The notes under the pieces are model-generated. The model saw only the letters and a list, made by a program, of their open reading frames with translations, ran no database searches and was not told where the DNA came from. From Bacillota bacterium (lineage in GTDB: Bacteria > Bacillota > SHA-98 > Ch115), in assembly GCA_012842565.1 (NCBI GenBank), contig DUSO01000093.1, forward strand, positions 1-40,655: 40,655 nt of DNA, in the 5' to 3' direction. Every line of letters begins with the position of its first letter. Position 1 is the stretch's first letter. A program made the translations under genes and the position numbers. This document shows, piece by piece, positions 1-40,655 of this stretch.

Positions 1-972
1 CTCGGTTATGACCTGGTCCCGCTTGGCCACCGGCACTCCCACGAAATACCGGAATCCATAATCAAGCAGTTTTGCTGTCTCCTGGAACCTGACCTTGGAA
101 TCCGGGAGGCCGAGCACTACTGCGATGAGCCTCAAGCCATCCCTGCTTGCCGTAGCGGCGAGACAATACCCGGCCTCCTCGGTGTATCCGGTCTTGAGGC
201 CGTCGCAGCCTTTGTAGTCCTTGATGAGGCGATTGGTGTTGACCAGGATGTTCTTGCCACTTCTCAGGTAATCGATCCAGATGGTAAACCACTCGTGGAC
301 CTTGGGATGCTTCACGAGCTCCCTTGACATGACGGCGATGTCATAGGCGCTGGTCAGGTGGCCCGGTGCGGGAAGGCCCGTCGCGTTGACGAAATGGGTG
401 TCCTTCATCCCAAGTTCCGCCGCACGGCGATTCATCATGTCTACGAAGATCTCCTCGGCACCTGCGATGTGCTCTGCAACCGCAACCGAAGCATCATTGG
501 CGGAGACGACAGCTATGGCCTTGAGGAGGTCAGCAAGAGACATCTCCTCCCCGACCTCGAGCCATATCTGCGACCCGCCCTGCAGTGAAGCCCTCTCACT
601 GGCGATAACCTTGTCCTCCAGCTTGATCTTGCCCTGCTGGATGGCCTCCATTGCCAGGAGCATTGTCATGATCTTGGTTATGCTGGCCGGTGGACGCTTG
701 GCATGGGCGTCCTTTTCGTATAACACCCGCCCACTCGTGGCCTCTATCAAGATCGCCGACGGTGCAGTTATGGCAAGCCTCGGCTCGGAGGTCTTAGGGC
801 CCGTAGCAGCAGTGACGGGAACAGCAAGTGGAGCAGTTGCAGGCGAGAATTCAGAATAAGGAGCCCCGGGGTCGCCGCCATTCGCGAGAATCGGGCCCAG
901 GCAGGGCGAATACATGACAAGGAAGATTAAGACTACTACGGCGGCAAGCCGCCGCGCCGCCCTCCGCAACAT
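1..972 (-). CDS. dacF: D-alanyl-D-alanine carboxypeptidase, DacF type (partial, C-terminus beyond the window)
   Basis: This is a penicillin-binding serine peptidase of the S11 family that trims the terminal D-Ala from peptidoglycan stem peptides outside the membrane. The 324 visible residues begin with a basic stretch and a hydrophobic segment (about 10-21), read as a signal peptide. The three active-site motifs are present in order: SITK at 97-100 (nucleophile Ser97), SAN at 157-159 and KTG at 260-262. The ATG at 972 follows a G-rich Shine-Dalgarno run. The gene runs off the left edge in frame, so only the C-terminal part is missing. It follows pdp after 147 bases, as dacF follows the nucleoside genes in B. 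subtilis, where it precedes spoIIA and acts in spore cortex formation. The sporulation role is inferred from context; the enzyme class is secure. Confidence 0.93.
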   Translation of the reverse strand, partial: MLRRAARRLAAVVVLIFLVMYSPCLGPILANGGDPGAPYSEFSPATAPLAVPVTAATGPKTSEPRLAITAPSAILIEATSGRVLYEKDAHAKRPPASITKIMTMLLAMEAIQQGKIKLEDKVIASERASLQGGSQIWLEVGEEMSLADLLKAIAVVSANDASVAVAEHIAGAEEIFVDMMNRRAAELGMKDTHFVNATGLPAPGHLTSAYDIAVMSRELVKHPKVHEWFTIWIDYLRSGKNILVNTNRLIKDYKGCDGLKTGYTEEAGYCLAATASRDGLRLIAVVLGLPDSKVRFQETAKLLDYGFRYFVGVPVAKRDQVITE

Positions 973-1119
973 CTTTTACCCCCCTCGGAATAAGGCAGTG
1001 CCGAGAGACAGCTCGGCCGTCCCAGATTCTTCGGTAAAGGATATTCCGCGGGGGGATGGTATATTACACGGACATCATAGGACTACTGCCGCGGGAAGAT
1101 GTCAGGGGACGAGGCCCCG

Positions 1120-2439
1120 CTAAATGATGAGGTCCCTGACAAGCCTCGGCTTTTCTACCTCCTCGCCGGCAATCGAAATCGACCTGGCCAGCATCTCGCC
1201 GGCAACCATGGCCGAGGCCTTGTCTCTTGCATGGATCGCTGCGATGGGTTCTCCCGGGGCCACCCGGTCGCCTGTCTTTTTCATAAACACAATGCCGACG
1301 GAACGGTCAATCGGCTCGTCCTTTCGCCTCCTCCCGGCGCCGAGAGCGAGGGCTGCCATGCCTATATTCTCTGTATCCATCGGCCCTATCCACCCGCCGG
1401 CCCAGGCCTTTAATACCTCCTCGTGAGGCGCGCGGCCTAGGAGATCCGGGTCCTCTACAACCCTTGAGTCCCCGCCCTGTGCCTCCACAAATGCCCTGAA
1501 CTTATCAAGGGCGCGTCCGCTTGCCAGGGCGTCCATCGCCATGTGGCGGCCTTCCTCCAAGCTGCCCGCGATGCCGGCCATCGCCAGCATCTGTCCGCCC
1601 AGCGTTGTACAGAGTTCGACCAGGTCGGGAGGACCGCCGCCGGACAGGGTCTCGATCGCCTCTCTCAGCTCGAGGGCGTTCCCGACCGCCCGGCCCAGGG
1701 GCTGGCTCATATCGGTGAGGAATGCCGCGACCTTTCGCCCGGAAGCCCTCCCGACTTCAACCATTGTACGGGCCAGTTCATACGCCTCAGGCTCGCTTTT
1801 CATGAATGCCCCGGAGCCTACCTTGACGTCAAGCACGATAGAGTCCGCCCCGGCGGCGATTTTCTTGCTCATTATGCTGCTCGCAATGAGCGGTATGCTA
1901 TCTACCGTAGCTGTGACATCCCTCAAGCCGTAGAGCTTCTTGTCGGCCGGCACCAGGTCGGCGGTCTGGCTTGCCACGGCAATGCCCGTGCGTTTTACGT
2001 TGGCGATGAATTCATCCATCGTCAGGTCCACCCTGAAGCCTGGAATGGACTCGAGCTTGTCAAGGGTGCCGCCGGTGTGCCCGAGCCCGCGTCCTGACAT
2101 CTTGGCGATCTTTGCCCCGCAAGATGCGACCAGCGGGGCGAGCACCAGGGTTGTCTTATCCCCTACTCCGCCGGTGCTGTGCTTGTCCACCTTGACGCCG
2201 GGCACCTGGGAGAGGTCTACCTGCCTGCCTGATTCCACCATGGCCATGGTGAGTGAAAAGGTCTCCCTGTATGTCATCCCCTTAAAGTAGACCGCCATGC
2301 ACCACGCGGACACCTGGTAGTCCGGGATCTCTCCGGAGAGAAAGCCTGAAAGCAGGAAGCGTATTTCCTCATCGCTGAGTTCAATCCCGCGTTTTTTCTT
2401 GGTTATGATCTCGTAGGCTGTCAATCGCGTTCCCCCCAT
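1120..2439 (-). CDS. pdp: Pyrimidine-nucleoside phosphorylase (thymidine/uridine phosphorylase)
   Basis: The enzyme splits thymidine, uridine and deoxyuridine with phosphate into base plus (deoxy)ribose-1-phosphate. The 439-residue length fits the family. Phosphate-binding [10 protein letters not shown] lies at 86-95 and the signature [17 protein letters not shown] at 115-131. The ATG at 2439 has a GGGAG Shine-Dalgarno sequence 7 bases upstream and overlaps the end of deoB by 19 bases, so the two are probably translationally coupled. DeoB next door converts the released sugar-1-phosphate to the 5-phosphate, so the pair forms a nucleoside salvage module. B. subtilis has a purine nucleoside phosphorylase at this position. 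The related AnmK/DeoA-type thymidine phosphorylases are less likely, given the Firmicutes context. Confidence 0.93.
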
Positions 2440-3638
2440 ACAATCTCCCGCATGAAGCTCGTCCCGGTTTTCATCTCATTCACGCCGAGGAGCTGGCATA
2501 TGGTCTTGCCTGCATCTGCAAAGCTCGACCGCGTGCCGAGAGAAACACCTGGCCTAATATGGGCTCCTGTGACCAGGAGTGGCACATATTCACGGGAATG
2601 GTCGGTGCTTGAGGTGGTCGGGTCGCATCCATGGTCCGCCGTGATGAAAAGGGCGTCATCTTCCCTCATGACCTTTATGAGGTCCGAAAGCTGTGCGTCA
2701 AGACGCTCCAGGGCCAGGGCAAACCCCTTGCTGTCGTTCCTGTGGCCGTAAAGCGTGTCGAAATCCACACAGTTTGTGAATATGAGCCCCTCATATGGGC
2801 CATCCGTCGCAATACGCAGGGTCTCCTCCATGCTCTCATCGCTTGACCCGGTATGAAACGATTCCGTGAGTCCCCTATGTGCAAAGATATCCTCGATTTT
2901 GCCGACCCCTACGACTGGGAGCCCGGCCTCCATGATGTAATCCAGCATCGTCTTTTCCGGGGGTGGGATGGAAAAGTCACGTCGCCTTTCAGTCCTCTCG
3001 AAATGACCGGGCCTGCCGACAAACGGCCTTGCGATGACCCGCCCAACATTATGTTCTCCGGTTAGAATGGCGCGTGCCTTCTTGCACATCTCATAGAGCT
3101 CTTGGACGGGGATCACATCCTCGTGCGCCGCTATTTGAAATACGCTGTCTGCAGAGGTGTACACGATCGGGTAGCCGGTCCGCATGTGCTCCTCTCCGAG
3201 CTCCTCGATGATCTCGGTGCCCGATGCCGGCTTGTTGCCGAGCACCTTGCGCCCGATGGCCTCTTCAAATGCCGAGATTACCTCCTCTGGAAAGCCATCG
3301 GGATATGTTGGGAAGGGCCTGTTCAGGATGATCCCGCTTATCTCCCAGTGGCCCGTTGTTGTGTCCTTGCCCGCCGAGAGCTCGGCCATCCTGCCGAAGG
3401 CACCCCGCGGCGCGGGGATGTCAGAGACCCCGGGAATCACCTCGCCGGCCATGGCGGCTATCCTGGCGAGCCCCAGGCTTTCCAGGGTAGGCACGGAGAG
3501 GCCGCCCACGGCCTTCGCGGTATTGACCAGGGTATTGCTGCCGGTATCTCCGTATTTGCCAGCATCCGGTAGCTCACCTACTCCTGTACCGTCCATTATG
3601 ATCAAAAAAATCCTGTCAACAGGGCGAGACTTCATCAT
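2421..3638 (-). CDS. deoB: Phosphopentomutase
   Basis: This cytosolic metalloenzyme interconverts (deoxy)ribose-1-phosphate and (deoxy)ribose-5-phosphate (also called drm). It belongs to the alkaline phosphatase superfamily. The first metal-ligand motif, [14 protein letters not shown], starts near residue 13 with Asp16. The KDTTTGHWE motif at 91-99 contains the threonine that is phosphorylated in this family, and the C-terminal [24 protein letters not shown] block carries further metal ligands. The 405 residues slightly exceed the usual 390-395. The ATG at 3638 has GAGGAGATAGATA before it. The gene follows xerD after 18 bases, the B. subtilis order (ripX-drm), and overlaps pdp downstream. Confidence 0.96.
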
Positions 3639-3656
3639 TATCTATCTCCTCGGCGT

Positions 3657-4559
3657 TTATGCCCTGGGGTGGGCCTTGTCATATATCTCCTTAATCTTTC
3701 CCCTGGTTAGGTGGGTATATATCTGCGTCGTCGATATATCCTGGTGTCCGAGCATTTCCTGCACGGAGCGCAGGTCGGCCCCTCCCTCGAGAAGGTGGGT
3801 GGCGAAGGAATGCCTCAAGGTATGGGGGGTAACACGCCTCTCGATGCCTGACATCCGGACGTATTGCCTGAGTATTTTCCAAAACCCCTGTCTCGTGAGA
3901 CGCTTGCCCCTCCGGTTCACGAAGAGGGCGGTTGTGTTCTTACTCCCGGCGATGCGGGGCCTCACGGTGCGAATGTACCCCTCTACCCACCCGGCCGCTT
4001 CGCGCCCCATCGGCACTATCCGCTCCTTGGAACCCTTGCCCAGGCACCTCACATACCCGAGGTCTGTATTCACATCATCGACATCCAGCGAGATAAGCTC
4101 TGACACCCGCATCCCGGTGGCGTAGAGCAGCTCGAGCATGGCCCTGTCGCGGTAGCTTAGGTCATCGCCGGCACCGGGCATCTCGAGGAGCCTCCCCACC
4201 TCGCCTGCCGTGAGAACCTGCGGCAGGAATCTCTCCTTCTTCGGGGACTCCAGGTTTAGTGTCGGGTCATTCACAAGGCCGTATTCTGCGGTACAAAACC
4301 GGAAAAAGGACCTCAGTGCCGCCATCACCCTCGAGATGGTGCTGGTGGCCCTCCCGTGCGCTTTGAGGTATACAAGATATGCTATTATGTCATCTTGGGA
4401 GGCTGTTTCGATATCCTTGCCGTTTACGCGGGCGAGGTAGGAGCTGAACTGGCGGAGGTCGCGCTCGTAAGACTCCAGTGTATTCCCGGAGAGCCCCCTC
4501 TCTACTGAGAGGTAGGAAATAAATTCGCCTATGATTCCCTTGCGGGCACTGGACGGCAC
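3657..4559 (-). CDS. xerD: Tyrosine recombinase XerD
   Basis: XerD resolves chromosome dimers at dif together with XerC; a second Xer recombinase is encoded at 36256-37185. The N-terminal SAM-like DNA-binding domain is followed by the catalytic domain with the first Arg in ATGMRVSEL, HTLRHSFATH, LLEGGADLRSVQEMLGHQDISTTQ (partly shown) and the nucleophile in IYTH near the end. An upstream ATG at 4664 would add 35 low-complexity residues, but the GTG at 4559 is preceded by AGAAGGGGTGAAACC, a strong Shine-Dalgarno at good spacing, and gives 300 residues, typical of XerD. Assignment as XerD rather than XerC rests on its place in the spoIIM-deoB cluster. Confidence 0.9.
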   Translation of the reverse strand: MPSSARKGIIGEFISYLSVERGLSGNTLESYERDLRQFSSYLARVNGKDIETASQDDIIAYLVYLKAHGRATSTISRVMAALRSFFRFCTAEYGLVNDPTLNLESPKKERFLPQVLTAGEVGRLLEMPGAGDDLSYRDRAMLELLYATGMRVSELISLDVDDVNTDLGYVRCLGKGSKERIVPMGREAAGWVEGYIRTVRPRIAGSKNTTALFVNRRGKRLTRQGFWKILRQYVRMSGIERRVTPHTLRHSFATHLLEGGADLRSVQEMLGHQDISTTQIYTHLTRGKIKEIYDKAHPRA

Positions 4560-4701
4560 GGTTTCACCCCTTCTCTCTGTCCCCGGCACGGGAGCTTGTC
4601 CTATCTGTAATGTATTTGTAATGCCCGGCATACCCTGCATAGTACCCTGCATAGTCTTCGACATCGCGCGGAGTATTCCTTGTGCGGGCCGGTAATGCAG
4701 G
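4560..4701. other. spoIIM-xerD intergenic region
   Basis: These 142 bases hold no supported gene. B. subtilis has fur and a small gene here. The visible structure is a 12-bp perfect tandem duplication plus a short palindrome (see the separate repeat entry) and, on the minus strand, two ATTACA hexamers 11 bases apart. I see no clear terminator or sigma-A promoter. Confidence 0.6.
4621..4655. repeat. 12-bp tandem duplication plus palindrome in the xerD leader
   Basis: The plus strand reads ACCCTGCATAGT twice without a mismatch (4632-4643 and 4644-4655), directly followed on the left by the 11-bp palindrome ATGCCCGGCAT (4621-4631). It lies 62-96 bases upstream of the xerD GTG. It could be a protein-binding site or only a replication-slippage duplication. 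Confidence 0.7.
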
Positions 4702-5343
4702 TCAGGTGAGCTTCCTTACCGCCAGCTGCGCCAGGACCGGAGTGAGGTAGACCTCGATGCAGGCCGCAATACACAGGGCCACAACCATAAGACAGCTCAT
4801 CAGGACTGCCGGGATGAAGACCTGGGCCGGTGTGCTTTCTCTCTTGAAGATACGGCTCCCGATCCACGCGAGCGCAAATGAGAGGGATTCGGCGCCGATT
4901 ACCATGTTTGCAGGAAGAGCTACGACATTGTGCGGGAAAACCGCCGCAAGGGCGAGGACGGTGCCTTTGAGGGCCATTTCGTCGACCATGAGCCCTACTG
5001 TAAAGCCGAGGCTGAATCCCCGGGCAAAGAGGATCACTGGCACAAATGGTGCCCCGATTACCGAGATCCCGAGGGCGAACATCAGACCTGCCCTCTTGAG
5101 GCTCTCGAGGACGGCATCCTTTAATGCCGGTGAAGCTGCCTCCCCGGGAGCCTCGAGGAAATAGCTGACGAACGTGTAGAGGTAGCCCCTGAGCTCCTGC
5201 CGCTGGGGGCTGTCCAGGACCCTCACTGCGAGTGAGCCGAAGACCACCCCCATGAGCACCATGATGCCGGCCACGAGGTAGGTGCGGATATGCGCTCTCA
5301 TGTGCATGGCCCAGGCAGTCTCAAGACGTCCCACAAGAATCAT
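4702..5343 (-). CDS. spoIIM: Stage II sporulation protein M
   Basis: SpoIIM is part of the SpoIID-SpoIIM-SpoIIP machine that degrades septal peptidoglycan and drives engulfment of the forespore. The protein is strongly hydrophobic, with about five membrane segments (one near residues 22-42, others within 85-150 and 160-200) and the loop AVFPHNVVALPANMVIGAES typical of the family. The ATG at 5343 is chosen over a GTG at 5361, because GGGGGGACAAGG immediately precedes it and it gives 213 residues, as in B. subtilis. It lies between a Nudix gene and xerD, as in B. subtilis. This is the clearest sign that the organism, or its recent ancestor, makes endospores. Confidence 0.92.
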   Translation of the reverse strand: MILVGRLETAWAMHMRAHIRTYLVAGIMVLMGVVFGSLAVRVLDSPQRQELRGYLYTFVSYFLEAPGEAASPALKDAVLESLKRAGLMFALGISVIGAPFVPVILFARGFSLGFTVGLMVDEMALKGTVLALAAVFPHNVVALPANMVIGAESLSFALAWIGSRIFKRESTPAQVFIPAVLMSCLMVVALCIAACIEVYLTPVLAQLAVRKLT

Positions 5344-5416
5344 CCTTGTCCCCCCGGTCACATATCTATGCGGGAGGAGGACGGGCTATGCAAACCTGGC
5401 GCAGGTGACAACAGGG

Positions 5417-5968
5417 CTACACAAGCCCCGAGCCGACGGACAGTATTCCTGCTATGGTCTTTGCGTCTCGAATGACCCCGCTCCTTATCATGTCTACCGC
5501 CTGGTCGAGGCTGTAGACCTCGGCCTTTACGAATTCATCCTGGTCCGGGTGGGGCCGGTACCTGGAGATGCCCCGGGCCACGAAGATGTGTATGAGCTCA
5601 TCAGAGAAGCCGGGGGTAGTATAAAAGCTCATCACTCTACGGATGTCCGAGGCCCTGTACCCGGTCTCTTCCTCGAGTTCGCGCACTGCGCATTCAAGAG
5701 GATTTTCTCCCTTGTCCAGCTTGCCGGCCGGCACCTCAAGGGTGATCTCGCCTACGGGGTGCCTGTATTGCCTTACCAGTACGACGCCGTCATCATCAGT
5801 GAGGGCCACTACCGCTACTGCCTGGGAATGTTCGACCACCTCGCGTGTGGCGTGCCTGCCATCTGGCAGCCTCACGGTATCTAACCTTACATTTATGATC
5901 TTGCCCTCATACAGCCTGCGGGAATCTACCAGGGTCTCCGTAAGTCCGTCTGTTGCCGCCTGGGACAT
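5417..5968 (-). CDS. nudF: Nudix hydrolase, probable ADP-ribose pyrophosphatase
   Basis: The enzyme probably hydrolyses ADP-ribose to AMP and ribose-5-phosphate. The complete Nudix box GX5EX7REUXEEXGU is present as GKLDKGE followed by NPLECAV and RELEEETGY. The N-terminal ESRRLYEG-like start (DSRRLYEGKIINVRLDTV) and the 183-residue length match the NudF/YqkG group. The open frame extends upstream to 6361, but that part looks non-coding; the ATG at 5968 is chosen because AAAGGAGAG lies about 11 bases upstream. A promoter candidate sits at 6072-6099. spoIIM follows after 73 bases. Substrate is inferred from family and synteny, not from the sequence alone. Confidence 0.9.
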   Translation of the reverse strand: MSQAATDGLTETLVDSRRLYEGKIINVRLDTVRLPDGRHATREVVEHSQAVAVVALTDDDGVVLVRQYRHPVGEITLEVPAGKLDKGENPLECAVRELEEETGYRASDIRRVMSFYTTPGFSDELIHIFVARGISRYRPHPDQDEFVKAEVYSLDQAVDMIRSGVIRDAKTIAGILSVGSGLV

Positions 5969-6071
5969 ACAGGACGTCTCTCCTTTGCATGCATGGGGGC
6001 CACGCCGTGCCGTGTGGATCAGGCCGTAGATGTAAGGGCCGCGCCGCGCGTATAGGCCGGGCCCCACGTGC

Positions 6072-6099
6072 ATAATATTACCTGGAAAGGAAGTGTCAG
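6072..6099 (-). promoter_or_regulatory. Candidate sigma-A promoter for the Nudix-spoIIM-xerD operon
   Basis: On the minus strand CTGACA (6099-6094) and TATTAT (6077-6072) are separated by 16 bases, one mismatch from consensus in each hexamer. Initiation would fall near 6065, giving a leader of roughly 97 bases before the Nudix ATG. It lies in the 193-base gap 5969-6161 between the Nudix gene and DUF3866. Confidence 0.55.
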
Positions 6100-6161
6100 C
6101 ATTGACCACGATGGTTATCGCGCCAAACGGGCTATTTGTATCCGGCAAGGTCCGGGACGTT

Positions 6162-7301
6162 TCAGGAACGATCAGACTGCTCCTGGGCGGCCGGCAGTGC
6201 CTTCTCAGAGACGTCCTCAGGGCACCCGGCGAGGAGCGTGGCCGCGTAGAGCCCGGCAGCGCCGCTGGCCAGGAAGAATTCCCTGTCGGCGACTGAATCC
6301 CTTCCCATTGTGGAAAGCTCCACCCCCAGCTCCTCGAGTGCCTTGAGGGCGGGCTCACCATCTTGCTCTACAATCTCATGCCGGGCTGCAATGCCATGTT
6401 TCTCCAGCTGGCCCAGCACTTCCCGGCGGTAGTCTTCCCTCATCCTCGGGACGCAGACGATGGACCTCCCGGTCACTATCTCGCTCAAGACGGTCAGGGT
6501 GTGATGGCTTACGCCGCGGTGCCTTTCCCTGCTGTCAGCGAAGCTTATCCTGGGTATCAGGACAGGGGTCCCGCCAAGGGCAAGTACGGCATTGGCCACT
6601 TCCCCCTGTTCAATGCCGGAAAAACCATACCGCGTGCCCGTGCCGGCGATGCCTGGCCCCATTGAAACGACGACGGCATCCGCCTTTGCCACCGACCGGG
6701 CGATCACGAGGCCGCTGTGCACATTTACGGCCTCATGATGCCCGCCAAATGCGTGCCCGGCCGTTATAGTAGTATCGAGCAGGCCATGCCTCAGCAAGAC
6801 CCCCACCGTCTTGCTGAATGCTATCGGGAGTGCGCCGCCATCGGTCATCAGGTAGGCCACACGCGCCTTGCCCCCCGTGCCGACCTTAAGGCCGGAGCAC
6901 GCCGGCGCCAGCATGCTGTGTATCTCGCCGATCACCACCGGCATCCCATGAAGGCCATCAAACTCCTCGACCTCCTTGTGATGGGGGCTTCCTTGTTCCT
7001 CATCACACAGGCACTTAACCTGGTAGGGCGTATACCGGAGCTTCATGATGTGGCCCTGCGGCCCCGGGTCTATGTTATCGTTGCCCTCAGCATACATGAC
7101 GAAATGCATGCCGCCACTGCCCAGTCCGAGGCGGACGGCAGTGGTGTTCAGCACTACCTCCTGACCCGGGGTGATCGGGCCGGTGACGGAATCATAGTTC
7201 ACGGCCGTCTCCTCACGCCCCTCCACCTCTACCCGGGCAATGGTGATGCCTTCCCGGCGTTCGATTATCCTGAGAACCTTTCCCCGCCGGATCCTTATCA
7301 T
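6162..7301 (-). CDS. DUF3866 family protein
   Basis: The 379-residue protein matches my memory of the DUF3866 family, found in Bacillota and Actinomycetota and without a known function. There is no signal peptide or membrane segment. The N-terminal 90 residues resemble a small beta-barrel (ITIARVEVEG, TAVNYDSVTGPITPGQEVVLN), followed by the conserved GSGGMHFVMYAEG. The middle holds a glycine-rich segment, VVVSMGPGIAGTGTRYGFSG, and a histidine-containing stretch (TITAGHAFGGHHEAVNVHSG) that could bind a nucleotide or metal; this is inference only. It sits upstream of the Nudix gene and diverges from the GerMN gene. The ATG at 7301 has only a weak ribosome-binding site (CCAGG) and a short leader of about 37 bases. 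Confidence 0.82.
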   Translation of the reverse strand: MIRIRRGKVLRIIERREGITIARVEVEGREETAVNYDSVTGPITPGQEVVLNTTAVRLGLGSGGMHFVMYAEGNDNIDPGPQGHIMKLRYTPYQVKCLCDEEQGSPHHKEVEEFDGLHGMPVVIGEIHSMLAPACSGLKVGTGGKARVAYLMTDGGALPIAFSKTVGVLLRHGLLDTTITAGHAFGGHHEAVNVHSGLVIARSVAKADAVVVSMGPGIAGTGTRYGFSGIEQGEVANAVLALGGTPVLIPRISFADSRERHRGVSHHTLTVLSEIVTGRSIVCVPRMREDYRREVLGQLEKHGIAARHEIVEQDGEPALKALEELGVELSTMGRDSVADREFFLASGAAGLYAATLLAGCPEDVSEKALPAAQEQSDRS

Positions 7302-7344
7302 AAGCCTGGAATCGTCCCATCATGAGTATAGCGTCGTCCCTGCT

Positions 7345-7350
7345 ATTATA
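7345..7350 (-). promoter_or_regulatory. Extended -10 element for the DUF3866 gene
   Basis: The minus strand reads TATGCTATAAT, a perfect TATAAT at 7350-7345 with the TGn extension. No good -35 hexamer lies at 16-18 bases; the -35 position (about 7368-7373) is occupied by one arm of the inverted repeat 7365-7391. Initiation is expected near 7338. Confidence 0.6.
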
Positions 7351-7364
7351 GCATAACCGGGCTA

Positions 7365-7391
7365 TGACATGACTGGCCGTGTCACATGTCA
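7365..7391. promoter_or_regulatory. Operator-like inverted repeat between divergent genes
   Basis: The plus strand has TGACATGAC (7365-7373) and GTCACATGTCA (7381-7391), separated by TGGCCGT. The outer TGACAT/ATGTCA arms and the inner GAC/GTC arms are exact, with two extra bases in the right half. It overlaps the -35 region of the DUF3866 promoter and lies just upstream of the AT-rich TAATATATACT before the GerMN gene, where a regulator could control both directions. Confidence 0.55.
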
Positions 7392-7448
7392 ATTTCCGCT
7401 CAATCGGGGTAATATATACTTGGAATTGAGTTGAGGAGGGTGCCCGTC

Positions 7449-8114
7449 ATGCAGGACAAAAACGGCCAAGGCAAGAATGCTCAAGGCAAGAACGTAATGG
7501 TCACCACCGTCGCCATAGTGGCTATGATTATCGCCCTGGTGAGCATAGTCGCCTACATGGCAAAGACAAATGCTCGCATATCTAGAGAGCTCCAGGCTCT
7601 CAGGAAAGAAAGGCAGGAGCTCACCAGGCGGGTAGACCGCCTGGAGGGGCGTCTCAAGGAGGTGGAAAAGGAGTCCCTGAGCCTCATACCGGCCCAGGTC
7701 ACCCTCTACTTCGCGCGCGTTACCGCCACCGATACCTTCCTGGAGCCGGTCAAAGAGACCACCAGGGCCCGGGGTAGCGCGGATGTGCCCCGGGCAGCCC
7801 TGGAGGCGCTGGCGAAGGGCCCCCCGCCAGGGTCAGGGCTCGAGCCGACCTTGCCGCCCGGGACGAAGATACTCGGGGTCACGGTAAAGGACGGTACGGC
7901 CGTTGCTGACTTCAGCCGGGAGATACGCACGCAATTCCCGGGCGGCAGCCGGGCTGAGGAGATACTGGTATACTCCGTCGTTAACACCCTCACGGACCTG
8001 CCGGGGATCAAGAGGGTACAGTTTCTCGTCGAAGGCAAGAAGGTGGAGACCATTGGAGGCCACATGGGCATAATGGAGCCCCTCACAAGGAACGAGCGCC
8101 TGGTCAGGAGATGA
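7449..8114 (+). CDS. Membrane-anchored GerMN-domain protein
   Basis: This is the only plus-strand gene. The 221-residue protein has a short Lys/Gly/Asn-rich cytoplasmic end, one membrane segment at about 17-37, a charged coiled coil at about 42-76 and a GerMN domain at about 82-205. The domain shows the typical core: VTLYFAR, then a family-like PRAALEALAKGPP block, LPPGTKILGVTVKDGTAVADFSRE, and VVNTLTDLPGIKRVQFLVEGKKV. GerMN domains occur in GerM and LpqB and are linked to spore germination and envelope sensing. A TTG at 7431 is possible, but TTGAGGAGGG is clearly the Shine-Dalgarno for the ATG at 7449. The stop overlaps the convergent vorC gene by 11 bases. Coiled coil plus GerMN suggests assembly at the outer membrane face; the role is unknown. 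Confidence 0.85.
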   Translation: MQDKNGQGKNAQGKNVMVTTVAIVAMIIALVSIVAYMAKTNARISRELQALRKERQELTRRVDRLEGRLKEVEKESLSLIPAQVTLYFARVTATDTFLEPVKETTRARGSADVPRAALEALAKGPPPGSGLEPTLPPGTKILGVTVKDGTAVADFSREIRTQFPGGSRAEEILVYSVVNTLTDLPGIKRVQFLVEGKKVETIGGHMGIMEPLTRNERLVRR

Positions 8115-8637
8115 CGAGTCCCGCCTCCAGGGCCGACTTGTTGAGCGGGATCAAGTGATGGCGCCGGGGGGGCAAGACTTTGCTCAGAGACTCGATTACG
8201 GCTTCCGGGCTCACCACACCGGTCCTGGCAAGGTAGGCACCCAGGAGCACCATATTGGCGACCTTGAGCTCCCCGAGCCCGTCGGCGATCCTGTTGGCCT
8301 CGACGGCAACCGTTTCGATGTCATTCCGCTCCGGCGTGACGTCGATGATCGAGCAGTCGTAGACCAGTAGGCCGCCCGGCACCAAAAGCGGTTCGAATCG
8401 CCGGAGGGAAGGCTTGTTCATGATGATGATGCTCGTGGGCTCATTTACCAGCGGGGATGCAATCTCCCCGGACGATATCACCACCGAACAATTGGCGGTG
8501 CCGCCCCTCATTTCCGGGCCGTACGACGGGATCCACGATACCTTTTTGCCCTCCAGCATGCCCGCGTATGCCAGGAGCTGGCCCGTGACCAGCACACCCT
8601 GTCCTCCAAACCCTGCGACGATTAGCTCTTCATGCAT
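8104..8637 (-). CDS. vorC: 2-oxoacid:ferredoxin oxidoreductase, gamma subunit
   Basis: This is the gamma subunit of a CoA-dependent 2-oxoacid:ferredoxin oxidoreductase (2-oxoisovalerate or 2-oxoglutarate type). The N-terminus ELIVAGFGGQGVLVTGQLLAYAG is the family signature, followed by SWIPSYGPEMRGGTANCSVVIS. The ATG at 8637 (177 residues) is preferred over an upstream start at 8673 because GGGGGAGGG precedes it and it starts one base after the beta-subunit stop. It is the last gene of the operon, and its 3' end overlaps the GerMN gene on the other strand. No intrinsic terminator is visible at this end, unusual for a convergent pair. Confidence 0.92.
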   Translation of the reverse strand: MHEELIVAGFGGQGVLVTGQLLAYAGMLEGKKVSWIPSYGPEMRGGTANCSVVISSGEIASPLVNEPTSIIIMNKPSLRRFEPLLVPGGLLVYDCSIIDVTPERNDIETVAVEANRIADGLGELKVANMVLLGAYLARTGVVSPEAVIESLSKVLPPRRHHLIPLNKSALEAGLVIS

Positions 8638-8638
8638 G

Positions 8639-9385
8639 TCATGACGCCCTCCCCCGTGATACGAACTCTCCAAGAGGGAAATACGGCTCTAAGTGTTCAT
8701 CTATCCACTTCAATGCCTCCCTGGGCGTCATGCCCCAGGTCGTAGGGCAGGATGAAAGGAATTCAACCATGGCGAACCCGTCGCCCGCCAGCTGGGTTTG
8801 AAACGCCTTCTTCACAGCACGCTTCGCCCTTGCCACGTTGGCGGGACTCGTAGTCGACACTCTCGCGATATAGGCCGCCCCGCCCAGGGTCGCCAGGAGC
8901 TCACATACCTTGATCGGGTACCCGGCCGTTGAGATGTCCCTGCCGCTCTGGGAAGTCGTAGTCCTTTGCCCGGGGACCGTGGTGGGCGCCATCTGCCCGC
9001 CTGTCATGCCATAGACGGTGTTGTTGACGAAGATGACCGTGATGTTTTCTCCCCGGGCCGCCGCGTGAACTATTTCGCCCATGCCGATTGAGGCGAGGTC
9101 GCCGTCTCCCTGGTAGGTAAACACCACCCTGTCCGGCAACACCCGCTTCACCCCGGTGGCCACCGCCGGGGCTCTGCCGTGGGAGGCCTCGATCATGTCG
9201 CAGTTAAAGTAATCATAGGCAAGGACGGCGCATCCCACCGGCGCTATTCCTATAGTGCGGTCCAGCACCCCGAGTTCGTCAATCACCTCTGCAACCACCC
9301 GGTGAATTATCCCGTGAGTGCACCCGGGACAGTAGTGGGTGGGTGCGCTGGTCAGGGCATTCGGCCTGCCGAAGACTTTGCGCAT
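8639..9385 (-). CDS. vorA: 2-oxoacid:ferredoxin oxidoreductase, thiamine diphosphate-binding beta subunit
   Basis: The beta subunit carries the thiamine diphosphate that decarboxylates the 2-oxoacid. CPGC at 19-22 is the start of the family N-terminal motif. The cofactor and magnesium motif is [12 protein letters not shown] with the downstream [12 protein letters not shown]. The 248 residues are typical. The ATG at 9385 is three bases beyond the alpha-subunit stop, with AGGG upstream. Substrate (branched-chain 2-oxoacids versus 2-oxoglutarate) cannot be decided from sequence; the alpha subunit looks most like proteins usually annotated VorB in Clostridia. Confidence 0.93.
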
Positions 9386-9388
9386 AGT

Positions 9389-10450
9389 TCATACCCTGCC
9401 TTCCACGACTTTGCAGATCTCCCCGTATACTTCCCTGGTCGTAGGTATCATTCCGCCGGCACGCCCGTAAAAATGCACCGGCCGGGTACCGTTCACGGCC
9501 AACCTGACGTCTTCTACCATCTGGCCCATGCTCATTTCTACAGTCAGAAAGGCGCCGGCCCTCGTGGCAAGATCAAAGAGGGCGCCGGATGGGAATGGAT
9601 ACAGGCTTATGGGCCTGAAGAGCCCTGCCTTTACGCCCGCCTTCCTTGCCCTGTCTACGGCCGCCCTGGCCACCCTTGCCGTGGTCCCGTATGCCACGAC
9701 TACCACATCGGCGTCCTCGGTCATGTACTCTTCATGGCGGGTGAGTTCCTGGGATGCCTTCTTATACTTTTCGGCCAGTGCAATATTGTGCTGCTCCAGC
9801 TTTACAGGGTCCAACTCCAGCGAGGTTATTATGTTCCTGGGCCGCCCTTTGGCGCCGGTGGTGGCCCATGGCTTCGGTATATTCCCTGGTTCATAATGGT
9901 CGGGGAACTCAACGGGCTCCATCATCTGCCCCAGCACCCCATCACTCAGTATCATTACGGGGTTACGGTACCTATCGGCGATCTCGAAAGCCTCCATGGT
10001 GATATCCACTATCTCCTGCACCGACCCAGGGCCGAACACGAACAGGTGATAGTCCCCGTGACCACCTCCCTTGGTGGCCTGCAGGTAATCGGACTGTGCA
10101 GGCTGGATGCCTCCGAGGCCCGGCCCGCCCCGTACAATGTTTGCCACCACGCACGGCAGTTCCGCACCGGCGATATATGACAGCGCCTCCTGCATAAGGC
10201 TTATTCCGGGGCTGGAGGAGGATGTCATGACCCTGGCACCGGCGCATGCCGCCCCGTAGATCATGTTGCTGGCAGCAACCTCGCTCTCGGCCTGTACAAA
10301 GACCCCTCCGACCTCCGGCAGCCTGCGCGACATGTATTCCGGCACCTCATTCTGAGGGGTGATCGGATAGCCGAAGAAATACCTGCATCCCGCACGTATA
10401 GCAGCCTCGGCCAGAGCCTCATTGCCTTTCATAAGGACCTTTTCGCCCAA
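9389..10450 (-). CDS. vorB: 2-oxoacid:ferredoxin oxidoreductase, alpha subunit (VorB-like)
   Basis: The alpha subunit contains the pyrimidine-binding half of the thiamine diphosphate site and the transketolase C-terminal-like domain. Diagnostic stretches are the N-terminal KVLMKGNEALAEAAIRAGC, GYPITPQNEVPEYMS, QAESEVAASNMIYGAA, TSSSSPGISLMQEALSYIAG and RGGPGLGGIQPAQSDYLQAT. With 353 residues it is full length. Translation starts at TTG 10450, supported by AAGGGGGG seven bases upstream and by agreement of the resulting N-terminus with family members. It is separated from the ferredoxin gene by 134 bases holding a terminator-like hairpin. Confidence 0.92.
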   Translation of the reverse strand: MGEKVLMKGNEALAEAAIRAGCRYFFGYPITPQNEVPEYMSRRLPEVGGVFVQAESEVAASNMIYGAACAGARVMTSSSSPGISLMQEALSYIAGAELPCVVANIVRGGPGLGGIQPAQSDYLQATKGGGHGDYHLFVFGPGSVQEIVDITMEAFEIADRYRNPVMILSDGVLGQMMEPVEFPDHYEPGNIPKPWATTGAKGRPRNIITSLELDPVKLEQHNIALAEKYKKASQELTRHEEYMTEDADVVVVAYGTTARVARAAVDRARKAGVKAGLFRPISLYPFPSGALFDLATRAGAFLTVEMSMGQMVEDVRLAVNGTRPVHFYGRAGGMIPTTREVYGEICKVVEGRV

Positions 10451-10508
10451 GAGAGCGCCCCCCTTCCAAATTAAGATAGTCGTTCACGACGACTCGTCGC
10501 CGCACGCG

Positions 10509-10539
10509 AAAACGAGGCCGGGCAGAGTCAGCCCCTCGT
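10509..10539 (-). terminator. Terminator-like hairpin inside the vor operon
   Basis: On the minus strand ACGAGG (10539-10534) pairs with CCTCGT (10517-10512), extended by GGC/GCC across a bulge, and the hairpin runs directly into TTTT (10512-10509). It lies between the ferredoxin-subunit gene and the alpha-subunit gene. A 13-bp palindrome (10487-10499) follows before the alpha-subunit start. It may be an attenuator or an RNA-processing point that sets subunit ratios. Confidence 0.45.
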
Positions 10540-10584
10540 CTTCGGTGGAGTTACCGATGATCCTGGTGACGGTAGATCCCTGGG

Positions 10585-10788
10585 CTAACGGTATACTTCT
10601 ATGGCAACGTCCGGGCACATGATAGCGCATATGCCGCAGCTGTTGCACTTTTCCTCTGCCACGAGGGTCGCCGGGTGGTGTCCCCTGGAGTTAAACCGCG
10701 AAGACATCGCGATGGCGCCCCTTGGGCAAAAGCTCATGCACAGCTCACACCCTTTGCACCGTTCCTCGTCAATAATCACTCGTGTCAC
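10585..10788 (-). CDS. vorD: 2-oxoacid:ferredoxin oxidoreductase, delta (2x[4Fe-4S] ferredoxin) subunit
   Basis: The small polyferredoxin subunit passes electrons from the thiamine site to soluble ferredoxin. Two cysteine clusters, CKGCELCMSFCP and CNSCGICAIMCP, give two [4Fe-4S] sites. An ATG at 10854 would yield 89 residues but has no ribosome-binding site and adds a non-family N-terminus. GTG at 10788 is preceded by AAAGAGGG at about 10 bases and gives the usual compact protein of 67 residues (VTRVIIDEERC start). It is the first gene of the vor operon. Confidence 0.88.
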   Translation of the reverse strand: MTRVIIDEERCKGCELCMSFCPRGAIAMSSRFNSRGHHPATLVAEEKCNSCGICAIMCPDVAIEVYR

Positions 10789-10886
10789 TACCCGTATACC
10801 CTCTTTCGTATACAGCACCGGCCCTCCGGGCAATTGCCTTTTGGTTCGGGGCATGGGAGATGCTCTGGCTTGGGCGCTCGCTCTCT

Positions 10887-10892
10887 ATTATA
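10887..10892 (-). promoter_or_regulatory. Candidate -10 element for the vor operon
   Basis: The minus strand reads GGAGGGTATAATAGAG, a perfect TATAAT at 10892-10887. No convincing -35 hexamer is found 16-18 bases upstream (TGGCGG at 17), so activation by a regulator would be needed if the site is real. It lies about 100 bases before the GTG of the delta subunit. Confidence 0.35.
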
Positions 10893-11083
10893 CCCTCCTT
10901 CGAATTCATCCGCCACATCTATAACCTCGCCCGCGTTGATTGAGACATGAGGGGCCGGCGATGTGATTACTACCGGGACGATTGCTCCGGTGAGGATGGT
11001 CGCAGGCAGGGCGCCCGAGAAGTAAACGAGGGACTTGTGGAGGACCGTCCCTACTTCTCCATCGATATCGGATCTACTGCAAA

Positions 11084-11104
11084 GGCCGGCACGCCCAGCC
11101 GGCC
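11084..11104 (-). terminator. Candidate terminator after pnp
   Basis: On the minus strand GGCCGGC, loop TGGGCGT and GCCGGCC form a perfect 7-bp stem followed by TTTGC, about 33 bases after the pnp stop. The short U run makes the call moderate. Confidence 0.5.
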
Positions 11105-11136
11105 CAGGGTTGAGTGCGAGACCTGTAGGTTCCGCG

Positions 11137-13314
11137 CTATTCCGCCCGCCGGAACTGGGGCCTTCGCCTCGCATCATGATGGTCGCGGTATCTCCGGCCG
11201 TGGGGGTCACGGGGGGCTTCAGGCTCCGGGGGAAGGGCCTCTTTGCGGGATAGGTTTATACGCCCTTGCCTGTCTATCTCCGTCACCTTGACGGTTATGG
11301 GATCCCCCACTTTTACCACGTCCTCAACGCGATTCACTCTGGTCCTGTCAAGCTCTGAGATGTGCACAAGCCCCTCTTTGCCGGGCAGGATCTCAACGAA
11401 GGCTCCGAAATTCGCAATCCGCATGACTGTCCCGGTGTAGATCTTGCCGACCTCGACGTCGGCCGTGAGATCCTCTATCATCTTCTTGGCCTTCTGTCCG
11501 CCCTCTGCGTCCACAGAGGCTATGAAGACCTGGCCATTGTCCTCTATATCGATTTTTGCCCCGGTCTCCTCGATTATCTTGCGGATGATCTTGCCGCCAG
11601 GGCCGATCACATCACGGATTTTGTCCGGGGGTATCTCCATTGTTATCATGCGCGGAGCGTATGGTGAAAGTTCCTTGCGAGGCTCGGAGATGACCTCTTT
11701 CATCTTGCTCAGGATAAACAGCCTGCCAACTCTTGCCTGCTCGAGGGCCTTTTCCAGTATATCTTTAGATATGCCCTGTATCTTGATATCCATCTGGATG
11801 GCGGTGACTCCGACCTCCGTGCCGGCTACCTTGAAATCCATGTCCCCCAGGGCGTCCTCGATCCCCTGAATGTCGGAAAGGATGGCTACGGTATCACCCT
11901 CCTTGACGAGTCCCATGGCTATCCCGGCGACAGGCCTTGTAATCGGCACGCCCGCGTCCATGAGGGCGAGCGTGCTCCCGCACACGCTGGCCTGAGAGGT
12001 GGAACCATTGGACTCGAGCACTTCTGACACAAGGCGGATGGTATAGGGAAAGGTCTTTTCGTCAGGTATCACAGGGAAAAGGGCCCGCTCGGCCAGGGCT
12101 CCGTGGCCTATCTCGCGGCGTCCGGCCCCCCGGATAGGACGCACCTCTCCGACGCTGTACGGGGGGAAGTTGTAGTGGTGGATGTAGCGTTTGGATTCTT
12201 CCTCCGTCAGGTCTTCGAGCATCTGCTCCTCCCCGATGGCCCCGAGGGTAAGCGTCGTGAGCACCTGGGTCTGCCCGCGGGTGAAAAGGCCGGAACCATG
12301 TACCCGCGGCAATACCCCGACCTCACATGAGATGGGCCTTATTTCGTCAAGCGCGCGGCCGTCAGGACGGATCTTATGGTTTATGATCAGCGACCTGACC
12401 TCTTCCTTTACGATCTTCTCCAGCACGGTCTTGATGTCTTTCTCATACAGCTCGAACTGGTCCTGGAGCTCTTCCTTGAGGGTGAGTCCTACGTCCTGCT
12501 TTATGGATTCGATCAGCTCTTCACGGGCAAGTTTATCCGGACCCCTTATCGCGTCTCTCAACCGGTCTTGCGCGAGTTCCCGGACGCGCTTTTCGATATC
12601 TGCGTTGACTTCGAAGATCACCACAGGAGCCTTGGGCTTGCCGGCCACTGCCTGAAGTCTTTCCTGCAGGGCGATTATATCCTTTATTGCCTCGTGCCCA
12701 AACATGATGGCATCGATGATAACCGACTCCGGCACCTCGCGGGCCCCGGCCTCAACCATGAGGATGGCATCCTTCGTTCCGGCCACCACAAGGGAGAGGT
12801 CACTGCGCTCGACCTGCTCAACAGTGGGATTGATTACGAATTTGCCATCCACCCTGCCGACACGCACCCCGCCAATCGGTCCCCCGAATGGGATATCAGA
12901 TATGGTGAGCGCGGCAGAGGCACCGATCAGGGCCGGTATGTCCGGGACGTTGTCGTGTTCTACCGAAAGGACGGTGGCCACGATCTGGACGTCGTTGCGG
13001 AACCCTTGAGGGAAAAGAGGGCGGATGGGCCTGTCTATCATCCTGGCGGAGAGTACTGCCGCCTCACTGGGCTTGCCCTCTCGCTTTATCCAGCCTCCGG
13101 GGATCTTGCCGACTGCATAGAGCCTTTCCTCGTAGTCTACCACCAGCGGGAAGAAGTCGATGCCCTCCCTCGGTTCCTTGGATGCGCAGGCGGTGACCAA
13201 GACGACCGTATCTCCATAACGCACCAGCACGGCCCCGTTGGCCTGCCTTGCAACCTTGCCTGTCTCGAGGGAAAGCTTGCGTCCGTAAAGCATCATCTCC
13301 AGGCACTGCTGCAT
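11137..13314 (-). CDS. pnp: Polyribonucleotide nucleotidyltransferase (PNPase)
   Basis: PNPase is a trimeric 3'-to-5' phosphorolytic exoribonuclease. In order: first RNase PH-like domain (about 8-145), helical linker (about 240-320), second RNase PH domain (about 322-545) with the active-site block [10 protein letters not shown] at 490-499, KH domain with GPGG at 571-574, and S1 domain at 623-690. The last 30 residues are Arg/Pro/Asp-rich and not conserved. At 725 residues it is slightly long because of that tail. ATG at 13314 has CAGGAGG ten bases upstream; a second start at residue 7 is possible. It follows rpsO with a hairpin between, the near-universal rpsO-pnp arrangement. Confidence 0.97.
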
Positions 13315-13379
13315 GAAGTTCCTAGCCTCCTGTATTCACATGTAATGCAACGACTGAGGGGTAACCTGATACACAAATA

Positions 13380-13401
13380 GGGGACCGGCCAGCCGTTCCC
13401 C
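13380..13401 (-). terminator. rpsO-pnp intercistronic hairpin
   Basis: On the minus strand GGGGAACGG (13401-13393), loop CTGG, and CCGGTCCCC (13388-13380) form a 9-bp stem with one A-G mismatch, starting at the base after the rpsO stop. The tail TATTTGTG is only moderately U-rich, so it may act as a leaky terminator or a nuclease site, as known for rpsO-pnp in Escherichia coli. Confidence 0.6.
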
Positions 13402-13671
13402 CTATTTCCTCAACCCTAGTCTGCTCACCAGTGCCCGGTACCTTTCAATGTCCTTCTCCATCAAGTAATTCAAAAGGCGGCGCCGCTGCCCCACCATCTT
13501 CAGGAGCCCCCTCCGGGAATGGTGGTCTTTCTTGTGCAGCCTGAGGTGTTCGGTAAGATCGTTGATACGCTGGGTGAGCAGGGCAATCTGTACCTCCGGC
13601 GAGCCTGTGTCAGCCTCGTGAAGCCTAAAATCGCTTATTATCTTTTGCTTCTCTTCTGACGGCAATGCCAT
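13402..13671 (-). CDS. rpsO: 30S ribosomal protein S15
   Basis: S15 binds the 16S rRNA central domain early in small-subunit assembly. The 89-residue protein is exactly the usual length and shows [22 protein letters not shown] and the conserved [21 protein letters not shown]. The open frame reaches back to 13746, but ATG 13671 is preceded by the canonical AAGGAGGTGGGACGGC and is the true start. The 68-base leader after ribF has a small GCCCG/CGGGC hairpin; S15 often represses its own messenger, but no known binding motif could be confirmed here. Confidence 0.98.
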
Positions 13672-13739
13672 GCCGTCCCACCTCCTTAATCCATATCCCA
13701 TCCCCTCTTGCCAAGGCGCCCGTCGGAGGGTCGGGCATC

Positions 13740-14714
13740 CTAGCAAGAGGTTTCAAGGCCACGCCCATTGTACCATATCCTGCGAGTCACAGCAAGGATG
13801 TTTCTTGCCGTCATAACGTCCGAGGCGATCTGCCTGGCAAGCTCACCAGGCGAGTGAAACTTCGTCTCATCACGGATCTTTTCAATGAAGTATACTGTGA
13901 TCTCCTTGCCATAGAGGTCCAAGTCCGAATCCAGGATGTGAACCTCCACGGTCTTGTTCTCTTCGCCGAACGTGGGCCTGAACCCGACGTTGGTCACCCC
14001 GGGGAGCATGCGGCCCCCGACTCTTACCTCCACCGTATACACGCCATTTGCCGGCTGCACCATGCCAGGGGGGATCACCAAGTTGGCCGTGGGAAAACCC
14101 AGGGCCCGCCCTCTCCCGTGCCCGGCTATGACTCTCCCGGATATCGAAAATGGCCTCCCCAAGAACGAGATCGCCTCGCGCACGCGCCCGGACGCCAGGA
14201 GATTCCTTATCTCAGTGGAGGCAACAGGCCTGCCGTCCACCAGCGTGGGGGGAACAACGTACGTCTTGAACCCCAGGGATGCCCCCATATTGCTCAAGTC
14301 AGAAGGCGTGCCCCGTCCGCCCGCGCCAAAGGTATAATTATAGCCGACCACCACCGCCCTGGCATTCAACGTCTCCTTGAGGATTTCCTTCCCGAATTCC
14401 TCACAGGACTTGTTCGCAAGCACCATGTCAAAGGGCCAGAATATGAGGAGGTCTACGCCGAACTCCCCTATCAGGCGGATTTTTTCCTGAGGGCTTATGA
14501 TGCTCGGCACATTCTCACCGGTGAGGACAGAGACCGGGTGGCGGTCGAATGTCATTACCACCGCAAGCAGGGATTGCCGCCGCGAGATGGACATGAGCCT
14601 CTGTAACACCGACTTATGACCCAGGTGGATGCCGTCAAACATACCAAGGGCTACAGCGCTCGCCCTGCCCGCCAGGGCGTCCCTTGCCGCCTCTCTTGAA
14701 TACACGACTTCCAT
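13740..14714 (-). CDS. ribF: Bifunctional riboflavin kinase / FMN adenylyltransferase
   Basis: RibF (RibC in Bacillus) makes FMN from riboflavin and FAD from FMN. The N-terminal adenylyltransferase domain shows [10 protein letters not shown] at 24-33, [13 protein letters not shown] at about 123-135 and the later STEIRNLL block. The C-terminal kinase domain shows [11 protein letters not shown] with PTAN at 208-211 and [15 protein letters not shown]. The 324 residues are typical. ATG 14714 has GGAGGGTTTTCG before it. The 80-base gap to truB shows a 5-bp AGCAT/ATGCT inverted repeat but no clear promoter. FAD is needed by TrmFO encoded elsewhere in the window. Confidence 0.96.
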
Positions 14715-14794
14715 CGAAAACCCTCCGAGGTCCTGTGTTGATGTATAGCTTACCGCGGTTCATAGAATAAGGTTGAAAGTAGCATATGAGAATG

Positions 14795-15739
14795 CTAACC
14801 CTGGTGCAGGACCCTGTCCGGCCGGATGACAAAACCCCCGGGGACCCTATAAAGCCTCGATATCGCTATGACCGTGTCGCCCGAGGTCAACTTCACCCTG
14901 TCGAGGTCGCATAAACCCCCTACCCTTTCATCGTCTTCTCTAAGGCGGATCGGGGAGCCGTGGGTGGCCGGTCCGACCTCGCTATCCCTGAGCGCTATCG
15001 TCGGTATGTGCCTCAAGGCCTGCGATAAAGGCACGAGAACATCTCCGGCCTTGCCCGACCCCAACATGGCGCCGAGCTCTTCGAGGGTCAAGGAATCTAT
15101 AAGCGCAAACCCGGCGGACTCCGTACGTACCAGGAATGACAGGCAGGCGCCGCAGCTGAGCTCCCGGCCGATATCGTCGACCAGGGACCGTACATATGTC
15201 CCTGTCGAACACCTGATGTCCAGTGTTACGGTATCGCCTGGCTCAATCCATTCGCCAACCGGGCCCCAGTCAAACACGGACAGGCTGAATATCCGGACAA
15301 CCCTGGCCGGGCGCTCGACCGACCTGCCCTCCCGGGCAAGCTCATAAAGGCGCCTGCCTTTATAATGCACTGCCGAGACCATCGGCGGCACCTGCTCGAT
15401 CTCGCCGGTAAAATGATATAAGGCGTCCATGAGCCGGGCCCGGGGGATCCTGAAATCCCGATTTACGGCGGTTACCCTCCCTGACGCATCCATGGTGTCA
15501 GTAGAGATGCCGAAGACCATCTCGGCCCTGTATGACTTTGGTACCTCCTGGAGGAAGGGAAGTATCTTGGTAGCCCGTCCGACCAGCAGCGGAAGCACCC
15601 CCGCCGCATCAGGATCGAGGGTGCCTGCGTGGCCTACTTCCCGTATCCCCAACAACCTCCGGGCGAAGGCGACAACATCATGAGAGGTCATTCCAGGGGG
15701 TTTGATGACTGGCACAACTCCGTCGAAGGCTCGCGGCAC
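14795..15739 (-). CDS. truB: tRNA pseudouridine(55) synthase TruB
   Basis: TruB converts U55 of the T loop of tRNAs to pseudouridine. GHAGTLDPDAAGVLPLLVG at 36-54 contains the catalytic Asp42; the N-terminal VIKPPGMTSHDVV and the GTYVRSLVDDIG block are family hallmarks, and a PUA-like C-terminal region follows. The start is GTG 15739, supported by GGGAGG eight bases upstream. It overlaps the end of nrnA by 52 bases, so translation is probably coupled. Confidence 0.95.
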   Translation of the reverse strand: MPRAFDGVVPVIKPPGMTSHDVVAFARRLLGIREVGHAGTLDPDAAGVLPLLVGRATKILPFLQEVPKSYRAEMVFGISTDTMDASGRVTAVNRDFRIPRARLMDALYHFTGEIEQVPPMVSAVHYKGRRLYELAREGRSVERPARVVRIFSLSVFDWGPVGEWIEPGDTVTLDIRCSTGTYVRSLVDDIGRELSCGACLSFLVRTESAGFALIDSLTLEELGAMLGSGKAGDVLVPLSQALRHIPTIALRDSEVGPATHGSPIRLREDDERVGGLCDLDRVKLTSGDTVIAISRLYRVPGGFVIRPDRVLHQG

Positions 15740-16743
15740 TCGCCCATCCTCCCGCTATTCGCCCCGCCGGGACCGGCATCTTTCAGGGCATTCTCCACGG
15801 CATGCAGGACCTCGGTCCTTGCTCGCTGCATCGGGCCGTCCACCGTGCACCCGGCGGCCATGGAGTGGCCGCCGCCACCGAATAGTAGAGCTATTTGAGA
15901 CACGTCCACGCCTCCGCGCGAACGAAAACCTACGTGTATCCGCCCGTCGAGCCCCTCGCGGAAGAGCAGGGCTATACGGATATCCTTCACCATCCGGGCA
16001 TAGTTAATGAAACCCTCGGTCTCGGCCTCAAGGACCCCAAACCGTTCCATGTCTTCCCTTGAAATCTCGGCCCAGGCCACCTTGCCGTCGATCGTCAGGT
16101 GGAGGTCGTCCAGCACCTTGCCGAGCAGCTTTATGCTGCCGTACGAGCGCGTCTCGAATATGTGTTCGGCTATATGCGACGGTCTCGCGCCAAGCTCGAC
16201 GAGTTCGGCTGCAATGACCAGGCTCGTCTTGGTCGTATTGCAGTACCTGAAGGAACCGGTGTCAGACATGATGGCGGTGAGGATGGATGTAGCTATGTCG
16301 CCCTTCATGTCGACTCTGAGCCCGTCGATCACCCGGTAGACCAGCTCCCCCGTAGCTGCCGCGTCCGGCACCACATAATTATAGTGCCCGTAGCAATTAT
16401 TCGTCACATGGTGATCGATATTCACCACCGGGCAAGACCACCTGGCCACGAGGTCTGACACGGCGCCGAGCCGCTCCATGTCGCTTGCGTCCAGGGCCAC
16501 AACCACCTCGGGACGCGAGCGGACCTCGTCGGGCTTCATTATCTCGTCGGCCCCCGGCAGGAAAGCATATTGGCCGGGGATCTCGTCGGGGCAAACAGCA
16601 AGGACCTTCTTGCCAAGCCTGGCAAGGGCGAGCTTCAACGCCACAAGGGACCCGATAGCGTCACCGTCCGGGCATATATGACAGGCAACTAGGAAACTGC
16701 AGTGATTATTCAGTGCATCTAAGACCTCCGCCAGTCCCGACAT
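15688..16743 (-). CDS. nrnA: DHH-family phosphoesterase, NrnA-type oligoribonuclease/pAp phosphatase
   Basis: NrnA-type enzymes degrade very short RNAs (nanoRNA) and often 3'-phosphoadenosine 5'-phosphate, finishing the RNA decay begun by PNPase. The DHH domain shows CHICPDGDAIGS (His22, Asp26, Asp28), VALDASD and the name-giving DHH at 110-112. The DHHA1 domain ends with LLFGGGGHSMAAG near 297-309. The 351 residues exceed the usual 310-325 through a C-terminal tail that overlaps truB. ATG 16743 follows rbfA after 6 bases. Location between rbfA and truB is common in Clostridia. Confidence 0.92.
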   Translation of the reverse strand: MSGLAEVLDALNNHCSFLVACHICPDGDAIGSLVALKLALARLGKKVLAVCPDEIPGQYAFLPGADEIMKPDEVRSRPEVVVALDASDMERLGAVSDLVARWSCPVVNIDHHVTNNCYGHYNYVVPDAAATGELVYRVIDGLRVDMKGDIATSILTAIMSDTGSFRYCNTTKTSLVIAAELVELGARPSHIAEHIFETRSYGSIKLLGKVLDDLHLTIDGKVAWAEISREDMERFGVLEAETEGFINYARMVKDIRIALLFREGLDGRIHVGFRSRGGVDVSQIALLFGGGGHSMAAGCTVDGPMQRARTEVLHAVENALKDAGPGGANSGRMGECREPSTELCQSSNPLE

Positions 16744-16749
16744 GGCTCC

Positions 16750-17112
16750 TCAAGGTTCCCCTTCCCTTTTCTCTTTTGCTATTTCAGACAGCAGCTGGAA
16801 TATCCTGGCCCCACGGGCGATAGACCTGTCGGGCTTGAAGACGATCTCCGGCACGCGTCGAAGCCTGATCCTCCTGGCAAGCTCGGTCCTGATGAAGCCG
16901 GTAGCGCTCTCGAGTGCCTGGAGAGAGGCCGCCTCTTCCTCCTCGGTCCCCATCAGGCTTACGAACACCTTGGCGTGACTCAGGTCGCCCGAGACCTCGA
17001 CGTCCGTCACGCTGACAAAGCCAAGCCTGGGATCCTTGAGCCCCCTCTGCAGGATGTCGCTGACCTCATCCCTTATAAGCTGTGCCAGTCTATCGGCTCT
17101 CAGCCTTGCCAT
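16750..17112 (-). CDS. rbfA: Ribosome-binding factor A
   Basis: RbfA is a KH-fold assembly factor of the 30S subunit that acts in late 16S rRNA maturation and cold adaptation. Characteristic are the start ARLRADRLAQLIRDEVSDILQRGLKDPRLGFVSVTDVEVSGDLSHAKVF (read in pieces) and the C-terminal VPEIVFKPDRSIARGARI. The start at 17112 gives 120 residues, the normal length, with GCGAGGG and GGTGG upstream; the alternative ATG at 17142 lacks a ribosome-binding site. It follows ylxP after 54 bases. Confidence 0.95.
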   Translation of the reverse strand: MARLRADRLAQLIRDEVSDILQRGLKDPRLGFVSVTDVEVSGDLSHAKVFVSLMGTEEEEAASLQALESATGFIRTELARRIRLRRVPEIVFKPDRSIARGARIFQLLSEIAKEKREGEP

Positions 17113-17166
17113 GGTACCACCAGACCCTCGCTTTCCCTGCATTTGCTCTTGCTAGCTCTGCAATTT

Positions 17167-17448
17167 CTAGACGATCTCCAGTGAGTAATCAGCCAAGACC
17201 GCCTCCGTCTCACGGTTGAGATCGTCCACGACGGATGACAGGATGCTGTTTGCATGCCTGGAGCTGTTGGAGACGCAGGCGACGCCGACGACGGCCTTCC
17301 TCCACGTATCCTGGGAATCGACCTCGGCGATGGATACGTTATGTCTCACTCTTATGCGGTCGATCAAGCTCTTTACCACCCGTCGCTTGTCCTTGAGGGA
17401 ATTAGCACCACCAATGTAGAGCTGAGCAGTCAGTATCCCGACTACCAT
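17167..17448 (-). CDS. ylxP: DUF503 family protein YlxP
   Basis: This small conserved protein is always near infB and rbfA; a role in ribosome assembly has been suggested for YlxP. The 93 residues contain VVGILTAQLYIGGANSLKDK, RRVVKSLIDRIRVRHNVSIAEVD and the conserved VSNSSRHANSILSSVVD. ATG 17448 lies 14 bases after the infB stop, with GGGGGAAGAG upstream. Upstream in-frame codons to 17553 lie inside infB and look non-coding. Confidence 0.9.
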   Translation of the reverse strand: MVVGILTAQLYIGGANSLKDKRRVVKSLIDRIRVRHNVSIAEVDSQDTWRKAVVGVACVSNSSRHANSILSSVVDDLNRETEAVLADYSLEIV

Positions 17449-17462
17449 ACCCGCTCTTCCCC

Positions 17463-20357
17463 CTAAAGCTCGCGTCTGGCCTCCTCGACCCGGAATGCCT
17501 CGATTATGTCGCCTTCCTTGACATCGTTGAAGTTCTCGATGCCAAGCCCGCATTCAAAACCCTCAGGTACCTCACGCACATCATCCTTAAAGCGCTTGAG
17601 CGACGCAACCTTGCCCTCGTATATCACGACCTGGTCCCGGACTACCCGCACATTGGCGTCCCGGGTGATCTTCCCTTCAACAACGTAGACGCCGGCGATC
17701 GTGCCAACCTTGGGCACCTTGAACGTGGCCCTTACCTCGGCCCTGCCTACCTGTACCTCATGGTATTCAGGCTCCAGCAGCCCCTCCATCGCCGCCTTGA
17801 TATCGGCGGTAGCATCATAAATGATACTATAAGTCCTCAGGTCTACACCCTCGCGCTCGGCAGTCTTCCGCGCGTTGGCGTCCGGACGTACCTGGAATCC
17901 TATGATGATGGCGCGGGACGCCGAGGCCAGCATGACGTCGCTCTCGGTAATGCCGCCGACCCCACTGTGGATGACGTTCACCTTGACCTCATCGGTGCTG
18001 AGCCTTGTACATGCCTGCTTGAGGGCCTCGACGGACCCTTGCACGTCGCCCTTGATGATGAGGTTGAGTTCCTTGATCTCGCCCTCCTTGATATGCTTCA
18101 TGACATCCTCGAGGCTCAGCCTGCGGGCTGCCTGTATTTCTTCCGCGCGCTTGCGGTCCTGCCGCCTCTCGGCAAGCTCCTTGGCAAGACGATCGTCCGG
18201 TACAACAGTCATAATGTCCCCAGGGTTCGGCACCTCCGACAGTCCGAGGACCTCTACAGGCATCGAGGGCCCGGCAGCGATCACAGGATTGCCCCTGTAG
18301 TCCAACATGGCCCTCACGCGGCCGGATGCCTCACCCGCGACTATAGCATCCCCAATCCTGAGAGTACCCTTCTCGACAAGGACGGTAGCCACCGGACCGC
18401 GGCCCTTGTCAAGCTGAGACTCGATGACAGTCCCCCTGGCAGGGCGGTCGGGATTAGCCTTTAGCTCGCGCATCTCAGCCACCAGCAGGATCATCTCGAG
18501 GAGGTCCTCGATACCCTGCTTCCTCACCGCCGATACCTCAACCATCACCGTATCCCCGCCCCAGCTTTCAGGGATGAGCCCGAGGTCGCTGAGTTGCTGG
18601 CGCACCCGGTCGGGCTGCGCATTTGGCTTATCTATCTTGTTTATGGCAACGATAATAGGCACGTTCGCGGCTCTCGCATGGTTCAGCGCTTCAACGGTCT
18701 GCGGCATGACGCCGTCATCGGCCGCGACGACCAGGACTGCAATGTCGGTCACCTGGGCGCCTCTCGCCCTCATTTCGGTGAAGGCCTCATGGCCCGGTGT
18801 ATCTATGAAAGTGATCTTCTTGCCTTTTAGCTCGACCTGGTAAGCGCCTATGTGCTGAGTTATCCCTCCCGCCTCCTGGGCCGTTACATTCGTCTCGCGT
18901 ATGGCGTCGAGGAGCGACGTCTTGCCGTGGTCGACATGACCCATTATGGTGACCACAGGAGGCCGTGGCTTGAGGGTTTCCGGCGGGTCCGGCAGGTCCT
19001 CTATGCCGAATTCGCGCGCCTCTTTCTCACTGGGGCGTTCGGTCTCAAACCCGTACTCGTCAGCCACGACAGCCGCCGTATCATAGTCTATCTCCTGGTT
19101 TATAGTCACGAGGACACCCATGCCCATCAGCGTCTTTATGACGTCAGAGGCAGGGGCTTCGAGCTTCTCGGCCAGTTCCTTGACGGTTATCGTCTCCGGG
19201 ATGACTATCTTGTGTTCACGCTGGGGCCTTTCCCTTCTCCTTACTGGCTTTGCCGGCTGCTCCACCTGTCTATGCCGGGCAAGCCGCTCACCGACAACCC
19301 GGGAGACACGGTCCCCGACCCGGGCCTGGGGCTTCTTGCCCTTGGCTGCCTTGGCTTCGGGCCTGAGGGCTGCGCCCTGCGAGACGACCCGTGGAGTAGC
19401 CTTGGGCCGCTTTTCACGACCTTCCGCCCTGGGTGCCGTCGGCTGCCCTGCCTTCTCAGAACTCACCTCGTCGCGAAGCTTCCCGGCGTGCAACTCGCCG
19501 GCATGCGGCGCAGCAAGCTGGCCCTCTCTTGCGGTTACGGGCGCGGCCACGGGCACCGGTGCAGGTTCCGGTCGGGTAGCGGCGGCTGGCCCTTTCTTGC
19601 TCGCCTCCGGGACCTTTACCGGCGTCTGGACCGGCATCTGGGTGGTAGCCTGCTCCTTATCCCCGGTCACCGGCTTTGCCGGCCTTACGGGAGTCGGGGC
19701 GGGCGCCTGGGGTACACGACCGACCGGGGCCTGCTGGCCCTGCCCCGGTTTCCTGGCAGCCGGCTCCGCCGGACGCGCGCCGGAGCCTGGATGCCCGCCA
19801 GGCCTCTGCGTTGCGGCACCTACCTGTCCCGCCTGTCCTGCCTGTCCCGCCGGTCGAGCCGGGAACCCGAGCCGGCTTACGACAGGTTTCTGGGCAGCAC
19901 CCGGAGTAGGCCTTAGAGTCGCTGGACGCTGGGCGTCAAGGCGTTGGGCGCCAACGCCCCGGTTGACGTCGCCACGAGGCCTGGAGTCCCGGTTACGCTG
20001 AAAATCCTGGCCGCGCTGGAGATCCCGGGCACGTTGGAAATCCCGGGGATGAGACCGCTGCGGCAGGATATCCGGCAGATTTCTCGCTGACGGACGGCTG
20101 GAAGCTATCGTGCGCATGACGGCACGGGCCCTGTCCTCCATCTCCTCGTCCTTGCCCTGCTCAGCACGGGCCTCCTTTTTTGCCGGCGCCTTGCCCTCCA
20201 TCTCGGCAAATCTATTTTTGATAAATCTGACAACATTATCTTCAAGGGCACTCATATGGTTTTTGCCATGTACCCCTGAGTCCTCCAGGAGTTGAAGTAT
20301 CTCTTTGCTGTTTTTGTGCAGCTCCCTTGCAAGCTCATAGACTCGAGTTTTCGCCAT
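17463..20357 (-). CDS. infB: Translation initiation factor IF-2
   Basis: IF-2 is the GTPase that places initiator tRNA on the 30S subunit and promotes subunit joining. A first IF2-N module occupies 1-50 and a second about 384-440. Between them is a long Pro/Ala/Gly/Gln linker that includes an Arg-rich patch at about 101-130. GTPase motifs are GHVDHGKT at 473-480, DTPGH at 519-523 and NKID at 573-576, followed by the beta-barrel and C2 domains. With 964 residues it is long because of the linker. ATG 20357 has AGGAGGTGG upstream and overlaps ylxR by 23 bases. Confidence 0.97.
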
Positions 20358-20694
20358 CTACGCTACCACCTCCTGCTGTCTTTCTCTCTTGCTGTACCGC
20401 AGCTATTTGACGGCGTCTCAGTTCCTCCTCGAGGCGAGAGATGAGTTCCTCAGAGGGTGAGGTGCCCAGCGCACTCGCTATTCCTCCCTTTGCCAGTGCA
20501 GACCGGAGACACGTGGTATCCGGGCATAGGTACGCTCCCCTCCCGGATAGCTTGCCGGTTGGATCCAGCACGAGATCGCCTCCGGGGGTCCTCACCACGC
20601 GGATGAGTTCCCGCTTGGGCCTGACGCTGCGGCACCCCACGCAGGTCCGCTGGGGAACCTTCCTGACCCTCGGTTGTTTCTTTGCCTTTGGCAC
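20335..20694 (-). CDS. ylxR: YlxR/RnpM family RNA-binding protein (DUF448)
   Basis: YlxR proteins bind RNA; the B. subtilis protein has been reported to bind RNase P RNA and modulate it (RnpM). The motif [20 protein letters not shown] followed by [12 protein letters not shown] is complete. Start is GTG 20694, backed by GGAGGGGAGG. The protein has 119 residues, about 25-30 more than usual, with a charged tail ([15 protein letters not shown]) whose end overlaps infB. ylxQ, which normally follows, is absent, so ylxR abuts infB directly. Confidence 0.92.
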
Positions 20695-20721
20695 CGGGCC
20701 TCCCCTCCAATCACCATGCCA

Positions 20722-22221
20722 TCAGAAAATGTCTTCCTCATCATCTGCCAATTCATCAACCAGGTCGTCGACCCTTATCTTACCCCTGGATTTCGCCTTC
20801 TTCTTCGGTGGGCCGGGGGAGACCTCTAGTTCGTCCTGATCTCCGGCAAGCCTCTTCTTCCCTTTCTTCTTATCCTTGGGTTTGACAGGCTTGCCGGCAT
20901 CTTCCGGGTGCCCGACGGTGTCGTCCCCACCCCGGGCCTCGGTCGCCTCCCCGGGTTCCTCGTGTTCCATGGGTTCGACGGCTTCTTCATGTTTCACCGG
21001 TTCAACGGTTTCCTCGTGTCCCACAGGTTCAACGGTTTCCTCGAGTTCTGTCGAACCCGCGCCTACCGCGGAGTCTCGAGGCATGACAGGCTCTAAAGGC
21101 TCCTCCTCACCGGCTGCAGGCGAAATCGCCTCCTCCGTTACAGGATGTGTCGCCTCTCCGGCTGCAGGCTCCACGGGAGAGGGAAGCTCCAGCGCCTGTG
21201 ATTCACTCTTGATATCGATCCTCCACCCGGTCAACTTGGCTGCAAGGCGGGCGTTTTGCCCCGCCCTGCCGATAGCCAGAGACAGCTGGTTGTCCGGAAC
21301 GATCACGCGGGCCGACTTGGTCTCCTCGTCTATGATGACCCCGCTGACACGGGCCGGGCTTAGGGCATTCGCGACAAATTCCTCCGGCGCTTCACGCCAT
21401 TCTATGACATCTATTTTCTCGCCCTTGAGTTCGTGCACGATCTTCTGGATTCTGAGCCCGCGAGGCCCGACGCATGCGCCGACCGGGTCGACGTTTTCGT
21501 CACTGGTGCTCACCGCAACCTTGGACCTCACCCCCGCCTCCCTGGCTATCTGCCTTATGATGACAACCCCATCGAAGACCTCGGGTACCTCCAGCTCCAG
21601 GAGCCTCTTGAGGAGTCCCGGGTGGGTCCGGGAGACCAGCACCTGGGGGCCTCTCGGGGTTTTACGCACTTCCATGATGTACACCTTCAAGCGGTCCCCT
21701 TGAGCGTAAGCCTCCCTGGGGATCTGCTCGGAGGGCGGCATCACTGCCTCTACCCTGCCAAGGTCGATGATGACGTTTCGCCCCTCGTGACGCTGGACAA
21801 CGCCGGTGATCACGTCGCCCTCACGATTGCTGTATTCCTCGTAGATAACCCCTCGCTCGGCCTCGCGGATCTTTTGCATGACCACCTGCTTGGCGGTCTG
21901 AGCGGCTATGCGGCCAAAATCCCTGGGGGTCACCTCGGTTTCGACCACATCGCCGGTTACGTAGTTTGGATCGATGGCCAGAGCATCGGCAAGCGATATC
22001 TCCACCCGGGGATCCCTGACGGTCTCGACGACGTTGCGCCTGGCGAAGACCCGTATCTCCCCGGTATCCGGGTCAACGTCCACCCGGACACTGTGGGCCG
22101 ACCCGAAGTTTCGCTTAAAGGCAGACACGAGAGCCGTCTCCAGGGCAGCTATGAGTGCATCCTTCTTTATTCCCTTTTCCCTTTCGAGTTGCTGAAACGC
22201 CTCTACGACCTCAAGGTTCAT
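20722..22221 (-). CDS. nusA: Transcription termination/antitermination protein NusA
   Basis: NusA binds RNA polymerase and nascent RNA and controls pausing, termination and antitermination. An N-terminal polymerase-binding domain (1-125), S1 domain (about 135-199), KH1 with GPRG at 252-255 and KH2 with IGRAGQN at 317-323 are complete by residue 345. Residues 345-499 form an extra low-complexity tail with 9-residue repeats, a Lys-rich patch and an acidic end. ATG 22221 is chosen over 22230 because GGAGG lies nine bases before it. It overlaps rimP by 11 bases. Confidence 0.96.
   Translation of the reverse strand: MNLEVVEAFQQLEREKGIKKDALIAALETALVSAFKRNFGSAHSVRVDVDPDTGEIRVFARRNVVETVRDPRVEISLADALAIDPNYVTGDVVETEVTPRDFGRIAAQTAKQVVMQKIREAERGVIYEEYSNREGDVITGVVQRHEGRNVIIDLGRVEAVMPPSEQIPREAYAQGDRLKVYIMEVRKTPRGPQVLVSRTHPGLLKRLLELEVPEVFDGVVIIRQIAREAGVRSKVAVSTSDENVDPVGACVGPRGLRIQKIVHELKGEKIDVIEWREAPEEFVANALSPARVSGVIIDEETKSARVIVPDNQLSLAIGRAGQNARLAAKLTGWRIDIKSESQALELPSPVEPAAGEATHPVTEEAISPAAGEEEPLEPVMPRDSAVGAGSTELEETVEPVGHEETVEPVKHEEAVEPMEHEEPGEATEARGGDDTVGHPEDAGKPVKPKDKKKGKKRLAGDQDELEVSPGPPKKKAKSRGKIRVDDLVDELADDEEDIF
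20956..21045. repeat. 27-bp tandem repeat within nusA
   Basis: Three full 27-bp units (20956-20982, 20983-21009, 21010-21036) and the start of a fourth encode EETVEPVGH, EETVEPVKH and EEAVEPMEH, residues 394-420 of NusA. Units differ at several bases, so the array is not a very recent expansion. Confidence 0.85.
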
Positions 22222-22684
22222 GGACTTCATCCTCCACCACCAATCGTGCCTTGCTGATCTTGTCGCGGGGGATGTCCACAGCGGCTCCCTCCACGTTGAT
22301 CTTCACCTTGCCGTCTACAAGGCCGGCCAAGCGCCCCTGGAAAACTTTTTTCCCGTCTATGGGCGAGAACGTGTTTATGAGTACCATGCGCCCGGCGAAC
22401 TTGTCAAACTCCTCGTCCTTGCGGAGCGGCTTCTCACCTGAGGAAGAAACCTCCAGTATATAGCTATGCGGGATCGGGTCTACGCGGTCGAGCCTGCGCC
22501 CCAGCTCCTCGCTGATGGCCCCGCAGTCATCTATGGAAACCCCGCCGGGCTTATCGATATAGACCCGTAGAAACCATTCGCCTGCTTCCCGCAGGTACTG
22601 GACATCCACCAATTCACAGCCCCTATCCCTCGCGACCGGCTCTGCGAGGTCGAAGACGATCTTTTCAATCTTATCGCTTTTCAT
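22211..22684 (-). CDS. rimP: Ribosome maturation factor RimP
   Basis: RimP helps mature the 30S subunit and is the usual first gene of the nusA-infB operon. The 157-residue product shows the family blocks CELVDVQYLREAGEWFLRVYID, GVSIDDCGAISEELG, SYILEVSSSGEKPLRKDEEF and a C-terminal Sm-like domain. ATG 22684 is preceded by GGGAGGCCAGGGG; the longer frame to 22786 lies in the leader. The leader holds a promoter and a terminator hairpin. Confidence 0.95.
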   Translation of the reverse strand: MKSDKIEKIVFDLAEPVARDRGCELVDVQYLREAGEWFLRVYIDKPGGVSIDDCGAISEELGRRLDRVDPIPHSYILEVSSSGEKPLRKDEEFDKFAGRMVLINTFSPIDGKKVFQGRLAGLVDGKVKINVEGAAVDIPRDKISKARLVVEDEVHEP

Positions 22685-22797
22685 CCCCTGGCCTCCCTGA
22701 GAACGGCTTATCGGACTCGCAGGTCCTGATTGACTTGCGGATCCTGCTTTACCCGCACAGCCCTCGTTAATTCGTGTTCCGCACATACAACATTAAA

Positions 22798-22815
22798 GAG
22801 TGGGTTTCCCCACTC
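22798..22815 (-). terminator. Intrinsic-terminator hairpin in the nusA operon leader
   Basis: On the minus strand GAGTGGG, loop GAAA and CCCACTC form a perfect 7-bp stem followed by TTTAATGTTGT. It lies some 45 bases downstream of the predicted start point and about 114 bases before the rimP ATG. It either ends transcripts from ispG and the glycosyltransferase or attenuates the nusA operon. Confidence 0.7.
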
Positions 22816-22866
22816 CAAGGTATCAACACAAAACGAAGCGAATGCCTCCGGAAGGACTCTAAAACG

Positions 22867-22896
22867 AGTATAACACAGTAAATGTCCAAATTGCAA
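22867..22896 (-). promoter_or_regulatory. Sigma-A promoter for rimP-nusA-infB
   Basis: On the minus strand TTGCAA (22896-22891) and TATACT (22872-22867) are 18 bases apart, and TGT directly before TATACT gives an extended -10. Initiation would be near 22860. The promoter lies just after the glycosyltransferase stop and upstream of the terminator hairpin. Confidence 0.65.
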
Positions 22897-22904
22897 GCAC
22901 AAAA

Positions 22905-23555
22905 TCAGTCCCGGCCCCGGGACGCAATCCGCCTTATGACATCGGCATACATCCTGGCCCTCTGTATCACCCCGGGGATTACGCCCCTTTTCTCCTCCTT
23001 CATGCGGTGCGTCACGTTATAGAGGGGGACCATGACCACGCGGGCACCACGCTGGCGCGCATAGTCCGTGAGTGCCACTTCCGCCCCAAAACGGGCGTCT
23101 CTCAGGTCAATATCTTTGAAAGCCTCCCGCCTTATGGCCCTCTGTCCCGATAGCCACGGGGATATCCTCTGTGCTAGATCCGTCGCCTTCCTTCCGCTGC
23201 GAAATACCCCCACTGCCATGTCCGCCCTGCCATCCAGGACCGGCGCCATGAGCTCACGGATATGGCGAGGCTCGAGGCCTAACAGGTCCCCGTCCAGGAA
23301 CACGATGACATCACACGGGCTTGAATCCATGCCTTCCTGCATGGCGGCCCCCTTGCCGCGATTGACCGGGAATTCTATCACCCTTGCCCCGGCCTTGCGC
23401 GCCACGTCGGCGGTGGCATCGGTGGAACCGTCACTTATCACGGTTACATCAGGAGTCACAGAGAGAGCGGCACGGATCACTGATTCTACCGTGCCCTCCT
23501 CGTTGTAGGCCGGTATTACCACCCCGACCCGTGGATAACGGACGTCCTCCGTCAA
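22905..23555 (-). CDS. Family 2 glycosyltransferase
   Basis: The protein transfers a sugar from a nucleotide donor, probably to a polyprenyl phosphate or envelope glycan. The GT-A fold is clear: VGVVIPAYNEEGTVESVI near the N-terminus, VISDGSTDATADVARKAG, NRGKGAAMQEGM and the metal-binding VIFLDGDLLG. There is no membrane segment in the 216 residues, unlike DPM1-type enzymes with C-terminal helices. TTG 23555 is the start, one base after the ispG stop, with GGAGGAGGGG upstream; a TTG at 23579 is less likely. It follows ispG as the last gene of the isoprenoid block. Acceptor and sugar are unknown. Confidence 0.85.
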   Translation of the reverse strand: MTEDVRYPRVGVVIPAYNEEGTVESVIRAALSVTPDVTVISDGSTDATADVARKAGARVIEFPVNRGKGAAMQEGMDSSPCDVIVFLDGDLLGLEPRHIRELMAPVLDGRADMAVGVFRSGRKATDLAQRISPWLSGQRAIRREAFKDIDLRDARFGAEVALTDYARQRGARVVMVPLYNVTHRMKEEKRGVIPGVIQRARMYADVIRRIASRGRD

Positions 23556-23556
23556 A

Positions 23557-24639
23557 CTACCCCTCCTCCGGCGGCACAATCCTCCTTACTTCATCGAGGA
23601 TGGCCTTTACAAACTCTTTCTCGTCCACCTGTCTTACCGGCTTCCCCCTGACGAACAGGAGTCCCCTGCCGCGCCCCACTGCAAGCCCGACATCTGCTTC
23701 GCGGGCTTCACCCGGGCCATTCACCTCACACCCCATGATGGCGATTTTAAGGGGTGCGCGGATGCCCGAGACCCCTCTTTCGACCTCGGATGCAATGCCG
23801 GCGAGCCTGTCCAGCCCGATGCTACATCTGCCGCAGGTCGGGCACGAGATGATCTCTACTCCTCCCTCGCGGAGCCCGAGCGACCGCAGGATGGCGAGGC
23901 CCACCCTTACTTCCTCGACAGGGTCGCCTGTAAGTGAAACCCTTATGGTGTCACCTATGCCCCCCGCCAGGAGTACCCCGAGGGTGACCGCAGACCTGAC
24001 AGTGCCGGATCTCGGGGCCCCTGACTCTGTGAGTCCCAGGTGAAGCGGGCGGTCTGTCAGATTTGAAATCTCCCGGTAAGCCTGGATGGTCATGAGGGGA
24101 TCCGTGGCCTTGAGAGAGATCACTATGTCCGTCACACCGGCATCCTCGACCAGTCTCACTCCCTGGAGAGCGCTCTCCACAAGAGCAGCTACGGTAAGGC
24201 CCCCGTGCCTGGACAGTATCTCCCTTGCGATGGACCCGGAATTCACCCCGACTCTCACTGGGACTCCATTGGCCCTGCAGGCTGCGGCAAGCTCCTTGAG
24301 GCCTCTTTGCGGGATATTTCCGGGGTTTACCCTTATCTTGTCAGCACCAGACTCGATGGCCAGGAGCCCTAGCCTGTAGTCAAAATGAATGTCCGCCACA
24401 AGCGCGGCATCTGTATGCTTCCTTATCCACGCGAGGGATCTGGCGGCATCTTCATCGGGAATGGCAAGGCGGACGATATCGCACCCTGCTTCTGTGAGTC
24501 GCAGCACCTGGGCAAGGGTGGCCTCCCTATCCCTCGTATCTGTCTTGGTCATCGATTGTACGCTGATGGGCGCTCCGCCTCCGATAAGCACATTCCTGAC
24601 CTTTACCTGGCGAGTCATACGCCTTTCGACGCCCGGCAT
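23557..24639 (-). CDS. ispG: 4-hydroxy-3-methylbut-2-en-1-yl diphosphate synthase (flavodoxin/ferredoxin)
   Basis: IspG (GcpE) is the penultimate enzyme of the MEP isoprenoid pathway and uses a [4Fe-4S] cluster and reduced ferredoxin or flavodoxin. The TIM-barrel starts with the family motif GGGAPISVQSMTKTDTRD; the cluster ligands are in CPTCGRC and in IMGCEVNGPGEAREAD. The 360 residues fit the single-domain bacterial type. ATG 24639 is kept, though a second ATG at 24618 with AAAGG upstream is possible. It shares the pathway with dxr two genes upstream. Confidence 0.96.
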   Translation of the reverse strand: MPGVERRMTRQVKVRNVLIGGGAPISVQSMTKTDTRDREATLAQVLRLTEAGCDIVRLAIPDEDAARSLAWIRKHTDAALVADIHFDYRLGLLAIESGADKIRVNPGNIPQRGLKELAAACRANGVPVRVGVNSGSIAREILSRHGGLTVAALVESALQGVRLVEDAGVTDIVISLKATDPLMTIQAYREISNLTDRPLHLGLTESGAPRSGTVRSAVTLGVLLAGGIGDTIRVSLTGDPVEEVRVGLAILRSLGLREGGVEIISCPTCGRCSIGLDRLAGIASEVERGVSGIRAPLKIAIMGCEVNGPGEAREADVGLAVGRGRGLLFVRGKPVRQVDEKEFVKAILDEVRRIVPPEEG

Positions 24640-24666
24640 CGAAATCGCACCGCCTCCCCCGCTGAC

Positions 24667-25725
24667 CTAGCCCCTGAGCCCCGAGGAGAGCCTTGCGATA
24701 TCGCTTGCTGTGGCAAACAGGATTATCAGGCCTATGACAGCAAGCCCTATCAGGCGGGCCAGGGTCTCCTGGCTTTCGGTCAGTGGCCTTCGTCTTATTG
24801 CCTCGAAGAGGAGCATTATGATCCATCCCCCGTCCAGGATGGGGATCGGCAAGAGATTGAGTATCCCAAGGTTGACGTTGAGAACGGCTGTAAGGAACAG
24901 GAGGTTGGTCAGGCCGAGCCTCGCCGTCTGTCCAACCATCTGGGCGATGCCGATCGGGCCTGCGACATCCGGCTTCATCCGTCCGGTGGCCATTCTCGCA
25001 AGGGCTCGCACCAGGCCGCTGGCAACGCTGCGTGTGAAGCTCCACGCATAGGCAAGTGATTCCCTCACCGGCGCAGGGCCCCATACCTCCTGGAGTGTGA
25101 CCCCTATAAGGCCGCTCCCGGTAGAAGGGTCTCTCTCAGGGGTTATCCGGAGCGGGACGCGCCGCCCGTCTCTCTCCACCACTACCATGATTTCCCGGCC
25201 CGGGCTCGACATTATCCTCTCCCGGACCTCGCCTATTCCCCTTGCCGGCCTGCCCGCCACCTCGACGATCCTGTCGCCGGGGAGCATCCCTGCTGCGGCC
25301 GCCGGGCGCCCGGGTTCCACGTCCTTGATCATGGTGGCCGGTACGCCGATTGCGATGAAGACCACCGCAAATATTACAACAGCAGCGATGAAATTCATAA
25401 GCGGCCCGGCAAGGACGGTTGCGATCCGGGCCCATATGGGTTTATTCCTGAAGCTCGCGGGGTCATTTTCGGGGATATCCTCAGCAGGATCCTCCGGCCG
25501 GTCGAGCCCGGCAAACTTCACAAATGCGCCAAGCGGCAAGAGCCTGAGCGAATAGATCACGCCGCCGCGCTTTGTCTTGAAAAACCTCGGCCCGAACCCT
25601 ATGGAAAACTCGAGCACCTTTATGCCACAGGCCCTCCCTGCTACGAAATGCCCGAGTTCGTGTACAAATGCAAACAGGCTGAATACCAGGATAAAGGAAA
25701 GTAGTGTCAAGAGCACCCAACTCAA
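24667..25725 (-). CDS. rseP: Site-2 intramembrane zinc protease RseP/RasP
   Basis: This membrane metalloprotease cleaves substrates within the membrane, such as anti-sigma factors (RasP in B. subtilis). HELGH at 22-26 is the zinc-binding motif in the first membrane helix. A PDZ domain spans about 125-210 (VEPGRPAAAAGMLPGDRIVEV). NLLPIPILDGG at 290-300 carries the third zinc ligand, and a last helix lies near 325-342. TTG 25725 is the first start; GTG 25716 has better spacing from GGGGAG and may be the true one. It stands between dxr and ispG, the common order. Confidence 0.95.
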   Translation of the reverse strand: MSWVLLTLLSFILVFSLFAFVHELGHFVAGRACGIKVLEFSIGFGPRFFKTKRGGVIYSLRLLPLGAFVKFAGLDRPEDPAEDIPENDPASFRNKPIWARIATVLAGPLMNFIAAVVIFAVVFIAIGVPATMIKDVEPGRPAAAAGMLPGDRIVEVAGRPARGIGEVRERIMSSPGREIMVVVERDGRRVPLRITPERDPSTGSGLIGVTLQEVWGPAPVRESLAYAWSFTRSVASGLVRALARMATGRMKPDVAGPIGIAQMVGQTARLGLTNLLFLTAVLNVNLGILNLLPIPILDGGWIIMLLFEAIRRRPLTESQETLARLIGLAVIGLIILFATASDIARLSSGLRG

Positions 25726-25731
25726 CTCCCC

Positions 25732-25806
25732 TCAATGATGGCCGCAGTCAATGGTAGCCGCAGCATTCCCGGACCTTCAACGGTGGCCGAGGTATTCCCT
25801 GACCTT
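25732..25806. repeat. Degenerate tandem duplication at the dxr 3' end
   Basis: The 29 bases 25778-25806, the end of dxr with its stop, recur just downstream at 25749-25777 with 23 of 29 matches, and 25732-25748 repeats part of the unit again (about 14 of 17 bases). Each copy ends in ATTGA or GTTGA on the minus strand. This looks like an old duplication of the gene end. Confidence 0.55.
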
Positions 25807-26940
25807 CCGTCTCGCCCAGCTATCGGCCGAGAGAATGGAATCCGCCGATTCGACCACTGCAGTATTATGCCCCTCCATCACCTTTTCGACCAGGTTGACA
25901 ATCTCGAGGAACCCGATCTCCCGGGCGAGAAAGAGCTTTACTGCCTCCTCATTGGCTGCATTCATCACGGCCGGCATCGTGCCCCCGGCCCTGCATGCGT
26001 AATAGCCGATCTTCAAGGCGGGGTAGCGCAGTTCATCGGGGGGTGTAAAGGTAAGCGGCCCCATTGTCGCAGGATCCAGGCTCCTCGCAATCCCGGGGAG
26101 CCTCTCGGGAAAAGTCAGGGCATACTGTATGGGCAACCTCATATCGGGCATGCCGAGCTGGGCGAGCAGGGCCCCGTCTTTGAATTCCACCATGGAATGA
26201 ATGATGCTCTGCGGGTGGATCCATATCTTGATGTCCCCGGGGCTTATGTCAAACAACCACCTGGCCTCGATGAGCTCGAGGCTCTTGTTCATCAGGGTTG
26301 CGGAATCGATGGTGACCTTGGCGCCCATGTTCCATGTGGGATGCCTTAACGCATCCTCCGGGGTCACACTCGCCAGGTCTCTCAACGGGCAATCACGCAG
26401 CGCCCCCCCGGAAGAGGTGATGTGTATCGTCTTGACACTGGATATGTCCTGGCCCTGGAGGCACTGGAAGATCGCCGAGTGCTCGCTGTCCACGGGGATG
26501 ATCCTGGCAGCGCTCTTCCTGGCCTCCTTCATGACCAGTTCCCCGCCTGCCACCAGCGTCTCCTTGTTGGCAAGCGCGACCGTTTTTCCGGCGCATAGCG
26601 CCCGAAGGGTTGGCACAAGGCCCTTTATGCCGACAATCGCATTCAATATTATGTCAGCGCCGGGGTACTGTGCCGAATCCGCTACTGCCTCTTCACCAGA
26701 AAGGACCTCCATCCCCGGATAGCCTTCGAGCCTTCGCACAAGGTCACCGTAGAGTCTCTTCTCGGCAATGACCACCCTGGCCGGCCGCAACCTTGCGGCC
26801 TGGGCCGCAAGCAAATCCACATTGGTCCCTGCTGCAATGGCAACGACCCTGAACCGGTCGCTCAAGTTTTCAATTACCTCGAGTGCTTGCCTGCCGATTG
26901 ATCCCGTTGAACCAAGAATGACAACGCCCTTTTTCTCCAT
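25777..26940 (-). CDS. dxr: 1-deoxy-D-xylulose 5-phosphate reductoisomerase
   Basis: Dxr makes 2-C-methyl-D-erythritol 4-phosphate, the committed step of the MEP pathway, with NADPH and a divalent metal. The dinucleotide motif ILGSTGSIGRQALEVI starts near residue 8. ANKETLVAGGELVM, the metal-binding PVDSEHSAIFQCLQG and GAKVTIDSATLMNKSLELIEA follow. The 387 residues are standard. A TTG at 26943 is in frame, but ATG 26940 is the more likely start, with AGGG upstream; it begins 10 bases after the permease stop. Confidence 0.96.
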   Translation of the reverse strand: MEKKGVVILGSTGSIGRQALEVIENLSDRFRVVAIAAGTNVDLLAAQAARLRPARVVIAEKRLYGDLVRRLEGYPGMEVLSGEEAVADSAQYPGADIILNAIVGIKGLVPTLRALCAGKTVALANKETLVAGGELVMKEARKSAARIIPVDSEHSAIFQCLQGQDISSVKTIHITSSGGALRDCPLRDLASVTPEDALRHPTWNMGAKVTIDSATLMNKSLELIEARWLFDISPGDIKIWIHPQSIIHSMVEFKDGALLAQLGMPDMRLPIQYALTFPERLPGIARSLDPATMGPLTFTPPDELRYPALKIGYYACRAGGTMPAVMNAANEEAVKLFLAREIGFLEIVNLVEKVMEGHNTAVVESADSILSADSWARRKVREYLGHR

Positions 26941-26950
26941 CAAGACTACC

Positions 26951-27988
26951 CTATTCCTTTGGCAAGAGCGGCAGGATGCCGGCGTTGACCACGGCCTTGA
27001 TTATCACCGCGACAAGGGGCCCGATTATGAAGCCGAGGGCCCCGAACAGCCGTGCCCCGATGTATATCGAGATCAATACCGCGAGCGGGTGCAGCCCGAT
27101 CCCGGCGGCGAGAACCTTGGGCTCCGCTATCCTGCGCGCGATAAACGTCACCACCATGATCCCTGCCAGCACGATTGCCGCCCAGATCCTGTCTATGAAA
27201 AAATAGTAGACCATCATGGGCACAAAGATGGTCCCGGGTCCTACAACCGGTATGAAGTCGAAGATGCCTGCCAGGATGCCCAAGAGCCAGGCATATCTCA
27301 CCCTGATGATAGCAAGCCCGATTATGCTGATTACCGTGGTGATCGCGATAAGGATCACTTGTGCCCGTACAAAGCCGACAGTCGCCTGGAATACCTCCAG
27401 CCGCGCCGACCTGGCCCTCTCCTTGAGCCTCCCCGGGACCAGTCGCAGCAGGAAATCGAGAATCGCATCCTTGTCCCGGCTCATAAAATAGGCCGCGATT
27501 ACAGACACGACAATGAAGACACCCAGCGCGGGCAGGCCCGCCAGCGCGCTCATGAAGGCCGAGAGCACACTCTCCGCCGCGAGGTAAAGCCTGTTTTGGT
27601 TTCGCCTTATGGCCTCGAGGACCGGCGGAGGCAATTCCTTGTAAAAGCGCGAAACTTCTTCAATAACCTTGTTTACGATCTGGGTCAGGGTAGCATCATA
27701 GGCGGGCAGCAAGCGCCAGAGTTGCTCGATTTCGGCATAGATCTGGGCTGCGCCGATCACTATGCCGGCGGATACAAGCACGATAACCCCCGTAAGCACC
27801 ACCAGGGCCGCGACCCCCCGGCTCAGCCTCGCCTTCCTCGCGAGAAACGTCACCGCCGGGTCGATTATGCATGCGAGCAAGGCCGCCGCGAGAAAAGGCC
27901 CCATAAGCGGCAAGAAGTAACGAGCCGCCAGGAATATCACCGCGCCGGTAATAATCCATAAAGAGATAAGCTTTGTCGAATCGCTCAA
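26951..27988 (-). CDS. AI-2E family transporter (YtvI-like permease)
   Basis: The 345-residue protein has about seven or eight membrane segments (for example near 6-26, 32-50, 58-80, 140-160, 195-220, 225-250, 255-280 and 300-335) and a large soluble insertion after the third, the layout of the AI-2E/PerM/YtvI family. FDFIPVVGPGTIFVP and GLHPLAVLISIYIGARLFGALGFIIGP (in parts) are family signatures. Members export quorum-sensing molecules or Na+/H+; YtvI is linked to sporulation. TTG 27988 is chosen because GGGGGGAG lies six bases upstream. Its place between cdsA and dxr is unusual. Substrate unknown. Confidence 0.82.
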   Translation of the reverse strand: MSDSTKLISLWIITGAVIFLAARYFLPLMGPFLAAALLACIIDPAVTFLARKARLSRGVAALVVLTGVIVLVSAGIVIGAAQIYAEIEQLWRLLPAYDATLTQIVNKVIEEVSRFYKELPPPVLEAIRRNQNRLYLAAESVLSAFMSALAGLPALGVFIVVSVIAAYFMSRDKDAILDFLLRLVPGRLKERARSARLEVFQATVGFVRAQVILIAITTVISIIGLAIIRVRYAWLLGILAGIFDFIPVVGPGTIFVPMMVYYFFIDRIWAAIVLAGIMVVTFIARRIAEPKVLAAGIGLHPLAVLISIYIGARLFGALGFIIGPLVAVIIKAVVNAGILPLLPKE

Positions 27989-28019
27989 TTCAAGCTCCCC
28001 CCGGGGGACGGGATATGTA

Positions 28020-28835
28020 CTATGCGCGGCCAAAAATCACTACGTAATAATATACCACTGCTATCCCAAACACGACGCTGTCAAACCGGTCAAGGGCGCC
28101 CCCGTGTCCCGGCAGGAACACGCCCGAGTCTTTTACGCCCGCGTCCCGCTTGATCGCAGATTCAACAAGGTCTCCCGCTTCGCCCGAGACCGATGTAAGC
28201 AGGCTCAGGACCAGCGTATGACTCCATGGAAGGCGGAGAAGGCCATATCGCGGCGCGACGAGATTGAATAGCACCCCCGTAAGGATTCCGAAAAAAAGTC
28301 CCCCCAGCGCCCCTTCCACCGTCTTTTTAGGGCTTATGGCCGGGCAGAGTTTTGTCCTGCCCAGGGCAAAGCCGCTGAAATAAGCCCCGGAGTCGGTGGC
28401 CACCACGACGGCAACGGCGAGGAGGGTAAACCACGCGCCCCCTATATCGCGGGGCTCCCCTCTCAGCTGGAACAGTAAGGCTATGGGCCACCCGATATAT
28501 GATGAGGCCATTACCGTGACAGCCGGCCCGGAAATAGCAGCCCTCGTGCCGTAGAATACGATATGTGCGACCAGGCTCGAGATGACTATGCCGGCGAAGA
28601 TCGCCGGGAGGTAATCAAAATGCCCTGAATACGAGGCGACCACGGCCAGGGCCGTCCCCGGCACGGCGATAAAGGTGTTGGCCGGGATATCTCTGTTTCT
28701 CGCGATATCGCAGAGCTCCCGGCTCGAAAGCACAGCAACCACCATGGCGACCGCCAGGAGCGGAAGCCCTCCTGCAATTATTGCCCATGCTCCAATAGCC
28801 GCGGCCAGGAGGCCGGACACTATCCTAACAAACAT
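28020..28835 (-). CDS. cdsA: Phosphatidate cytidylyltransferase
   Basis: CdsA makes CDP-diacylglycerol from CTP and phosphatidic acid at the membrane. The protein is highly hydrophobic with about seven helices, and its C-terminal signature DAGVKDSGVFLPGHGGALDRFDS is intact. TDSGAYFSG and SPKKTVEGALGG are also typical. ATG 28835 has AGGGGGGAAAGCG before it and overlaps uppS by 11 bases; it gives 271 residues. Confidence 0.95.
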   Translation of the reverse strand: MFVRIVSGLLAAAIGAWAIIAGGLPLLAVAMVVAVLSSRELCDIARNRDIPANTFIAVPGTALAVVASYSGHFDYLPAIFAGIVISSLVAHIVFYGTRAAISGPAVTVMASSYIGWPIALLFQLRGEPRDIGGAWFTLLAVAVVVATDSGAYFSGFALGRTKLCPAISPKKTVEGALGGLFFGILTGVLFNLVAPRYGLLRLPWSHTLVLSLLTSVSGEAGDLVESAIKRDAGVKDSGVFLPGHGGALDRFDSVVFGIAVVYYYVVIFGRA

Positions 28836-29652
28836 CGCTTTCCCCCCTGGTCTTGCCGCGTCCTCCGAATCTCCTCTCCCGGGACTGGTAGGACCGTATC
28901 GCGGCAGCAAGCTCCCTGGTGGAAAAATCAGGCCAGAGGGTCCTGGTAAACCATAGCTCAGAATAGACCGTCTGCCAGGTAAGGAAGTTGCTCATCCTCA
29001 TCTCGCCACTCGTGCGGATGACGAGATCCGGATCGGGTATTCCCGCAGTGTAGAGGTAGCTCGATATGACCTCCTCGGAAATCGCATCAGCTTCGAGCAG
29101 CCCGTCCCGTACCTTACCTGCAATACGGCGGACCGCGCCTGTGATCTCCCGCCGGCCTCCATAGTTGATGGCGAGGCACAACACAAGTCCCGTGCACCCG
29201 GCCGTCTTGGCCTCGAGTTCTTCGATAGCCCGGCATAGCGAGGCCGGCAGGCCCTCCCGTTCGCCGATGACCTTTGCCTTCACGTTATTCTCCACCAGGG
29301 CCCGGGCTTCCTTCCGGATCGTCTCCTCGAGAATGCCCATGAGTGCATCGACTTCCTCCCGAGGGCGCCTCCAGTTTTCGGTCGAAAAGGCATAGAGCGT
29401 GAGGTAACGGACACCGGCTTTCCCGCAAAAGGTCGCAACTTCCCTGACACGCTCCACGCCGCGCCTGTGGCCGAATACACGGGGAAGGCCGCGTCTTGTA
29501 GCCCACCGGCCGTTGCCGTCCATTATTATCGCTATATGACAGGGGATCGGACCTGCGGGAAGCGGCCGGCCCTCCCGGGCGGCGCCTGGCCCTTTGCCAC
29601 CTTGAAACTCAAAAAGGGCCCGGACTCTGGCAAGGATTGAGTGCCAACCCAA
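28825..29652 (-). CDS. uppS: Isoprenyl transferase (undecaprenyl diphosphate synthase)
   Basis: UppS extends farnesyl diphosphate with isopentenyl units to the C55 lipid carrier of cell-wall synthesis. HIAIIMDGNGRWA contains the catalytic Asp (45 from this start). TLYAFSTENWRRP, INYGGRREI, DLVIRTSGEMRMSNFL and YSELWFTRTLWPDF complete the cis-prenyltransferase motifs. The start is uncertain: TTG 29667 lacks a ribosome-binding site, and TTG 29652 has GGGGG seven bases upstream. Both leave a longer N-terminus than usual (275 residues). Confidence 0.94.
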   Translation of the reverse strand: MGWHSILARVRALFEFQGGKGPGAAREGRPLPAGPIPCHIAIIMDGNGRWATRRGLPRVFGHRRGVERVREVATFCGKAGVRYLTLYAFSTENWRRPREEVDALMGILEETIRKEARALVENNVKAKVIGEREGLPASLCRAIEELEAKTAGCTGLVLCLAINYGGRREITGAVRRIAGKVRDGLLEADAISEEVISSYLYTAGIPDPDLVIRTSGEMRMSNFLTWQTVYSELWFTRTLWPDFSTRELAAAIRSYQSRERRFGGRGKTRGESDVC

Positions 29653-29757
29653 AGGAAACGCCCCCAACTGACATGTCGAGGGGCGGACACAGCAAGCTAC
29701 CCGAGACCACGAAATAGCCCGCCGGCCGCCCCCAACATGGAGGATGAGATATCTTGA

Positions 29758-29928
29758 TTATCCCTCTCTAATCGCCTGTGCCGGGCACTGCTCGGCACAC
29801 AGCCCGCAGTCAGTGCACTTGTCCGGGTCTATTACGTAAGAATTCTCTCCCTCGCTTATGGCCTCGAACGGGCAGGTCTCGGCACAACTCCCACACTTTG
29901 TGCACTCATTTCCGATTACATGCGCCAT
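29758..29928 (-). CDS. 2x[4Fe-4S] ferredoxin
   Basis: The 56-residue clostridial-type ferredoxin has two complete clusters, CTKCGSCAETCP and CTDCGLCAEQCP, separated by the usual SEGENSYVIDPDK. ATG 29928 is supported by AAGGAGGTGCCCATA. It may deliver electrons to IspG or accept them from the oxidoreductase at 8104-10788, but the sequence does not show this. Its upstream neighbour overlaps it by 23 bases; 105 bases without a clear terminator separate it from uppS. Confidence 0.95.
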   Translation of the reverse strand: MAHVIGNECTKCGSCAETCPFEAISEGENSYVIDPDKCTDCGLCAEQCPAQAIREG

Positions 29929-30130
29929 TATGGGCACCTCCTTCAATTGATCGCACCACTATAAGCTCTACCTCATTGCCGGTCTCTCGCTGCCTCACTA
30001 TCCTGAGGGGCCCCGGGGCGCCGGTGCCACCGGATGGCGGGCTGGCCAGGATCACCCGGATCGGCTTGCCCGTCACGAGGAGCATTTCAAGCCCGCGAGC
30101 AAGCTCAAGGGAGATCACGTCCGGCATCAT
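29906..30130 (-). CDS. Small uncharacterised protein, possibly PASTA-like
   Basis: A 74-residue frame begins 9 bases after frr and overlaps the ferredoxin start. The pattern MPDVISLELARGLEMLLVTG, then PIRVILASPP, PLRIVRQRE and NEVELIVVRS, alternating helix and strands, resembles a single PASTA module (P-D-V-x-G...A...L, then RVVxQ and V-L-V), and I recall similar small proteins after frr in other Clostridia. The GGAGG upstream is 14 bases from the ATG, longer than ideal. It could be a chance frame, but the amino-acid pattern argues for a real gene. Function unknown. Confidence 0.6.
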   Translation of the reverse strand: MMPDVISLELARGLEMLLVTGKPIRVILASPPSGGTGAPGPLRIVRQRETGNEVELIVVRSIEGGAHNGACNRK

Positions 30131-30139
30131 ATGAAAAGC

Positions 30140-30697
30140 TCAGACCTCCATTATCTCCTGCTCCTTGGACTCGAGGAGGGCATCTATCTCACCTATATAC
30201 TTGTCAGTAAGCCTTTGGACCTCTTCCTGGCTGCGTCTCAGCTCGTCTTCTGATATCTCCCCGGCTTTTTCTTTTGACTTGAGGCTCTCGTTAGCCTCGC
30301 GCCGGATGTTTCGCACGGCTACCCTCATGTCCTCAGCCTGCTTGCGCGTCAGTCGCACAAGCTCCTTGCGCCGTTCCTCCGTGAGCGGAGGCAGACTGAT
30401 TCGGATGACGCTGCCGTCGCTTACAGGCGTAAGGCCGAGATTGGACTTCAGGATGGCCTTTTCGATGTGCGGCAACTGATTTCGGTCCCAGGGCTGGATG
30501 ACCAGGAGCCTTGGTTCGGGTGTAGCTATAGTTGCGACCTGGTTGATGGGGTAGAGCCCCCCGTAGCACTCCACGGTAACCCTTTCCAAAATCGCCGGAT
30601 TGGCCCGGCTGGTCCTGATAGCGCTAAACTCCCGCTTTGTAGCCTCTATGACGGCCTTCATCTTTTCCTCTGCTCGTCGGACATCTTCGATGGGCAT
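30140..30697 (-). CDS. frr: Ribosome recycling factor
   Basis: RRF, with EF-G, splits post-termination ribosomes. The 185 residues are exactly the family length, with [43 protein letters not shown] (in parts), and the C-terminal [19 protein letters not shown] 30697 is one base after the pyrH stop with GGGAGGGAG upstream. Confidence 0.97.
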
Positions 30698-30698
30698 G

Positions 30699-31448
<750 letters not shown>

Positions 31449-31458
31449 CTACGCGACA

Positions 31459-31487
31459 GGGAGAACACCCACTTCGGGTGTTCTCCC
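31459..31487. repeat. Perfect 12-bp inverted repeat between tsf and pyrH
   Basis: GGGAGAACACCC (31459-31470) and GGGTGTTCTCCC (31476-31487) are exact complements around the five-base loop ACTTC. The hairpin in the minus-strand transcript is followed by TGTCGCG, not by a U run, so it is not a classical terminator. It begins about 16 bases after the tsf stop. Confidence 0.85.
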
Positions 31488-31503
31488 CATCACCGGGCCC
31501 TTC

Positions 31504-32142
31504 TCAAGCCTGTGCTTCATCTTCACCGCCACAGGACGGCCTTGCACTCCCTTCGCCCACCTCGAACCTTGCAAAACGTCCTATGGTTATGTTTTCTCCT
31601 ACTCTTGCGATAACCTCGGCTATGAGGTCCTTTATAGTCTTGCCTTGCTCTCTTATATAAGGCTGATCAAGGAGGCATACCTCCTGAAAGAACTTCTCCA
31701 GCCTTCCCTCCACGATCTTGTCCACAACACGCTCGGGTTTGCCTTCGGCCAGGGCCTGCGCTCGATAGATCTTCTTTTCCTCTTCGAGCATCTCCGCCGG
31801 CACCTGGGTCCGGTCGACAAACAGGGGGCGGCTGGCCGCTATCTGCAAGGCGATCTCCCGGGCCAGGTTGCGGAAGTCATCCGTCCGTGCCACGAAATCT
31901 GTCTCGCAGTTTACCTCGACAAGCACACCTATGCGGCCGCCCAGGTGGATATAGGATTCGATGATCCCCTCCGCTGCGACTCGCCCCGCGCGCTTGGCCG
32001 CCTTGACGAGCCCCTTTTCCCTGAGATACGTGACGGCCTTTTCGATGTCCCCGCTGGTCTCAGCAAGGGCCTTTTTGCAATCCATGACCCCTGCGCCTGT
32101 TCTTTCGCGCAACTCCTTGATTGCCGCCGGGCTTATCTCCAA
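31504..32142 (-). CDS. tsf: Elongation factor Ts
   Basis: EF-Ts exchanges GDP for GTP on EF-Tu. The N-terminal UBA-like domain ([21 protein letters not shown]) and the TDFVART motif near 80-86 are conserved. The 212 residues correspond to the short EF-Ts form seen in Clostridia and Thermus rather than the 290-residue form. TTG 32142 is the start, backed by GGGAGG eight bases upstream. It follows rpsB after 60 bases. Confidence 0.96.
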
Positions 32143-32202
32143 CCGAGTTACCTCCCTCTTCCGTCATCCGCAAAAAGCTGGTGTCACAATTAAGAGAGGC
32201 GA

Positions 32203-33081
32203 CTAGCGGCTATTCTGGACTCCCTGGTCCAGAAGGTCGCCCGGAGAATTGACCTCACTTATGTCAAGCGCCTCCGGCGTGATCTCCGGTATTTCCTCCT
32301 CGACCTGAGAGTACTCGCTCTCTATATCAAGCTCAGTTACCTCTCCAGTCTCCATGCCTACTCCCTGCTCTTCCACCTGCTCCTGCATCAACGCATCCCT
32401 GCCTTCTCTACCCTCGAGAACGGCGTCTGCCATCTTGGAGGTAATCAGCCTTACGGCTCTTATGGCATCGTCGTTAGCGGGTATTACGTAGTCTACTTCG
32501 TCGGGATCGCAATTGGTATCCACGATGGCCACGACCGGTATCTCCAGCCGCCTTGCCTCCGCTACGGCATTCTTCTCCTTCCTCGGATCCACCACGAAAA
32601 GTGCCTGCGGCAGGTCGGCCATCTCTTTTATGCCTCCCAGATACTTTTCGAGCCGCTGCTTTTCCCGGTGCAATCCCAGGACTTCCTTCTTGGGCAGCAC
32701 GTCAAAGGAACCATCTTCGGCCATGCGCTCGAGGGTTTTCAGCCGCTCGATGCGCTTGCGGATGGTCCGGAAGTTAGTAAGGGTACCGCCCAGCCAGCGC
32801 TCGTTAACGTAGTACATCCCGCAGCGCTCGGCTTCCTCCTTTACGGCATCGTGGGCCTGTTTCTTGGTGCCCACGAAGAGGACCCCACCACCATTCATCG
32901 CGACCTCTTTGATGAAAGCATAGGCAGCCTCTATCTTCCTGACCGTCTTTTGCAGGTCGATAATGTAGATGCCGTTACGCTCAGTATAGATATAAGGCGC
33001 CATCTTGGGATTCCAGCGGCGAGTCTGATGGCCGAAATGTACCCCTGCTTCCAGGAGCTGTTTCATGCTCACAACCGCCAT
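32203..33081 (-). CDS. rpsB: 30S ribosomal protein S2
   Basis: S2 is a late-assembling small-subunit protein. [53 protein letters not shown] and [21 protein letters not shown] are diagnostic. ATG 33081 is chosen because AGGAGGTGAGTGG precedes it; the frame reaching 33183 is leader. The protein has 292 residues, 40-60 more than usual, from an acidic tail (232-292) rich in Glu, Asp and Ser. A strong promoter lies 161-189 bases upstream. Confidence 0.97.
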
Positions 33082-33241
33082 CCACTCACCTCCTCTCCAC
33101 CCTGGTTTAGCCTCCGCCCCGTTCGTCGACCGGTAGGACCCGCTTAAGGCCCGGTGCTTCGCTACCTCTGCGACGCACCTCAACCGCCAAGGCGGGCACC
33201 GCTACCAATCTCCCGGGACGTGCGTAGTCACATCACAGCGT

Positions 33242-33270
33242 AGTATATCACATGCCCCACCCTTTATCAA
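33242..33270 (-). promoter_or_regulatory. Sigma-A promoter for rpsB-tsf-pyrH-frr
   Basis: On the minus strand TTGATA (33270-33265) and TATACT (33247-33242) are exactly 17 bases apart, with TG-A giving an extended -10. The expected start near 33235 leaves a leader of about 154 bases, which holds a CCGCC/GGCGG stem and may serve for S2 autoregulation. Confidence 0.75.
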
Positions 33271-33297
33271 CGCTATCTTGCATGTTGGTGTTGCAAG

Positions 33298-34083
33298 CTA
33301 TCGTGCGCGCAAGCGCTCGAGCTCGTCGAAGAGCTTGTCATTCAGGACCCTGATATAGGTTCCCTTCATGCCGAGGGAACGCGATTCGATCACACCGGCG
33401 CTTTCGAATTTCCTCAAGGCGTTTACTATAACCGACCTGGTGATGCCGACCTTGTCGGCGATCTTGCTCGCAACCAGGAGGCCCTCCTGGCCGTTGAGCT
33501 CGTCAAAGATGTGTTCAACCGCCTCCTGCTCTGAATAAGACAGGGTCTCGAGGGCCATATGGACTGCTGCCCGCTTGCGGCTTTCCTCCAGGAGCTTCTC
33601 GGATTTGAGCCTCACGATCACCATCCCTACGAGCGTCGCTGTATGTTCCGCGATCACCAGGTCATCCTCGCTAAACTCCCGGTCAAAACGGACGAGGAGC
33701 AATGTGGCGAGCCTCTCCTCTCCGATGAAGATGGGCACCACGGTGAGGAATTTATTGCGGAAAGGACAGGCTACGTTTCGCCACAGGAAGCAGTCGCTCC
33801 CGGTCTCGCTGATGTTCTCCGAGGTCTCTATCATCTTGAGGAGCTTATCATTAAACTCCTTGGGGAATGTATTGCCATCGGCAGTGCATGAGCCCATCGC
33901 TTCGCACTCAGAACCTGCCGAAAAGCCATGCCCGAGGATTTTGCCTTCCCTGTCTATGAGGTAGGCGTTTGCTTCCACTTCTTCTGCGAGTATCCCCATC
34001 AACTCCTTGAAGTCTGCAGCATAATGACCTGATTCCTGGATGAACTCATTGATTCGTCTGGTACTCTCCAAAAGCCTTCCCAT
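33298..34083 (-). CDS. codY: Global transcriptional regulator CodY
   Basis: CodY senses branched-chain amino acids (GAF domain) and GTP and represses nutrient-scavenging, sporulation and other stationary-phase genes in low-G+C Gram-positives. The GAF domain spans about 1-155. The C-terminal winged helix-turn-helix lies at about 203-245 (ASKIADKVGITRSVIVNALR, then KFESAGVIESRSLGMKGTYI). ATG 34083 has AAGGAGGATCCGTGTG upstream and gives 261 residues, the normal length; the frame to 34116 is leader. It follows hslU and is next to rpsB. No canonical CodY box was seen in the gaps. Confidence 0.96.
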   Translation of the reverse strand: MGRLLESTRRINEFIQESGHYAADFKELMGILAEEVEANAYLIDREGKILGHGFSAGSECEAMGSCTADGNTFPKEFNDKLLKMIETSENISETGSDCFLWRNVACPFRNKFLTVVPIFIGEERLATLLLVRFDREFSEDDLVIAEHTATLVGMVIVRLKSEKLLEESRKRAAVHMALETLSYSEQEAVEHIFDELNGQEGLLVASKIADKVGITRSVIVNALRKFESAGVIESRSLGMKGTYIRVLNDKLFDELERLRAR

Positions 34084-34203
34084 CACACGGATCCTCCTTG
34101 TAAACAATCCCCACACAGAGCTTGTCTATTTATTAGCTCTTATCTATATGCCGGCCCCGGGCCGACACAGCTAATGGCGAAGCCAAGTCGTGTTGGCAAT
34201 GAG

Positions 34204-34228
34204 ACTAGGGTATATAACTAGAGTATAT
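34204..34228. repeat. 13-bp tandem repeat at the hslU-codY junction
   Basis: ACTAGGGTATAT (34204-34215) and ACTAGAGTATAT (34217-34228) are 12-mers with one mismatch and a period of 13. The second copy contains the hslU stop codon. It lies about 120-145 bases before codY and could be a regulator site or a slippage duplication. Confidence 0.6.
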
Positions 34229-35609
34229 AGCCGCTCAGGTCGCGATTACGGAGCACGGGCTCCAGCCGTGACCGCACATAGTCCCGGTCTATGACCACCT
34301 TGCGGCATTCCACGTCAGGCGCATTGAAAGACACGTCCTCCAGGAGCTTCTCCATAACGGTGTGGAGGCGCCTCGCCCCGATATTCTCTGTTTCCTGGTT
34401 GACCTGGTCTGCGATGCGCGCAAGCTCGTCGATGCCGTCCTCGTTGAATACCACCTCTACCCCGTCGGTGGCCAGGAGCGCCTGGTATTGCCTTATCAGC
34501 GCATTCTCGGGCTCGGTGAGGATGCGCTTGAAGTCCTTATATGTCAGGGGCTCGAGCTCAACCCTTATCGGGAACCGTCCCTGGAGCTCGGGTATGAGGT
34601 CAGACGGCTTTGACACATGAAAGGCGCCGGCGGCGATGAACAGGATGTGATCGGTTTTGACGGGCCCGTGCTTGGTGACGACGGTCGAGCCCTCGACAAT
34701 GGGCAGGATGTCGCGCTGCACGCCCTCCCGTGATACGTCGGGGCCGGCGCCATGCTCGCGACCTGCGATCTTGTCGATCTCGTCGATGAATACGATGCCG
34801 TCTTGCTCAGTCCTGGCGATGGCCTCCGCCACCACCTCATCCATGTCGATCATCTTCTGGGCCTCTTCCTGGGCTAAGATCTTTCTAGCATCCCTCACCA
34901 TAACCTTGCGCTTCTTCTTGCGCTTGGGCAATATCCCGCCGAACACGTCCTGCATGTTTATGCCCAGTTCTTCTATACCCGCCCCCGAAAAGACCTCCAC
35001 CAGGGGTGGAGAATTATCCTCGACTTCCACCTCTACCATCATGTCCTCGAGCTCTCCCTTGCGAAGCCTCTCCCTCATAAATGCTCGCTGCTCCTGGACT
35101 CGGGCACGGGTTTCCTGGGACTCCTGATCGTCCTGGCGCGCAAAGCCAATGTTGCCAAACAGGGCAGCCAGTGGGTTTATAGCCCCCTGCCTGTCAGGGA
35201 ACGGCACAAGGAGCTCGAGCAATCTGTCCTCGACCATGGCCTCGGCTTTGTGATAGACCTGGCTCATCTTCTGCGCCTTGACCATGCGTATCGAGGCCTC
35301 GCAGAGGTCCCTTATTATGGAATCCACGTCCCTTCCTACATAGCCGACCTCGGTGAACTTCGTGGCTTCCACCTTTATAAAGGGGGCATTTGCAAGCCTT
35401 GCAAGCCTCCTCGCTATTTCCGTCTTGCCAACGCCCGTCGGCCCTATCATTAGGATGTTCTTGGGAAGCACCTCATCTCTAAGGCCAGGGGGGAGCAGCC
35501 TGCGCCTGTGCCGGTTGCGAAGGGCTATGGCTACCGCCTTCTTGGCGCTCTCCTGCCCGACGATGTACTTGTCGAGCTCGGCCACAATCATCCGTGGTGT
35601 CAGCTCCAC
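34218..35609 (-). CDS. hslU: ATP-dependent protease ATPase subunit HslU
   Basis: HslU (ClpY) is the AAA+ unfoldase that feeds proteins to HslV. Walker A GPTGVGKT is at 56-63, Walker B is [16 protein letters not shown], and the variable I-domain lies between. The pore-type motif [12 protein letters not shown] follows the Walker A region. The C-terminal DLSGYIL is close to the DLSRYIL-type tail that docks into HslV. Start is GTG 35609 with AAGGAGGACCGGGCA upstream. The 463 residues are typical. hslV precedes it by 43 bases. Confidence 0.96.
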
Positions 35610-35652
35610 TGCCCGGTCCTCCTTTTACACCAGAATACGGCGAAACGGCCGC

Positions 35653-36180
35653 TTACAATTCCTCCACCGTTATCTCGTTGTTGGTATATATGCAGATAGA
35701 GGCTGCTATGCGCATTGCCTCCTCCACTATTTCCCGCGGGGAGAGACTGGTGTGCCCTATGAGGGCCCGGGCTGCCGCAAGGGCATAAGGCCCCCCGGAT
35801 CCAATGGCTACAATGCCGTCATCCGGTTCAATCACATCGCCGCTCCCTGATACGACCAGGATGTGCTCCCTGTCTGCTACAACCAGGAAGGCGTCCAGTT
35901 TCCTGAGCGCCCTGTCCAGCCGCCAGTCTTTGGCAAGCTCCACGGCAGCCCTCGGCAGGTTGCCCCTGTGGGCCTCTATCTTGCCCTCGAACTTCTCGAA
36001 CAAGGTAAAGGCGTCGGCCGCCGCGCCTGCAAAGCCGGCCAGCACGTTGCCGTCGTATATACGCCTTACCTTGCGGGCGCCGTGCTTCATCACCGTGTTG
36101 CCAAAGGTGACCTGCCCGTCCCCGGCCATGGCCACCCGGCCGTTACGCCGCACCGCTATCACAGTCGTGCTGCGAATCAC
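35653..36180 (-). CDS. hslV: ATP-dependent protease peptidase subunit HslV
   Basis: HslV (ClpQ) is the proteasome-like threonine peptidase. From GTG 36180 the protein starts [12 protein letters not shown], so a four-residue propeptide would be removed to expose Thr5 as the nucleophile. [10 protein letters not shown] and [19 protein letters not shown] are conserved. GAGG lies eight bases before the GTG, whereas ATG 36210 has no ribosome-binding site and would add ten unusual residues. With 175 residues it is normal. B. subtilis ClpQ uses a serine, so this is the more widespread threonine type. Confidence 0.94.
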
Positions 36181-36211
36181 AAAAGGCACCTCGCCTTCTC
36201 GTATTCTCATA

Positions 36212-36237
36212 AGAGAATGGCCGCAGAGAATGGCCGC
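36212..36237. repeat. Perfect 13-bp tandem duplication between xerC and hslV
   Basis: AGAGAATGGCCGC occurs twice in direct succession (36212-36224 and 36225-36237). It fills most of the 75-base gap between the xerC stop and the hslV GTG and includes the weakly supported ATG region of hslV. Confidence 0.85.
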
Positions 36238-36255
36238 GCCCTGGTAAAAGAACGG

Positions 36256-37185
36256 CTACGCCCGGGGGTGTGCGCGCATATATACCTCGCGGAGCCTTTC
36301 CCTTGTTACATGTGTATATATCTGGGTTGTAGAAATATTCACATGCCCGAGGAGCTCCTGGACAGCGCGCAGGTCCGCCCCACCATCCAGGAGGTGGGTG
36401 GCGAATGAGTGCCTGAGGGTGTGAGGACTGACCGAGAGCCTTTGACTTGTAGCCGTTATATACTTGTCAACGATGCGCTCAACGCTCCGGGCGCCAAGCC
36501 TGGTACCAAACCTGTTGAGGAAGAGCGCCTCCTGTGCCGCCGGGGGGGACCGGCGCCGGGACCGACCACCGGCCCCGGACCTTGCAGCAAGCACAGGCCT
36601 TGAATACCTGAGGTAGTTGCCGATAGCCACCAGTGCCATCCGCCCCAGTGGCACGACCCGCTCCTTTGCCCCTTTGCCAAACGCCCTTATGTACCCCACC
36701 TGAATATCAACGTCACCGGTATCGAGCCCGACGAGCTCAGAGACGCGGAGCCCGGTGGCGTAGAGGGTCTCGAGAATAGCCCGGTCCCTCAACCCCAACG
36801 TCGACCCGTCGGGTGCCTCGACAAGGGCCCTTACCTCATCCACATCGAGGAACCTCGGGAGCCTCCTGCCTGCCTTGGGAATTGATACAGCCCGGGCTGG
36901 GTTGCTTTCAACGTAGCCCTTCCGGGCCAGGAACCGGAAGAGCGACCGGACTGCGGCTATCCTGCGGGCAATCGTCGACCTCGCATACCCTCTGCGCTTG
37001 AGGTCGGCCATGTAATCGCGTATGAGCCGGGAGTCGATATTGCCTGGCTCGGGCTCATGACCGAGCACGCCCTCCGCGAAGTGCAGGAAACAGTCGATAT
37101 CGTGACTGTAGCCGGCCAGGGTATGCTGAGCCGCATTCCGCTCAACACTTAGGTATTGTAGAAACTCGTCGATCTTCCCCCTCAA
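36256..37185 (-). CDS. xerC: Tyrosine recombinase XerC
   Basis: XerC (CodV) partners XerD at dif. Catalytic residues sit in ATGLRVSELVGLD, HTLRHSFATHLLDGG, LLGHVNISTTQIYTH. An insertion AARSGAGGRSRRRSPPAAQE lies before the second catalytic half and is not typical of XerC. The 309 residues are slightly long because of it. TTG 37185 gives the best alignment to the family N-terminus (KIDEFLQYLSVERNAAQHTL) with GGAGAG nearby. Order trmFO-xerC-hslV-hslU-codY matches B. subtilis. Confidence 0.92.
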   Translation of the reverse strand: MRGKIDEFLQYLSVERNAAQHTLAGYSHDIDCFLHFAEGVLGHEPEPGNIDSRLIRDYMADLKRRGYARSTIARRIAAVRSLFRFLARKGYVESNPARAVSIPKAGRRLPRFLDVDEVRALVEAPDGSTLGLRDRAILETLYATGLRVSELVGLDTGDVDIQVGYIRAFGKGAKERVVPLGRMALVAIGNYLRYSRPVLAARSGAGGRSRRRSPPAAQEALFLNRFGTRLGARSVERIVDKYITATSQRLSVSPHTLRHSFATHLLDGGADLRAVQELLGHVNISTTQIYTHVTRERLREVYMRAHPRA

Positions 37186-37224
37186 CTCTCCGCACCGCTC
37201 CTAAGTCCACCCATTCAAAACATG

Positions 37225-37253
37225 ATTGTATCATAGTGCCAAAATTCCTACAA
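37225..37253 (-). promoter_or_regulatory. Sigma-A promoter for xerC-hslVU(-codY)
   Basis: On the minus strand TTGTAG (37253-37248) and TACAAT (37230-37225) are 17 bases apart, with TG-A extending the -10. The -35 hexamer overlaps the trmFO stop codon. Initiation near 37218 would give a leader of about 33 bases before xerC. Confidence 0.7.
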
Positions 37254-38573
37254 CCCCGATTCGACTATTTCCACAAATTTTCTCATTACACTCAGGGCTC
37301 GACTGGAGAGCGCAAGGCGCCGTTCCATCTTGCCGCGGGGGCCGTCAATGGGCTGGAGAAGGCCAAAATTGGCATTCATGGGCTGGAAATGCTCTGGATC
37401 AGCTGTGGAAATGTAATGGCACAGGCTGCCTATGATGGTCTCGCGGGGAAACTCTATCGCCCCTTGCCCGAGGATAATGCGGGCGGCCTGGATACCGGCG
37501 ACAATTCCCGTGGCGGCGGACTCTGTGTAGCCCTCCACACCGGTTATCTGTCCGGCAAACAAGATATTGGGGTGAGACTTGACCTGTAGCGTATTCTTGA
37601 GGACCCGCGGGGAATTGATAAAGGTGTTGCGGTGCATCACGCCGTAGCGTACAAACTCCGCCTCCTCGAGCCCGGGTATCATTCGGAACACCCGGCGCTG
37701 TTCGTGCCATTTAAGCCTTGTCTGGAACCCGACCATGTTGAGCAGGGTTCCCCCGGGATCCTCCTTTCTCAGCTGGACGACCGCATATGGGCGTCTGCCC
37801 GTACCGGGATCCTTGAGCCCGACCGGCCTCAAGGGCCCGAAAGCAAGCGCTTCCCGCCCCCGTCGGGCCATCTCCTCGATGGGCATGCACCCCTCAAAAA
37901 GGGTGAGGGGCTCAAACTCCCTGGTGGGCACCACCTCCGCCTCGACCAGGGCCTTCCAGAACCTTTGATATTCCTCCTCATCCATGGGGCAGTTCGCGTA
38001 GTCAGCCTCCCCCTTTCCATAGCGTGCCGCCCAGAATACCTTGCTCTCATCGATGCTTTCCCTGGTGATTATTGGAGCAACAGCGTCATAGAAGTAGAGG
38101 TATTCCGCGCCGGTCAGCAGGGAGATCTCCTTTGCCATACAGGGAGAGGTAAGAGGTCCCGTTGCCACCACAACAGGGACGCCCCCGGGGATGGAGCACG
38201 ATTCTTGCCTTATGACGTTGATCCTCTCATGCTGTTCAACCCTTTCCGTGACAAGGCGGGCGAAGAGCTCCCTGTCTACGGCAAGCGCGCTCCCGGCTCC
38301 GACACGTGCCTTTGAAGCGCACTCAAGGATCAAAGACCCCAAAAGGCGCATCTCCTCCTTGAGAGTGCCGCCTGCGGTAGTGGGCATGTCAGAGCCCAGG
38401 GAGTTGCTGCAGACGAGCTCTGCGAGCCAGCCGGTACGATGGGCGGGCGTCATCGTACCGGGCCTCATCTCCAACAGGTCCACTTCTATCCCGTGCCTTG
38501 CGGCCTGCCATGCGGCCTCTACGCCTGCAAGGCCACCCCCTATCACCACAAGCTTATTCCTGGACAAAGCCAC
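37248..38573 (-). CDS. trmFO: Methylenetetrahydrofolate-tRNA (uracil-5-)-methyltransferase TrmFO
   Basis: TrmFO is a flavoenzyme that makes ribothymidine 54 in the tRNA T loop with methylenetetrahydrofolate and FADH2. The FAD motif VIGGGLAGVEAAWQA begins at 10 (GGGLAG 12-17). VCSNSLGSD contains Cys55, matching the catalytic Cys53 region of B. subtilis, and LFEGCMPIEEMA holds the second functional cysteine. GQITGVEGYTESAATG is also conserved. GTG 38573 has GAGGGAGTCCT upstream and overlaps topA by 20 bases. TruB, encoded at 14795, modifies the next base of the same loop. Confidence 0.96.
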   Translation of the reverse strand: MALSRNKLVVIGGGLAGVEAAWQAARHGIEVDLLEMRPGTMTPAHRTGWLAELVCSNSLGSDMPTTAGGTLKEEMRLLGSLILECASKARVGAGSALAVDRELFARLVTERVEQHERINVIRQESCSIPGGVPVVVATGPLTSPCMAKEISLLTGAEYLYFYDAVAPIITRESIDESKVFWAARYGKGEADYANCPMDEEEYQRFWKALVEAEVVPTREFEPLTLFEGCMPIEEMARRGREALAFGPLRPVGLKDPGTGRRPYAVVQLRKEDPGGTLLNMVGFQTRLKWHEQRRVFRMIPGLEEAEFVRYGVMHRNTFINSPRVLKNTLQVKSHPNILFAGQITGVEGYTESAATGIVAGIQAARIILGQGAIEFPRETIIGSLCHYISTADPEHFQPMNANFGLLQPIDGPRGKMERRLALSSRALSVMRKFVEIVESGL

Positions 38574-40632
38574 AGGACTCCCTCACGCATTGATAGGTCA
38601 CATTACGACCTTTGCCCTTCTTTATGAGAAACGCACCACACTTAGGGCAGGTTTTCTCCGTCGGGGTACCCCACGTGGTAAACTCGCATTCCGGATACCG
38701 GGAGCAGCCGTAAAACTTGCGCCCTTTCTTGGTCTTACGCTCTACAACCGGAGCCTGGCATATAGGGCACTTCACGCCGACCTCCCGGACAATCGGCTTG
38801 GTATACCGGCATTCCGGAAACCCGGGGCATGCCAGGAACTTGCCAAAGCGTCCGTATTTCACCACGAGGTTACGCCCGCATTCGGGACACTTCTCCTCAC
38901 TCACCTCATCGGGCACCGTCACGTGGCCGACCTTCTCAAGGGCATCCTCCACTACCTTGTCAAAGGGGGCATAGAAATTCGAGACGACCTCTACCCAGTT
39001 GAGATTGCCCTCTGCGATGCGGTCGAGATCCTCCTCCATGCGAGCCGTAAACTCCACGTCCACTATATTGGGGAACCACTCCTTGAGGAGGTCTACCACT
39101 ACAAAGCCGAGATCCGTGGGGCGAAACCTCTTGTCCTCCAGCTCGACATAATTGCGCCTTATGATGGTATCTATTATCGGCGCATATGTGCTTGGCCTCC
39201 CGATGCCCTTTTCCTCAAGGGCCTTTACCAGTGTCGCTTCCGTATATCGCGGCGGCGGCTCTGTAAAGTGCTGCTCAGGATAAAACTCCAACAGCACCAG
39301 CCGTTCATTTACGGAAAGCTCGGGCAGGGCCTGGCCTGCCTGTTCCTCCTGTCCTTCATCCTCCTGTTCCAAATATACCACGGAAAAGCCAGGGAATTTC
39401 ATCTGCGATCCCGTGGCCCTGAAAAGGCAGTCCCCGGCTTCCACGTCCACGGTCGTGACGTCGAATACAGCAGGCTTCATCTGGCTCGCCACAAACCTCT
39501 CCCAGATGATCCGGTAAAGCCCGTACTGGTCTCGCGTAAGGTATGGCTTCACCATCTCTGGCGTCCGGTACACCGATGTGGGACGTATCGCCTCGTGGGC
39601 TTCCTGTGCCGTGGCTTTTGCCCTGTAATGGGGCGGCACCTCGGGCACGTGCTCCGCTCCGAAGTGCTCCATGATAAACTGGCGAGCCTCGGACTGCGCC
39701 TCCTGGGCCACACGCACTGAGTCCGTCCTGATGTAGGTGACAAGCCCCACACTGCCTTCCCCGCCTATTTCCAGGCCCTCGTAAAGTTGTTGCGCGAGGG
39801 CCATGGTCTTGCGCGCTCCGAAGCCAAGCCTGCGGGACGCATCCTGCTGCATGGTGCTGGTGGTAAATGGCGGTGCAGGATGCCGCCTCCTCTCCCTTTT
39901 CTTGATATCCTTGACTGTAAACTCCGCATCCCTGAGCCGTTCGACTATATGCCCGGCGTCGTCGCCGGTCGGGATAGCAGCCTTCTGCCCTGCAACCTCG
40001 ATGAGCCTCGCCCGGAAACGCGTGTCTTTATCCTCGGGCGCCAGCTCAGCATCTATCGTCCAGTATTCTTCCCTGACAAAGCCCTGTATCTCGCGTTCAC
40101 GGTCGCAAATGAGGCGAACGGCCACCGACTGTACCCGGCCGGCCGAAAGGCCTTTTCGCACCTTTTTCCAGAGTAGCGGGCTCAGCTTGTATCCTACCAG
40201 CCTGTCCAGGATCCGCCGCGCTTGCTGGGCATACACAAGGTCCATGTTTATGGCCCTCGGGTTTGAGAGCGCTGCGGTTACAGCCCTCTTGGTAATCTCG
40301 TTGAATTCGATCCTGCACGGCTTACTGCCGTCGATCTCGAAAAGCTGGGTGAGATGCCACGAAATCGCTTCTCCCTCCCGGTCAGGGTCGGTTGCGAGAA
40401 GGACCTTCCCGGCCTTGCGTATGCTCTCCCTGAGCTCGCTTATGACTTTCCCGCGCCCGCGGATGGGAATGTAGTTGGGCTGAAAGCCGTTTTCTATGTC
40501 AATGCCCATCTTGCTCTTGGGAAGGTCCCTTATGTGGCCCATCGTAGCCTTGACTGTATAGCCCCGGCCGAGGAATTTCGAGATGGTCTTTACCTTAGCA
40601 GGTGACTCGACGATGATGAGAGAATCTGCCAT
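38554..40632 (-). CDS. topA: DNA topoisomerase I (type IA)
   Basis: TopA relaxes negative supercoils. The TOPRIM domain shows LIIVESPAKVKTI (Glu9) and the metal site TDPDREGEAISWHL with Asp82, Asp84 and Glu86. The active tyrosine is Tyr300 in GLVTYIRTDS. Three C-terminal zinc-ribbon modules follow (CPECGRN, CPICQAP and CPKCGAF as first halves); the last has the spacing CVRESCGF. The 692 residues are complete. ATG 40632 has GGGAGCAAT upstream, 24 bases from the window edge, so its own promoter is not visible. Confidence 0.97.
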   Translation of the reverse strand: MADSLIIVESPAKVKTISKFLGRGYTVKATMGHIRDLPKSKMGIDIENGFQPNYIPIRGRGKVISELRESIRKAGKVLLATDPDREGEAISWHLTQLFEIDGSKPCRIEFNEITKRAVTAALSNPRAINMDLVYAQQARRILDRLVGYKLSPLLWKKVRKGLSAGRVQSVAVRLICDREREIQGFVREEYWTIDAELAPEDKDTRFRARLIEVAGQKAAIPTGDDAGHIVERLRDAEFTVKDIKKRERRRHPAPPFTTSTMQQDASRRLGFGARKTMALAQQLYEGLEIGGEGSVGLVTYIRTDSVRVAQEAQSEARQFIMEHFGAEHVPEVPPHYRAKATAQEAHEAIRPTSVYRTPEMVKPYLTRDQYGLYRIIWERFVASQMKPAVFDVTTVDVEAGDCLFRATGSQMKFPGFSVVYLEQEDEGQEEQAGQALPELSVNERLVLLEFYPEQHFTEPPPRYTEATLVKALEEKGIGRPSTYAPIIDTIIRRNYVELEDKRFRPTDLGFVVVDLLKEWFPNIVDVEFTARMEEDLDRIAEGNLNWVEVVSNFYAPFDKVVEDALEKVGHVTVPDEVSEEKCPECGRNLVVKYGRFGKFLACPGFPECRYTKPIVREVGVKCPICQAPVVERKTKKGRKFYGCSRYPECEFTTWGTPTEKTCPKCGAFLIKKGKGRNVTYQCVRESCGFVQE

Positions 40633-40655
40633 ATTGCTCCCGCGAGAATACCCCC

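Follow-up and report, generated by a model that had tools for sequence, protein, structure and literature searches.

A promoter-like sequence and a hairpin resembling an intrinsic terminator stand one behind the other upstream of the rimP-nusA-ylxR-infB operon in a contig of a Bacillota bacterium (DUSO01000093.1, all 40,655 nucleotides of which were analysed and are referred to here as the window). This raises the question of whether the hairpin simply ends transcripts arriving from the genes upstream, or whether it governs transcription into an operon whose product NusA is itself a termination factor.

The leader and its operon

Both elements proposed in an earlier note on this DNA are present (Table 1). 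The predicted promoter is of the extended -10 type, with TTGCAA and TATACT separated by 18 bases and a TG before the -10, and a similar promoter is found in relatives. The GAAA-capped hairpin before rimP has eight pairs, the outermost a G.U, a stability of -13.9 kcal/mol, and a U-rich tail that is interrupted. Between the -10 and the hairpin lie 50 bases, and between the expected start (~22860) and the hairpin ~44. The ORF caller begins rimP at 22786, inside the tail region; RimP homology begins at residue 48 of that ORF, and the start is best placed at the ATG at 22684, as judged from this homology and a Shine-Dalgarno-like sequence, which would leave 112 bases between the hairpin and the gene. 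The nusA gene lies just downstream of the RimP gene on the same contig in all 59 of the 59 RimP-bearing relatives (coordinates compared by eye).

Table 1. Features of the rimP-nusA-infB region of the window.
Feature	Position	Strand	Basis or remark
GT2-family glycosyltransferase gene	22905-23579	minus	ends at 22905, upstream of promoter and hairpin
Putative promoter: TTGCAA, 18-base spacer, TG-T-TATACT (extended -10)	22867-22896	minus	sequence, and similar promoter in relatives
Leader of rimP-nusA-infB transcript	22685-22860	minus	start near 22860 predicted from promoter position
Terminator hairpin GGAGTGGG-GAAA-CCCACTCT, 8 pairs, outermost G.U	22797-22816	minus	matching hairpin in relatives
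Interrupted U-rich tail TTAATGTTGT	22787-22796	minus	termination expected at ~22790, exact end point predicted
rimP (157 aa)	22211-22684	minus	RimP_N and RimP C-terminal domain
nusA (502 aa), proposed feedback regulator	20722-22230	minus	NusA_N, S1 and KH domains
ylxR	20335-20694	minus	PF04296
infB (IF2)	17463-20357	minus	IF-2, IF2_N and GTP_EFTU domains

Within the window alone neither the promoter match nor the hairpin match exceeds chance: the 19 kb scanned contain 11 promoter-like sites where 6.7 are expected, and 18 terminator-like sites where 13.1 are expected. The significance of both comes from the comparison with relatives. The fold of the whole leader shows nothing unusual (z -1.2), and two weak second hairpins (22850-22834 and 22848-22835), for which conservation in relatives was not apparent by eye, were left uncounted. 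Membership of a known curated Rfam family was rejected because there is no gathering match anywhere in the window; with the threshold relaxed to E 10, positions 22600-22960 give a single match, to a CRISPR repeat and at chance level. A stretch resembling AGAGYCCTTC recurs just 3' of the promoter, at the start of the leader, in the window (22851-22860) and in several relatives from the class, as judged by eye.

Conservation of the promoter and hairpin

The comparison of leaders across relatives that the earlier note had called for was run on 131 loci with a RimP match, 59 of them from relatives (61 were taken, and the window's own genome is included) and 72 from named genomes. The latter are a non-random sample, chosen by NusA similarity to the window, with 80 kept from at least 580 matches listed, less eight without a RimP match. 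A matching hairpin precedes rimP in all 131 loci, against ~4 of 131 when the same variant-tolerant finder is applied to simple shuffles, which are not dinucleotide-preserving. Dinucleotide-preserving shuffles were used for the strict-arm pattern and for the promoter. The strict arms AGTGGG..CCCACT occur within the 400 bases before RimP in 112 of 131 loci (54 of 59 relatives and 58 of 72 named genomes) and not at all in the shuffles; the other 19 loci, L096 included, have variants that differ by changes matched in the opposite arm, by wobble pairs or by an extended loop. The pattern is rare genome-wide: it mostly occurs once or twice in a genome, and a reversed-pattern control gives similar numbers, so its constant presence at rimP is not background. 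At its other places in the window's own genome there is no clear U-tract. The same genome contains a perfect palindrome, TTGGAGTGGGCATAATGCCCACTCCAA, at ~1763-1789 of L141 (G000:C124), which has no U-tract and is perhaps an operator.

Relatives carrying the hairpin with no promoter upstream of it would, according to the earlier note, speak against its proposal, and the element came through this check. Within 130 bases upstream of the hairpin, 125 of 129 loci have a promoter scoring at least 9 and 81 of 129 have one scoring at least 10, where shuffles give 33.2 and 5.8, respectively. Promoters of the TTGCA..TATACT type are found at a similar place in relatives, and in the 81 loci scoring at least 10 the -10 and the hairpin motif are a median of 32 bases apart (interquartile range 27-45), compared with ~50 in the window.

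The stem is nearly invariant in sequence. At each of the seven GAGTGGG/CCCACTC positions the commonest pair is present in 112 to 121 of 123 distinct hairpins, and pair-keeping changes occur but are few; that 123 of 123 hairpins pair is partly by construction, as the finder allowed seven arm variants and required seven pairs. Near-invariant arms are a feature that an intrinsic terminator does not need.

Relationship to known leaders

This kind of element is already known and widely conserved; the one described here is ordinary in kind and real in fact. The rimP-leader was described in 2010 by Naville and Gautheret as the most ubiquitous bacterial attenuator (PMC2965389). The window agrees with it in operon and position, the 5' leader of rimP-nusA-infB, and in having a short terminator with a conserved GGG..CCC core, here with a G-rich 5' arm and a C-rich 3' arm (GTGGG-GAAA-CCCAC). 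The U-stretch that follows the stem directly in the rimP-leader is represented by TTTAATGTTG after the last C, and is interrupted, and the 112 bases between terminator and gene fall within the 4-130 reported (PMC2965389). The conserved stem of the loci described here is longer (GAGTGGG/CCCACTC) than that of the published motif. A c..g pair inside the GGG..CCC of the motif is absent from the window, where the GAAA loop lies directly inside, and the equivalent position is often not c-g in relatives; it is printed in lower case in the published motif, and we read it as weakly conserved and not defining.

The same paper gives the rimP-leader no antiterminator and names NusA as the best candidate for its control (PMC2965389); likewise, no competing antiterminator was found in the loci described here. 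The best pairing that the 5' arm can make with the preceding 60 bases of leader has a median of -4.7 kcal/mol, against -15.8 kcal/mol for the hairpin, and falls short of the hairpin at all 123 of the 123 distinct loci; an antiterminator formed by the upstream leader was rejected on this ground.

In E. coli, terminators before rimP and control by NusA of its own operon are described (PMC6511841). In the sequence of the E. coli metY-rimP-nusA-infB leader a GGGC..GCCC hairpin, the terminator GGGCTTTAGGCCC, likewise stands just before rimP and has a T run. This leader differs in containing metY, in having a second terminator-like hairpin upstream (CCCCGATTTATCGGGG), and in being without the GAGT/ACTC extension. 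For B. subtilis, the primary source of the claim of termination in the NusA leader is reportedly Mondal et al. 2016. A 2025 review describes B. subtilis NusA as controlling its own synthesis by stimulating termination in its leader (PMC12288461), so that termination in a 5' leader controls transcription into nusA; the arrangement proposed here resembles the one in the review's description. The feedback attenuator dependent on NusA that the earlier note envisaged stands in outline (PMC2965389, PMC12288461). Its antitermination event does not, as the mechanism in the literature is one in which NusA stimulates termination and a shortage of NusA lets the polymerase read through.

Loci without rimP

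A leader attenuator of the same build might sense RimP, IF2 or a ribosomal signal instead of NusA. The nearly invariant stem arms suggest a specific reader, and RimP is mentioned as a possible regulator (PMC2965389), but we consider this unlikely, as the B. subtilis data favour NusA as the sensed product (PMC12288461) and RimP sensing is difficult to reconcile with retention of the hairpin before nusA in four genomes with no RimP match. Eight of the named loci have no RimP match: four (L056, L070, L082 and L093) keep the hairpin, one (L097) has a different hairpin, and three (L080, L094 and L109) have too little upstream sequence. In the four that keep it, the hairpin is directly before nusA-ylxR-infB, the distance from hairpin to nusA never leaves room for rimP, and the genomes have no RimP_N match (completeness is not given for these genomes or for that of L097, and a RimP elsewhere could be missed). 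RimP is therefore not needed for the hairpin, and the chief weight of these cases is in favour of NusA, and against RimP, as the product sensed; the IF2 and YlxR genes stay linked in all four, so that IF2 or YlxR could still be what is sensed. The hairpin of L097 (Anaerolineae), at 3428-3456, is terminator-like and in the usual place before nusA, with different arms (GAGAACAGTCGG..).

A NusA feedback circuit of this type is not universal. Five genomes of genus g13 (G024, G180, G321, G342 and G362) have no RimP match, and at the g13 loci (L151, L153, L155, L156 and L158) nusA is preceded by no such hairpin and no such promoter (L153, on the reverse strand, was inspected by eye). A survey of 398 genomes was used solely to find further genomes of the family of G024. 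Another genome of that family, G204, has RimP, and there promoter and hairpin are both present; the simplest account is that promoter, hairpin and rimP were lost together from g13 in one event. In most g13 loci nusA follows an apparent ACT-domain gene, as read from the translation.

A conserved interruption of the U-tract

The frequency of T along the tail, in the 118 of 123 tails where two or more of the first three positions are T, is 0.95, 0.94 and 0.75 at positions 1-3, falls to 0.23 and 0.25 at positions 4-5, and is 0.79 at position 6. Position 4 is T in 14 of 14 other U-rich terminators at the same loci, versus ~15 of 74 comparable leader tails (Fisher p ~1e-8, with a small control of 14 terminators). 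Distal U-tract interruptions have been linked to NusA- and NusG-dependent terminators (PMC8060035). A weak and interrupted U-tract would also suit a hairpin that acts mainly as a promoter-proximal pause, or in stabilising or processing the RNA, and seldom terminates. We think this very unlikely, as the equivalent leader in S. agalactiae, where a single start at rimP-nusA gives rise to transcripts both short and long, yields terminated short RNAs (PMC4448216), and a termination mechanism is reported for the B. subtilis leader (PMC12288461).

Genes upstream of the leader

An upstream gene could be assigned at 76 of the 131 loci, leaving 55 unassigned, and it varies, being PolC-like in 31 loci and GT2 in 11 (names were read from translations, not from a family search). 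The nearest supported upstream ORF is on the opposite strand in ten relatives from the class; some of the 21 opposite-strand assignments outside this group may be spurious. Despite the change of upstream gene the hairpin is conserved, arm sequence included. Since the upstream genes vary or point away, the hairpin would end transcripts begun at its own promoter. The simpler reading offered in the earlier note, of a plain terminator for an ispG-glycosyltransferase unit with the rimP promoter nearby by coincidence, agrees with the glycosyltransferase gene ending at 22905 with the hairpin downstream on the same strand, but it fails on the promoter sitting between the two and on the variable, and in the ten class relatives opposite-strand, upstream genes, and is most improbable. 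A conserved opposite-strand ORF lies upstream of rimP at L118, L119, L120, L123, L124, L125, L130, L131, L132 and L135, and in these ten loci it looks like a small membrane protein.

Probable feedback control by NusA

Very probably, the element is a rimP-leader attenuator of the rimP-nusA-ylxR-infB operon, at which NusA would stimulate termination and low NusA would permit readthrough. Behind this reading stand the anatomy of the leader and its conservation, together with two observations: the element goes with the operon rather than with the genes upstream, and it persists before nusA at loci with no RimP match. That NusA stimulates termination in this organism we infer from the B. subtilis leader, and the start and end points are likewise predictions. 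Transcription would start near 22860, and the 20-base hairpin with its interrupted U-tract would form an imperfect intrinsic terminator, at which NusA bound to RNA polymerase would raise termination. With NusA plentiful, most transcripts would end after ~70 bases; with NusA scarce, the polymerase would read through to give more RimP, NusA and IF2.

A fuller reading is put forward tentatively. The GAGUGGG/CCCACUC hairpin may be read by sequence, most likely by NusA or by NusA on RNA polymerase, the U-tract break at positions 4-5 may keep termination NusA-dependent, and the element may be tied to nusA and not to rimP, persisting before nusA after rimP loss.

The new points are the occurrence of this element in an uncultured lineage, the cases without rimP, and the conserved break in the U-tract; no report of the latter two was found in the literature searched, which included few subscription papers. 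A termination factor governing its own operon by way of a terminator makes a clean feedback loop, which is already known, and to it are added two testable features of the terminator, the near-invariant arms and the conserved U-tract break.
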